Assembly (NCBI GenBank): GCA_002842215.1
Contig: PHCC01000005.1
Coordinates: 62,001-126,000, forward strand
Direction of reading: 5' to 3'
DNA: 64,000 nucleotides
Source: Betaproteobacteria bacterium HGW-Betaproteobacteria-9
GTDB taxonomy: Bacteria; Pseudomonadota; Gammaproteobacteria; Burkholderiales; Burkholderiaceae_C
A program made the position numbers and the translations under genes. Under the pieces are notes generated by a model. The model was given only the letters and a program-made list of their open reading frames with translations. It was not told the origin of the DNA and ran no database searches. Shown here in pieces: positions 1 through 64,000 of the stretch; the stretch's first letter is position 1, and every line of letters begins with the position of its first letter.

Positions 1-300
1 CAGCAGGGAAATCAGCTCGTCCGAGCCGTTGCCCAGCATCAGGTCACAGCCTTCGGGCAGGTCGACGTAGCGCGCCAGCGCCTGCTTCAGTTCGTCGATG
101 CGGCCGCCGGGGTAGCGGTTGATCGCCACAGCACCCAAGCGCTCACCCAGTTTCTGCTGCAGTTCGGGGGTGAGTGAAAACGGGTTCTCCATCGCATCGA
201 GCTTGACCATGCCAGCCGAGTCCTGGATGGCGTAGGCGTGCATGGACTGGATGTCCTGGCGGATGAAGCGCAGCGGGTTCGGGGTGTTCATGGCGTTCAT
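1..300 (-). CDS. hisC: Histidinol-phosphate aminotransferase (HisC), N-terminal part, cut by window edge
   Basis: PLP-dependent aminotransferase of histidine synthesis that converts imidazole-acetol phosphate to histidinol phosphate. Only the first 100 residues lie in the window. They read as a HisC N terminus, with [15 protein letters not shown] and the cofactor-binding start GNGSDELI. The ATG at 300 overlaps the hisD stop as ATGA, and a second in-frame ATG lies three codons on (291). No strong ribosome site is seen, so translation is probably coupled to hisD. It follows hisG-hisD on the same strand as one operon. The remainder is outside the window. Confidence 0.9.
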
Positions 301-1640
301 TTCGCGACTCGCATGGGGGGAACTTCGTTCAGACGCAGCTCGGCGGCGCGGGCGTGGGCCTGCAGGCCTTCGCCATAGGCCAGCTCGGCGGCGATAGTGC
401 CCAGCGTTTGCGCGCCGGTGGCACTGACCTCGATCAGGCTGCTGCGTTTCTGGAAGTCGTACACCCCCAGCGGGGAGGAAAAACGGGCCGTACCGCTGGT
501 GGGCAGCACGTGGTTGGGGCCGGCGCAGTAGTCGCCCAGGCTTTCGCTGGTGTAGGCCCCCAGGAAGATGGCGCCAGCGTGCTTGAGCAGCGGTTCCCAG
601 CGGTGCGGCTCGTGGCTCGACACCTCCAGGTGCTCGGGCGCGATGCGGTTGCTGATGGCGCAGGCCTCTTCCATGTCGCGCGTGAGGATCAGCGCGCCGC
701 GGTCGTTCAGGCTCCTGGCAATGATGGCCGCGCGGGGCATGGTGGGCAGCAGGCGGTCGATGGCAGCCTGCACGGCTTCGATGTAGGCCGCGTCCGGGCA
801 GAGCAGAATGCTCTGCGCGAGTTCATCGTGCTCGGCCTGGCTGAACAGGTCCATCGCCACCCAGTCGGCCGGCGTGCTGCCATCGGCGAGCACCAGGATT
901 TCACTCGGACCGGCGATCATGTCGATGCCCACGACACCGAAGACGCGCTTCTTGGCGCTTGCCACGTAAGCGTTGCCCGGGCCGGTGATCTTGTCCACCT
1001 TGGGCACGGTGGCCGTGCCGTAGGCCAGCGCGGCCACGGCCTGCGCGCCGCCGATGGTGAAGGCGCGCGTGACACCGGCCACGTAGGCTGCGGCGAGCAC
1101 CAGCGGGTTCTTCTCGCCACCCGGCGTGGGCACGACCATGATGATTTCCGCCACACCCGCCACATGGGCAGGGATGGCGTTCATCAGCACACTGGACGGA
1201 TACGCCGCCTTGCCACCGGGCACGTAGATGCCCACGCGGTCCAGCGGCGTGACCTTCTGGCCCAGCAAGGTGCCGTCTTCGTCGCGGTAGCTCCAGCTCT
1301 CGCCACTGGCCTTCTTCTGTGCCTCGTGGTAGCTGCGCACGCGGCGCGCGGCCGATTCCAGCGCGTCGCGCTGGGCGGCGGGCAGGCCATTGAATGCGGT
1401 TTTGAGCTCGGTCTGGTTCAGCTCCAGCGCCTGCAGACTGTCCACGCTCAGGCCGTCAAATCGCGCGGTGTATTCCAGCACCGCCGCATCGCCGCGCTTT
1501 TGAACGTCGGCCAGTATGTCTGCGACGCGCTGCTCGATCGCGCTGTCCATGTCCGCCGACCAATGCAGCCGGGCCGCGAACTGTGCCTCGAAATCGGCCG
1601 AAGTGGTGGACAGGCGGAGGGGCGCGGCAGTGAGGTTCAT
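297..1640 (-). CDS. hisD: Histidinol dehydrogenase
   Basis: Zinc- and NAD-dependent enzyme that oxidises histidinol to histidine in two steps, the last reaction of the pathway. At 447 residues it has normal family length. Visible motifs are the substrate/NAD loop [21 protein letters not shown], the zinc-ligand stretch [10 protein letters not shown], and [15 protein letters not shown]. Start and stop each overlap the neighbour by four bases (hisG upstream, hisC downstream), indicating translational coupling. Confidence 0.97.
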
Positions 1641-2290
1641 GACGAAACAGCGTTGCTTTCGATGGCGTTGGAGAAGGCGTCGAGGATGGGACGGATGGCG
1701 GCTTGCTTGAGCTTGAGCGCGGCCTGGTTGACCACCAGGCGCGAGCTGATGTCCATGATGCGCTCGACCTCAACCAGCTGATTGGCCTTGAGCGTGTTGC
1801 CGGTGGACACCAGATCGACGATGGCATCGGCCAGGCCGGTGAGCGGCGCGAGTTCCATGCTGCCATAGAGCTTGATCAGGTCCACGTGCACACCCTTGCT
1901 GGCGAAGAACTCGCGCGCGATCGCCGTGTACTTGGTGGCCACCTTCAGGCGCGAGCCCTGGCGCACGGCCGAGGCGTAGTCAAAGTCGTTGCGCACCGCC
2001 ACGCTCATGCGGCACTTGGCGATCTGCAGGTCCAGCGGCTGGTACAGGCCCTGACCGCCGTGTTCGATCAGCGTGTCCTTGCCGGTCACGCCCAAATCGG
2101 CGCCGCCGTACTCGACGTAGGTGGGCACGTCCGTGGCCCGCACCAGCACCACGCGCACGCCGGGCTGGTTGGTCGGCAGGATCAGCTTGCGCGACTTTTC
2201 CGGGTCTTCGAGCACCTCGATACCCGCAGCAGCGAGCAGCGGCAGGGTTTCGTCAAAGATGCGGCCTTTGGACAGGGCTAAGGTAATCAA
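1637..2290 (-). CDS. hisG: ATP phosphoribosyltransferase, short form
   Basis: Catalyses the first, committed step of histidine synthesis (ATP + PRPP). The protein begins [12 protein letters not shown], and no ATG is available in frame near this conserved start. TTG at 2290, preceded by a GGAG about eight bases upstream, is the best start and gives 217 residues. The longer ORF in the track only reads back through the intergenic repeat into murA. The length is that of the short HisG form, which lacks the C-terminal regulatory domain. In known bacteria this form needs the paralogue HisZ, which is not in this window. The stop overlaps hisD by ATGA. Confidence 0.93.
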
Positions 2291-2326
2291 AACTTCACTC
2301 CAACAGACGTGACCCCGCAAACCCAG

Positions 2327-2400
2327 AACACCGCGGGACTGGCTTTGCCAGACCGCAGGTGTTGCCCCTTTGAAGGGGTCGCGCGCAGCGCGGCGGGGGT
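2327..2400 (-). repeat. Composite hairpin repeat, copy A (downstream of murA)
   Basis: GC-rich element between the murA stop (2406) and hisG. The hisG-proximal half folds into nested perfect stems: AACACC/GGTGTT, GCGG/CCGC and CTGGC/GCCAG around TTT. A second hairpin, CCCCTT-TG-AAGGGG, follows, then a GCGCGCAGCGCGG block and a G run next to the murA stop. The same modules recur at copies B, D, E and G. Confidence 0.85.
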
Positions 2401-2405
2401 GGATT

Positions 2406-3976
<1,571 letters not shown>

Positions 3977-3990
3977 GGCATTTGATGAAA

Positions 3991-4746
3991 TCAGTGGCGG
4001 ATTTTGTAGCCAGTGCGCAGCAGGTGCAGTGCCACGGCACTGACCAGAACAAACGCACCCCCGACCAGGCCCAGGCTCAGCCAGGGCGAGACGTCGCTGA
4101 CGCCAAAGAACCCATAGCGGAAGCCGTCGATCATGTAGAAAAACGGGTTGAGGTGACTCACGGTTTGCCAGAAATCTGGCAGGGAGTGGATGGAGTAGAA
4201 CACGCCCGAGAGGAAGGTCATGGGCATGATGATGAAGTTCTGGAACGCGGCCATCTGGTCGAACTTCTCTGCCCACAGGCCGGCAATCAGCCCCAGCGCC
4301 CCCAACAGGCCAGCCCCCAGAAACGCGAACACGAGAATCCACAACGGCGCTTCGAAGGACGGTCGGGCAAACCACCAGGTCGCCAGCATCACCCCTGCTC
4401 CGACGGCCAGACCACGCGCCACGGACGAACCCACATAGGCCACGAACCAGGCGCGGTGCGACAGCGGTGTGAGCTGCAAAAACACCAGATTGCCCATGAC
4501 CTTGCTCTGGATCAACGAGCTGCTGCTGTTGGCGAACGCGTTTTGCAGCACGCTCATCATCACCAGACCGGGCAACAGGAACGCGGTGTAGCTGACCGAC
4601 TCGTAGACCTGAACCCGGTCTTCGAGCACGTGACCAAAGATCATCATGTACAGGATGGCGGTGATCACCGGCGCGGCCACGGTCTGAAAACCCACTTTCC
4701 AGAAGCGCAGGATCTCTTTGTAAAAGAGCATTTGCCAGCCGGTCAT
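3991..4746 (-). CDS. yadH: ABC-2 type transporter permease (YadH-like)
   Basis: Inner-membrane permease of 251 residues with about six hydrophobic segments and the ABC-2 signature near the C terminus (FIIMPMTFLSGVFYSIHSLPDFWQ). It pairs with the ATPase encoded immediately upstream, whose stop overlaps its start as ATGA. The substrate of YadGH systems is not established. Its place between the mla lipid-transport genes and murA suggests an envelope role, which is inference only. Confidence 0.9.
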   Translation of the reverse strand: MTGWQMLFYKEILRFWKVGFQTVAAPVITAILYMMIFGHVLEDRVQVYESVSYTAFLLPGLVMMSVLQNAFANSSSSLIQSKVMGNLVFLQLTPLSHRAWFVAYVGSSVARGLAVGAGVMLATWWFARPSFEAPLWILVFAFLGAGLLGALGLIAGLWAEKFDQMAAFQNFIIMPMTFLSGVFYSIHSLPDFWQTVSHLNPFFYMIDGFRYGFFGVSDVSPWLSLGLVGGAFVLVSAVALHLLRTGYKIRH

Positions 4747-5762
4747 GGTGAATTCGCCCCCACGCTCGGCACTGGCGCATCCTCGCGGCCCCCCATGGGG
4801 GCGCGTTCCGCCTTGGGACGGCCCGGCGGCGCCCCCCCTTCCTGCGCACGGTGCGCCGAGTTACTGCCTTCGATCACCTCGATGAACACATCTTCCAGAT
4901 CGGCTTTGCGAATCTCGATGTCCTCCACATGCACATCGGCTTCGCGCACGCTGGACAGAATGCGTTCCACCGCTTGCGCGTCGTCGGCGGGCAGTTGCAC
5001 CACACGCCCGGTGACCCGGGCCATCGCCGCGAGATCGTCGGGCAGCGCGTCATCCGTCTTGAAGCGCAGCACGTTCGACGCCGCACGCCTGAGCAGTTCG
5101 GAGGTGCGGTCCAGCGCCACCACTTCCCCGCGGTTGAGCATGGCGATGCGGTTGCACAGCGCTTCGGCCTCTTCCAGGTAGTGGGTGGTCAACAGCACCG
5201 TGCTGCCCTGTTTGTTGAGCTGGGAAATGAAATGCCACAGGGTCTGGCGCAATTCCACGTCCACGCCTGCGGTGGGCTCGTCGAGCACGATCACCGGCGG
5301 TTTGTGCACCAACGCCTGCGCCACCAGCACACGGCGCTTCATGCCACCGGAAAGCTGGCGCATGTTGGCGCCAGCCTTATCGGTCAGGCCCAGGCCCGCG
5401 AGCAACTCGTCGATCCAGGCGTCGTTGTGGCGGATGCCGAAATACCCCGACTGGAAACGCAGCGCTTCACGCACGTTAAAAAAGGGATCAAACACCAGTT
5501 CCTGCGGCACCACACCGAGCGCACGGCGCGCAGCCTGGTAGTCGGTTTGAACATCGTGTCCTTTCACCAGCACGCGCCCACCGGTGGCGCTGGCCAGCCC
5601 GGCGAGGATGCTGATGAGGGTGGTTTTCCCAGCTCCGTTGGGGCCCAGCAACCCGAAAAATTCACCGGACTGGATATCGAATGACACCGCCTTGAGCGCA
5701 TGCAGGTCGCCGCGGGAAGAAGGATAGATCTTGGAGACGTTCTGAAATGAAACTGCAGGCAT
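4743..5762 (-). CDS. yadG: ABC transporter ATPase (YadG-like) with repeat-encoded C-terminal tail
   Basis: Nucleotide-binding subunit for the following permease. Walker A GPNGAGKTT, signature LSGGMKRR, Walker B VIVLDEPTAGVD and the H-loop TTHYLEEAE are present. The conserved domain and its usual C-terminal region end near EDVFIEVIEG. About 30 further residues (rich in Gly, Pro, Arg; ending GREDAPVPSVGANSP) are encoded by a copy of the composite repeat (copy C). That tail therefore looks like captured repeat DNA rather than a functional domain. The protein is 339 residues, longer than the usual ~310. Confidence 0.92.
   Translation of the reverse strand: MPAVSFQNVSKIYPSSRGDLHALKAVSFDIQSGEFFGLLGPNGAGKTTLISILAGLASATGGRVLVKGHDVQTDYQAARRALGVVPQELVFDPFFNVREALRFQSGYFGIRHNDAWIDELLAGLGLTDKAGANMRQLSGGMKRRVLVAQALVHKPPVIVLDEPTAGVDVELRQTLWHFISQLNKQGSTVLLTTHYLEEAEALCNRIAMLNRGEVVALDRTSELLRRAASNVLRFKTDDALPDDLAAMARVTGRVVQLPADDAQAVERILSSVREADVHVEDIEIRKADLEDVFIEVIEGSNSAHRAQEGGAPPGRPKAERAPMGGREDAPVPSVGANSP
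4755..4840 (-). repeat. Composite hairpin repeat, copy C (inside the yadG 3' end)
   Basis: On the minus strand it shows GGGCCGTCCCAAGGCGGA, CGCCCCCATGGGGGG and a closing AGCGTGGGGGCG. This is the subtype also seen at copy F, and the order of its parts relative to the gene is the same in both. It is translated as the C-terminal tail of YadG. Confidence 0.7.
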
Positions 5763-5924
5763 TGCGGGTGCGGGACCACGAGATCACCGGCCCTGACCAG
5801 GACATCTGATCACGGCGGGACAGCTTTGTATTTTAAGCCTGCGCGCAACGACTCTGCGGGTACAGGGCCAACAGCCCTGCCTTGCCCCTTGGGGCTGACC
5901 ACGCATGCACGGCCGCCCGCAACC

Positions 5925-6224
5925 TCAGCCGGGCAACAACTCGCTCATGCCATACAGCCCCACGAGATCGCGCAAACGTTGAGGAATGTGAGTGACCTGC
6001 AGGGTTTTGCCTTGCGCCAGCAGTCGCCGACGGAGTTCCAGCAAAACCGCAACGGCCGATGAGTCACACACCTCCAGCCCGCCCGCATCGATCTGCAAGG
6101 TCGAAGCCGTCTGACTGGCCAGCGCAGTACCGAGCTGTTCCAGGGTCTGCACCGCCTCATTGAGGGTCAGCTGCTGCGGCAATCGTGCCGCAGCAGCCGA
6201 CACCATGATGCTGTCGTCGCTCAT
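5925..6224 (-). CDS. mlaB: STAS-domain protein MlaB of the Mla phospholipid transport system
   Basis: Cytoplasmic STAS protein of 99 residues. In characterised Mla systems MlaB binds the ATPase MlaF and stabilises the MlaFEDB complex. The core LQIDAGGLEVCDSSAVAVLLELRRRL carries the typical DSSA turn. It starts four bases after the mlaC stop and is the last mla gene of the run mlaF-E-D-A-C-B. A 162-base gap follows before yadG, so the latter may also have its own promoter. Confidence 0.9.
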   Translation of the reverse strand: MSDDSIMVSAAAARLPQQLTLNEAVQTLEQLGTALASQTASTLQIDAGGLEVCDSSAVAVLLELRRRLLAQGKTLQVTHIPQRLRDLVGLYGMSELLPG

Positions 6225-6228
6225 GAGT

Positions 6229-6867
6229 TCAGCCCGCTTTGGGCGCGCTGGCCTTGTTGCGCTGGGTCAGCGTGGCGATCAGGCCATCGATCCCCTTGGC
6301 ACCGATTTCCTGGGCGAACTGGGTGCGATAGGTCTCGACGAGCCAGACCCCCAACACGTTCAGATCGTAAATTTTCCAGCCTTGTGGCGTCTTCTCCAGC
6401 CGGTAATCCAGCTGGATGGGTTCGCCCCGCCCGCGGACTTCCGAACGCACCACGACCTCGGTATCTTCGGGCCTGGAACGCAAGGGACGGAAACTCAGCG
6501 TCTGGTCTTTGACTTCGCCCAGTGCGCCCGCATAGGTGCGCACCAACAGAATTTTGAACTCGTCCTGCAGCTGCTTCTGCTGCTCGGGAGTGGCCTGGCG
6601 CCAATAGCGGCCCACGGCCGACGAAGTCATGCGGGAAAAGTTGACGTTCGGCATGATCTTGGTGTCGACCAAGGTCACGATGCGACCGATGTCACCCTTC
6701 TGGATCGCGGCATCGGCCTTCACGGCATCCATGACCTCGCCGGAAATGCGCTTGACCAGCGCATCGGGCGCCTCATCGGCGGCAAAAGCCTGTGTGGCAA
6801 CCAGCGGGCTGGCCAGCAGCGCGCTGGTTGCGAGCAAACGGGATATCCATTGTCGACGTTGCATCAT
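6229..6867 (-). CDS. mlaC: Periplasmic phospholipid-binding protein MlaC
   Basis: Exported shuttle that carries phospholipid between the outer-membrane MlaA complex and the inner-membrane MlaFEDB complex. A signal peptide is visible (positive N terminus RRQWISRLL, hydrophobic core, cleavage likely after TQAFA). The body matches the MlaC/Ttg2D family (VDTKIMPNVNFSRMTSSAVGRYW; DLNVLGVWLVETYRTQFAQEI). At 212 residues it has normal length. Confidence 0.93.
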   Translation of the reverse strand: MMQRRQWISRLLATSALLASPLVATQAFAADEAPDALVKRISGEVMDAVKADAAIQKGDIGRIVTLVDTKIMPNVNFSRMTSSAVGRYWRQATPEQQKQLQDEFKILLVRTYAGALGEVKDQTLSFRPLRSRPEDTEVVVRSEVRGRGEPIQLDYRLEKTPQGWKIYDLNVLGVWLVETYRTQFAQEIGAKGIDGLIATLTQRNKASAPKAG

Positions 6868-6995
6868 CTGAAATTCCTTCTATGTAGCGGTGGTCCACCG
6901 GACTGGGGAACCGTCACCCCACGTGTGAGGGCACTTTAAGTCAGCGGTTCCGCGCTTGTGTATCCGGCATGTAATTGTTTGGTATCAGTGTGTCG

Positions 6996-7736
6996 TCAGT
7001 CGCCGTTCTGCAAACCGATGCCCTTGTCTTTCAGGTCTTCGATCTGGCTCTCACGGCGCTGCAGGTACACGTCGCGGGTGAAGCTGTATTTGTCCAGCGC
7101 AGCGCCATCCAGCATCGTGGTGGCCCGCAGCAGGTTGGCCCGCGTTTCCACGGCCCGCAGCGCGTACAGCGAGTTGCGCAGCGCCACATCCGAGAGGCCT
7201 TGCACGAAGTCCCCGCGTGCCTCAATGGTGAAACCCGCCGCATCCCGCACCGACGACGGCCCGAAGATCGGCAGCACCAGGTAAGGACCCGAAGGAATAC
7301 CCCAGCGGCCCAGCGTCTGCCCGAAGTCAAGCCGCGTGCGCTCGATGCCCATCTCGGACGCGATATCCAGCACCCCGGCGAGTCCGAAGAAGGTGTTGAC
7401 GTTGAAACGCATGAAGTTTTCGACCGCTTCGCGCGGGCGCAACTGCAACGACGCGTTGATGAACGACCAGCCGTCACGCAGGTTCTCAAAGAAGTTGCTC
7501 ACGCCGGTCCGCACAGGGTCGGGCGTGATGTCGCGATAAACGGTAGCGACCGGCTTGAGCACCGCACCATCCACCGCGTCGTTGAACTCGGTCACCTGGC
7601 GGTTGAACGGCTCCCAGGGATCCCGCGGATTTGCATTCGGCCCAGTGGCACAACCGGCCAACAACAGACCGAGCAGCGCAGCTGCTGTCCAGCGGCACAG
7701 CGCGCCCGAACAGCGCTCAAAAGTTCTGTTTTTCAT
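6996..7736 (-). CDS. mlaA: Outer-membrane lipoprotein MlaA (VacJ)
   Basis: Lipoprotein that extracts mislocalised phospholipids from the outer leaflet of the outer membrane. The lipobox LLLAGC gives a predicted lipidated Cys29, followed by the family block DPWEPFNRQVTEFNDAVD. GPYLVLPIFGPSSVRDAAG and the YALRAVETRANLL segment are also typical of VacJ proteins. Here mlaA sits inside the mla operon, between mlaD and mlaC, unlike E. coli where it is elsewhere. Confidence 0.94.
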   Translation of the reverse strand: MKNRTFERCSGALCRWTAAALLGLLLAGCATGPNANPRDPWEPFNRQVTEFNDAVDGAVLKPVATVYRDITPDPVRTGVSNFFENLRDGWSFINASLQLRPREAVENFMRFNVNTFFGLAGVLDIASEMGIERTRLDFGQTLGRWGIPSGPYLVLPIFGPSSVRDAAGFTIEARGDFVQGLSDVALRNSLYALRAVETRANLLRATTMLDGAALDKYSFTRDVYLQRRESQIEDLKDKGIGLQNGD

Positions 7737-7780
7737 GTTCTGCTCCCAGCCTCAAATGGCGCACCCGAACGGTGCAACAC

Positions 7781-8260
7781 TCACGGTGTCTTGCTCTCAC
7801 CGCCGCCAGCGGCCTTGTCAAACAGGAACTGTCCGATCAGGTTTTCGAGGACCATGGCGGATTGGGTCTGTGTGATCATGTCGCCACCCTTGAGGTTGTT
7901 GATGTCGCCTCCTGGCTCGATACCGATGTATTGGTCTCCGAGCAGGCCGGAGGTCAGGATCTTGGCCGAGGAGTCCTTGGGGAACACCACATTCTGGTTG
8001 ATCTCCATGGTGGCCAGGCCCTGGTAGGTTTGGGTATCCAGCACGACACTGGTGACACGGCCAACATTCACGCCTGCGGAACGCACCGGCGCACGCGCCT
8101 TCAGACCCCCGATGTTGTCGAACCGCGCTTGCACCACATAGGTTTCCCCACCGTTGGTGAAACTGCCCAGGTTGGCGGCCTTCAAGGCCAGGAAAAGCAG
8201 GCCCAGCGCGCCCAGCACGACAAACAGGCCAACAAGGATTTCAGTGCTTCTTTTGTTCAT
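7781..8260 (-). CDS. mlaD: MCE-domain substrate-binding protein MlaD
   Basis: Inner-membrane-anchored periplasmic component of the Mla importer. One N-terminal membrane segment (VGLFVVLGALGLLFLALKAANL) is followed by a single MCE domain (ARFDNIGGLKARAPVRSAGVNVGRV; GLLGDQYIGIEPGG). The family forms a hexameric ring with a lipid channel. It lies 18 bases after mlaE; length 159 residues is normal. Confidence 0.94.
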   Translation of the reverse strand: MNKRSTEILVGLFVVLGALGLLFLALKAANLGSFTNGGETYVVQARFDNIGGLKARAPVRSAGVNVGRVTSVVLDTQTYQGLATMEINQNVVFPKDSSAKILTSGLLGDQYIGIEPGGDINNLKGGDMITQTQSAMVLENLIGQFLFDKAAGGGESKTP

Positions 8261-8278
8261 ACGTCAACTGCTCAGTGA

Positions 8279-9061
8279 TCAGGGGGTCGAAAACATCAGG
8301 GCGGTGAGGATGAAGTCCATTGCCAGCACGCCCAGCGAAGCCGTCACCACGGTGCGTGTGGTCGCGTAGGCAACGCCCTCGGGCGTGGCTTCGGTTTCAT
8401 AGCCCTGGTACAAAGCCACGGCCGTGCAGATGACGCCAAACACCGCGCTCTTGACCACGCCATTGCCGACATCGCGCCACACGTCCACACCGTTTTGCTG
8501 GATCGACCAGAAGTTGCCCGCATCAATGCCGATCAAACCAACGGCGACAACCCAGGCACCCAGAATGCCGATGGCGGAAAACAATGCGGCCAGCAAGGGC
8601 ATCGCAATGACGCCGGCGATGAAGCGCGGCGCCAGCACCCGCTTGCGCGGGTCGATCGCCATCAACTCCATGGCCGCGATTTGTTCGCCCGCTTTCATGA
8701 GGCCAATCTCGGCGGTGAGTGAGGTGCCGGCGCGGCCGGCAAACAGCAGCGCCGTGACCACGGGCCCCAGTTCGCGCACCAGCGAGAGGTTGACCACCAG
8801 GCCCAGCGACTCGGCGGCACCAAAATTGGTCAGGGTGTTGTAGAGCTGCAGGGCCAGCACAAAGCCGACCGCCAGGCCAGAGGCCAGGATGATGACCAGC
8901 GAACGGTTGCCAATAGCGTGGATCTGCGTCACGACCAGGCCAAAACGGGCCAGTCCAGCGGGCACGGCCTTGATCAGCTCCATGAAGAAAACGGCGCCGT
9001 GACCCCAGGCCGCGAACACGTCCAGGGCTCGACGACCCACATGCTGAAGCGGATTCATCAC
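8279..9061 (-). CDS. mlaE: Mla permease MlaE
   Basis: Integral membrane subunit of the Mla phospholipid ABC transporter, 260 residues. Typical blocks are GVLLALQLYNTL-like (VLALQLYNTLTNFGAAESLG), RELGPVVTALLFAGRAGTSLTAEIGLMK and ALYQGYETEATPEGVAYATTRTVV. The start overlaps the mlaF stop by four bases, as usual for this pair. Confidence 0.95.
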   Translation of the reverse strand: MMNPLQHVGRRALDVFAAWGHGAVFFMELIKAVPAGLARFGLVVTQIHAIGNRSLVIILASGLAVGFVLALQLYNTLTNFGAAESLGLVVNLSLVRELGPVVTALLFAGRAGTSLTAEIGLMKAGEQIAAMELMAIDPRKRVLAPRFIAGVIAMPLLAALFSAIGILGAWVVAVGLIGIDAGNFWSIQQNGVDVWRDVGNGVVKSAVFGVICTAVALYQGYETEATPEGVAYATTRTVVTASLGVLAMDFILTALMFSTP

Positions 9062-9870
9062 GAAGCCTCCAGACCGAAATCAACCGCCACCGGCGGCGCC
9101 GGGTAGTGGAACTTGACCGGACCATCGGGCTCGCCGCGAACAAACTGTCGCACCTCGGGTTCGGCGCTGGCCATCAGCTCGGCCGGCGTACCCTGGGCCA
9201 CGATGCGTCCGCCGGTGGCCATGAGCACCACCCAGTCGCTGATCGCCATGCACTGGGGCACGTCGTGCGAGATCAGCAGTGTGGTCGCGCCCGTCACGTC
9301 GGTGAGCGTCCGGATGAGTTTGGCCGCAACGCCCATGGAAACCAGGTCCAGCCCGGCGAAGGGCTCGTCGTACATGATGAGCTCGGGGTCCAGTGCAATG
9401 GCCCGCGCCAGAGCGATGCGCCGCGCCATGCCGCCCGACACCTCGCTGATGCGCAGCCCCGCCGCACCCCGCAGGCCTACCGCATTCAGCTTCATCAGCA
9501 CAATGTCGCGGATCAGCGGCTCCGGCAGATCGGTCATTTCACGCAGCGGAAAGGCCACGTTGTCGAACACCGAGAGGTCGGTGAACAAGGCGCCGAACTG
9601 GAACAACATACCCAGGCGGCGGCGCAGACGGAACAGTTGGCGCTTGTCACCCGTGTTCACGACTTCGCCATCAAACACCACGCGCCCGCTGTTGGGGGCA
9701 TGCACGCCACCGATCAGGCGCAACAAGGTCGTCTTGCCGCAGCCGGAACCACCGAGCACCGCCGTGACTTTTCCGCGCGCAAATCGCAGAGAGAGGTCGT
9801 TCAGGATGATTCGGCGGCTGTCGTAGCCAAACGTCACATGATCTATATCAATGAAGGTGGAGTCGCTCAT
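9058..9870 (-). CDS. mlaF: Mla ATPase MlaF
   Basis: ATP-binding subunit energising phospholipid transport. Walker A GGSGCGKTT, signature VSGGMARRIALARA, Walker B LIMYDEPFAGLD and the H-loop LLISHDV are visible. The start MSDSTFIDIDHV was preferred over the track start eleven codons upstream because it matches the family N terminus. It is the first gene of the minus-strand run. The 77 bases up to the gltD stop leave little room for a promoter, so some readthrough from gltBD is possible. Confidence 0.94.
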   Translation of the reverse strand: MSDSTFIDIDHVTFGYDSRRIILNDLSLRFARGKVTAVLGGSGCGKTTLLRLIGGVHAPNSGRVVFDGEVVNTGDKRQLFRLRRRLGMLFQFGALFTDLSVFDNVAFPLREMTDLPEPLIRDIVLMKLNAVGLRGAAGLRISEVSGGMARRIALARAIALDPELIMYDEPFAGLDLVSMGVAAKLIRTLTDVTGATTLLISHDVPQCMAISDWVVLMATGGRIVAQGTPAELMASAEPEVRQFVRGEPDGPVKFHYPAPPVAVDFGLEAS

Positions 9871-9947
9871 GGGGCCAGGAAAAATGACTGCGCATTGTCG
9901 CACGCGGGTCGATCTCTTCCTTTTTCATAGCGAGGAAACCCTAGGAA

Positions 9948-11414
9948 TCAACGTGGCAGGTCGGAGAACCCCATCAGGAACTCGTCCACCGAACGTGCGG
10001 CCTGACGGCCTTCACGGATCGCCCACACCACCAGGCTCTGGCCGCGGCGCATGTCGCCGGCCGCAAACACCTTGGGCACGTTGGTGGCGTAGCCACCCGT
10101 GAAGTCGGTGCTGGCCTTGGCGTTGCCGCGGGCATCTTTCTCGACCCCGAAGCCATCCAGGATGCTGGCGACCGGGTTCACGAAGCCCATCGCCAGCAGC
10201 ACCATGTCGGCCTTGTAGTCCTTTTCGGTGCCAGGGATTTCGACCAGCTTGCCGTCTTTCATTTCGACGTGCACGGTGGTCAGGCCGGTGACCTTGCCCT
10301 TGTCGCCCTTGAAGGCCTTCGTAGAGATGGCGAACTCGCGGGTGCAACCCTCTTCGTGGCTGGAGCTGGTGCGCAGCTTGAGCGGCCAGTAGGGCCACAC
10401 CAGGGGCTTGTTTTCCACTTCGGGCGGCTGGGGCATCACCTCGAACTGGGTCACGCTGACCGCGCCGTGGCGGTTGCTGGTGCCGACGCAGTCGCTGCCG
10501 GTGTCGCCACCGCCGATCACGATGACGTGTTTGCCGTCCGCACGCAACTGGCCCTTGAGCTTGTCGCCCGCGTTGACCTTGTTCTGCTGCGGCAGGAACT
10601 CCATGGCGAAATGGATGCCGTCCAGGTCGCGGCCTGGAACCGGCAGGTCGCGGCTCTGCTCGGAGCCACCGGTCAGCAGCACGGCGTCAAAATCTTTCTG
10701 CAGCTGCTCGGGCGTGACGGTTTCTCTGGCCCAGTTGGTGACCTTGCTGTCCTTGGGCAGCTCGCCGACCATGACACCGGTGCGGAACACCACGCCTTCG
10801 GCCTTCATCTGCTCGACACGGCGATCGATGTGGCTCTTCTCCATCTTGAAGTCGGGAATGCCGTAGCGCAGCAGGCCACCGATGCGGTCGTTCTTCTCGA
10901 ACAGGGTCACGTCGTGACCCGCGCGCGCCAGTTGCTGCGCCGCGGCCATGCCTGCCGGGCCGGAGCCGACCACGGCCACCTTCTTGCCGGTCTTGATCCG
11001 GGGCGGCTGCGGCTGCACCCAGCCTTCGGCCCAGGCCTTGTCGATGATGGCGTGTTCGATGGACTTGATGCCCACCGCCTCGCCGTTCACATTGAGCGTG
11101 CAGGCGGCCTCGCAGGGCGCGGGGCAGATGCGGCCGGTGAACTCCGGGAAGTTGTTCGTGCTGTGCAGCACGGTGATCGCGTTCTTCCAGTCGGCCTGGT
11201 AAACCAGATCGTTGAAGTCCGGAATGATGTTGTTGACCGGGCAGCCGCTGTTGCAGAACGGTGTGCCGCAGTCCATGCAGCGCGCGGCCTGCAGCTTGGC
11301 CTGGCTGTCATCGAGACCGACGACGAATTCCTTGTAGTGCTTCAGGCGCTCCGGCACGGGCTTGTAGCCCTCTTCCAGACGCTCGTATTCCATGAAGCCG
11401 GTGACTTTTCCCAT
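9948..11414 (-). CDS. gltD: Glutamate synthase (NADPH), small subunit
   Basis: Flavoprotein that oxidises NADPH and passes electrons to GltB for glutamate formation. The N-terminal cysteine-rich segment [27 protein letters not shown] supplies Fe-S ligands, followed by the FAD motif [16 protein letters not shown] and a second dinucleotide site [13 protein letters not shown]. Length 488 is typical. It follows gltB by 32 bases, in the standard gltBD order. Confidence 0.96.
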
Positions 11415-11446
11415 GATGTTGGTCCTTCGTATCCGTGTGTCTGGGC

Positions 11447-16225
<4,779 letters not shown>

Positions 16226-16313
16226 GGCGCTTCCTTCTCGGTTCGAGGGCATGAAAACAAAATTCGCGGGTTGCAGAGCTTAGTGCAATGCAACAAAAAT
16301 GCCAAGTTGAATA

Positions 16314-17172
16314 AATAGGGTCAGGTTTATATTAAATGCAATAAAAGAGATCAAAGAAATAATAAGGGACATATCAAAGCGAGGTACAAACCCTTGATTT
16401 GATTGACCATCTTGATCAACCGCTGGCCGATGTTCGTCGCGAAGGAGGTCGACCCGGTTTGCCCTTGCTCACCCGTCTGTCGGTTTTCGCCTGCAGTGCA
16501 GTCATGAAGTCGGTCTCCCCAAGCGCCCACCCATGCAGCAGCGCATTGGTTATCACGGTCACTTGCGCTGCGCTCAATCCGGAACGCACCAATTCGGCGT
16601 ATGCCGCTTCCCGTGCAAAAGGCGTGTTGCCCAGGTGCCAGTAAGCCGGATGGGGGGTGATGCGCCGGTCGGAACCCTGCCCGACGTAATGCCTGTGGCT
16701 GGACCAGGCGTATTGCACGGGATCGATCACCAACCCGGCACGCACCGGATTCAGGTCCAGATAGGCCATGCAGGGCAGCAAATAGCGCTCCGCCTGCAGC
16801 AGAGTCGATCTGTAGCGGCCTTCCCACAGCGTTCCTGTGCGTCCATGTCGGGCATTGAAGTGACGCACGTAACGCCGGCCGATGGCTTGCATCATGCGAG
16901 GCACGCCGTCTGCGGTCTCGGGCGTGAGCAGAAGATGAACGTGGTTGTCCATCAGCACATAGGCGTGTAACGCGACTTGGTACTTTTTGGCGTTCTCGGC
17001 CACCGCGTCAAGAAGCGCCGTGCGATCGGCATCGTCCAGCACGATGGACTGGCGGTTGTTTCCCCTCTGGATCACATGGTGGAGGTGACCAGGCAGGGTG
17101 AGGCGGGGTAAACGGGCCATTGCGCAATCCGGTCAACGAGGTGAACAGGGTGTAGATTCTGACCCCATTTTT
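16314..17172. mobile_element. Small REP-type (Y1/IS200-like) transposase element with related ends
   Basis: The transposase gene is flanked on one side by AAATAGGGTCAGG and on the other by TCTGACCCCATTT, which is its near inverse complement (shared core GGGTCAG). These define a plausible 0.86 kb unit inserted between gltB and the MFS gene. No target duplication could be recognised, as expected for HUH/Y1 transposition. Confidence 0.6.
16416..17120 (-). CDS. REP-associated tyrosine transposase (RAYT, Y1_Tnp family)
   Basis: Single-stranded-DNA HUH endonuclease of 234 residues. The metal-binding HUH motif is seen as MDNHVHLLL. The likely catalytic tyrosine lies in IGRRYVRHFNARHGRTGTLWEGRYRS, the diagnostic RAYT block, and YLDLNPVRAGLV follows. 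The N terminus ARLPRLTLPGHLHHVIQRGNNRQ is also characteristic. The ORF is intact, with a basic, Pro-rich tail (GKPGRPPSRRT). Whether it mobilises itself or a chromosomal repeat cannot be told from sequence. Confidence 0.93.
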   Translation of the reverse strand: MARLPRLTLPGHLHHVIQRGNNRQSIVLDDADRTALLDAVAENAKKYQVALHAYVLMDNHVHLLLTPETADGVPRMMQAIGRRYVRHFNARHGRTGTLWEGRYRSTLLQAERYLLPCMAYLDLNPVRAGLVIDPVQYAWSSHRHYVGQGSDRRITPHPAYWHLGNTPFAREAAYAELVRSGLSAAQVTVITNALLHGWALGETDFMTALQAKTDRRVSKGKPGRPPSRRTSASG

Positions 17173-17217
17173 TCATCTCACGAATGCCATGTTCCGCCGT
17201 CAGCGGACGCGCTGCTG

Positions 17218-18456
17218 TCAGCGCAGGGCTCGATCTGCCCAGGCGCGCTGCAACCAGGCAGCCAACGCGATGCCGAGCAATGAGCAACTGCCCGTCACCA
17301 CCCAGGTCCAGTGCCACCCCCCTGTCTGCGTGGCTACCCATGCCACCAAGGGTGGCCCGAGAAACTGACCCAGTGCCGAGAACTGCTGCATCCAGCCCAC
17401 TGTGGTGGAGACCGTTGCCTCACCTGGCGCCAACACGACGGCCAAGCTGAACAGCGTGCCCGGGATCAGACCACCCACACCGGAAAACACCAGCACGGCC
17501 AGGTATTGCCACACCGGATGACCTTGCGCCCCGAAGGCCACGACAGCCCCCAGCGCCATGGCCAGGTAAGCCGTTGACAACAACACGCCGGGACGCATGC
17601 CACGCGCCAGACACCGGCCTGCACCGATGTTCCCCACCATGTTGATGCCCGCGGCGAGCGCCGTCAGAACCCCAACCACCACGCCGCTGTAGCCTGCCTG
17701 GTTGTAGATGGTGGGCAAGAATCCCACCACCGCCAACCACTGTCCCGAATACAGAAAGAAAGCCAGCGCAACCAGCCAAGGCCCCGGGGCAACCAGCGTC
17801 TGTTGAACGCGGGTCCATGGACTCAGCGCTCTTACGGCTACCATCGGACAGGCACCCGCCGTATTTGCAGAGTCACCCGAAACCTGGGTCACGAGTCCTA
17901 TGGAGGCCAGCAACGTCAGCAGGGCCAGCGACAGCCACACCGGACGCCATCCGATCAGCGCCAACAACGGCGCGCCACATAAAAGTGCTGTCGCCGTGCC
18001 CAGTGGCATGTACGCGCCCCACCAACCGAGTGCCCGCGCGAGCGTTTTCGGGTCATGGACCCGTCGGCGCAGCAGGCCCGGGGCGGGCAGCACGGCCAAG
18101 AGGAATCCCAGCCCTTCCAGCACCCGGGTCGCCAGCAGCCCTCGGACCCCGGTCGACAAACCACCCAGCGCACTGCCCAATGCCAGCAATCCCAGACCCG
18201 TCAGCATCACGCGCCGCGGTCCCAGGTGATCGGCCATCAACCCCACGAGGAGGCCCAGAGTCATCCCGGCGAGTTGAACCAATGACAACAGGAACCCTGC
18301 CTGAAGAAGACTGAGCCCCAAAGAGGCCTGCAACACAGGGATGGCCACCGGAAGTTTGCCCACATGCAGCGCGCAAACGACGCCAACCCCGACCACAACC
18401 GCCGCCAACACCATAGGATTGCGCTCGGACACGAACGCGGATTCAGGCACTGTCAA
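17218..18456 (-). CDS. MFS transporter (CynX/NimT-like), substrate unknown
   Basis: 412-residue permease with about twelve hydrophobic segments. An MFS loop 2-3 signature-like GLMADHLGPRRVML follows the second helix. The fold and overall style resemble cyanate-permease-like anion transporters, but no feature fixes the substrate. The start overlaps the dgt stop as ATGA, so it is the tail gene of the pil-aro-dgt run. Confidence 0.8.
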   Translation of the reverse strand: MTVPESAFVSERNPMVLAAVVVGVGVVCALHVGKLPVAIPVLQASLGLSLLQAGFLLSLVQLAGMTLGLLVGLMADHLGPRRVMLTGLGLLALGSALGGLSTGVRGLLATRVLEGLGFLLAVLPAPGLLRRRVHDPKTLARALGWWGAYMPLGTATALLCGAPLLALIGWRPVWLSLALLTLLASIGLVTQVSGDSANTAGACPMVAVRALSPWTRVQQTLVAPGPWLVALAFFLYSGQWLAVVGFLPTIYNQAGYSGVVVGVLTALAAGINMVGNIGAGRCLARGMRPGVLLSTAYLAMALGAVVAFGAQGHPVWQYLAVLVFSGVGGLIPGTLFSLAVVLAPGEATVSTTVGWMQQFSALGQFLGPPLVAWVATQTGGWHWTWVVTGSCSLLGIALAAWLQRAWADRALR

Positions 18457-19631
18457 GGAAAGAGCACCTTACCGCTGAGGCGCTCGTGTTCTCGAATCGC
18501 AAAGCGGTCGGTCATGCCAGCGATGTAGTCGGCAACGGCCCGCGCCCGGTGTGTGTCGGGCTGGTGACTCATTGGAGGCTCATGAGGCTGAGCGAGGTAG
18601 AAGGCAAACAGCTCCGTCACGACACGCCGGGCCCGTTCGGTTGTTTCCATCACCTGCGGGTGCCGGTACAGATTGCGCAAGAGGAATTGCTTCAGCTCCA
18701 TGGACTGGTCACGCATCGCCTCTGAGAATGACACCAGGGTGCCATGTGCCCGCACGTCATCCACTGAGCCGACCTTTGATGCCCTGACATTTGTGCGCGA
18801 GGTGTCGATCACGTCGTACACCTGATCGCTGAGCATCCGCCTGATCACCTCGAACAACAGCCGGCGGCCGTCGAGTCGGGGGTGCTTCTCCAGAACCAGC
18901 CGGTGATACCGCGCAAACAGGGGCACGGCCTCAAGCTGCTCCATGCTCAGCAAACCGGAGCGCACACCATCGTCGATGTCGTGCGCGTTGTAGGCAATCT
19001 CATCAGCCAGGTTGCACAGTTGCGCTTCCAGAGAAGGAGAACCACCGGTCAAGAAGCGCACCGCCACGCCGGAAGCATCCTGGGCGCAAAGACGTTTTGC
19101 ATTCGCCGTAGAACAGTGCTTCAGAATGCCCTCCCGGGTTTCGAAAGTGAGGTTCAATCCGTCGAAATCGGGGTAACGCTCCTCCAGCGTATCGACCACC
19201 CTCAAGCTCTGGAGGTTGTGCTCAAAGCCCGCCTGTTCACTCGCGTGAGGCGCATTCTGCGATGAAGGCAGGTTTTTCATGCAGGCATTCAAAGCATCCT
19301 GGCCTGCATGTCCGAACGGTGTGTGGCCCAAGTCATGCGCCAGCGCAACCGCTTCCACGAGGTCTTCGTTCAGCCCCAGCGAACGGGCGATGCTTCGACC
19401 CAATTGTGCGACCTCCAACGAATGGGTCAGGCGGGTTCGGAACAGGTCACCCTCATGGTTCAGAAACACCTGAGTCTTGTAAACCAGGCGGCGAAAAGCC
19501 GTGCTGTGGATGATGCGATCGCGGTCCCGTTGAAACGCTGTTCGCGTGGGTGCTTCGGGTTCGCTGAAACGCCGGCCCCTGCTGCAGTCGGGGTGACACG
19601 CGTAAGGCGCAAGGCCCATTCCGTTGTTCAT
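18453..19631 (-). CDS. dgt: Deoxyguanosinetriphosphate triphosphohydrolase-like protein
   Basis: HD-superfamily dNTP triphosphohydrolase. The metal-binding residues are seen in TRLTHSLEVAQLGR and AHDLGHTPFGHAGQ, with the later NLADEIAYNAHDIDDG supplying the last Asp. The family hydrolyses dNTP to nucleoside plus triphosphate. The N terminus is uncertain: ATG at 19631 (MNNGMGLAPYA) and 19619 (MGLAPYA) both precede the conserved SRGRRF, while the longest ORF starts at 19682, seven bases after aroB. I chose 19631. Confidence 0.9.
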   Translation of the reverse strand: MNNGMGLAPYACHPDCSRGRRFSEPEAPTRTAFQRDRDRIIHSTAFRRLVYKTQVFLNHEGDLFRTRLTHSLEVAQLGRSIARSLGLNEDLVEAVALAHDLGHTPFGHAGQDALNACMKNLPSSQNAPHASEQAGFEHNLQSLRVVDTLEERYPDFDGLNLTFETREGILKHCSTANAKRLCAQDASGVAVRFLTGGSPSLEAQLCNLADEIAYNAHDIDDGVRSGLLSMEQLEAVPLFARYHRLVLEKHPRLDGRRLLFEVIRRMLSDQVYDVIDTSRTNVRASKVGSVDDVRAHGTLVSFSEAMRDQSMELKQFLLRNLYRHPQVMETTERARRVVTELFAFYLAQPHEPPMSHQPDTHRARAVADYIAGMTDRFAIREHERLSGKVLFP

Positions 19632-19689
19632 GTGCACCCCGAAGCCCATGTCACCATCCGGCCTGCCACCACCTGCAGACACCGGGTGC

Positions 19690-20811
19690 TCACTGGCGAC
19701 AACTGGTCTGGATCACCTCGGTCACCAAGCTGTCTGGTGCGCTGCGGACGACCGCCTGTCCGGAGCCGTCAATCAACACAAACTTGGTCTCCCCAGCCTC
19801 TGCCTTTTTATCCACACGCATCAAAGCAAGGTAGCGGCCCGCGTTGTCCTGAGCATCCAGCACGGGCGCCACAACGGGCAGTCCGGCTCGCTCAATCAAA
19901 CGGGTCAGACGATCCACATACGTGGCATCGATCAAGCCAAGCCGCTGCGACAGGCGCGCAGCCATGACCATGCCACAACCCACCGCCTCACCATGCAACC
20001 ATTGCCCATATCCTATGCCCGCCTCAATGGCGTGGCCAAAGGTGTGACCGAAGTTGAGGATCGCGCGAAGACCGGCCTCTCGTTCATCAGCACCCACCAC
20101 ATGGGCTTTGATTTCACAGCTGCGCCGAATCGCGAAAGCCAATGCGACGGGATCACGGGCTCGCAGCTTGTCCAGATTTGTCTCGATCCAGTCGAGAAAA
20201 GCCGCGTCGGCAATGGGTCCGTACTTGATGACTTCGGCCAAGCCTGCACTCAGTTCTCGCTCGGGCAACGTCTTGAGCGTATCCAGATCGCAGATCACCC
20301 GCTGCGGCTGGTAGAACGCACCAATCATGTTCTTGCCCAACGGATGATTGATGCCGGTTTTCCCCCCCACCGAGGAGTCAACCTGGGCCAGCAAGGTCGT
20401 GGGGACCTGCACAAAAGGCACCCCTCGCATGTAACTCGCTGCGGCAAAGCCGGTCATGTCCCCGACAACACCTCCACCCAGGGCAAACAACACCGTTCTG
20501 CGGTCACAACCCTGTTCAAGTAAGGCATCGAATATCAGATTGAGAGTGGCCCAGGTTTTGTAACCCTCACCATCAGGCAGAACCACTTGACTCACCACCG
20601 TATACCGTCCTTTCAAGGCGTCGGCCAGGGTCTGAAGGTACAGCGGCGCAACCGTCTCATTGGTCACGATCAGCGCAGTCTTGGCGTGGGGCAGGCCGGC
20701 GTAACTGTGTGGCGACCCAAGCAGGCCACCGCCAATGGCAATGTCGTAGCTCCGCTCACCCAAGTGGATTTCAACGGGGGATTGCGTCGCTGATGGTGTG
20801 GTCTCGTGCAT
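19690..20811 (-). CDS. aroB: 3-dehydroquinate synthase
   Basis: Second enzyme of the shikimate pathway, NAD- and metal-dependent. Motifs include [10 protein letters not shown], the nucleotide-binding [13 protein letters not shown], the substrate loop [17 protein letters not shown], and metal ligands in [10 protein letters not shown] and [11 protein letters not shown]. The start MHETTPS gives 373 residues, the normal length. The longer track ORF extends into aroK in another frame. It follows aroK, a conserved pair downstream of pilQ in many beta- and gammaproteobacteria. Confidence 0.96.
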
Positions 20812-20888
20812 GGGGCCAGAGTGTAGAGCCTCCAAGAACAAGTAGAAAGGCAGCCCACAGACGACCCCACTTGCACTGCGACCTGATG

Positions 20889-21485
20889 TCAGGTCCTCCT
20901 GGTGTCTTGCCCAGGTGTTAAAACATCTTTCACTGCGCCGGCCAGTTCCAGTTGCATCATGATCATGTTGACGAGGGATGACACGGAGGGTCGCCCTGTT
21001 TCGATCACATAGTGCGCAGTCGCCCTGTACAACGGGTCCCGTTGTACAAACAGATCCCGAAGCCGCTGAAGTGGGTCCGCAACCTGAAGAAGGGGCCTGT
21101 TTCGGTCGTGCCGAAGACGTCGAAAAACTTCCTCGGGCGAAGATCTCAAATACACCACCTGACTGCGTTCGCGAAGACAAGTTCGATTCGCCGCGCGCAA
21201 CACGGCGCCCCCACCGGTCGACAGCACGCAGGGCTCCCCCAGCGTTAACTCTTCGATCACAGCAGCCTCGAGATCACGAAAGCTGTCTTCACCTTCTCGA
21301 TCAAAATACTCGCGAATCGAGCATCCGAGACGCTGCTCAATCACATGATCAGAGTCAAAAAAAGGAACCGAAAGCCGCCGAGACAATTGGCGACCAACGG
21401 TTGTCTTGCCAGACCCAGGCAACCCCACCAAGGAAATCAACAGCGGCAGATGCACAGGATGATCATCATTGCAATCGTATTTCAA
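20889..21485 (-). CDS. aroK: Shikimate kinase
   Basis: Phosphorylates shikimate at the 3-hydroxyl. Walker A is [14 protein letters not shown], followed by the substrate Asp in [11 protein letters not shown], the [12 protein letters not shown] segment, the second substrate loop STGGGAVLR, and the lid arginine region RNRPLLQV. The protein has 198 residues, slightly longer than the usual 175 at the C terminus. ATG at 21485 with its short His/Asp-rich lead is the only good start. Confidence 0.95.
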
Positions 21486-21565
21486 GAGTCCATCTATCCG
21501 ACTGCAACAAAACTTAGAAAAAATAATTACAACACCAACTGACTGAAAGCAACAAACACATAAAC

Positions 21566-21955
21566 CTACTGGGCCGTTTCTTCGGGTTCTTCAACTGTAA
21601 TCTCAATTTCCGTGGTGCGAGAATGATAATCAAGGACCAAAACAGGCACCGTTTCCATACAACCGCCCAGTGTAGTTATACGGAACTTCGGGTCTTTCCC
21701 GCTGACCTCTGTTCTATCCACTTGAAGTCCACGTGGGAACGGATTGTGGACCCTATAGGGAGGGGTGCCTCCAACTATCGTGACAACGACTTGAGCGCCG
21801 CCCCCACAACCCAAGGAAGCGACCTTCCATTCATCGGGGTTTGTAAAAAACTCTTCCGTATCACCCGCTACGTCTCCGCCGCCACCACAGGCAACAACTG
21901 CAATCGACAAAATTGAAATTGTCACAACTCGAGAAAACAAACTGAATTTTTTCAT
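21566..21955 (-). CDS. Uncharacterised small lipoprotein between pilQ and aroK
   Basis: Not recognised. The predicted product is 129 residues: a basic/hydrophobic leader (KKFSLFSRVVTISILSIAVVAC) ending in a lipobox-like VVAC with Cys23, then a Gly run and a short mature domain with CGGGAQVVVTIVGGTPPYRV and an acidic tail. The VVTIVGGTPPYRV stretch resembles a beta-sandwich repeat strand of surface proteins. Two further Cys (SLGCGGG and LGGCMETV) could form a periplasmic disulfide. ATG at 21955 was chosen over the upstream TTG. It sits 17 bases after the pilQ stop, so it is co-transcribed with pilMNOPQ. A role in pilus secretin assembly is only a guess. Confidence 0.75.
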   Translation of the reverse strand: MKKFSLFSRVVTISILSIAVVACGGGGDVAGDTEEFFTNPDEWKVASLGCGGGAQVVVTIVGGTPPYRVHNPFPRGLQVDRTEVSGKDPKFRITTLGGCMETVPVLVLDYHSRTTEIEITVEEPEETAQ

Positions 21956-21972
21956 GATCAATCTCTATAAGA

Positions 21973-24132
21973 CTACCGAGATACGCCTCGATCACCAATC
22001 GTGCGCGGCGTGATAAAAATCAACAACTCCGATTTGTTTGCCGTCTTATTTTTGTTTTTAAACAAATTACCAACCACTGGAATATCTCCAAACAGTGGGA
22101 CCTTGGTGACATCCTCGGTTTCATTCTGCTCAAAAATACCACCAATCACCACCGTTCCACCATTCTCAATAAGCACCTGGGTCTGAACATGTTTTGTATT
22201 GATTGCGATACCGGCTGCCGTGGTTTCTCCACGGCTATCTTTATTGATATCGACATCAAGAATAATACTACCCTCTGGCGTGATTTGCGGAGTCACTTCC
22301 AGCTTGAGGTTGGCCTTTCGGAATGCCACCGCGGTTGCACCACTGGACGTTGCCGTTTGATAAGGAAATTCCGTACCTTGCTCAATCAACGCTTTTACTT
22401 GGTCGGCCGTCACCACCCGCGGGCTTGAAACAATTTTTCCTCGTCCATCTGCCTCCAAAGCAGAAATCTCCAAATTCAGGAAACGATTAGCAGCCGAACT
22501 GAACAAAGAAAGTGCAAAAGCTGCCGGAGCGAAACCACCAGCACCAGATGAGGGCAAATTCACGAAACTTGTATTGATCGTATCGAGCACGTTTTCGGAC
22601 TCAACCGTCGTACTAGAAACAGCGTTGTAGCTACCGCCAATAGCAACACGATTCTGCCCACCCGCCGCATATCCTGCATCACCTCCTCGAACGCCACGTA
22701 AATCACTTCCACCGAGTCGAACACCCAGTGAGCGTCCGAAACGATCATCGGCTTCCACAATGCGCGCTTCAATCAAAACCTGCCGGATTGGTATATCCAG
22801 CTTGCTGATCAATTGCTGCACCTGTTCGAGTTTCGACGGTACATCAGTCACAAAGAGCTGATTGGTTCGAGGCTCAGCGATTGCACTTCCACGCCCAGAA
22901 AGTATGCGAGCACCCGCGCCGCCAGCTCCGGCGCCTCCAGAAGCCACCAATTGTGCCGCCACGTCACTTGCTTTTGCATAGTTCATTTGAAAACTCTGAG
23001 TACGCAGCGTCTCTAAGCTCTCAATGGATGCCTTTGCTTCAAGCTCTTGCTTCTCCCGGGCCGCAATCTCATCCTGAGGCGCAATCCAGAGAACATTTCC
23101 GCTCTTCCGCATCCCCAGACCCTTGGCCTGAAGAATAATGTCCAGAGCTTGATCCCAAGGGACATCCTTCAAACGCAGTGTCACGGCTCCACTTACTGAA
23201 TCCGAAGTAACAATATTGAAGTTAGTGAAATCAGCAATAACCTGCAACAGCGACCTAACTTCAATATTTTGGAAATTGAGAGACAATTTCTCACCGTTAT
23301 ACCCAGGTCCCTGAGTGAGCTTGGATTCGTCAACTTTCTGCTCGCGAACCTCAAGCACAAACTGATTGTCACTTTGGTATGCCGAGTGCTCCCAGTTGCC
23401 CTTAGGTGTAACCACCATGCGAACACGGTCGCCAATCTGACTGGTAACCACGCTCTGGACAGGCGTTCCAAAATCGGTCACATCCAGTTTTCGGTTCAAT
23501 CCTTCTGGCAACGAAGTTCGTAAGAAATCCACGACAAGGTCTTTGCCCTGCTGGCGGATGTCGACACCGACCTGGTTGCTCGCAAGATCAACCACCACCC
23601 GCCCTGAATTACCTACACCCCTTCGAAAATCAATGTCTTTGAGTGCAACCGTATGATCGGTTTGCACTTGGGCAAACACAGCAGGGCCGCTTGGCGGTGG
23701 CGCACCGGCTGCTTCCGTCCGATCTAGAACCAGCAACAACGATTTTCCATCCAGCTTGGCTTGATATGCAGCAGGTTGCTTCAGATTGATCACCACCCGC
23801 GTTCGATCTCCCGCCTGAACCACGTTGGCCGATCGCAAATTTCCTTGATTCAACTCCACGGTACTTCTGCCCATGGCATTCACCACACCTGGGAAATCCA
23901 ATGCAATCCGAGCAGGCGACTGGATCGTGAATCCGGTTGGCAGTGCGGTCAAAGCCTCTGTCGTGTCGATACGCACAACCTCCACACCAGCCTGCATGCC
24001 ACCAGTCAACGACTGGATCGCATTTTGAGCATGGACCAGAAATGAAGTCATGGCCATGGCCATGAACAGTGAAAGCTTGCGCAGACTCCGCTCTTTTGAC
24101 TCAGAGATGGTCACGCTATAAGATTTTGTCAT
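21973..24132 (-). CDS. pilQ: Type IV pilus outer-membrane secretin
   Basis: Forms the gated outer-membrane pore for type IV pili. Order: signal peptide (SLFMAMAMTSFLVHAQ), two AMIN-type peptidoglycan-binding regions (VRIDTTEALTALPTGFTIQSPARIALDFPG and the following), secretin/TonB short N domain (LNFQNIEVRSLLQVIADFTNFNIVTSDSVSG), an N1-type domain, and the C-terminal secretin domain (VTPQITPEGSIILDVDI; GGTVVIGGIFEQNE; GDIPVVGNLFKNK). 719 residues is typical. The start overlaps pilP by four bases. Confidence 0.96.
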   Translation of the reverse strand: MTKSYSVTISESKERSLRKLSLFMAMAMTSFLVHAQNAIQSLTGGMQAGVEVVRIDTTEALTALPTGFTIQSPARIALDFPGVVNAMGRSTVELNQGNLRSANVVQAGDRTRVVINLKQPAAYQAKLDGKSLLLVLDRTEAAGAPPPSGPAVFAQVQTDHTVALKDIDFRRGVGNSGRVVVDLASNQVGVDIRQQGKDLVVDFLRTSLPEGLNRKLDVTDFGTPVQSVVTSQIGDRVRMVVTPKGNWEHSAYQSDNQFVLEVREQKVDESKLTQGPGYNGEKLSLNFQNIEVRSLLQVIADFTNFNIVTSDSVSGAVTLRLKDVPWDQALDIILQAKGLGMRKSGNVLWIAPQDEIAAREKQELEAKASIESLETLRTQSFQMNYAKASDVAAQLVASGGAGAGGAGARILSGRGSAIAEPRTNQLFVTDVPSKLEQVQQLISKLDIPIRQVLIEARIVEADDRFGRSLGVRLGGSDLRGVRGGDAGYAAGGQNRVAIGGSYNAVSSTTVESENVLDTINTSFVNLPSSGAGGFAPAAFALSLFSSAANRFLNLEISALEADGRGKIVSSPRVVTADQVKALIEQGTEFPYQTATSSGATAVAFRKANLKLEVTPQITPEGSIILDVDINKDSRGETTAAGIAINTKHVQTQVLIENGGTVVIGGIFEQNETEDVTKVPLFGDIPVVGNLFKNKNKTANKSELLIFITPRTIGDRGVSR

Positions 24133-24692
24133 TTGGAAACTTCCTCTTGTAACTGCAATGCCGCTGGACGCTCAATCCACTCACCCGCCGCATCCTGCGC
24201 AATTTCGCGCAGGGTGATTTCATTCTCGGTAATTTTCAACACCCGTCCATAGTTCTGCCCCAGATAACTGCCCTGGGTCACTTGGTAAAGGAGTTGATCT
24301 ACCTTCACCAAGGCAACGAGCTGTCCAGCACGATTCAGACTGCCAACCATCGACATGGTATCCAGCGGAAAAGCCTCCAAGGGTTGTTTCCGACGACTCA
24401 TCTCTGCATCGATCAAAGCAGAATTCCCAGCGGGTAGCGCCTGTCCTCCGCGCAGAATGCTCGCCAATTTTTCGCTACTGAAAGGTTCCACAAGGCGCTC
24501 ACCTCCGTAGGCATACGGTTCAAATTTTGTGGGCTCTGGAATTGGCTTGACATCAGGCTTGATGGAGTTTCTCTCATTTTGCATCCAGAGGCTCAACTCT
24601 TCCTGCTCAGAGCTCCCACACCCCGGCAGCAATACCAGTGAAAAAACCAGCAACGCAACGCCCACTTGGCCACCTAACATGCGCCGCATCAT
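24129..24692 (-). CDS. pilP: Type IV pilus inner-membrane lipoprotein PilP
   Basis: Lipoprotein linking the PilN/PilO inner-membrane complex to the PilQ secretin. The lipobox LLPGC places the lipidated residue at Cys25. A long flexible segment (KPDVKPIPEPTKFEPYAY) is followed by the beta-sandwich domain (MVGSLNRAGQLVALVKVDQLLYQVTQGSYLGQNYGRV). Overlaps both neighbours by four bases. Confidence 0.95.
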   Translation of the reverse strand: MMRRMLGGQVGVALLVFSLVLLPGCGSSEQEELSLWMQNERNSIKPDVKPIPEPTKFEPYAYGGERLVEPFSSEKLASILRGGQALPAGNSALIDAEMSRRKQPLEAFPLDTMSMVGSLNRAGQLVALVKVDQLLYQVTQGSYLGQNYGRVLKITENEITLREIAQDAAGEWIERPAALQLQEEVSK

Positions 24693-25381
24693 TTAGACAC
24701 TCCTTTGGGCGTTTTTTTGGCCGACGCAGCTTTTTGCTGCAGTTCGATTTCCTCTGGATCGAGATATCGAAATGTTTTAGCGGTGCAATCCATGGTCAGG
24801 ATGCCATCCCTGTCCCTGACTGGCGCAAGCGAAAGATTATTCAAGGTCACAATACGAGACAAGTTAGCGATGTCTGCTGCGAATAATCCAATATCGTGAT
24901 ACCCACCTGTTACACGAACGGCAATCGGAAGTTCCGCATAATACTCTTTCACCGAGACTTGACCCGGGCGGAATAATTCAAACTGCAAACTGCGACCCAA
25001 GCCAGCCTGATTGATATCCGATAACAAGGCATCCATTTCTGCCTTGCTAGGAAGCTGTTTCTCTAACTGGTTAACGTACTGCTGAACCTGCTCAAGCTGC
25101 TTCTTCAACGCATCCAGATTGACCGCCTGAACGAGTTTTTTTCGATAGTCTTCTCGCAACTGTTGTTCGCGGGTTTGCTCAGCCAACAACTCCTCATCAA
25201 CAGCCTTTAGCCAAAAAAACCAAAGACCGGCAATAACAGCGGCACAAACAACTATGTAGAGAAGATTCCGCGGCAGCGATGGCCAGGAAGAAGGATCGTT
25301 GGGGTCAAGGCCGGAAAACTGCTTCTGAAGCGAATCCTGTACCGATTTGAAATCGAGGTTGATGGTAGGTGATAGAGCCAT
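24689..25381 (-). CDS. pilO: Type IV pilus assembly protein PilO
   Basis: Bitopic inner-membrane protein that heterodimerises with PilN and aligns the pilus machine. One membrane segment (LLYIVVCAAVIAGLWFFWL) is followed by a coiled coil (LVQAVNLDALKKQLEQVQQYVNQLEKQLPSKAEMDALLSDI) and the periplasmic ferredoxin-like domain. An extra short C-terminal tail (LQQKAASAKKTPKGVSK) is present. It begins 11 bases after pilN. Confidence 0.94.
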   Translation of the reverse strand: MALSPTINLDFKSVQDSLQKQFSGLDPNDPSSWPSLPRNLLYIVVCAAVIAGLWFFWLKAVDEELLAEQTREQQLREDYRKKLVQAVNLDALKKQLEQVQQYVNQLEKQLPSKAEMDALLSDINQAGLGRSLQFELFRPGQVSVKEYYAELPIAVRVTGGYHDIGLFAADIANLSRIVTLNNLSLAPVRDRDGILTMDCTAKTFRYLDPEEIELQQKAASAKKTPKGVSK

Positions 25382-25392
25382 AATTACCTCGA

Positions 25393-26016
25393 TCAGACTT
25401 TTCCTGGTGCTGGAGACGCTGCTCCCGCAGCACCCTGCCCAACGGCATTCGAACCAGCGGGGCGATTGAGAGCCACTCTGATCTTGAAATTAGATACCCT
25501 GCGTTGCTCGCGATTAGAACCAGTTGCGTTGGCTGCAACGATTTCGATCAACTCAGGTTTTCCGAGCCAAGAGGAGTTGTTCGCAAGATTTCGCAACAAT
25601 TCAGAAACCCGCTCTTGAGATTGGGCCACGCCCTCCAGCAAGACACTTTGATTTTCTTGCTTCATGCTTTTCAGATAAATGCCGTCGGGCAGCTGCGCCA
25701 CCAGCTCGTCAAGCAGGTGTACCGGCATGTTTCGGTCCGCCTGCAGCCCCTCTACAGCGGTTTGCCTAGCCCGCAAAGATGCAATTTGCGCCTGAAGGCT
25801 CGCAATATCCTTAATTTCAGCATCCAGCTCTTTCGTCTTGCTTTGAAGAAACGAATTCCGCTGCTGCTGTTCCGCAATTTGCCCTTGATACCATGTGAAT
25901 ACCGCACCGCAGATGATGCCACCAAGCAGGGCAGACAGCCCGAGCTGTGTAAAGAATTGCTCTTTCTGCTTTTTTCTCGCAGCCTCACGATGAGGCAGCA
26001 AATTGATCAAAATCAT
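25393..26016 (-). CDS. pilN: Type IV pilus assembly protein PilN
   Basis: Bitopic partner of PilO; its cytoplasmic N terminus binds PilM. The conserved ILINLLPHREAARKKQKEQFF is present, followed by a membrane segment (LGLSALLGGIICGAVFTWY) and a coiled coil. The periplasmic domain carries DGIYLKSMKQENQSVLLEGVAQSQERVSELLRNL. Length 207 residues. Start overlaps the pilM stop by four bases. Confidence 0.95.
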   Translation of the reverse strand: MILINLLPHREAARKKQKEQFFTQLGLSALLGGIICGAVFTWYQGQIAEQQQRNSFLQSKTKELDAEIKDIASLQAQIASLRARQTAVEGLQADRNMPVHLLDELVAQLPDGIYLKSMKQENQSVLLEGVAQSQERVSELLRNLANNSSWLGKPELIEIVAANATGSNREQRRVSNFKIRVALNRPAGSNAVGQGAAGAASPAPGKV

Positions 26017-27092
26017 TGGTAAAACCTCCGCAACGCCAAGCCAGTGGAGGTTAGATAGGATGGAGCTTCACGCGCGATTTTTCGTGCCTGTACGCTGGAA
26101 GCCATTTCCATGCCATCGAACGGATTAATCACCATGCAGGCAAACGAAGTCTGATGGGTGACTCCTTCGATCAAGCCAGGCAATGCCGCACTGCCACCGG
26201 CCAGCAAGATGTGGTCAACCTTGTTGTAGGGGGTACTGGTGAAGAAAAACTGCAAAGCGCGCCCGATTTCTTGTGCCATGCTTTCAATGAAAGGGTTCAG
26301 GACGGCTGATCGATAGTCATCAGGCAAGTCGCCCGATCGCTTCTTGGCCTCAGCCTCGTCGGCAGAAAACCCATACTGACGCACGATCAACTGCGTCAAC
26401 TGGGCGCCTCCAAAAGCTTGATCGCGCTCGTACAGCACGTCATCGTTGCGCATCACCTGCATACTGGTGGTCAAGGCACCCACCTCAAACAATGCCACCA
26501 GAGAGTCCACACCCTGATTGGGCAGTGTTTCAATGACCCGCCCAGCTGCCATCCGGGAGGCGTAGGGCTCGACGTCCATGATGACCGGCTTGAGGCCTGC
26601 GGCTTCAGCGAGTCCCTGCCGGTCAGACACCTTTTCCTTGCGTGAAGCCGCGATCAGAACCTCGGCATCTCCGACCGAGTTGGCACTTGGCCCAACGACA
26701 CAAAAATCGAGACTGACCTCATCGAGCGAGAAGGGGATGTACTGGTTGGCCTCCGACTCAACCTGCGCCTCTAGCTCTTTTTCAGACAGTCCACCAGGGA
26801 GAACGATTTTTTTGGTGATCACGGCCGATGCAGGCAACGCCATGGCTACATTCTTGGTCTTGCTGCCGCTTTTGCGGACAACCCGGCGCACAGCCTCGGC
26901 GACTTCATCGAACTTTTCGATGTTCCCATCGGTGATCCACCCTCGCTCCAAGGGCTCGATGGCACAACGCTCCAACACCAAATCGCCAGAGCGATTACGG
27001 CTCAACTCGACCAGTTTGACACTGGACGAGCTGACATCGATGCCCAACAACGGCGCCGGATCACGGCTGAAAAACGACCCCAATGAGATCAA
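26013..27092 (-). CDS. pilM: Type IV pilus assembly protein PilM (actin-like)
   Basis: Cytoplasmic actin-fold ATP-binding protein that anchors PilN. Motifs LLGIDVSSSSVKLVEL, DVEPYASRMAA and LLAGGSAALPGLIEGV are typical. No ATG lies at the conserved N terminus: TTG at 27092 (LISLGSFFSRDPAPLLGID) with a GGGGG six bases upstream is my choice, giving 359 residues. The track ORF begins ten codons earlier. First gene of the pil operon, divergent from ponA. Confidence 0.93.
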   Translation of the reverse strand: MISLGSFFSRDPAPLLGIDVSSSSVKLVELSRNRSGDLVLERCAIEPLERGWITDGNIEKFDEVAEAVRRVVRKSGSKTKNVAMALPASAVITKKIVLPGGLSEKELEAQVESEANQYIPFSLDEVSLDFCVVGPSANSVGDAEVLIAASRKEKVSDRQGLAEAAGLKPVIMDVEPYASRMAAGRVIETLPNQGVDSLVALFEVGALTTSMQVMRNDDVLYERDQAFGGAQLTQLIVRQYGFSADEAEAKKRSGDLPDDYRSAVLNPFIESMAQEIGRALQFFFTSTPYNKVDHILLAGGSAALPGLIEGVTHQTSFACMVINPFDGMEMASSVQARKIAREAPSYLTSTGLALRRFYQ

Positions 27093-27362
27093 GGTGACCC
27101 CCAAAAAATAGAAGCGCTGCAAGGCGCCAGACTTAAGATTTCACTTGAATGCTAGCAGCAAGCCCCTTGTGCAGCAAAGATTTTCTACCTTTGACACAAA
27201 AGAGAACGTTGCCAAAAGCATACGCAAACCAACCTCTCCCGGCAGACTGACGGCACGCAGAAAGATAAGAAACACACAACAACTCACAATAACGGCTTCT
27301 GATCTGACACCTTCACAACAGGCCGATTTTTATAATCTGCCTCCCTCGCCTTGACTGTTCGC
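27093..27362. promoter_or_regulatory. Divergent pilM/ponA intergenic region
   Basis: About 270 bases, clearly more AT-rich than the flanking genes, separating divergently transcribed pilM and ponA. A TATAAT at 27331-27336 is a candidate -10 for ponA, though no -35 at standard spacing was convincing. No other gene is seen. Confidence 0.5.
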
Positions 27363-29777
27363 ATGCTTCAAAACGATCCCGCCGCCTCCCGCTCGTCCGA
27401 GCTCACCGACTCCCAGAAGACGGGTCTGCTGGCGTGGCTTGGACGCGTGCTGGCAAGTCTGACAGGGCTGGTGCTGGCGGCCTTGGTTGCGCTCTTGTTC
27501 GGGGTGGGGATCGGACTGGCCGTGGCCTATCCCAATCTGCCCGATGTGGGCGCCTTGGCCGACTATCGGCCCAAGCTGCCCCTTCGGGTGCTCACAGCCG
27601 ATGGCCTGCTGATCGGCGAATTCGGCGAAGAACGCCGTAGCCTCCTGCCGATAAAAGACATTCCCGATGTCATGAAGAATGCCGTCCTCGCCATTGAGGA
27701 CGCCCGGTTTTTCGAGCATGGCGGCGTGGACTACCGAGGCATGCTCCGGGCGGTGCTGGCCAATCTGGGCCAGGCGAAAAGTCAGGGAGCGTCCACCATC
27801 ACGATGCAGGTGGCCCGAAACGTTTACCTGTCGGCAGAAAAGAGCTACACCCGCAAGATCTATGAGGTGCTGCTCACATTCAAGCTGGAATACCTGCTGA
27901 CCAAAGAGCAGATCCTAGAGATCTACATGAACCAGATTTTTCTGGGTCAGCGAGCCTATGGCTTTGCCACCGCGTCGCAGACGTACTTCGGCAAGCCGCT
28001 CAAGGACGTGAGCATTGCCGAAGCCGCCATGCTGGCGGGCCTACCCAAAGCGCCTTCGGCGTACAACCCCATTTCCAACCCCAAACGCGCACGTGTCAGG
28101 CAACTGCACATCATTGATCGCATGCTCGAAAACGGGTTCATCACCGCCGAAGAGGCCCGATCAGCCCGGGTCGAAGAACTCAGACTTCGACCGTTAGGAG
28201 GACCTGAACGGGTTCACGGTGAATTTGTTGCCGAGATGGTTCGCCAGTCCATGGTCGCCCAATACGGCGAAGAGGCCTACACCCGCGGACTGACCGTCAC
28301 CACCACGCTTCAGTCCAGCGAACAACAAACCGCTTACCAGGCTCTGCGGCGTGGCATCCTCACCTACGAGAGCCGTCAAAGATACCGCGGCCCCGAACTC
28401 TTCGTCAACCTGCCGGCAGACAAGGCCACGCGTGAAGATGTGATTGATAGCGTGTTGGCCGAGCACCCCGACAACGGTGACCTGCTCTCTGCCGTCGTGC
28501 TTGAAGCCGGGCCTCGCAAGGTGGTGGTGGTTCGCCAGGATGGCGAGCCCTTCGCCGTCACCGGCGAAGGGCTACGCCCCGTGCAATCGGGACTAGCGGA
28601 AAAGGCCGATCCTTCGATCAAGCTCCGCCCGGGGGCCTTGGTTCGGGTGGTCAAAACTTCTGCGAACGGGTGGCGCATCAGCCAGTTGCCCGAGGTCGAG
28701 TCTGCCTTCGTGGCTATGGATCCCAACACCGGCGCGGTGCACGCGCTGGTCGGTGGCTTCGATTTCCAGAAGAACAAGTTCAACCACGTGACCCAGGCCT
28801 GGCGCCAGCCGGGCTCCAGCTTCAAGCCCTTCATCTACTCTGCTGCGCTTGAAAAAGGCCTGACGCCGATGACCGTGGTGAACGACGCGCCGCTTTTCTA
28901 CAGCGCCGAGCAAACCGGTGGCAAGCCCTGGGAACCCAAGAACTATGACGGACAGTTCGAGGGCCCGATGTCGGTGCGTCGCGCGCTGGCCAAGTCCAAG
29001 AACATGGTGTCGATCCGCGTGCTACAACTCGTTGGAACAAAGAGCGCGCAGGACTGGGTCGCCCGGTTCGGTTTCCCGCCGGAGAGGCACCCTCCCTACC
29101 TGACCATGGCACTCGGCGCCGGTACGGTCACTCCGATGCAAATGACTACCGGGTACGCCGTGTTTGCCAACGGCGGTCATCGCGTCACACCCGTCCTGAT
29201 CACCCGCGTGGTTGAACAACGTGGGAAAGTGCTTTTTGATGAACCACCCAAAGCAGTGGACGCATCAAGCCAAGTCATCGACGAACGCAACGCCTTCATC
29301 ATGAGCAGCCTGCTGCAGGAAATCACGCGAACCGGCACCGCTGCGCGCGCCCAGGCAACGCTGAAACGGCCGGACGTTTACGGCAAGACGGGCACCACCA
29401 ACGACTCCATGGACGCCTGGTTCGTGGGTTACCACCCTTCCCTCGTGGCGACAGCCTGGGTGGGATACGACACACCACGCAATCTGGGTAGCCGCGAAAC
29501 CGGTGGCGGCCTGAGTCTGCCGATCTGGATCGACTACATGGCCGAAGCGCTCAAAGGGGTGCCAGTGGTTGAGTACAAACCGCCGTCGGGCGTGATTCGT
29601 GTCGGTGGCGACTGGTACTACGAGGAATTTGGCCCTGGCCAGGGTGTGCATGGCCTGGGCTTGCAGGATCCGTGGCCCGGTAGCCAGGTTGAAAGCGATG
29701 TCACGCCCACAGAGGCCGCCACTCAGCCCAACGCCACCGAAGACCGGCGCACCATCCTGGACCTGTTCAGGAACTGA
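27363..29777 (+). CDS. mrcA: Penicillin-binding protein 1A
   Basis: Bifunctional peptidoglycan glycosyltransferase/transpeptidase anchored by one N-terminal membrane helix ([20 protein letters not shown]). The GT51 domain has [19 protein letters not shown] and [12 protein letters not shown]. An OB-like insert follows, then the transpeptidase with the active-site SXXK as GSSFKPF, the SKN motif ([10 protein letters not shown]) and KTGTTN. ATG at 27363 was chosen; the track start is a TTG four codons earlier. Its 3' end overlaps the convergent cyaY by 11 bases. Confidence 0.95.
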
Positions 29778-30096
29778 ACGTCAGCGGCTGGCCCGCCTGC
29801 TCGGTTGCACAACGGGACAGGTGCGAAAAAAATTCGCCCTGCCCTTTGCTGTCCATCCACTGGGCACCGTCGTACTTGTAGTGAAACCCCCCCGCGCGCG
29901 CCGCCATCCAGACTTCTTGCAGCGGTTTCTGCAAATTCACGATGATCTGGCTGCGGTTTGCAAAGGTCAAAGTCACCATGCCGCCCACGCGCTGGTTGTC
30001 AATGTCCGCGGCAGTCTCATCGTTGATGCGGTCGCAGGCCAGTTCAATGGCGCGGAGCAAGGCCTCGGCGCGATCCAGATATTCGATATCGGTCAT
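29767..30096 (-). CDS. cyaY: Iron-sulfur cluster assembly protein CyaY (frataxin)
   Basis: Frataxin homologue of 109 residues that binds IscS and iron and modulates Fe-S assembly. The pattern fits the family: an acidic first helix ([22 protein letters not shown]), a beta-sheet with [28 protein letters not shown], and the final [11 protein letters not shown]. Start MTDIEYLD lies just 15 bases from the divergent lptM start, so their promoters must overlap or lie within each other's 5' ends. Confidence 0.94.
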
Positions 30097-30111
30097 TACA
30101 ATGCACCCACT

Positions 30112-30327
30112 ATGAAGATGCATCGAATTCTAGGCGGAGCGCTCGCACATGTCCGTATCGCCGGCGGCACGATTCTGGTTGCCCTGAGCGTGGCGGGTGC
30201 CGGCTGCGGTCAAAAGGGTCCGCTGTACCTGCCCGGCGCGCAACCCGAGGCCCGGCCTGCAGCGCCGAAACCAGCGGACACGGCCCCCAACGCGACCGAT
30301 TCGCTGGACGAGTCGCCGCAGCGCTGA
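30112..30327 (+). CDS. lptM: LPS translocon maturation lipoprotein LptM (YifL-like)
   Basis: 71-residue lipoprotein. A leader ([18 protein letters not shown]) ends in a predicted lipidated Cys32, immediately followed by the family-defining GQKGPLYLP. In E. coli LptM helps the LptDE translocon mature by assisting LptD disulfide formation. The rest is Pro/Ala-rich and probably disordered. The usual Burkholderiales downstream neighbour lysA is absent here; a tandem repeat and msrQ follow. Confidence 0.9.
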
Positions 30328-30366
30328 ACTTGCTTTCGGGGCTGTCAATCCGGGGCCGCAAAGTTT

Positions 30367-30414
30367 CCTGGTCCTGGTCCTGGTCCTGGTCCTGGTCGTG
30401 GTCGTGGTCGCGAT
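30367..30414. repeat. Tandem hexanucleotide repeat
   Basis: CCTGGT repeated five times, then CGTGGT twice and a decayed unit, in the short gap between lptM and msrQ. No gene of a known family covers it. The ORF reading through it on the minus strand (Thr/Arg repeats) is not credible. Confidence 0.9.
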
Positions 30415-30458
30415 CGTGAAAGCGCTGCCCAGCACCCCGTTCGCCAACTCAAGCATAT

Positions 30459-31157
30459 TCAACGCCCCAGCTGGTCTCTGGGCCGCCAGCGTTCCCATAC
30501 ACGCCAGCCCAGCAACAAGGCCAGCAGAACCGCGTAAACACCCACTTCAGCAAAGTCGTTCTTGCCGCTGCGCATCCAGAAGAAGTGCAGCACCGCCAGA
30601 CAGGCCACGGCGTACACGCTGCGGTGCAGCAACCTCCAGCGCGCAGCCCCCAACGACCGGATGGCCCGGTTGAACGAAGTGCCGGCCATGAGCAGCAGCA
30701 ACACCCAGCAGAGAAAGCCGACCAGGATGAACGGCCGCTTGGCCAGATCGGCCAGCACCTCCCGCCATTCAAAACCCATGTCAAACCAGGCGTAGGCCAG
30801 CAGGTGCAGACTGGCGTAGAAAAACACGAACAACCCCAGCATGCGCCGCAACCGGGCCAACGCAGGCCAGCCGGCCATCACGCGCAAGGGCGTCACCAGC
30901 AAGACCAGCACGAGTGCTCGAAGCGTCCAGTCACCCAGCGAGCGGATCAGGGCTTCGGCCGGATTGGCGCCCAGCTGGTCGTTCCAGGCGGCCCAGAACA
31001 GCCAGACAACCGGCAGGCTCCACAGAACAAACAGCAAGGGTTTGGCTGTGCGGCGCAAGAGCCACCGGTTCAAGCGCGACCCTGCCTTGCGCGGCGCGGT
31101 GACTGAGTCCACCGCACCAGATCGGACTGAAGGATCAGCGGAAAGTCGGACGTCCAC
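30459..31157 (-). CDS. msrQ: Heme-binding membrane subunit MsrQ
   Basis: Inner-membrane b-type heme protein that feeds quinone-derived electrons to periplasmic MsrP for repair of methionine sulfoxide. It shows about six hydrophobic helices of the ferric-reductase-like domain, with conserved His in ASLHLLAYAW, LLHRSVY and VLHFFWM. The start is uncertain: GTG at 31157 opens the ORF, and another GTG lies about 16 codons on; the first helix begins only near residue 40. Follows msrP by 34 bases. Confidence 0.92.
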   Translation of the reverse strand: MDVRLSADPSVRSGAVDSVTAPRKAGSRLNRWLLRRTAKPLLFVLWSLPVVWLFWAAWNDQLGANPAEALIRSLGDWTLRALVLVLLVTPLRVMAGWPALARLRRMLGLFVFFYASLHLLAYAWFDMGFEWREVLADLAKRPFILVGFLCWVLLLLMAGTSFNRAIRSLGAARWRLLHRSVYAVACLAVLHFFWMRSGKNDFAEVGVYAVLLALLLGWRVWERWRPRDQLGR

Positions 31158-31191
31158 AAATGCTGCGTTGCGAATGCAATGCCTGAAAAGT

Positions 31192-32190
31192 TCAGAAGAA
31201 CTTGCGCAGGTCCATGCCCGCGTAAAGCTGCCCCACCTGGGGCTCGTAACCGTTGAACATCAGGGTCTTGCGGCGTTTGGCCAGCAGGCCGCCCTCTTCG
31301 CCAATGCGCCGCTCGGTGGCCTGACTCCAGCGCGGGTGGGCCACGTCGGGATTCACATTCGAGAAAAAGCCGTACTCCTGCGGTGCCGCGATATTCCAGG
31401 CCGTACCGGGTTCCTTGTCAGTAAACCGGATCTTCACCAGCGACTTGCCGCTCTTGAAACCATATTTCCACGGAACGACGAGGCGCACCGGCGCGCCGTT
31501 CTGGTTCGGCAACACCTCGCCATACATGCCAAACGCCAGCAGCGTCAAAGGATGCATGGCCTCGTCCAGACGCAGGCCCTCGACATACGGCCACAGCAAC
31601 ACGCTTGAGCGCAGGCCCGGCATGGTGTCCCTATCGGCCTGAGTCACGAACTCCACATACTTCGCGCTGCCCAGCGGCTGCGCCGCCCGGATCAACGCAC
31701 CCAGCGAATAGCCCATCCAGGGAATCACCATGGACCAGCCCTCCACACAGCGCAGCCGGTAAATGCGCTCCTCCATGGGAGCCAGCTTGAGCAGATCCTC
31801 CAGCCCGTAGGTCCGGGGCTTGTTCACCAAGCCATCGATCGACACCGTCCACGGGCTCGTCTTCAGCGACTTGGCTCGCGCCACGGGATCCGACTTGTCG
31901 GTGCCGAATTCGTAGAAATTGTTGTAGGTCGACGCGTGCTCGTAAGCGGTGAGCTTTTCCACCGTCGAAGCACCGGGCAACGTAGAAGAGACGCCCGTCA
32001 GCGCGGCGAGCTTGCCGGGCCGGGCCACAGCGGCCAGGGCGTCCCGCGATGCCCAACCGGCCAGCGCCGCACCGCCAGCCCCTAGAGCCAGGTGCTGCAG
32101 CCACTCCCGCCGCCCCAGATAGGTGGACCGCGACGTGATTTCGCTCGATCGAGGATGGTGGTACGCGGTGTCGGCAGAACGAATGATCAT
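31192..32190 (-). CDS. msrP: Periplasmic methionine sulfoxide reductase MsrP, molybdopterin subunit
   Basis: Molybdenum enzyme of the sulfite-oxidase family that reduces protein-bound methionine sulfoxide in the periplasm. A twin-arginine signal is visible ([21 protein letters not shown]). The molybdenum-ligating Cys is in [41 protein letters not shown] is typical. 332 residues. First gene of msrPQ. Confidence 0.95.
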
Positions 32191-32332
32191 GAGAGGCTCC
32201 TGTGGTTCAGGTCAGTCGTAGGAGCCGGGGATTTCTTACCAAGTTCCTGCCCGCGTCATCGAGCCCCCGCTCGCACCGAATTCTGCGCCGCCCGCATCCC
32301 GGAGCGATACGGGATTCAGAGGCCGCAGAACC

Positions 32333-33694
32333 TCACAGCTCGCCGTAGCTGTGCAAGCCCGAGAGGAACATGTTCACGCCCAGGAAAGCGAAGGTGGTGA
32401 CCGCGAGCCCCACCAAGGCCCACCAGGCCGCCACGGTGCCACGCAGACCCTTCATCAGGCGCATGTGCAGCCAAGCGGCGTAGTTCAGCCAGACGATCAG
32501 CGCCCAGGTCTCCTTCGGGTCCCAGCTCCAGTAGCCGCCCCAAGCTTCGGCGGCCCAGAAAGCACCCAGCACCGTCGCGATGGTGAAGAAGGCAAAGCCC
32601 ACTGCGATGGCCTTGTACATCACGTCGTCCAGCACCTCAAAACTCGGCAGACGCTCGGCAATGCGACGGCGGCCGAACAGGATGGTGGCCACGATCAGCG
32701 CCGAAATGCCGAAATACACAAACCAGTAACTGCCGCCCTTTTCTGCTGCCGACGTGCGAAAGACGATGGGTTCAAAGCACAGCACGATACCCAGCAACCA
32801 CAACGGCGCGAGCTTGTACCAGCGCGATTCACTGGCGCTCTGCTTGATCAGGTAGGCAAACGCCAGCATCGCCGAGAGTGCAAACGTGCCATAACCAATG
32901 AAGTTGGCTGGCACATGGAGCTTCATCCACCAGCTCTGCAACGCGGGCACCAGCGGCTGGATCTCGTGGGCTTCGCGCACCACGGTGTACCAGAGCAGAA
33001 AGCCCACGGCCGCACTCACCACCAGCATCACGAAAGCGCCCATCGAACGGGTGTTGTACTGCTCTTCGTAATACAGGTAAAAGGCCGCCGTCATCCAGCA
33101 GAACAGCACGAACACCTCGTACAGATTGCTCACCGGAATGTGACCAATGCCGACACCAATCTGGTGGCTCTCGTACCAACGCACCATGGTGCCCACCAGC
33201 GCAAGCGTCACAGCCACCCAAGCCAGGCGCGACCCCAGGCCTTCGAACGCATTGCCCGCACGGGTGAACATCCCCACCCAGTAGAAGATGGTGCTCATGA
33301 AGAACAGCACGCTCATCCAGAGAATGGCCGACTGGCTGGAGATGAAGTACTTGAGCATGAACACCTGGTCGGCGCGCGCCAGATTGGCCGTGCCTTCCGG
33401 CGTCTGGTACAGCGAGATGGCCAGCAAAGACAGCACCGCCACCACCACCATCAGCACACGCAGGGGTCGCCAGAACCAGCCCAGCCAGATCACTGCCGGG
33501 ACCGCACCCGCCAGAATGGCCTTTTCGTAGACGTCCATGGCTGGGCTGTAGCGCATGAAACTCCACACCGCGCCCGCTATCACGAGAACAGCGAACAGCC
33601 AGTCCCACACATTGCGGCGCGCGAAATAGCCGGGCTCCAGGCCGGAGCCGTTCTGGCCCCGCTTGAGTTCAAAGGTCTGGGTAGCGGTATTCAT
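32333..33694 (-). CDS. ccsB: Cytochrome c biogenesis protein ResC/CcsB (CcsA-type)
   Basis: Heme-handling membrane protein of the System II cytochrome c maturation pathway. Many helices are present, and the tryptophan-rich heme-binding WWD block appears as WAAEAWGGYWSWDPKETWALIVWL. Conserved His residues for heme occur in helices around KLHVPANFIGYG and WLHMRL. 453 residues. Overlaps resB by four bases, as expected for the ResB-ResC complex. Confidence 0.94.
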   Translation of the reverse strand: MNTATQTFELKRGQNGSGLEPGYFARRNVWDWLFAVLVIAGAVWSFMRYSPAMDVYEKAILAGAVPAVIWLGWFWRPLRVLMVVVAVLSLLAISLYQTPEGTANLARADQVFMLKYFISSQSAILWMSVLFFMSTIFYWVGMFTRAGNAFEGLGSRLAWVAVTLALVGTMVRWYESHQIGVGIGHIPVSNLYEVFVLFCWMTAAFYLYYEEQYNTRSMGAFVMLVVSAAVGFLLWYTVVREAHEIQPLVPALQSWWMKLHVPANFIGYGTFALSAMLAFAYLIKQSASESRWYKLAPLWLLGIVLCFEPIVFRTSAAEKGGSYWFVYFGISALIVATILFGRRRIAERLPSFEVLDDVMYKAIAVGFAFFTIATVLGAFWAAEAWGGYWSWDPKETWALIVWLNYAAWLHMRLMKGLRGTVAAWWALVGLAVTTFAFLGVNMFLSGLHSYGEL

Positions 33695-35820
33695 GAGGGC
33701 ACCTTCAACAACTGGGACTTCAACACTTCAAACTCCTGATCGGCTTCCATCGTCTTGCGGTTGGACGACAGCGCCATCGTGGCCTGCGAATGCCCTGCGC
33801 CCGCTGGCGAGAGCCACACCCACACGCGGCGCTCGCGCACATAAAGCATGACAAAAACACCCAGGATCAGCAAGACGCAACCCAGGTACACGATGCTCTG
33901 GCCGGGCGCGCGCGCCACCTGGAACACACTGGCCTGCACGTGCTCAAAATCCTTGAGCTGAAAGGTCATCGGGGCCGGGTAATAGAAAGCATCGCTCAGG
34001 CTCATGACGGCGTGCGTCATGAACTGCTGCGTGGCATCACTGCGCTCCAGCGGCTGCAGACCGGCCCGTTCGCGACTGACCTGCAACAGCTCGAACAGCG
34101 TTCCGTTGAGGATGCGCACCAGCACATCGCTGGCGCGCTCACGCTCGGCCTCGGGCACGTTGCTTTCCAGAAACGCCGACACCGCCTGCAACCCCCCTTT
34201 GATGGGCGGATCACCCGCAGGGGCCTCGGTGGCTTCGGCGCCGGCAAACAGGCCAATCGCCCGACCGGCAGACACCTGCAGTGCATCGGAGAGTTCGGTG
34301 CGCCCCGCTTCGACCGCCGAGACCGCGTAACGGCGCACGGCCAGTTCACGCAGCGCCGGATCGACGAGGGCCGCGCGCAGACGCACAAAACCATCGATGC
34401 TGTCCTGATCATCGGCAGGGATGCGCAGGTACCGGAAGGGCTCGGACGGCGTTTCACGCATGCCAAAGAGGAACATGCGCGAACCATCGATCTCCATGGG
34501 CAGCATGTAGTTGTTGTATTCCACCGCCTGGCCCGCCGCGTCGCGCAGCTTGTAGCTGAAACTGGGGCCCACGTTGCGCAAGGTTTTTTCGGCACCCGGC
34601 TTGTGACCCGAACCGAGGCGGCTCTCGATCGAGCTGCGCAGGTCGACCTTGCGCACGTCCGTGCCGGAAGCATCGCCTTGGTTCGCAAAGTTCTCCACGT
34701 TGATCACGCGCAGGCCGGTGTACTCCAGCGTGAGTTTCTGGTCCCCATTGCTCAGCGCAGACGTGCCACCGATCACGCCCGACACCTCGAACGCCTTGGC
34801 CGGCCCGTTGATGGGCACAGCCTGCAGATTGACGCGCGAACCGCCATCGTCGAAGCTGGACTGGTAGATGTTGATGCCGCGGTGGCTGGCGGGATGGTTC
34901 ACTTCAACCCGCGTCTCCTTTTTCTCACCCGTCTCGTGGTCGTGGATCACGATGTCGCTGGCAAACAGCCTGGGCATGCCGGTGTCGTAATACTCGACAA
35001 TGAATTTCTTGAGTTCGACCGAAAACGGCAGATCCTGCAGCAGCACGCCATCGGACTGGGCCAGGATCGCGGTGCCCGCCGTGGTACCCTCGGTCACCAG
35101 CAGGTTGCCCCGGAACGTCGGGTTGCTGGGAGAAAGGCGGTGCTGAGGGGCCACATCGGCAATCAGGCCGCCACCGGTGAACGGCGTCTTGCCGTTGAAC
35201 CACATCTGGGCACGCACCACCAGATCGCCATCGAGCAGGCCACCGAGGCAAACCAGCACAATCGCGCTGTGTGCTGCCAGATAGCCGATCTTGTTGGTGG
35301 ATCCCGCCTTGGCAGCCACCATCCAGCCGGTACCGCCCGCGCTTTCCCGCGACTGCAGCTTGACCTTCCAACCAGAACCCAGCAGGGTTTGACCGATGCG
35401 GTTGGCCGCTGATTCGGGCATTTCAGGCAGCGCGCCTTCGGCCCGGTGCGGAAAAGCCTTGAGACTCTGCTCGCGGATGTTTTCCTTGTAGGCCTTGAAG
35501 TCCACCAGGATCTTGGGCGTGTTGCGCGCGATGCACAGGCTGGTGCTGACCACCAGAAACGCGAGGATCAGCAGAAACCACCAGGCGCTGTAGACCGTGA
35601 ACAGCCGGGCACTGCCAAACACATCGGACCAGAACGGGCCGAACTGGTTGACGTAGTTGTTCAGGGGTTCGTGTTGCTTGACCACGGTCCCGATGACCGA
35701 CGCGATGCAGATCACCGTCAGCAGCGAAATCGCAAACCGCATGGACGACAACAGCTCAACCAGCTGACTGGCGAAGCGCGACCCGGTGCGGATCTGCAGG
35801 CCTTGGGTAGATACGGTCAT
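33691..35820 (-). CDS. resB: Cytochrome c biogenesis protein ResB
   Basis: Partner of ResC in System II heme delivery to apocytochromes. Three N-terminal membrane helices (MRFAISLLTVICIASVIGTVV; WWFLLILAFLVVSTSLCIARNTPKIL; GYLAAHSAIVLVCLGGLLDG) precede a very large periplasmic domain. A last helix lies near the C terminus (SIVYLGCVLLILGVFVMLYVRERRVWVWL). 709 residues matches betaproteobacterial ResB. A terminator separates it from the upstream cytochrome c4 gene. Confidence 0.95.
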   Translation of the reverse strand: MTVSTQGLQIRTGSRFASQLVELLSSMRFAISLLTVICIASVIGTVVKQHEPLNNYVNQFGPFWSDVFGSARLFTVYSAWWFLLILAFLVVSTSLCIARNTPKILVDFKAYKENIREQSLKAFPHRAEGALPEMPESAANRIGQTLLGSGWKVKLQSRESAGGTGWMVAAKAGSTNKIGYLAAHSAIVLVCLGGLLDGDLVVRAQMWFNGKTPFTGGGLIADVAPQHRLSPSNPTFRGNLLVTEGTTAGTAILAQSDGVLLQDLPFSVELKKFIVEYYDTGMPRLFASDIVIHDHETGEKKETRVEVNHPASHRGINIYQSSFDDGGSRVNLQAVPINGPAKAFEVSGVIGGTSALSNGDQKLTLEYTGLRVINVENFANQGDASGTDVRKVDLRSSIESRLGSGHKPGAEKTLRNVGPSFSYKLRDAAGQAVEYNNYMLPMEIDGSRMFLFGMRETPSEPFRYLRIPADDQDSIDGFVRLRAALVDPALRELAVRRYAVSAVEAGRTELSDALQVSAGRAIGLFAGAEATEAPAGDPPIKGGLQAVSAFLESNVPEAERERASDVLVRILNGTLFELLQVSRERAGLQPLERSDATQQFMTHAVMSLSDAFYYPAPMTFQLKDFEHVQASVFQVARAPGQSIVYLGCVLLILGVFVMLYVRERRVWVWLSPAGAGHSQATMALSSNRKTMEADQEFEVLKSQLLKVPS

Positions 35821-35831
35821 TTAGGCGTCGT

Positions 35832-35875
35832 AAAAAACAAAAAGGGCGGATCTGGAACAACCCAGAACGCGCCCT
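35832..35875 (-). terminator. Rho-independent terminator between cytochrome c4 gene and resB
   Basis: On the minus strand a GGGCGCG...CGCCC hairpin with an inner TCTGG/CCAGA stem is followed by TTTTTGTTTTTT. It ends the cytochrome c4 transcript and lies only a dozen bases before the resB start codon, so it may also act as an attenuator for resBC. Confidence 0.75.
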
Positions 35876-35993
35876 GATGTGATGCTTTGTTCGTGTGGCG
35901 GTTCAATGCAAAGGAAGATAAACCCGCATTGTGACGCCAAATATTAACCAACGCTTATATCCCCGGAAACCTCGGGGCTAAGCACCTGCCCGG

Positions 35994-36608
35994 TCAGCGC
36001 AGGCCAGCAATGTAATCCGACACCGCCTGGATTTCTCGGTCGTTCAACTTGGCGGCCACACCGGTCATCTGGATGTGGTTCGCACGCGTGCCGTCCCGGA
36101 AGGCCTTGAGCTGGGTCGCCGTATAACCGGCGTGCTGCCCTTTCAAGCGCGGATACTGTGAGGGAATGCCGGCGCCGGTGGGGCTGTGGCAACCCGCACA
36201 GGCCGCGATCTGGCGATCAGCGATACCGCCGCGGTAGATGCGCTCACCCAATCGAACCAAGTCCTTGTCCGTCGCGAAGCCTTCGCGTGCCTTTTGATCG
36301 GCCAGCCACCAGGCGATGTTGCGCATGTCATCATCGGACAGCGCCGCGACCATGCCCTGCATGATCGGGTTGGCCCGTTTGCCGGACTTGAATTCCAGCA
36401 GCTGCTTGACCAGGTACTCTGGATGCTGCTGCGCCAACATTGGATTCTCTGGAATCACCGAATTCCCGTCGGCTGCGTGGCAGGCCACACAAACCTGCCC
36501 ATAGGTGGTGGCACCCTTGGCAGCATCGGGTTTGACCGACTGCGCATGTGCACTGAACGACAGGGCTGCAGCGGCAGCCACGCAAAGGAAAGAAACGGGC
36601 AATTTCAT
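35994..36608 (-). CDS. Di-heme cytochrome c4
   Basis: Periplasmic electron carrier of 204 residues. A signal peptide (KLPVSFLCVAAAAALSFSAHA) is followed by two cytochrome c domains, each with a CXXCH site (CVACH and CAGCH) and later Met ligands (NPIMQGM; HIQMTGV). Cytochrome c4 usually donates electrons to cbb3-type oxidases. It sits upstream of resBC, which makes heme attachment possible. ATG at 36608 is chosen; the track start lies upstream of the signal peptide. Confidence 0.94.
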   Translation of the reverse strand: MKLPVSFLCVAAAAALSFSAHAQSVKPDAAKGATTYGQVCVACHAADGNSVIPENPMLAQQHPEYLVKQLLEFKSGKRANPIMQGMVAALSDDDMRNIAWWLADQKAREGFATDKDLVRLGERIYRGGIADRQIAACAGCHSPTGAGIPSQYPRLKGQHAGYTATQLKAFRDGTRANHIQMTGVAAKLNDREIQAVSDYIAGLR

Positions 36609-36705
36609 GTCGGGGCGGCGTCGTTTGCGACGCGTCGGTTTGAAGAAGTTCGCGGCTTTCGTGCCGTACAGCATTCGATTTTACAATGCCTCACAGGATA
36701 CCCAA

Positions 36706-37491
36706 ATGACTCAAGTCAAGAATACCGCCACCGCCTCGGACACCACCCCATCCAGCACCCCCAACGTGCATGGGCCCGAGGGCGTCGAAAACGCAGCGCG
36801 TCCCGATATCAAGAGCCTGCACGGATGGCTGCACACTGCCCGATTTCTCACGACGGCGCCCCAGCTGGAACACCTGCCCACGCTGGATGTTCCCGAGGTG
36901 GCTTTTGTGGGTCGCTCCAATGCAGGCAAATCCACCTGCATCAACACACTGACCCAACAAAAGCGCCTGGCTTTTGCGTCGAAGACGCCTGGGCGCACGC
37001 AAAGCATCAACCTGTTCTCGCTGGGCAAGCAGGGACAGACCGACGCCGTGCTGGCCGACTTGCCGGGCTATGGGTACGCTGCTGTGCCGCGCGAAGCCAA
37101 GCTGCGCTGGCAGCGCGTGATGGGCAACTACCTCATGACGCGCGAAAACCTCAAGGCCGTGGTGTTGCTGTGCGACCCCCGCCTGGGTTTGACCGAGCTG
37201 GATGAAATTCTGCTGGACGTGATCCGCCCCCGGGTGCAGAGCGGCCTGAAGTTCGTGATCCTCTTGACCAAGTCGGACAAGCTCACGCGTGCTGAGGCCA
37301 ACAAGGCTCTCTCGATCGCGAAGCTGCAGTGCGGCGGTGGTGAGGCCCGCCTGTTCTCAGCTCTGAAGAAGCAGGGACTGGACGAAATGGCGAGGCTCTT
37401 GTGGGACTGGACCCATGGCGAGCCCGTGGCGCCCCTGGAACAAGCCCCAGCGGTTGCAGAAGAAGACGACGAACCTCCGGCACTGGACTGA
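36706..37491 (+). CDS. engB: Ribosome-biogenesis GTP-binding protein EngB (YihA/YsxC)
   Basis: GTPase needed for large-subunit ribosome assembly. G motifs: GRSNAGKST (G1), the TPGRTQ switch region, DLPGYG (G3) and TKSD (G4). The domain begins around residue 45 after a Thr/Ser/Pro-rich lead, and there is an acidic tail (EEDDEPPALD). 261 residues with the start MTQVKNTATA. Divergent from the cytochrome c4 gene, with about 97 bases between them. Confidence 0.95.
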   Translation: MTQVKNTATASDTTPSSTPNVHGPEGVENAARPDIKSLHGWLHTARFLTTAPQLEHLPTLDVPEVAFVGRSNAGKSTCINTLTQQKRLAFASKTPGRTQSINLFSLGKQGQTDAVLADLPGYGYAAVPREAKLRWQRVMGNYLMTRENLKAVVLLCDPRLGLTELDEILLDVIRPRVQSGLKFVILLTKSDKLTRAEANKALSIAKLQCGGGEARLFSALKKQGLDEMARLLWDWTHGEPVAPLEQAPAVAEEDDEPPALD

Positions 37492-37546
37492 GCTCAGCCG
37501 ATCGGGCGGCACTCGCCGTCAGACGCTCACCGGGTTGCCGCCGTAT

Positions 37547-38473
37547 TCAACGACGTCCATAGGGAGACGCTTCACCCGCCGGTCGCGTCTTGAAGCGTTT
37601 GTGCACCCAGTAGTACTGTTCAGGCATGGTTGCGATCATCTGTTCCAGGTAGTGGTTCATCAGCGCGGTATCGGCCACCGCGTCACCACCGGGATAGCCG
37701 TCCCAGCCGGGGAGCACCTCCACGTCGTAACCGCTGGGCGTCATCCGGCTGATGACTGGCACCACGCGCGCACGTCCCATCTGGGCCAGCCGCGGCAGGG
37801 TGGGCACGGTGGCGGTGCTCACCCCGAAAAACGGAACGAACACCGACTCCGCCGGCCCCATGTCCATGTCCGGCAAAAGGTACAGCACCTCCCCCGCGCG
37901 CAACGCCTGCACCAGCGAGCGCATGCTCTGGTGCTTTTCGACCAGCCTGACCGAGCCGTACCGCAGCCGACCCGCCCGAATCCACTGATCCACGGCCACA
38001 TTGCGTTGCCGGGCGTACAGGCTGATGAACTTGCGCGGAAACCCCAGAGCCAGTGCGGTCCCGCCGGCGTCCAGTCCCACGAAGTGCGGCGCGAACACCA
38101 GAATCGGCCCGTCGGTGGCCAGTTCATGGACCGCCCCGACCAGCCTCAGGCGACGTCGGGTCACCGCTTCACTGGCTTCCCAGACCCAGCTCCGGTCCAG
38201 CCAGGATTGCGCGAAATACACAAAATGCCGGCGCACAGCGCGGTTACGCTCAGCCTCGCTGTCCCGAGGGAAACACAGCGCCCAGTTGGTGCGAGCAATG
38301 CCCCGGCGCCGAGCAGCCACCAGATGCAACACCTGCCCCGACAGCCAGCCCAGACCACGCACGTATGACAAGGGCAAAAGGGCCAGCAAGCGCATGAAAC
38401 CCACGCCCAGTCGACCACCCCAGGTTTTGGAGCCCGATGGACTGTGATGAGTTGGGGGGGGGATTGTGGGCAT
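37547..38473 (-). CDS. LpxL/HtrB-family lipid A biosynthesis acyltransferase (first of two)
   Basis: Membrane-associated late acyltransferase that adds a secondary acyl chain to lipid A. The catalytic HX4(D/E) appears as HFVGLD (APHFVGLDAGG), with the later DMDMGPAESVFVPFFG and ISRMTPSGYDVEVLPGW typical of the family. The C terminus YYWVHKRFKTRP is also characteristic. 308 residues. A paralogue follows upstream on the same strand; specificity for each cannot be assigned. Confidence 0.9.
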   Translation of the reverse strand: MPTIPPPTHHSPSGSKTWGGRLGVGFMRLLALLPLSYVRGLGWLSGQVLHLVAARRRGIARTNWALCFPRDSEAERNRAVRRHFVYFAQSWLDRSWVWEASEAVTRRRLRLVGAVHELATDGPILVFAPHFVGLDAGGTALALGFPRKFISLYARQRNVAVDQWIRAGRLRYGSVRLVEKHQSMRSLVQALRAGEVLYLLPDMDMGPAESVFVPFFGVSTATVPTLPRLAQMGRARVVPVISRMTPSGYDVEVLPGWDGYPGGDAVADTALMNHYLEQMIATMPEQYYWVHKRFKTRPAGEASPYGRR

Positions 38474-38501
38474 GAATGACTGCGGTGAGCGCCGGGCCGT
38501 T

Positions 38502-39383
38502 TCAGCGCTGGGGCTTAGCGCCGGTGTCCGGGGACTCGGGTGGACGGGGTTGCTTGTAGCGATCGTACGACCAGAGGTATTGGGCCGGCGATTCTCGCAC
38601 CAGCATCTCCATGGCCTGGTTGATCTGTCTGGCTGCCGTTTGCGGGTCGCTGCTCAGACCGTGCTCAGCCAGGCCCGGGAAGGGGCGCACATGCACCAGG
38701 AACCCGCGCCCCCAGGAGAGCCGCTCGCCCCAGATCAACACCGGCTGCACGCCTGGCGTCCGTGCCAGGCGGGCCGACAAGGTCATGGTGTAGGCCTCAC
38801 GCCCGAAGTACGGCGCCCAAACTCCTTGGCCCGCGGGCGGCACCTGATCCGGCAGCAGCCCCACGGCCTGCCCGGTCTTGAGCGCCTTGATGAGTTGCTT
38901 CACGCCGGCCAGCGTGGTCGGCGCCGTCAACAGGCCCGGGCGCTCACGGGAATGGGCCACCAGATCCCGCAGCCAGGGTTGGCGCGAGGGGCGAAACAGC
39001 ACGGTGGTGGTCATGCGCTCACCGAAACGCTGCGCCACCGCCTGCGCCGTGATTTCAAAACAACCCAGGTGGGGCGTCAGGAACAGCACGCCAGAGCCGT
39101 GGGCCATCGCCGCTTCGATCAGGGAAGCCCCTTCCCAGCCCACTTTCATCGGGGCTCCCAACCACAACCGGGTGGTTTCTACGGCCATCTTGCCCGCTTC
39201 GCCCACCGAAGCCAGCGCCACCCCGCGGGAAAAACCGGCCTGGCGAACATGGGCCATCAAGCGGCGCCGGTAGCGGGGTGACAACAGGAAGCTCAGCCAG
39301 CCCACCATCCAGCCTGCTGCGTGCAGCACAGGCAGCGGCATGTGTGAAAAAAAACGGAAAAGCAGTTGAAAGAGGACGGTCAC
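38502..39383 (-). CDS. LpxL/HtrB-family lipid A biosynthesis acyltransferase (second)
   Basis: Second late acyltransferase of lipid A. The catalytic motif is HLGCFE (TPHLGCFEITAQ), and LLPDQVPPAGQGVWAPYFG and YLWSYDRYKQP match the family. 293 residues, with one N-terminal hydrophobic region (LFRFFSHMPLPVLHAAGWMVGWLSFLL). It precedes the first paralogue on the minus strand by about 28 bases. Divergent from metK. Confidence 0.9.
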   Translation of the reverse strand: MTVLFQLLFRFFSHMPLPVLHAAGWMVGWLSFLLSPRYRRRLMAHVRQAGFSRGVALASVGEAGKMAVETTRLWLGAPMKVGWEGASLIEAAMAHGSGVLFLTPHLGCFEITAQAVAQRFGERMTTTVLFRPSRQPWLRDLVAHSRERPGLLTAPTTLAGVKQLIKALKTGQAVGLLPDQVPPAGQGVWAPYFGREAYTMTLSARLARTPGVQPVLIWGERLSWGRGFLVHVRPFPGLAEHGLSSDPQTAARQINQAMEMLVRESPAQYLWSYDRYKQPRPPESPDTGAKPQR

Positions 39384-39507
39384 GAAATGCTCAAGAGGCC
39401 AGCATGGCCGTCGAAATATACCGGTGGTGGGCGCACAACCGGTGGCGGCAACAGGGCATGGTGTGCAGCACGGCTACCGAAACCCACGCTTGATCTAAAA
39501 TCCTGAC

Positions 39508-39562
39508 ATCGCCGAGTTATTGAACTAATTGCGGGGCGATTCACAAATTCCGCTAAAGCGTT
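39508..39562 (+). ncRNA. Putative SAM-II-type riboswitch aptamer upstream of metK
   Basis: In the metK leader a stem ATCGCC/GGCGAT encloses a 21-base loop ending ATTGCGG. Exactly eleven bases after the stem comes GCTAAA, with AAAT at positions 5-8 of that spacer. This stem, ATTGC loop, 11-base spacer and GCTAAA order is the layout I recall for SAM-II/SAM-V H-type pseudoknots. GCGG in the loop can pair with CCGC just before TAAA to close the pseudoknot. A regulator of SAM synthetase would fit. It was identified by eye only. Confidence 0.6.
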
Positions 39563-39614
39563 CGCCGAACCCAGAAGACCGGCAACGCCGATCAACCAAT
39601 TCTGGAGTTTATAC

Positions 39615-40796
39615 ATGGCGAACGACTTTCTCTTCACGTCCGAATCCGTCTCTGAAGGCCACCCCGACAAGGTGGCTGACCAGATTTCCGACGCGATCCT
39701 CGATGCAATCTTCAAGCAGGACCCGCGCAGCCGCGTGGCCGCCGAGACGCTGACCAACACCGGCCTGGTGGTGCTCGCGGGTGAAATCACCACCAACGCG
39801 CACGTGGACTACATCCAGGTCGCGCGCGACACCATCAAGCGCATCGGCTACGACAACACCGATTACGGCATCGACTACAAGGGCTGCGCAGTGCTGGTGG
39901 CCTACGACAAACAATCGAACGACATCGCCCAGGGCGTGGACCACGCGTCTGACGATCACCTCAACACCGGCGCCGGTGACCAGGGTCTGATGTTCGGTTA
40001 CGCCTGCGACGAGACGCCCGAACTGATGCCCGCGCCGATCTACTACGCGCACCGACTGATGGAGCGCCAGGCCCAGCTGCGCAAGGACGGCCGCCTGCCC
40101 TTCCTGCGGCCCGACGCCAAGAGCCAGGTGACCATGCGCTACGTGGACGGCAAGCCGCACAGCATCGACACCGTCGTGCTGTCCACCCAGCACAGCCCGG
40201 ACCAGAGCGAGAACCAGCACCAGATGAAGGCCTCGTTCACCGAAGCCATCATCGAAGAAATCATCAAACCGGTGCTGCCCAAGGAATGGCTGCAGAACAC
40301 CAAGTACTTGATCAACCCGACCGGCCGCTTCGTCATCGGCGGGCCGCAGGGTGACTGTGGCCTGACCGGCCGCAAGATCATTGTGGACACCTACGGTGGC
40401 GCTTGCCCGCACGGCGGTGGCGCGTTCTCCGGTAAGGACCCGAGCAAGGTGGACCGCTCGGCCGCTTACGCCGCGCGCTACGTGGCCAAGAACATCGTCG
40501 CCGCCGGTCTCGCCAAGCAGTGCCAGATCCAGGTGGCATACGCCATCGGCGTGGCCAAGCCAATGAACATCACGGTCTACACCGAAGGCACGGGCGTGAT
40601 CAGTGACGAGAAGCTTTCCGCGCTGGTGAACGAGCACTTCGACCTGCGCCCCAAAGGCATCATCCAGATGCTGGATCTGCTGCGCCCGATCTACGAAAAG
40701 ACCGCCGCCTACGGCCACTTCGGCCGCGAAGAGCCCGAGTTCGCCTGGGAAAAGACGGACAAAGCGCAGGCGCTGCGCGCAGCGGCCGGCCTGTAA
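39615..40796 (+). CDS. metK: S-adenosylmethionine synthetase
   Basis: Makes SAM from methionine and ATP. Visible: [24 protein letters not shown] (methionine/ATP site), [12 protein letters not shown], the later [20 protein letters not shown] and [19 protein letters not shown]. 393 residues, normal length. A clear ribosome site TGGAG lies eight bases before ATG. A terminator follows about 120 bases after the stop, so it is monocistronic. Confidence 0.98.
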
Positions 40797-40914
40797 AGCC
40801 GGCTTCTTTGACGCATCCCATGAAATCCACAACAAGGGATGCACCATGACCCAGTGTGAGAAAGACCATAAACATTCGTTGGTTATGTAAGCAAGCACCA
40901 ACATACGTCCAAAA

Positions 40915-40943
40915 GCCCCAGGTCTGCCACTGGGGGTTTTTTT
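40915..40943 (+). terminator. Rho-independent terminator of metK
   Basis: CCCCAG-gtctgcca-CTGGGG hairpin followed by a run of seven T. It lies about 120 bases after the metK stop; the 270 bases between metK and the next gene hold no other gene. Confidence 0.85.
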
Positions 40944-41068
40944 GACTTTAAAAATGGTGTTGTATTGCTTGAGTAGCACGCACAGGCCTGAATTTTTCCT
41001 CCCGGTGTCCGATATGAACGGTACAGAATTGAACCGCTGTGCACCGCAACGACCTGGAGCTTTCAACC

Positions 41069-43144
41069 ATGGATACCACTGACGGCCTGGACCGGAACGA
41101 CCTCGCCAACCCTGAACTTGAGCGGTTGGTGGCCCAGCGCACCCAGGAGCTGGAACGCGCACTGGCGCGTGCCCAGTCGCTCTACGAGCAAGCACCCAGC
41201 GGCCATTTGTCGCTGGACGCCGACCTTCGCCTCGTCAACATCAACCAGACGCTGCTGAACTGGCTGGGCTATGCGCGCGAAGAAGTGATCAACGAACTGG
41301 ATCTGTTCGCACTGATCGACCCCTCGTGGCGCGGTCTGTTGCAGGCGCGCATGGAATCGCTGAGGCAATCTGGGCACACGCTGCCTATGGAGATCGAGGT
41401 GCAACGCAAAGACGGCACACGGTTCCAGGCCTTGTTCTCGTCGACCGCTGTCAACGACGAGCACGGCGCCTTCCTGCATACCAACACCACTGTGATGGAC
41501 ATCAGCGACCGCAAAGCCGCTGAACAACGCGTGGCCGCTCACGACGGCTTCCTGCAGACCATCACCGACCGTATCCCGGTGCGGCTGGCCTACTACGACA
41601 AAGACCTGATCTGCCGGTTCTCCAATTCCGCACACGCACGCCGCTACGGCAAGATGCCCAGCGAACTGGTCGGCACCCACCTGAGTCAGGTGGTGCGCGC
41701 CGAGCTGATGCCCGAGATCCTGCCGCACTTTGCCGAGGCACTCAGCGGTCAACCGCAGAACTTCGAAGCCGAGCGCCTCGCCCACGACGGCACCACCAGC
41801 TTCTATGAAATCCACTACATCCCCGACTTCCAGCACGGCATGGTCGAAGGCATCTTCATCGAGATGCACGACATCAGCGAACGCCGACGTACCGAGGAAT
41901 TCGTGCTCGAAGCCAACCGCGATCTGGAAGAACGGGTGCGGGAACGCAGCGCCGAGCTGTTCCAGAGCGAGCAGCGCTACCGGCTGATGGTCGATGCGAT
42001 ACAGGACCACTGCATCTACTTCGTGGACGAAAACGGGGCGGTGACCGAGTGGACCGAGAGCGCCCAGCGACTGCACGGCCATTCCCGCGCCCAGATGCTG
42101 GGTGAGCCCTACACCAAGCTGCTGGCCACCGACAACGCTGGCGAGGACGAGGTGAATCCGGAACAGGTTCTGCGCCTGGCCAAATCCCACGGTCAATGGG
42201 AAACCCGCGGCTGGCGGCTGCGCGACGACGGCTCGCGCTTCTGGGCCCACACCGTGCTGACCGCGCTGCGCAACGAAGCGGGTGAGCTGCAGGGGTTGTC
42301 CAGCATCACGCGCGACATGACCGCAGCCAAGAGTCTGGAGGACGTGATGAACGACCTCAACCGCGAACTCGAAAAACGCGTGGCCGAACGCACGCAGCAA
42401 CTGGTGGCGGCCAACAAGGACCTCGACGTGTTCTCGCACATGGTGTCGCACGACCTGCGCGCACCGCTGCGCCACATCGCCAGCTTTGTCAGCCTGCTGC
42501 AGGAGCAGATGGGCGAATCCAGCGACAGCCTGGCGCTGCAATACCTCAACTCGATTGCCAAGGCCAGCAAGCGCATGAGCATCATGATCGAGGGTCTGCT
42601 CGAATACGCCCGGCTCGGGCGGGTGGCGATCGAGGCGCAGCCGGTGCCGCTGGCGCCGCTGCTCGACGGCGTGATCGCCCACCTGAAGCAGGAGAATCCC
42701 CATCGCTCGATCGAATGGGTGGTGGAGGGAGACCTGCCGGTCGTGCGCGGCGATGCGATGTTGCTGGCCGAAGTGTTCAGCAACATGCTGAACAACTCCG
42801 TGAAATACACCCGCACCCGCGAACACGCCCGCATCGAAATTGGCTGGAAGGTCAACCCGGTGGGCGGACGCACCTTCTTCATCCATGACAACGGCGTGGG
42901 GTTCGATCTGGAAAAAGCCCACAACCTGTTTGTGATGTTCCAGCGGCAACACCACTCCATGGACTTCGAGGGCAATGGCACCGGCCTCGCGCTGTCCCAG
43001 CGCATCATCGAACGCCACGCCGGCCGTATCTGGGCCGAAACCGCTCCCGGTGAAGGCTGCACCTTCTACTTCACCCTGCCTTTCGAGGGTCTGGAACACG
43101 AGCTGGACTTTCCCAAGTCGTCACTCGCGGAACTGTCGATCTGA
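41069..43144 (+). CDS. Orphan PAS-domain sensor histidine kinase
   Basis: Probable cytoplasmic sensor kinase of 691 residues with no membrane segment. Order: short coiled lead, PAS 1 (LYEQAPSGHLSLDADLRLVNINQTLLNWLGY), PAS 2 (DRIPVRLAYYDKDLICRFSNSAHARRYG), coiled linker, PAS 3 (MVDAIQDHCIYFVDENGAVTEWTESAQRLHG), and a HisKA domain with the phospho-His in FSHMVSHDLRAPLRHI. The HATPase domain follows (N box NMLNNSVKYT, G1 DNGVGFD, G2 GTGLALS). This resembles phytochrome-type kinases without the chromophore domain. No response regulator is adjacent. ATG at 41069 has GGAG nine bases upstream. Confidence 0.93.
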   Translation: MDTTDGLDRNDLANPELERLVAQRTQELERALARAQSLYEQAPSGHLSLDADLRLVNINQTLLNWLGYAREEVINELDLFALIDPSWRGLLQARMESLRQSGHTLPMEIEVQRKDGTRFQALFSSTAVNDEHGAFLHTNTTVMDISDRKAAEQRVAAHDGFLQTITDRIPVRLAYYDKDLICRFSNSAHARRYGKMPSELVGTHLSQVVRAELMPEILPHFAEALSGQPQNFEAERLAHDGTTSFYEIHYIPDFQHGMVEGIFIEMHDISERRRTEEFVLEANRDLEERVRERSAELFQSEQRYRLMVDAIQDHCIYFVDENGAVTEWTESAQRLHGHSRAQMLGEPYTKLLATDNAGEDEVNPEQVLRLAKSHGQWETRGWRLRDDGSRFWAHTVLTALRNEAGELQGLSSITRDMTAAKSLEDVMNDLNRELEKRVAERTQQLVAANKDLDVFSHMVSHDLRAPLRHIASFVSLLQEQMGESSDSLALQYLNSIAKASKRMSIMIEGLLEYARLGRVAIEAQPVPLAPLLDGVIAHLKQENPHRSIEWVVEGDLPVVRGDAMLLAEVFSNMLNNSVKYTRTREHARIEIGWKVNPVGGRTFFIHDNGVGFDLEKAHNLFVMFQRQHHSMDFEGNGTGLALSQRIIERHAGRIWAETAPGEGCTFYFTLPFEGLEHELDFPKSSLAELSI

Positions 43145-43192
43145 CGGCGCTCGATCCTGAAACCGACGGGTTCGCGCCACCACAATGAGCGC

Positions 43193-44008
43193 GTGAACCC
43201 AGCCGATCCCACCGCCATTCCCCGTCCATCTTTGCAGAGCCTGTTCGCCCTGCATGGGCAAACCGCCATCGTCACCGGCGCCAGCCGCGGCCTCGGGCTG
43301 TCCATGGCCTGCGCTCTGGCGGCCCATGGCGCCAGCGTGTGGCTCAACGGCCGCGACCCCGTGAGCTTGCTGTCTGCGGTGGCTCGGTGCAAGGACGCCG
43401 GTCAGAGCAACGGCGGCAGCGCCCACCCGCTGCCCTTTGACGTGGGCGACGAGGCAGCCGCCACCCGCGCCGTTACCCAAGTGTTGGCCAGCGAAGGCCG
43501 CATCGACATCCTGGTCAACAACGTCGGCCAGCGCCGACGCCAGCCCTTGACCGAACTGCCTGCCCAGGCCCTGCGCGACCTGCTCGAAACCAACCTGGTT
43601 GCCGCCTGGCACCTGTGCCGGGAAGTCGCGCAACCGATGCGCGCCCAGGGTCGGGGGCGCATCATCAACGTGACCTCCATCGCTGGCCCCATTGCCCGCG
43701 CCGGCGACGCCGCCTACACCACCAGCAAGGGTGGCCTGGAAGCCATGACCCGCGCTCTGGCCGCTGAACTCGGACCCGAGGGCATTAACGTCAACGCCAT
43801 CGCACCGGGCTACTTCGCAACCGAGACCAACAGCGCGATGCAGCAAGACGCCCAGACGCTGGCCTGGCTGCGCCAACGCAGCTCACTCGGCCGCTGGGGG
43901 CAGCCCGATGAAATCGCCGGGGCGGCCGTGTTCCTGGCGAGTCCCGCGGCCAGTTACGTCACCGGCCAGGTGCTCGTGGTGGACGGTGGCTACCTCGCTC
44001 ACTTCTGA
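43193..44008 (+). CDS. Short-chain dehydrogenase/reductase
   Basis: NAD(P)-dependent Rossmann-fold oxidoreductase of 271 residues. Motifs: TGASRGLG cofactor site, NNVGQRRRQP (NNXG), Ser in VTSIAG, catalytic YTTSK, and the C-terminal ASYVTGQVLVVDGGY. An N-terminal NGRDP after the second strand suggests NADPH preference, as in gluconate 5-dehydrogenase or 3-oxoacyl-ACP reductase-like members; the substrate is unknown. The start is GTG at 43193. It follows the kinase by 48 bases and may be co-transcribed. Confidence 0.88.
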   Translation: MNPADPTAIPRPSLQSLFALHGQTAIVTGASRGLGLSMACALAAHGASVWLNGRDPVSLLSAVARCKDAGQSNGGSAHPLPFDVGDEAAATRAVTQVLASEGRIDILVNNVGQRRRQPLTELPAQALRDLLETNLVAAWHLCREVAQPMRAQGRGRIINVTSIAGPIARAGDAAYTTSKGGLEAMTRALAAELGPEGINVNAIAPGYFATETNSAMQQDAQTLAWLRQRSSLGRWGQPDEIAGAAVFLASPAASYVTGQVLVVDGGYLAHF

Positions 44009-44056
44009 AACCGCACACAGGCCGTCCCCACAACAGACCACCCGGCCCAAACGGTG

Positions 44057-45490
44057 TCAGCGTGGCACCAGGAAGACCGATTTTTCGTCGAGCTGGATCG
44101 CTGCCTCGGTGGTGGACTGCAACTTGAACACGATGGGGTGCGAACCACTGGACGCACCCGGTGGCACCTGCACCCGCACAGCCAGGGTGCGCACCTCGGT
44201 CGGCAACACCTCCACCCTGGCTTCGGAAGCGATCACGATGCCATCCATGCCGTCCACGCCCAGTTCCACCACCTGTTTCGCTTCGGTGGCGTTCATGATC
44301 TGCAGCCGGAACACGTTCTCGATGCGGCCCTGTTCGACCATGCGGGCGAGTGCGCCACGGTCCCGGATCACGTCCACCTTCATCGGCACGCGCCTGTAGA
44401 GGCTCACACCGACGGCGATGGCGATGGCGGTCAGCACCGTGGTGTAGATCAGCACCCGCGGGCGCAGCGCCCGGCGGATGATCTGCGCCTTGTCCCAGCC
44501 GCCGGTCATGGCGTTTTGTGTCGAGTACTTGACCAGGCCGCGGGCATAACCAAACTTGTCCATCACGTCGTCGCACACGTCAGCGCAGGCGCCGCAACCG
44601 ATGCACTCGTACTGCAAGCCCTTGCGGATGTCGATGCCGGTGGGGCAGACCTGCACGCACAAGGTGCAGTCCACACACGAACCCAGGCCCTTTTCTTTCG
44701 GGTCCACCTTCTTGCCGCGCGAACCACGCGGCTCGCCTCGGGTGGTGTCGTAGGTGACGATCAGGGTGTCCTTGTCGAACATGGCACTCTGGAAGCGTGC
44801 ATAGGGGCACATGTATTTGCAGACCTGCTCGCGCATGAAACCGGCGTTGCCATAGGTGGCAAAGCCGTAGAAGAAGATCCAGAAGGTCTGCCAGGCGCCC
44901 AGCGAACCGGACACCACGTCAGCCGCCTGACCCCGAATGGGGGTGAAGTAACCGACGAAAGTGAAACCGGTCCAGAGCGCAAACAGGATCCACGCGGTGT
45001 GCTTGACGGCCTTGCGGCCAGCCTTGACGCCTGACAGCGGCGCCTCGTCCATCCGGATGCGGGCCGAGCGGTCGCCCTCGATCTTTTTTTCGATCCACAA
45101 GAAGACCTCGGTGTAGACCGTCTGCGGGCAGGCGTAGCCGCACCACAGGCGCCCGGCCACGGCCGTGAACAGGAAGAGCGAGAGCGCCGCCATCACCAGC
45201 AAACCGGTGAGGTAGATGAAATCCTGTGGGTAGAGCACCAGCCCACCCAGGTAGAACCGGCGTGACAGCAGGTCAAACAGGATGGCCTGGCGGCCGTTCC
45301 AGTTCAGCCAGGGCAGACCATAAAAAACGATCTGCGTGACCCACACCATGGCCCAGCGCCAACGGGTGAAGAAGCCCGAGACCGAACGCGGGTGGATTTT
45401 CTTGTGCGACTCGTAGAGCGAAACCTCATGCTCGCTGGGCTCATCCTCGGGCACGGGGCCCAGGGGTTGGTTGGCGGTGGTCGTGGACAT
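44057..45490 (-). CDS. ccoG: Cytochrome c oxidase accessory protein CcoG (RdxA/FixG)
   Basis: Membrane Fe-S protein linked to copper delivery and maturation of cbb3-type oxidase. Several helices are present, with GRLWCGYACPQTVYTEVFLWIE, the CKYMCPYARFQ site, two ferredoxin-type clusters (CVDCTLCVQVCPTGIDIRKG; CIGCGACADVCDDVMDKFGY), then a helix and a C-terminal Ig-like FixG domain. 477 residues from MSTTTANQ. No cbb3 genes are in the window, although cytochrome c4 and resBC lie 8-12 kb away. Confidence 0.94.
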   Translation of the reverse strand: MSTTTANQPLGPVPEDEPSEHEVSLYESHKKIHPRSVSGFFTRWRWAMVWVTQIVFYGLPWLNWNGRQAILFDLLSRRFYLGGLVLYPQDFIYLTGLLVMAALSLFLFTAVAGRLWCGYACPQTVYTEVFLWIEKKIEGDRSARIRMDEAPLSGVKAGRKAVKHTAWILFALWTGFTFVGYFTPIRGQAADVVSGSLGAWQTFWIFFYGFATYGNAGFMREQVCKYMCPYARFQSAMFDKDTLIVTYDTTRGEPRGSRGKKVDPKEKGLGSCVDCTLCVQVCPTGIDIRKGLQYECIGCGACADVCDDVMDKFGYARGLVKYSTQNAMTGGWDKAQIIRRALRPRVLIYTTVLTAIAIAVGVSLYRRVPMKVDVIRDRGALARMVEQGRIENVFRLQIMNATEAKQVVELGVDGMDGIVIASEARVEVLPTEVRTLAVRVQVPPGASSGSHPIVFKLQSTTEAAIQLDEKSVFLVPR

Positions 45491-45715
45491 AGGTGCTTTC
45501 TTGCGGGTGCCGCTGTGTGGGGTGTCTGGCGCCGAACGCCAGACTGGTGTGCGCACCGGCCCCTGTTCCAAGAACCGTGCCAGTTCACGAAATCACCAAG
45601 AATCAAGGACTTGCAACACCTGGTGAACCATTTTCGGATCTGGAAATCAGTAAAACGACAAATATGACACCAACTCATGAAAACCCTCTGGACGGGGATA
45701 AAACCGCTACGCCCC

Positions 45716-45744
45716 TTGAAATACCACCGAAGCGCCCTTATCAT
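45716..45744 (+). promoter_or_regulatory. groESL promoter
   Basis: TTGAAA (45716-45721), 17-base spacer, TATCAT (45739-45744): a good housekeeping-type promoter. The same bases also fit a heat-shock sigma pattern loosely (CTTGAAA, 13 bases, CCCTTATC). The -10 abuts the CIRCE element. Confidence 0.7.
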
Positions 45745-45770
45745 TAGCACTCGCTGGAGTGGAGTGCTAA
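45744..45770 (+). promoter_or_regulatory. CIRCE operator (HrcA-binding site)
   Basis: TTAGCACTC, nine-base spacer, GAGTGCTAA: a perfect inverted repeat identical to the HrcA-bound CIRCE consensus. It lies directly after the -10 and about 100 bases before groES, so HrcA should repress groESL until heat or unfolded protein titrates the system. Confidence 0.97.
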
Positions 45771-45868
45771 CACCTTGCTCCCAGTCGATCAGCGGGCCAT
45801 ACCCGACCCTTGCGGTCGGTCTTGACCGACTGACCCAACCCCTCATCCGTTCAATCTCAGGAGATGCA

Positions 45869-46159
45869 ATGAACCTTCGTCCTCTCGCCGATCGCGTGAT
45901 CGTCAAACGTATCGACAGCGAAACCAAGACCGCTTCCGGCATCGTCATCCCCGACGCCGCTGCTGAAAAGCCCGACCAGGGCGAAATCCTGGCCGTCGGT
46001 CCCGGCAAGAAAAACGACAAGGGCGAACTGTCCGCCATGAACGTCAAGGTCGGCGACCGCGTTCTGTTCGGCAAATACAGCGGCCAGACCGTCAAGGTCG
46101 ATGGCAACGAACTGCTGGTCATGAAAGAAGACGACCTGTTCGCAGTCGTCGAGAAGTAA
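45869..46159 (+). CDS. groES: Co-chaperonin GroES
   Basis: 10-kDa lid of the GroEL chamber, 96 residues. [40 protein letters not shown] includes the mobile loop; [27 protein letters not shown] ends it. Strong ribosome site CAGGAG seven bases before ATG. Confidence 0.98.
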
Positions 46160-47851
<1,692 letters not shown>

Positions 47852-48239
47852 TTGCTCTGGCTCTCCTTGCCTGAGGGCCGATCGCCGCGTCGCATGGGCT
47901 TGCCGTAGCGTTGCTACTGTCAGCGCCCATGCGCCTTGCGCTAGGCCCTCATGCTGCGTCGGAATGCATCACTGCAAGTCGACGAACCCCCAAAGAAAAA
48001 CCCCGCGAGGCGACTCGCGGGGTTTTTCTTTGCCATGGCGAAAAATAGAGAGAGAACTCGCACGGTCATTCAGCGGAGGAACAAGCGCGCAACCAACCTC
48101 CAATAACCATCCATCGATTCCTGCGCGTCGTGCTCGGCAGGTATCTGGCCAAGAGTCCGTCATGACCATTGGGCAAGAAGATCAACGCCATGTGCGGATC
48201 ATGCTGGGTTGAAGTCACCGGCGTTCGCCTGCCTCGTCG
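47852..48239. other. Intergenic region after groEL with large inverted repeat
   Basis: 388 bases with no gene. From 47872 to 47951 an interrupted stem-loop is seen: TGAGGGCC pairs with GGCCCTCA, inside that GCATGGGC with GCCCATGC, and near the tip GTAGC-gtt-GCTAC. The groEL terminator follows, and from 48032 to 48239 I see nothing recognisable. Confidence 0.75.
47992..48031. terminator. Strong bidirectional terminator (groESL and tannase gene)
   Basis: AAAGAAAAACCCCGCGAG-gcga-CTCGCGGGGTTTTTCTTT, a perfect 18-bp palindrome with a GCGA tetraloop and T/A runs on both sides. It can end groESL on the plus strand and the convergent tannase-like gene on the minus strand. Confidence 0.95.
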
Positions 48240-49964
48240 TCAAGGTGCCGCGCAGCTAAAGCTGCTGGCCTGGGACGGGTCGCCGCTGCCCTTGTATTGG
48301 GGGTAGCCGGGGTAGGGGCACAGCGGCCGCTCAAACGTGGCTCCGGTGGCGGTGGTGCCAGCGGCCACAAGCTGGTCGGGCGCGATGCCTTTTTCCACCC
48401 AGTCCACCAGCGCGGTCACCAGGTCGGCATGGGCTGCGCCTGGGCCTGTGAGGTCGTGCCCGATGCCGGGCGAGCTCACAAACCGGGCATAGCCATCGAA
48501 AGCGGCGCTGCCACTGTCCTTGCGCACCTGGTCCAGGTAGGCTGCCGTGCGGTACACCGAGACGCAGGTGTCGGCCAGGCCATACCACACCAGCAGCTTG
48601 CCGCGCGTGCCAAACGCCTTCAGTGAAGCCTTGGGCTCCATCACCCTGGACAGGGCCTGCCACTTGGGTGCCAGGGTCAGCGGGTCGTGGCTGATGGAGT
48701 CGGCTTCCATGGAGCCCGTCAGGGTCTGGATGACCGCGGTGGGCGCGATGTAGCTGAAGCCTTTTTTCAGGAAGTCGCCGTCGTACTCAAAGCCAAAGGC
48801 ATAAACCTGCCAGTCGCCGGTGGCGGCACCGCCGCGCCCGTAGCGTTCGTAGCCCGTCATGCCGTTGGCCAGGGTGATGGGCACGGTCTTGTCGGCGTAG
48901 TTGAGGCGGATGGCTTCGACTTGGCCCGTGGTCAGGCAGCTGTCGTCCTTGGCGCCGGCCACGCCGTCCTTGCACAGCAGGTCGGTGGGCACGTAGTTGC
49001 AGGCTTCCACGTTGCCGATGATGCCGTCTTCCAGACCGTCCAGCTTGTCACAGGCCTTGATTTCGGCGGCGGCGTACAGGGCCGATTTGCCGGGGCTGAT
49101 CCAGTTGGCCCGCTCGGGCAGATTGGCCTGTTTGCTGCCGTCCGCGTTGTGGCCGTAGATCCAGCGGTTGAAGTTGCCCAGGTTGACCTGGTGGGCTTGC
49201 TGGCTGATGGCGGGGGACATGGCCAGCACGCCGTCGTAGTCGTTGGGGTACTTGCTGGCCGCCATCAGGCCCGAACGGCCGCCGTTGGAGTGCCCCACCA
49301 TGTAGCGCCGGGTGGGGGCTTTGCCATAGAACTGGGTGGCAATGTGCGCGCCCACTTGCAAGGCGAGGTGGTTGGCTTCGTAGGCGTGGTTCTTCAATGC
49401 GGTCTTGTCTTTGCCCCAGGCAAAGTCTTCCGTCTGGTGGCCGGAGTCGGAGCTGATGCGCACGAACGGCAGCGCGGCCTTGCCCAGCACGTATTTCACG
49501 TGCCAGGGGTCGTCGGTGGGCATGAAACCGTCAAACCCGCCGCCGCCCAGGGTGAGCACCTTGCCGTTCCAGTCGGTGCCCTCGGGCAGTTCCACGGCCC
49601 AGTGGATGGTGGAGCCCGGCGACGACACGATGGTCCCACGCACGATGCAGGCGCGGGGCATGGCAATGGGCTCCTGGGAACCGTAGTGTGTTTCGGGCAC
49701 GGTCTGCGCGGGCCGCAGTTCGGTCTTGGCGAACTTCGCGTTGACAGGCAACCGGTGGGGCACAAAGCTGGCGCAGGACTCGGCCAATGGCCGGGCCGAA
49801 GGCGGTGCGGGCATCTTGTTGCTGGCGTGGGCGGAAAACATAAAGGCGCTGGCCAGGGCGCCCATCAGCGCGGCTGTCTTGGGCAATGCCTTGGCGGCGG
49901 TGCGAACGGGGTTGCGCCGGGACGTCCAGGGTGTGAACGGGGTTGTGCAGAATGAGGGTGTCAT
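48240..49964 (-). CDS. Tannase/feruloyl esterase family protein
   Basis: Secreted alpha/beta hydrolase of the tannase family, which cleaves galloyl or feruloyl esters of plant phenolics. A signal-like segment is present (ALPKTAALMGALASAFMFSAHA). The nucleophile elbow reads VGHSNGGRSG (many members have GCSTGG), with the conserved GGGGFDGF before it. The catalytic Asp is probably in YGLADTCVSVYRT and the His in SSPGIGHDLTGPG. Several Cys (SCASF, ACDKLDGLEDG, CNYVPTDLLC, CLTTGQ, CPYPGYPQY) fit the disulfides of this family. 574 residues from MTPSFC. Divergent from an AraC regulator that may control it. Confidence 0.88.
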   Translation of the reverse strand: MTPSFCTTPFTPWTSRRNPVRTAAKALPKTAALMGALASAFMFSAHASNKMPAPPSARPLAESCASFVPHRLPVNAKFAKTELRPAQTVPETHYGSQEPIAMPRACIVRGTIVSSPGSTIHWAVELPEGTDWNGKVLTLGGGGFDGFMPTDDPWHVKYVLGKAALPFVRISSDSGHQTEDFAWGKDKTALKNHAYEANHLALQVGAHIATQFYGKAPTRRYMVGHSNGGRSGLMAASKYPNDYDGVLAMSPAISQQAHQVNLGNFNRWIYGHNADGSKQANLPERANWISPGKSALYAAAEIKACDKLDGLEDGIIGNVEACNYVPTDLLCKDGVAGAKDDSCLTTGQVEAIRLNYADKTVPITLANGMTGYERYGRGGAATGDWQVYAFGFEYDGDFLKKGFSYIAPTAVIQTLTGSMEADSISHDPLTLAPKWQALSRVMEPKASLKAFGTRGKLLVWYGLADTCVSVYRTAAYLDQVRKDSGSAAFDGYARFVSSPGIGHDLTGPGAAHADLVTALVDWVEKGIAPDQLVAAGTTATGATFERPLCPYPGYPQYKGSGDPSQASSFSCAAP

Positions 49965-50108
49965 CAATGTGCTTCCTTGCAAGGAAATTGCCGCTCATGC
50001 ACTGCTGGCCTGCCCTATGCAGCCAGCCCTGTGCAGCGGGCTTGGGCCATGCTAGGAAGGTGCAAATCCGGCGTCTTGTACGCCACGGGGAACCGAGGGG
50101 AAACACCG

Positions 50109-50915
50109 ATGTCGGCGCTGCATGCCATATCCGGGGTGGTTTATCTGGGCAACGATTGGCTGATGTACGCCGATCCCGACCTCGCGTTCAATCTCTCCGA
50201 GAACGTTGCGCCGGCACTGGTGTTCGGGTCGGCGGGTGACCCTGCCATGTTGGGGCTGCGCGATGAGGTGGAGGTTTGCGGCCCGGTGCTGTTGCATGCC
50301 AGTGGTGTGTGGAGCAGGCTGTCCCGGCGTCGCGCGCTGGCCTTTCTGTACATGGACCCCCTGTCTGACGTGGGGGTTTGCCTGCAGCAGCGCGCTCAGG
50401 GAGGGGTGGTGGTCTGGCCGGATGGCGAGTTGATGGCGCGGCACGGCATGGCTTTGGACGCCCTGTGTCAAGGAGACGTGGGTGCCGCGCATGTCAGCCG
50501 GTGGGTGGCCGGTGTGGTGGGCGAGGTGGCTGCGCTTTCGGGCGGCGCGGCGCGGGTCGATGCACGGCTGACCGGGTTGCGCGCCGGTTTGCACCAGCAC
50601 AGCGAGGGGCGAGCAGACCCGGTGGCCTTGGCCAGTCAATTGGGCCTGTCTGCCGAACACGTGCGCAAGCAGTTTCGTCAGCAGGTGGGCATGACGCTTT
50701 CAAGCTACCTGGCCTGGGCCAGGCTGTACCAGGTGACCGCCAGTGCCTGCGATGCGCAGCAGCGCGGGCAGAGCCAAAGCGCCACCCACCTGGTGAGCGC
50801 CGGTGGTTTTTACGACGCTTCGCACGCGTCGCGGGCCATCAGGCGCTATTTCGATCTGCTGCCGACCGAAATGCTGGCGCCCAAGGCGTTCGTGGACTGC
50901 CGTGTCTTGGGCTGA
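50109..50915 (+). CDS. AraC-family transcriptional regulator
   Basis: 268 residues with a C-terminal AraC-type DNA-binding domain: first helix-turn-helix DPVALASQLGLSAEHVRKQFRQQVGMTLSSYLAWARL and second ATHLVSAGGFYDASHASRAIRRYFDLLPTEM. The N-terminal ~180 residues do not match an effector domain I recognise. Start MSALHAIS has GGGGAAA upstream. Divergent from the tannase-like gene with 144 bases between, so regulation of that gene is likely but inferred. Confidence 0.88.
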   Translation: MSALHAISGVVYLGNDWLMYADPDLAFNLSENVAPALVFGSAGDPAMLGLRDEVEVCGPVLLHASGVWSRLSRRRALAFLYMDPLSDVGVCLQQRAQGGVVVWPDGELMARHGMALDALCQGDVGAAHVSRWVAGVVGEVAALSGGAARVDARLTGLRAGLHQHSEGRADPVALASQLGLSAEHVRKQFRQQVGMTLSSYLAWARLYQVTASACDAQQRGQSQSATHLVSAGGFYDASHASRAIRRYFDLLPTEMLAPKAFVDCRVLG

Positions 50916-50952
50916 TGCGTGCCATGTGCGCGGCCAACGGCGCACGGCCCGC

Positions 50953-51960
50953 TCAGGCCACCGGCTCCCAGCGCCCGCTGCGCTCGGACTGCCAGAGGGC
51001 ATCGATCACGCGCGCCTGCGCCACCGCGTCGTTCAGGCCATTGCTGGCGCCGGGGTTGGCACCCTCGCGCAGGCGGCGCGAGAAGGCTTCTACTTCCAGC
51101 CGGTACTGGTCGGCCAGGGGCAAGGTCTCCATGGTGATGCTGCTGCCGTCCCGCTGCCCGCCTTCGTCCAGCGCCAGGCGCATCTGCGCGTCGCGTGCGG
51201 CGTTGAAGGGCACGAACAGTTCGATGCGGCCCGTGGTGCCGACCACCTGCACCCGCTGGAACGGCACGCTCTGCGTGGATACCGTGAAGCTGAGCTGCCT
51301 GGTGCCGCCAAAGTCCAGCAGCGCGCTGGTCAGGCGGTCGGTTCCCAGCACCGGGTCGCGGTCCACCAGTGAGATGGCGCGCAGTGGTTCGGCCTCAAAC
51401 AGGTAACGCCCGGCCAGCACCGCATAACAGCCGATGTCGTACAGCGCACCGCCGCCAATGCCGGGCTGGTTGCGCACGTTGCTGGGGTCTTCGTTGAAGT
51501 ACGAGAAAAACACCTGCACCGCACGAGGCGTGCCAATGCGCCCGGCCCGCACCAGCTCGCGGGCACGAAGCCATTGCGGGTGGTGGCGCACCATGAAGGC
51601 TTCTTCAATCAGCACCCTCGATGCGGCGTCTTTCACGCTCAGGGCCTCGTCGGCGCTGAGGGCGAAGGGTTTTTCGCACAGCACGTGTTTGCCGGCCGCA
51701 GCCGCCGCCAACGTCATCGGCACATGCAGGTGGTTGGGCAGCGGGTTGTAGATGGCCTCGATGGCCGGGTCGGCCAGCAGTGCTTCGTAGCTCCCGTGGG
51801 CCTGCGCGATGCCCAGCGACTGCGCGGCGGCCTGGGCCGACGGCAAGGACCGCGAAGCGATGGCGCGCAGCTCGACCAGCGGGCTGGACAGCATGGCCGG
51901 GATCACGTGCTCCAGCCCGATCTTCGCGGTGCTCAGCACCCCCCACACGACTGGCTTCAT
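50953..51960 (-). CDS. Gfo/Idh/MocA-family oxidoreductase in the xylose operon
   Basis: NAD(P)-dependent sugar oxidoreductase, 335 residues. The Rossmann part begins KPVVWGVLSTAKIGLEHVIPAM, then IYNPLPNHLHVPMTLAAAAAGKHVLCEKPFAL containing the catalytic-lysine EKP motif, and the C-terminal domain GGGALYDIGCYAV with the conserved Asp/Gly/Tyr region. It is the last gene of the xylFHGRBA run, after copy D of the repeat. A D-xylose 1-dehydrogenase-like activity is possible but unproven. Confidence 0.88.
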   Translation of the reverse strand: MKPVVWGVLSTAKIGLEHVIPAMLSSPLVELRAIASRSLPSAQAAAQSLGIAQAHGSYEALLADPAIEAIYNPLPNHLHVPMTLAAAAAGKHVLCEKPFALSADEALSVKDAASRVLIEEAFMVRHHPQWLRARELVRAGRIGTPRAVQVFFSYFNEDPSNVRNQPGIGGGALYDIGCYAVLAGRYLFEAEPLRAISLVDRDPVLGTDRLTSALLDFGGTRQLSFTVSTQSVPFQRVQVVGTTGRIELFVPFNAARDAQMRLALDEGGQRDGSSITMETLPLADQYRLEVEAFSRRLREGANPGASNGLNDAVAQARVIDALWQSERSGRWEPVA

Positions 51961-52021
51961 GACATCCTCGCTGTGACGTTCTTGCATCTCGGTTCACCGC
52001 GCTGCGACGACCCCACTCAGA

Positions 52022-52096
52022 GGCACCGCCGGACCGGCTTTGCCGGACGGCCAGTGCCGCCCCCTTTGAGGGGGTGGCGCGAAGCGACGCGGGGGT
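52022..52096 (-). repeat. Composite hairpin repeat, copy D (downstream of xylA)
   Basis: Plus-strand order: GGCAC...GTGCC outer arms around CCGGCTTTGCCGG, then CCCCCTTTGAGGGGG, GGCGCGAAGCGACGC and a G run seven bases before the xylA stop codon. This is the clearest full-length copy. Confidence 0.88.
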
Positions 52097-52103
52097 GTTT
52101 CAT

Positions 52104-53417
52104 CTAGAGATAGCTGTTGAGCAGGTTCTCCAGCCGTTCCTGGCGACCCGAAACCGGCGCGGTGTCGGTGTTGCGGGCCACCACGTGGGCGGCCACGGCG
52201 TCCAGGCCCATCTTGCCGGTGAGGATGTCCTGCCCGAAGGGCGTGGCCCAGCCGGCGTAGCGTTGCGCCACCAACTGGCCGAGCTGGTCATCCTGCAGCA
52301 TTTTTTCGGCGATCAACAGGGCGCGGGCCGACACGTCCATGCCGCCGATGTGGCCGTGGAACAGGTCTTCGGGGTCGATGGACTGGCGGCGCACCTTGGA
52401 ATCGAAGTTCAGGCCACCGGTGGTGAAGCCGCCGCCTTTGAGGATGAGGTAGAGCGCCAGCGCGGTTTCGGGGATGTTGTTGGGGAACTGGTCGGTGTCC
52501 CAGCCGCACTGCATGTCGCCGCGGTTCATGTCGATGGAGCCAAAGATGCCCAGGTCCAGCGCGGTAGCGATTTCATGCTCGAAGCTGTGGCCCGAGAGCG
52601 TGGCGTGGTTGGCCTCGATGTTGACCTTGATCTCCTTGTCCAGGCCGTAGCGGCACAGGAAGCCGTAGACCGTGGCGGTGTCGAAGTCGTACTGGTGCTT
52701 GGAGGGTTCGCGCGGCTTGGGCTCGATCAGGATCGTGCCCTTGAAGCCGATCTTGTGTTTGTAGTCCACCACCATGTTGAGGAAGCGGCCCATCTGGTCG
52801 AGTTCCTGACCCATGCGGGTGTTGAGCAGGGTTTCGTAGCCTTCGCGGCCGCCCCACAACACATAGTTTTCACCGCCGAGTTTGAGCGTGGCGTCCATCG
52901 CTTCCTTCACCTGCAGCGCGGCCAGGGCAAAGATTTCGGGGTTGGGGTTGGTGGCCGCGCCCGACATGAAGCGGCGGTGTGAAAAAAGGTTGGCCGTGCC
53001 CCACAACAGCTTCATGCCGGTGGCCTCCTGCTTAGCGGCCAGCACGTCCACCATCTCGTGCAGGTGGTTGACGCTCTCGCGCGGGGTGGCGCCTTCGGGG
53101 GCCACGTCGCGGTCGTGGAAGCAGTAGTAGGGCGCGCCCAGTTTGGCGAAGAACTCGAACGCCACGTCGGCCTTGGCCTTGGCCGCCGCCATCGGGTCGG
53201 CCATGTGCTGCCAGGGGCGCTGGAAGCTGTCGCCGCCAAAGGGGTCCAGGCCGTTCCAGCAGAAGCTGTGCCAGTAACACACGGCAAAGCGCAGGTGGTC
53301 CTGCATGCGCTTGCCCAGCACCAGGCGGTCTTTGTCGTACCACTTGAAGGCCAAGGGGTTGGCGGATTGGGGGCCTTCGTAGGCGATGGGGGCGATGTCG
53401 GCGAAATAGGAACTCAT
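52104..53417 (-). CDS. xylA: Xylose isomerase
   Basis: Isomerises D-xylose to D-xylulose; metal-dependent TIM barrel of 437 residues (group II length). Motifs: [13 protein letters not shown] with the catalytic His, [49 protein letters not shown], and [23 protein letters not shown] supplying metal ligands. The start MSSYFADI matches the family; the longer track ORF runs into xylB in another frame. Confidence 0.97.
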
Positions 53418-53455
53418 GGCGTTCTCGGTGGACAAGGAAAGGGTGTGGGGAGGCA

Positions 53456-54904
<1,449 letters not shown>

Positions 54905-54909
54905 AGGGG

Positions 54910-56079
54910 TTACGGGTTGGGGATTGAAGGGGTTTCGGGGGCGTCCGTGGCGCGAGTGGCCCCAGCGGGTGTTGGCGCATGCATGGGTCGCAGGTCGTGG
55001 TACAGCACCAGCGCGGCCGCGCCCACGGCCGACGCCAGCAGCCCGTAGCGCGCGGCGCGCACCGGGGGCGCGGGCATGCCGGCGCTGGCGGCATAACCCT
55101 GCAAGGTGGCCTGCGCCACCGGCACGATGCCGGGATACCGTTCGCACGAAGGACCACCGACCACCAGCGCGCTGGGGTTGAAGGTGGTCCACAGGTTTTG
55201 CAGCACCACGCCCAGGGCCTGCCCACCTTGCGACGGGTCGGCCAGCCGGGTCAGGGCGCGGGCGCCGAAGAAGGTTTCGGCACAGCCCCGGCGGCCACAG
55301 GAGCACAGCGGCCCGTCGATCTGCAGGATGCTGTGGCCGATCTCGCCGGCCATGCCCTGCACGCCGGTGAACAGCCGGTCGTTGAGCACAATGCCCGCGC
55401 CCACACCGGCGCCGCAGGTCACGAAGATCAGCGAGTCCTGGGCGTCGCCCTCGGAAAACTCGTATTCGCTCAGGGCCGCCGTGTCGGCTTCGTTCTGCAC
55501 GTGCACCGCCACCGGGGGCACGCCCGCCTGGTCCAGCGCCTGGGTGATCAGGGGCACGAAATCCACGTTGCGCCAGCCCAGGTTGGGCGCGAAGCGCAGC
55601 ATGCCGCTGGCCTCGTCGAAAGCGCCGGGCAAGCCCACCCCCACGCCCTGGAGCTGCACGCCCTGCCCGGCCAACTGTGCCTGGGTCTGCGCCACGAGAC
55701 CGGCGGCCTGGCGGCACACCGCCTCGGGCTCGCTACCGGCCAACGGCTCTTCCCGCGCACACAGCACCTCGCCGGTGAGCGACACCCCGACCACGCGCAA
55801 GGCCTCCACCGCCACCTCCACGCCGATCATGCCGCGGCGGCTGCCGTCAAGCCGCAGCGGGGTGGACGGGCGCCCCAGCCCCTGGGCTGCGGGCACATCG
55901 CCCTCGGTCATCCAGCCCTCCTCGATTAGTTCGCGCACCAGCAGGCTCACCGTGGACTTGGTAAGCCCGCTCTCCTGCGCCAGCTGGGCGCGGGAGAGCC
56001 CGCTCTGGCGGCGCAGCAGGCGCAGCAGCACGCTCCGGTTGATGCGTTTGACAAGTTGTTGGTCGCCGATGGTTTTCAT
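54910..56079 (-). CDS. xylR: ROK-family xylose repressor (XylR-like)
   Basis: Repressor of 389 residues. The N-terminal winged helix (RLLRRQSGLSRAQLAQESGLTKSTVSLLVRELIEEGWM) is followed by an ROK sugar-kinase-like domain with GVGLPGAFDEASGMLRFAPNLGW, GAGVGAGIVLNDRLF and the zinc site CSCGRRGCAETFF. A C-terminal hydrophobic stretch and Pro-rich tail extend beyond the usual domain. Located between the transport and catabolic genes, it is probably autoregulated and releases DNA on xylose binding. Candidate operators lie upstream of xylF. Confidence 0.92.
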   Translation of the reverse strand: MKTIGDQQLVKRINRSVLLRLLRRQSGLSRAQLAQESGLTKSTVSLLVRELIEEGWMTEGDVPAAQGLGRPSTPLRLDGSRRGMIGVEVAVEALRVVGVSLTGEVLCAREEPLAGSEPEAVCRQAAGLVAQTQAQLAGQGVQLQGVGVGLPGAFDEASGMLRFAPNLGWRNVDFVPLITQALDQAGVPPVAVHVQNEADTAALSEYEFSEGDAQDSLIFVTCGAGVGAGIVLNDRLFTGVQGMAGEIGHSILQIDGPLCSCGRRGCAETFFGARALTRLADPSQGGQALGVVLQNLWTTFNPSALVVGGPSCERYPGIVPVAQATLQGYAASAGMPAPPVRAARYGLLASAVGAAALVLYHDLRPMHAPTPAGATRATDAPETPSIPNP

Positions 56080-56098
56080 GTTCTGGAGGCGGCAGGAC

Positions 56099-56947
56099 TC
56101 ACAGGCTGTGGGTCTGCGTTTTGCCCTCGGGTTGTTTGCCCGCGATGATCATGCCCAGAACCTCGTCCTCGGTCACATCGGCGGTGCGGTAGCTACCCAC
56201 CAGTTTGCCGTTTTTCATCACCGCCAGGCGGTCGCTCAGGCCGAACACGTCGGGCATGTCGTGGGTGATCAGGAAGATGCCCACGCCCTCGGCCTTGAGC
56301 TGGCGCACCAGGTTGCCCACCATCGCGGTTTCTTCGGGGCCCAGCGCGGCGGTGGGCTCGTCCATGATCAGGATGCGCGCATTGAAATAGATCGCGCGCG
56401 AGATCGCCACCACCTGGCGCTGCCCGCCCGAGAGGCGGCGCACCGGCGTTCGCACGTTCTTGAAGTTCTTGTTCAGGCGGTGGAACACCTTGCGGGCGTC
56501 CGCGTCCATGCGGTGGTCGTCCAGCGTGTTCCAGCGCGTCAGCAGCTCGCGGCCGAGAAACAGGTTGGCCACGGCGTCCAGGTTGTCGGCCAGCGCCAGT
56601 GTCTGGTAGATCGACTCGATGCCGCAACGCTGCGCGTCCACCGGGGTGCGGATGTGGGCCTTCTCGCCGTTGATCAGCACCTCGCCGCTGTCGATCGGGT
56701 AGGCCCCTGCCAGCATCTTCATCAGGGTCGATTTGCCCGCCCCGTTGTGGCCGAGTAGGGCCACCACTTCGCCGGGGTAGAGCTTGATGCTCACGTCGTC
56801 CACCGCCTGCACGCCGCCAAAGGCCTTGCCGATCTGGCGCATCTCCACCAGCGGTGCGCTCAGTCGATCCGGCGCCGGGCCGCCCCAAGCCGGATCAGCC
56901 CCCCCGGGGGGCAGCGACCCGCGAAGCGGTGAAGCGTGGGGGCTCAT
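56099..56947 (-). CDS. xylG: Xylose ABC transporter ATPase, single-domain XylG with repeat-encoded N terminus
   Basis: ATPase of the xylose importer, 282 residues. Walker [10 protein letters not shown], signature [14 protein letters not shown], Walker [17 protein letters not shown]-loop LITHDM. E. coli XylG has two ABC domains (about 510 residues); this one has only one. The first ~30 residues ([23 protein letters not shown]...) are translated from repeat copy F and precede the normal start of the domain ([15 protein letters not shown]). ATG at 56947 has GGGAG upstream and overlaps the xylH stop as ATGA. Confidence 0.93.
56876..56943 (-). repeat. Composite hairpin repeat, copy F (downstream of xylH, inside the xylG 5' end)
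   Basis: Minus-strand reading from the xylH stop: CCCCCACGCTTCACCGCTTCGCGG, then GCCCCCCGGGGGG, ending at CCGGCTTGGGGCGGCCC. Same subtype as copy C, same position immediately after a stop codon. Confidence 0.75.
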
Positions 56948-58134
56948 GATGCGTCTCCCGTCACACGGCGGTAGATCACGTCGAACACCACCGCGACGAT
57001 CAGCACCTGGCCAATGATCACGTAGCGCACGCCGATGGACACGTCGAGCAGCAGCATGCCGCTGTCGATGCTCTGCATGATGAGCGCGCCCAGCACCGAG
57101 CCCAGGATCGAACCGCTGCCGCCCGCCAGCGCGGTGCCACCGATCACGGCCGCGGCAATCACGAACAGCTCCATGCTGGTGCCCAGCGAGTTGGTGCCCG
57201 CGTTCAACCGGGCGATCGACACGATGGCAGCGATGGTGATCAGCACCCCGAGCAGCGCAAACAGCATCAGCGTGACGCGGCGCACCGGAATGCCCACCAG
57301 CGCGGCGGCCTCGGGGTTGCCGCCCATGGCGAAGATGTAGCGGCCAAAGCGGGTGCGGCGCACGATGAACGACAGCACCACGGCCACCGCGCCCCAGATC
57401 AGCACCGGGATGGGCACGCCCTGCGGCACGTCCTTGCCGGGGATCTGGTAGGCGTTCATGGCCGCCACGAAGCCCAGCACGATGGCCACGGGCACCAGCA
57501 CGATGGCAGCATCCAGCCACAGCGGGTTGTTGGGCACTTCGTAAGAAGCCCTCGCCCGGCGCCTGGCCCAGGTCAGCGCCACCAGGGCCAGCACGATCAC
57601 AGCGGCCAGCAGCCAGCTCGGCCCCACGCCAATGGCGCCGTCATAACCACCGCCCAGGCGCTGGAAAAAAGGGTCGTTCACCGGCTGGGTCTTGCCGTCG
57701 GCCACCAGGAAGGCCGCGCCGCGAAACGACATCAGGCCGCCCAGCGTCACCACGAACGAGGGCACGCCCAGCTTGGCCGTCAGCGCGCCCTGGTACAGCG
57801 ACACCGCGATCGCCACCGCCAGGCCCGCCAGCGAGGCCGGCACCCAGTGCCAGCCGGCGGTGTACATCAGGGTGGCGATCAGCACACCCACGAAACCCAT
57901 GACCGAACCCACCGACAGGTCGATGTGCCGGGCCACGATCACCAGCACCACCACGGTGGCCACGATACCCACCACCGCCGTCTGCTGGGCGATGTTGTAC
58001 AGATTCTCAGCCGACAGGAAGAGGCCGTCCGACAGCACGTTGAACACCAGCGCAATGGCCGCCAGCACCGCGCCCATCATCACCAGGCGCCAATCGATGG
58101 CCGCCTGTTTGAGCGAATTCAAAAACGGATTCAC
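56944..58134 (-). CDS. xylH: Xylose ABC transporter permease XylH
   Basis: Membrane subunit with about ten helices, 396 residues. [35 protein letters not shown] and [46 protein letters not shown] are the sugar-permease (BPD_transp_2/RbsC-type) signatures. The start is GTG at 58134 with GGAGAAC upstream. An intercistronic terminator and a repeat copy separate it from xylF. Confidence 0.95.
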
Positions 58135-58154
58135 ATGCGTTCTCCGCAGGACAC

Positions 58155-58189
58155 AAAGAAAAACCGCGGGCCGACCCCAGCCCGCGGTT
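58155..58189 (-). terminator. Intercistronic terminator/attenuator between xylF and xylH
   Basis: On the minus strand AACCGCGGGC-tggggtcg-GCCCGCGGTT, a perfect 10-bp stem, is followed by TTTCTTT. It lies after xylF and 20 bases before the xylH start, so it should reduce transcription of xylHG relative to the binding protein. Confidence 0.85.
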
Positions 58190-58253
58190 CAAGGGCTCTT
58201 CAGTTCTTCACCGCGCTGTAGACGGCGCGATGGGCAACCCCGCAGGGCGCTCG

Positions 58254-58321
58254 CGGAACTGGCTTTGCCAGGCCGGTGGGCGCGCCCCCTTGAGGGGGAG
58301 CCGCGCAGCGGCGCAGGGGGT
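58254..58321 (-). repeat. Composite hairpin repeat, copy E (downstream of xylF)
   Basis: Plus-strand order CTGGCTTTGCCAG, CGCCCCCTTGAGGGGG, GCCGCGCAGCGGC and GCAGGGGG six bases before the xylF stop. Same order and orientation as A, B and D. Confidence 0.88.
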
Positions 58322-58327
58322 GCTTTT

Positions 58328-59347
58328 TTACTTGCAAGCGGCCGGGCCCTTGGCGGCGTCCACACCCTTGCACAACTCTTCCTTCTTGATCCAGCCGGCT
58401 TTCACCACCTGGTCGAGGTTCTTGGCCGTGACCGGCACCGGCTTGAGGAACTGGGCCTGCAGGGCCACCTTCTTCTCGCCACCGTTCCAGGTCTGGGCGC
58501 CCGCCACCTTGTCGCCCTTGGCCAGGGTCACGGCGGCGGCGGCGGCGTCGCGACCCAGGTCGCGTGCGTCTTTCCAGACCGACACGGTCTGCGTACCCAG
58601 GGCCACGCGGTTGAGCGCGGCGTGGTCCCCGTCCTGGCCAGAAACGGGAATGCCCTTGATGCCCTTGGCGTTCAAGGCAGCGACCACGCCCCCGGCGGTG
58701 CCGTCGTTGGAGGCCACCACGGCGTCCACCTTGCCACCGGTCTTGGTGAGGATCTGTTCCATGTTCTTCTGGGCGACTTCGGGCTTCCAGCCGTCGGTGT
58801 ATTCTTCGCCCACGATCTTGATGTCGCCCTTCTTGACGGCGGCGTCGATGATCTCCTGCTGGCCACCACGCAGGAAGTCGGCGTTGGGGTCGGTCGGCGA
58901 GCCCTTGATCATCACGTAGTTGCCCTTGGGCTTGGCTTCAAAAATGGCGCGTGCCTGCATGCGGCCCACCTCCACATTGTCGAAGGTGATGTAGAAAACG
59001 CCGGGCGCTTCGATCAGGCGGTCATAGGCCACCACCGGAATCTTGCGCTGGCTGGCCTTGTTCACGGCGGGCAGGATGGCGTCCTTGTCCATGGCCAGGA
59101 TGATCAGCGCCTTGGCGCCCTTGGAGATCAGGCTGTCGATGTCGGCGAGCTGCTTTTCCGGGGAACCACCGGCATCGGCGCTGATGTAACTGGCACCGAC
59201 CTTGGCCAACTGCGCCTTGATGGCGGCTTCGTCGGTCTTCCAGCGCTCTTCCTGGAAGTTGGACCAGCTCACGCCCACGACCTGGGCAAACGCGCCCGCA
59301 GCGGCCATGCTCAGCGCAAAGGCGGTCAGAGTTGTCTTCAGTTTCAT
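58328..59347 (-). CDS. xylF: Xylose ABC transporter substrate-binding protein XylF
   Basis: Periplasmic sugar-binding protein of 339 residues. Signal peptide [21 protein letters not shown]; body [89 protein letters not shown] and [19 protein letters not shown] are typical XylF. The start MKLKTT was chosen at the signal peptide; the track ORF extends into the leader. First gene of the operon. Confidence 0.96.
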
Positions 59348-59451
59348 CAATGTCTCCGGTGGTTTGGCCTGTGCCAGGCCCGTGGTTGTGGAAAGGCCCC
59401 TCAGAGCCATCGTGCTCCACCCAATGCAGCACAGTGCATTTTGTAAGGACG

Positions 59452-59523
59452 ACAAACTAATTATTCTGGGCCGCAGATCGAAAGCGAATAGGGACAAACC
59501 CGACATAGTTTGTTGATCAAACT
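59452..59523 (-). promoter_or_regulatory. Candidate XylR operator sites upstream of xylF
   Basis: AGTTTG-ttgat-CAAACT (59507-59523) is a perfect 6-bp inverted repeat. About 46 bases away ACAAACTA (59452-59459) is the exact inverse of TAGTTTGT at 59506-59513. CAAACTAA/TTAGTTTG half-sites are what I recall for ROK-type XylR operators. The region lies 105-176 bases before xylF. Confidence 0.6.
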
Positions 59524-59550
59524 TAATTTCCGCATGCCGGCAAAGTTCCG

Positions 59551-59593
59551 AAAACAAAAGGCCCCGCGAGTTGCCTCGCGGGGCCTTTTGTTT
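59551..59593 (-). terminator. Terminator of the transaldolase gene
   Basis: AAAACAAAAGGCCCCGCGAG-ttgc-CTCGCGGGGCCTTTTGTTT, a long perfect palindrome. On the minus strand it follows the tal stop by 14 bases; it also insulates the xyl operon from upstream transcription. Confidence 0.93.
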
Positions 59594-59607
59594 GGTTGGC
59601 AGTGCCG

Positions 59608-60549
59608 TTACGACATCATGCCTTCGAGCTTGATCGTGTCCGCCACGAACGCGCGGATGCCTTCGGCCAGCTTCTCGGTCGCCATCGCGTCTTCGTTCAT
59701 CGCAAAGCGGAAACCCGCTTCGTCGTACAACACGAACGGAATGTCCATCGCCTTTGCAGCTTCAGCGTCCAGCACCTTGAGCAAGGCCGCTTCACTGGCC
59801 GCCAGCTGGGCCAGCAGATCGGGGCTGATGGTCAGCAGGTCGCAGCCTGCCAGCGCCGTGATCTGGCCCACGTTGCGAAAGCTCGCGCCCATCACCTCGG
59901 TGGCGATGCCGTGCTTCTTGTAGAAGTTGTAGATCGCGCGCACCGACTTCACCCCCGGATCGTTCGCGCCCGCCATCGCTGCTTCGTCCCAGCTCGCGCC
60001 GGCGTTCTTCTTGTACCAGTCGTAGATACGGCCGACAAAAGGCGAGATCAGCTGCACCTTGGCTTGGCCACAGGCCACGGCCTGGGCGAACGAGAACAGC
60101 AGCGTCAGGTTGGTGTGGATGCCATCGCGCTCCAGGCGGGCGGCGGCCTGAATGCCTTCCCAGGTGGACGCGATCTTGATCAACACGCGGTCGATGTGCA
60201 CGCCCTCGCCTTGGTACAGGTCGATGATGCGGCGCGCGCGCGTCACGGTGGCTTCGGTATCGAAGCTCAGGCGGGCGTCCACCTCGGTGGACACACGGCC
60301 TGGGATGTGTTTCAGGATCTCGCAGCCGAAGCTCACGAGCAGGCGGTTCATGGTTTCGTCCAGCCCTTGCGAACGGTATTTCGACACCGCGTCCTGCAGC
60401 AGATGGGCATAGTCGGGCTTCTGCACCGCCTTCAGGATGAGCGACGGGTTGGTGGTCGCGTCCCGGGGTGAAAAGGCGGCGATCTGGTTGAAGTCCCCGG
60501 TGTCGGCGACCACGGTGGTGAGCTGTTTGAGTGCGTCAAGCTGGTTCAT
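59608..60549 (-). CDS. tal: Transaldolase
   Basis: Pentose-phosphate pathway enzyme transferring dihydroxyacetone units, 313 residues, TalB-type. [31 protein letters not shown], the Schiff-base Lys in [15 protein letters not shown], and [14 protein letters not shown] with [14 protein letters not shown]. Divergent from the RpiR-type regulator. It would draw xylulose 5-phosphate-derived sugars into central metabolism, matching the adjacent xylose operon. Confidence 0.97.
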
Positions 60550-60564
60550 TGCGTCATTATCGGG

Positions 60565-60605
60565 TGTAATAAGGTTTCATATCCGCCATGTAACTGGTTT
60601 CGTAA
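60565..60605. promoter_or_regulatory. Tandem 17-base direct repeats in the tal/hexR divergent promoter
   Basis: TGTAATAAGGTTTCATA (60565-60581) and TGTAACTGGTTTCGTAA (60589-60605) are related repeats 24 bases apart in a 71-base intergenic region. TGTAA(T) is the half-site of known HexR boxes. They are probable operators for the adjacent regulator. Confidence 0.6.
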
Positions 60606-60620
60606 CCCGATTGTTCCCCC

Positions 60621-61469
60621 ATGCTCGACCGCATCAAAGCCTCCCTGCCCTCACTGGCCCCCGCCGAACAACGGGTGGGCAAACTCGTGCTGCTCGACCC
60701 GCGCAGTTTTGCCAGCCTGCCGGTGTCCGAACTGGCCGACCGGGCCCATGTGAGCAAGCCCACGGTGGTGCGCTTCTGCCGCAGCATGGGCTACGACGGC
60801 CTGTCGGACTTCAAGCTCAAACTGGCCGGTACCGTGAGCGAAGGCGTGCCCTTCATCCACCGCAGCGTGGACGTGGACGACAAGGTGGGCGACGTGCTGG
60901 TCAAGGTGATCGACAACACCGTGGCGGCGTTCCTGAAGTACCGCAACGACGCGTCCACGCACTCGATCGAAAAAGCGGTCGATGCGCTGCTGGCCACCTA
61001 CAAGAACCGCGGCCGCATCGAGTTCTACGGCGCGGGCAACTCGGGCATCGTGGCGCAGGATGCGCAGCACAAGTTCTTTCGCCTGGGCATCAACGCCATC
61101 GCCTACAGCGACGGCCACATGCAGGTGATGAGCGCATCGCTGCTGGGCCCTGGCGACTGTCTGGTGATCGTCTCCAATTCGGGCCGCACGCGCGACCTGA
61201 TGGACGCCGCCGACATCGCGCGCAAGCACGGCGCCACCGTGATAGTGATCACCGCCAGCGGCTCCCCCCTGGCCACGGGCGGCCACATCCACCTCGCCGC
61301 CGACCACCCCGAAGGCTACGACCGCTACAGCCCCATGACCTCGCGGCTCATGCACCTGATGGTGATCGACGTGGTGGCCACCTGTCTGGCACTGCGCATC
61401 GGCGGCAGCAAGCTGCAGCCGCTGCTGAAGGAAATGAAGAACAACCTGCGGAGCAAAAGGTACGCGTGA
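60621..61469 (+). CDS. hexR: RpiR/HexR-family transcriptional regulator
   Basis: 282 residues: N-terminal RpiR helix-turn-helix (LPVSELADRAHVSKPTVVRFCRSMGYDGLSDFKLKLA) and C-terminal SIS sugar-phosphate domain (IEFYGAGNSGIVAQDAQHKFFRLG; VIVSNSGRTRDLMDAADIARKHGATVIVITASGSPLA). The overall match is to HexR, which senses KDPG and controls Entner-Doudoroff and pentose-phosphate genes. Position divergent from tal supports that assignment. Confidence 0.9.
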   Translation: MLDRIKASLPSLAPAEQRVGKLVLLDPRSFASLPVSELADRAHVSKPTVVRFCRSMGYDGLSDFKLKLAGTVSEGVPFIHRSVDVDDKVGDVLVKVIDNTVAAFLKYRNDASTHSIEKAVDALLATYKNRGRIEFYGAGNSGIVAQDAQHKFFRLGINAIAYSDGHMQVMSASLLGPGDCLVIVSNSGRTRDLMDAADIARKHGATVIVITASGSPLATGGHIHLAADHPEGYDRYSPMTSRLMHLMVIDVVATCLALRIGGSKLQPLLKEMKNNLRSKRYA

Positions 61470-61491
61470 GCGTGCGCGCTGCGCACAGCTC

Positions 61492-61575
61492 ACGCCCCCC
61501 TGCGCCACAGGCGTCTTCCCCCGGAGGGGGACGATGCCTGTGGCCCGGCAAAGCCGGTTCCACGGCATCCTGGGT
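61492..61575 (+). repeat. Composite hairpin repeat, copy G (downstream of hexR)
   Basis: Begins 22 bases after the hexR stop: CACGCCCCCCTGCGCC, then CCACAGGC...GCCTGTGG arms around CCCCCGGAGGGGG, then CCGGCAAAGCCGG. It lies on the opposite strand to the other copies but has the same orientation relative to its own upstream gene. From 61576 to 61699, up to dppF, no gene is seen. Confidence 0.82.
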
Positions 61576-61699
61576 TGGGGGCAAGCGCGCCGCGAGGGAC
61601 TCGTTCAGCGTTGCCTGAGGAGGAGGTCTGCGCAGCAGGCCGGGGGACATTCGCGGAGGGGAGCGCCCGTTGTCCGCGCCAACGCCCGCCCGCCTCCAA

Positions 61700-62791
61700 T
61701 CAGATCCGGCCTTCTTCAACAGCGTGACAGGCCACGCGAACACCACCAACAGTCCGCAGCTCCGGCCGCTCATTCCGACACCGCTCATTCACATGCGGGC
61801 AGCGCGGGTTGAACGCACAGCCAGCCGGAGGGCTCAGCGGATTCGGAACTTCGCCTGAAACCGGCGTGCGCGCCTTGCCGGTGTCGTGCATCTTGGGAAT
61901 GGCGTCGAGCAGCATGCGGGTGTAAGGATGGCGCGGGCTGTCGAACAACATGTGTTTGGGAGCCAGTTCCACCAGCCTGCCCAGGTACATCACGCCCACC
62001 CGATCGCTCACGTGACGAACGACCGCCAGGTTGTGGCTGATGAACAGATAGGTCAGACCACGCTCGCGCTGCAGGTCCTTCATGATGTTGAGCACCTGCG
62101 CCTGCACGCTCACGTCCAGCGCCGAGGTCGGCTCATCGCAGACCAGAAACTCGGGCTGCGTGGCCAGCGCACGCGCGATCGAGATGCGCTGGCGCTGCCC
62201 GCCCGAGAACTGGTGCGGGTACTTCACACGGTCGTGCGGCGACAGGCCCACGGAGTGCAACAGTGCATCGACGCGGGCGCGCAGGGCCACGGGTTCGGTC
62301 TCGATGCCGTGGTCGCGCAGCGGTTCGGCAATGATGTCTTCCACCACCCAGCGCGGGTTGAGGCTGGCATACGGATCCTGGAAGATCATCTGGATGCGGC
62401 GACGCAGTTGGCGGCCCGCCGGCGTCTTGAACGCGGCGTGGGCATCCTGCCCGTCAAACTCAAAGCCGCCGCGCGTCGGCTCGTACAGCCCCACCAGCAG
62501 GCGCGCCACCGTGCTCTTGCCGCAGCCCGACTCGCCCACCAGCGCCAGCGTCTCGCCGCGCGGAATGTCAAAGGAAACCCCGTCCACCGCGCGCAGGAGT
62601 TGTCGCGGCTGGCGTTCGAGCACGCGGTTGAGCCAGGGAGCCGAGACGTCGAAGGTCTTGGCCAGATCGGTCGCGCGCACCAGCGGCGCCTGGGCCTCTG
62701 ACAGTCCCGCTTGCGAGAGCACGGGTGTCTGCGATGGAGTCAGCTCTGGCTCGTGGCGCAACACCGCTGGATCGGTCAGGTCCGCACTCAT
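61700..62791 (-). CDS. Oligo/dipeptide ABC transporter ATPase (DppF/OppF type)
   Basis: One of two ATPases of a peptide importer, 363 residues. Walker [10 protein letters not shown], signature [15 protein letters not shown], Walker [16 protein letters not shown]-loop [11 protein letters not shown]. The C-terminal oligopeptide-transport region has [21 protein letters not shown]. An N-terminal extension of about 30 residues precedes the domain. Overlaps dppD by four bases. The substrate (di- or oligopeptide, or another solute such as glutathione) cannot be fixed. Confidence 0.93.
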
Positions 62792-63777
62792 GCCACCACC
62801 GCCTGCGCAAGGGTCGGCGCTGCGGCATGCAGCCAGCAGGCCGCCCGGGTCACGCCCGCGGGCATCAGATCGGGGCGCTCGGCATGGCAGCGGTCAAACA
62901 CGCGGTCACAGCGCGGGTTGTAGGCGCAACCCGCCGGAATCGCGTTGAGCCGCGGCATGGCGCCATCGATCTGGTGCAGGCGCTCGCGGTCCACGCTCAT
63001 GTCCGGAATGCAGGCCATGAGCCCGGCGGTGTATGGATGGGCCGGGTGGTTGATGACTTCATGCACCGGGCCGATCTCGGCAATGCGCCCGGCGTACATC
63101 ACGGCCACGCGGTCGCAGGTCTCGGCGATCACGCCCATGTCGTGCGTGATCAGCATCACCGCCGCCCCACGGTCTTTGCAGATGGTCTTGAGCAGCGTGA
63201 TGATCTGCGCCTGGATCGACACGTCCAGCGCGGTGGTCGGCTCGTCGGCCACGATCAGCTGCGGCTCTGCGGCCAGCGCCAGCGCAATCACGACCCGCTG
63301 ACGCATGCCGCCCGAGAACTGGTGCGGGAAATGGTCGATGCGCTGCTCGGCCGCCGGGATGCCGGTGTCACGCAGCAGTTGGATGGCGCGTTGCCGCGCT
63401 TCGGCCTGATTCACCGGCAGGTGGGTGGTGATGGTTTCGATCAGCTGGCGACCCACCGAATACAGCGGGTTCAGCGAAGTGAGCGGATCCTGGAAGATGG
63501 CGCCGATCTGGCGCCCGCGCACCTTGCGCATGTCATCAAACGGCAGGTTGTCAATGCGTCGTTCGTTCAGCAGGATCTCGCCCGAGGCCACTCGCCCGGG
63601 CGGCTCCAGCAGGCCGATGATGGAAGCGCCGGTGAGCGACTTGCCCGCGCCGGATTCGCCCACCACACCGAGAATTTCGCCGGGTGCGATGTCGAAGGAG
63701 ATGTCGTCGAGCGCACGCAAGGTGCCCCTTCGGTGGGGAAACTCGACAACGAGGTTCTTGACTTGCAACAGGCTCAT
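62788..63777 (-). CDS. Oligo/dipeptide ABC transporter ATPase (DppD/OppD type)
   Basis: Second ATPase, 329 residues. Walker [15 protein letters not shown], signature [15 protein letters not shown], Walker [16 protein letters not shown]-loop LITHDMGV. The C-terminal [20 protein letters not shown] region is typical of the peptide-transporter ATPases. Follows the permease by six bases. Confidence 0.94.
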
Positions 63778-63783
63778 CGTGGT

Positions 63784-64000
63784 TCACCGGAGTCTTGGGT
63801 TGAGCGCGTCGCGCAGCCAGTCGCCGAGCAGGTTCACCGAGAGCGCGATCAGCACCAGCATCGCGCCCGGGAAGATGGTGATCCACCACTCACCCGAGAA
63901 CAGGTAGTCGTTGCCGACCCGGATCAGCGTGCCCAGCGAGGGTGAAGTGGGTGGCGCACCCACACCCAGAAACGACAGCGTGGCTTCGGTGATGATGGCG
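63784..64000 (-). CDS. Peptide ABC transporter permease (DppC/OppC type), C-terminal part
   Basis: Only the last 71 residues are in the window: IITEATLSFLGVGAPPTSPSLGTLI, then a membrane helix and the ending NLLGDWLRDALNPRLR. The EATLSFLGLG-like block and DxLRDxLDPR-like end are diagnostic for DppC/OppC permeases. The rest lies beyond the window edge. Confidence 0.9.
   Translation of the reverse strand, partial: AIITEATLSFLGVGAPPTSPSLGTLIRVGNDYLFSGEWWITIFPGAMLVLIALSVNLLGDWLRDALNPRLR

Follow-up and report, generated by a model that had tools for sequence, protein, structure and literature searches.

What controls metK, the essential gene for SAM synthetase, was listed as unknown for beta-proteobacteria by Leyn et al. 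(2014) despite a dedicated comparative search (PMC4239095). The stretch of DNA analysed here (the window; 64,000 nucleotides of contig PHCC01000005.1 from Betaproteobacteria bacterium HGW-Betaproteobacteria-9) carries a metK gene, in whose leader a sequence-only reading had seen a SAM-II-like pseudoknot. The locus raises the question of whether a SAM-sensing RNA is the missing regulator; the element described below offers a testable answer for many families.

Anatomy of the metK leader

The putatively regulated gene, metK (39615..40796, forward strand like all features below; 393 aa), has all three SAM-synthetase Pfam domains (PF00438, PF02772 and PF02773), which confirms its identification from sequence. 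Ahead of it, the letters on which the sequence-only reading was built are present as claimed. The P1 helix is formed by ATCGCC (39508..39513) and GGCGAT (39535..39540), the loop between them ends in ATTGCGG, and an 11-base spacer, TCACAAATTCC (39541-39551), leads into GCTAAA (39552-39557), with GCGG (39531-39534) able to pair with CCGC (39550-39553) as a pseudoknot. The extent of the aptamer needs revision: the two stems stand, but a third helix had been overlooked, GAAC (39522..39525) with GTTC (39560..39563), which is P2a of SAM-II. Since the 3' strand of P2a is part of it, the aptamer ends near 39563.

The remaining segments can be matched to SAM-II base by base. The L1 triplex strand GAGTTA (39514..39519) corresponds to G8, A9, U10 replaced by G, U11, U12 and A13. 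The 5' strand of the P2b pseudoknot (39529..39534) consists of U20 and U21 (39529-39530) followed by GCGG, and its 3' strand (39550..39557) of CCGC followed by U44 (39554) and A45-A47 (39555-39557); TT+GCGG pairs with CCGC+AA, and U39554 is left unpaired. The SAM-II equivalents of 39554-39557 contact the adenine, sulfonium and methionine of SAM (PMC3764141, PMC6061858). Where SAM-II has L3 as a minor-groove strand, the window has the A-rich spacer TCACAAATT (39541..39549), the length of which varies in relatives. Judged from these letters and their covariation, we regard the predicted SAM-II-type aptamer (P1, P2a and P2b; 39508-39563) at the 5' end of the metK leader as real. A weak -10-like hexamer, TAAAAT (39496..39501), recurs as a block in same-genus leaders and faintly suggests a transcription start at about 39508, which would make P1 the 5' end of the RNA; the promoter scan of the window gave no full sigma-70 match at this block.

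Covariation and detection of the element

We tested the three helices on an alignment of 79 distinct rows, using as controls 500 shuffles and slides of the pairing partner by 1-3 columns. In total, 93.1% of cells are paired, versus 39-44% after sliding, and two-sided compensatory changes occur at 10 of the 16 pairs (141 cells); none of the 500 shuffles matched any covariation measure. All three helices of the H-type pseudoknot covary: two-sided changes are seen in five of six P1 pairs (94.9% of cells paired), in three of four P2a pairs and at two pairs of P2b (96.5% of cells paired). The fit of P2a and P2b is not circular, because both were absent from the model that produced the alignment. 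The window's family itself shows a shift from GAAC/GTTC with GCGG/CCGC to GAGC/GTTC with GCAG/CTGC, and P2a, GAAC/GTTC in the window, reads GAC/GTC elsewhere among the aligned leaders.

Rfam gives nothing significant at metK, at gathering or permissive thresholds. RF00521 (SAM-II) scores 8.9 bits at the element against a gathering score of 36, which is a curated threshold and not a structural feature, and the element is absent from the genome-wide listing; RF01826 (SAM-V) and RF01727 (SAM/SAH) have zero matches in the window at E values up to 10. A covariance model (R2) made from 28 metK leaders, none of them from the window's family, finds one match only over the 64 kb, at 39506-39570 on the forward strand (53.1 bits, E=9.9e-12); the P1 pairing in this model was offset by one column, which should lower rather than raise the score. 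The window element is well past chance expectation. Two outcomes had been named in advance as speaking against the SAM-II reading: the lack of a significant covariance hit, which is what the Rfam models returned, and the lack of compensatory substitutions among relatives, which the changes counted above and the R2 match contradict. The SAM-II layout is thus supported by covariation in P1, P2a and P2b and by a match that leaves the family out.

The core CGCCGAGTTAA..GACAACTTGCGGGGCG..AAAT.CCGCTAAAGCGTC is common to metK leaders of other families in the order, with a very variable spacer length. Within the genus, 221 bases around the element are kept in 59 of 60 genomes, which, taken alone, could be neutral.

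Expression platform and proposed mechanism

Shortly after P2a, the strand AACCCAGAA (39568..39576) pairs with TTCTGG-A-GTT in the Shine-Dalgarno (SD) segment TTCTGGAGTT (39600..39609), covering GGAG at 39604-39607. Using 33 leaders from different lineages, we compared the duplex energy of the 20 bases after P2a paired to their own leader's SD region with that obtained when SD regions were taken from other leaders. Own pairs reach -13.8 kcal/mol versus -10.5 for swapped pairs (z=-6.6, 0 of 2000 permutations), the value being z=-8.0 with a longer target and z=-3.5 (2 of 2000 permutations) in the window's genus; all these z values are optimistic because related leaders are not independent. A strand just 3' of P2a that both pairs and coevolves with the SD suggests that control of metK through the element is most likely translational. 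This had been proposed from the sequence because no terminator was seen before metK, and our scan of the window likewise found no intrinsic terminator there. Terminator-like hairpins are present in metK leaders of some other families.

Several other pairings were considered and rejected. For a refolding in which the 3' strand of P1 pairs with the post-P2a GUCGCC, complementarity exceeds that of shuffled tails (0 of 300), but the between-species swap shows no coevolution (z=-0.2). Neither P1 strand gave a pairing signal with the SD in the coevolution test. A simple thermodynamic OFF switch was also discarded, as equilibrium folding leaves little of the SD unpaired in either state: by nearest-neighbour folding its accessibility is low with and without a locked aptamer, the computed value in the genus being 0.08 and rising to 0.20 with the aptamer locked.

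In the mechanism we propose, SAM would dock in the P2b/L1 triplex, with U11 and U21 facing the sulfonium, U44 the adenine and A47 the methionine end, and would lock P1, P2a and P2b. In the locked state the anti-SD strand right after P2a would cover the ribosome-binding site of metK by base pairing and lower translation, so that SAM would limit its own synthesis. For the window's genus, a candidate ON fold involves GUUC at 39560-39563, which would be contested by P2a, the hairpin GUUC-GCC-GAAC and the start-codon region. That SAM binding lowers metK translation is our best guess, because the described SAM-II and SAM-V translational switches are of the OFF type (PMC9373788, PMC6061858) and because of the logic of feedback. 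We consider it highly probable that the metK leader carries a SAM-II-class aptamer which SAM locks, letting the anti-SD strand cover the ribosome-binding site and translation fall. What holds this explanation back from greater certainty is the RF00521 score, the G at position 10, folding that gives no OFF switch and the lack of coevolution for P1-strand re-pairing.

The same leader can be read with the opposite sign in the window's genus, namely that SAM binding raises metK translation, P2a freeing the start region from the CGUUCGCC strand and loosening a sequestering hairpin. CGTTCGCC (39559..39566) is fully complementary to GGCGAACG (39617-39624; metK codons 1-4), a pairing seen in the sequence and in the MFE fold; it overlaps P2a, so in this genus the two pairings are mutually exclusive. 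Codons 4-6 of metK vary, yet at codons 2-3 the synonymous sites are unchanged in 29-30 of 30 leaders, and the rise in SD accessibility on locking goes in the direction of this reading. However, only the window's family has the start-codon complement, while the anti-SD helix is found generally; a positive feedback loop in SAM synthesis would be out of the ordinary, and the known SAM-II and SAM-V switches cited above turn translation off. We therefore judge activation by SAM unlikely, and retain repression as the preferred reading.

Ligand pocket and position 10

In SAM-II the ligand is contacted by U11 and U21 (sulfonium), U44 (adenine), A47 (methionine end) and G22 (2'-OH), and complete conservation has been reported for U10-U12, U20-C23 and G42-A47 (PMC3764141); SAM-V has the same pocket geometry (PMC6061858). 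Among 41 metK rows, U11, U12, U20, U21, G22, C23, G42, C43, U44 and A45-A47 are invariant, and the window has them too. Position 10 is the exception, being G in 39 of the 41 rows (G39516 in the window), and we file the metK element as a SAM-II variant rather than a standard member because of this replacement.

Could the change alter what is bound? A SAM-II-derived aptamer which, through G10, has come to bind SAH, a different SAM-like compound or both SAM and SAH would account for the contrast with canonical SAM-II of the same order, where 17 of 18 have U10, and altered-pocket variants are known, a SAM-I variant sensing spermidine (PMC10853860). Against it stand the unchanged sulfonium contacts U11 and U21, together with U44 and A47, in 41 of 41 rows, and the metK context. 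Moreover, strong-type elements away from metK that share the same core have U10 in 11 of 20 cases, so that G10 seems to be a tolerated change and not one that switches specificity. A changed ligand is thus still less likely than activation by SAM, and we infer from the conserved contacts that the ligand is SAM. In SAM-V the base equivalent to position 10 pairs weakly with the adenine-binding U, and a G-U pair at this position is plausible for the metK-type element. U10 of SAM-II, held to be invariant, is replaceable, as the metK rows show.

Distribution and gene context

A second model, R1, has one match or more in 129 of the 160 genomes examined in the order, and by comparison of its matches with metK coordinates, which yields a lower bound, the element immediately precedes metK in at least 47 of them, from 13 families. 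It also matches in 110 of 232 genomes of the wider class and 11 of 120 in a phylum sample. A pattern scan of named genomes gave, among the matches listed, 80 loci, all with betaproteobacterial or broader 'Proteobacteria' titles, 73 of which precede metK; named hosts include Cupriavidus, Achromobacter, Comamonas, Acidovorax, Polaromonas, Thauera and Polynucleobacter, and the closest named metK loci among the matches listed are those of comamonads (Polaromonas, Xenophilus, Hydrogenophaga; ~87%). The betaproteobacterial metK case, to which the sequence-only reading knew no well-studied parallel, is therefore real but not isolated, being part of a widespread subgroup. As in SAM-II, the gene downstream belongs to methionine/SAM metabolism. 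Going by these sequences, the SAM-synthetase mRNA, here and in much of the betaproteobacteria, has at its start an RNA knot which almost certainly senses SAM and helps to set the level of the enzyme.

Many of the weaker R1 matches inspected are canonical SAM-II before metZ/metY-like, metX and metH genes. RF00521 detects canonical elements, such as those before metX, metZ and metH, in 27 of the 60 genomes searched from the order, past its cut-off in 7 of the 60, and none of the matches listed in these genomes is a metK element; the majority of canonical betaproteobacterial SAM-II are also under the cut-off. The Rfam SAM-II model thus misses a whole branch. That the leader is a conserved SAM-II lookalike acting as an mRNA-stability element or protein-binding site would fit the silence of Rfam, but is very improbable, as three covarying helices in exact SAM-II topology with invariant ligand-contact bases are hard to explain in this way, and SAM-II relatives at the RF00521 level stand before metX and metZ in other loci of the order.

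The genome under study has a second SAM-II before metX (contig C5, locus L001, 1501-1575, reverse strand), scoring 32.9 bits with RF00521, just under the cut-off. In several genomes (L050, L057, L058, L062, L064), SAM and SAH sensors flank metK, with an SAH riboswitch (RF01057, 51-59 bits) on the same strand downstream of the gene.

Related elements at other loci

Aptamers of the metK type, in tandem at L281, occur upstream of a MoxR AAA+ ATPase - VWA protein - divergent MetK paralogue cassette at L280 (G117:C1) and L281 (G317:C37), and a MoxR gene is also found at L074, L114 and L136/L289. With the window's MetK the cassette paralogue shares 28.7% identity, and the copies in G117 and G317 share 47.7% with each other; PADLOC gave no match for the cassette, which is possibly a SAM-depletion-responsive system.

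Tandem SAM-II pairs at L096-L104 and L106-L110 (genomes G063, G085, G125, G154, G079, G167, G133, G175, G172, G090, G205, G111, G189 and G200) consist of a canonical aptamer, usually with an intrinsic terminator, followed by a metK-type aptamer without one. They precede a short ORF starting MYDC or MFDC, in most cases with a MATE-like exporter frame; the two short ORFs checked had no Pfam match. Chromobacterium, Vogesella, Pseudogulbenkiania and Silvimonas are among the named hosts that have a short ORF of this kind. Small HD-domain genes (HD_4, RelA/SpoT hydrolase-like) follow metK-type or tandem SAM-II at L282, L287 (G433), L214 (Dechloromonas) and L105 (G087), and G433 has 10 element matches, mostly tandem pairs. 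Strong metK-type or tandem elements also lie upstream of ORFs at L135/L284 (G290), L139/L283 (G441), L140 (G342), L112/L285 (G104) and L142 (G433), where the ORFs checked had no Pfam match.

It is conceivable, if doubtful, that metK-type aptamers form a SAM-II subclass of their own, in which G10 alters the edge of the pocket, and run SAM-depletion responses besides metK. If so, the MoxR - VWA - divergent-MetK cassette and the small HD-domain hydrolase genes would be activated by the destruction or depletion of SAM, for instance during a biological conflict.

Comparison with known systems

We found no published account of the metK element among the papers covered by our search, though it may already be part of expert alignments. 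A footnote to a 2022 tool paper mentions, as unpublished, that the 5' UTRs of B. thailandensis metK, metX and metZ are regulatory (PMC8814607), a remark that fits the metK element, and SAM-II aptamers paired in tandem, with mixed platforms, have been described (PMC9481103). We regard the element as a real, divergent subgroup of SAM-II, new as a variant.

Leyn et al. reported SAM_alpha only in Rhizobiales and Rhodobacterales, and a pseudoknotted 'metXZ' RNA element upstream of metX and metZ in beta-proteobacteria (PMC4239095). The metK element shares with the latter its host genomes and the pseudoknot form, and differs from it in being absent from their findings. The metK leader suggests that the metXZ element also belongs to SAM-II, and the RF00521 score of the metX leader makes it most likely a canonical SAM-II with a terminator.

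Like the SAM/SAH riboswitch (RF01727), the metK element is a small pseudoknot before metK in proteobacteria, but the core sequence is different and SAM/SAH is reported from Rhodobacterales only. With SAM-II (RF00521, SAM_alpha) it has in common the H-type pseudoknot of P1, P2a and P2b, the UU of L1, the UUGC...GCUAAA core and the SAM/methionine gene context; unlike SAM-II it is far under the cut-off, betaproteobacterial, placed before metK and marked by G10, with P2a usually GAC/GUC, a 3' linker UAAAGC and a separate anti-SD platform 3' of P2a. SAM-V (RF01826) has the same binding core and translational control via the SD region. In SAM-V, however, the SD lies inside P2a, whereas in the metK element it lies ~40 nt 3' of P2a and has a separate pairing strand, by which SAM-II is proposed to be able to act through a detached anti-SD strand.
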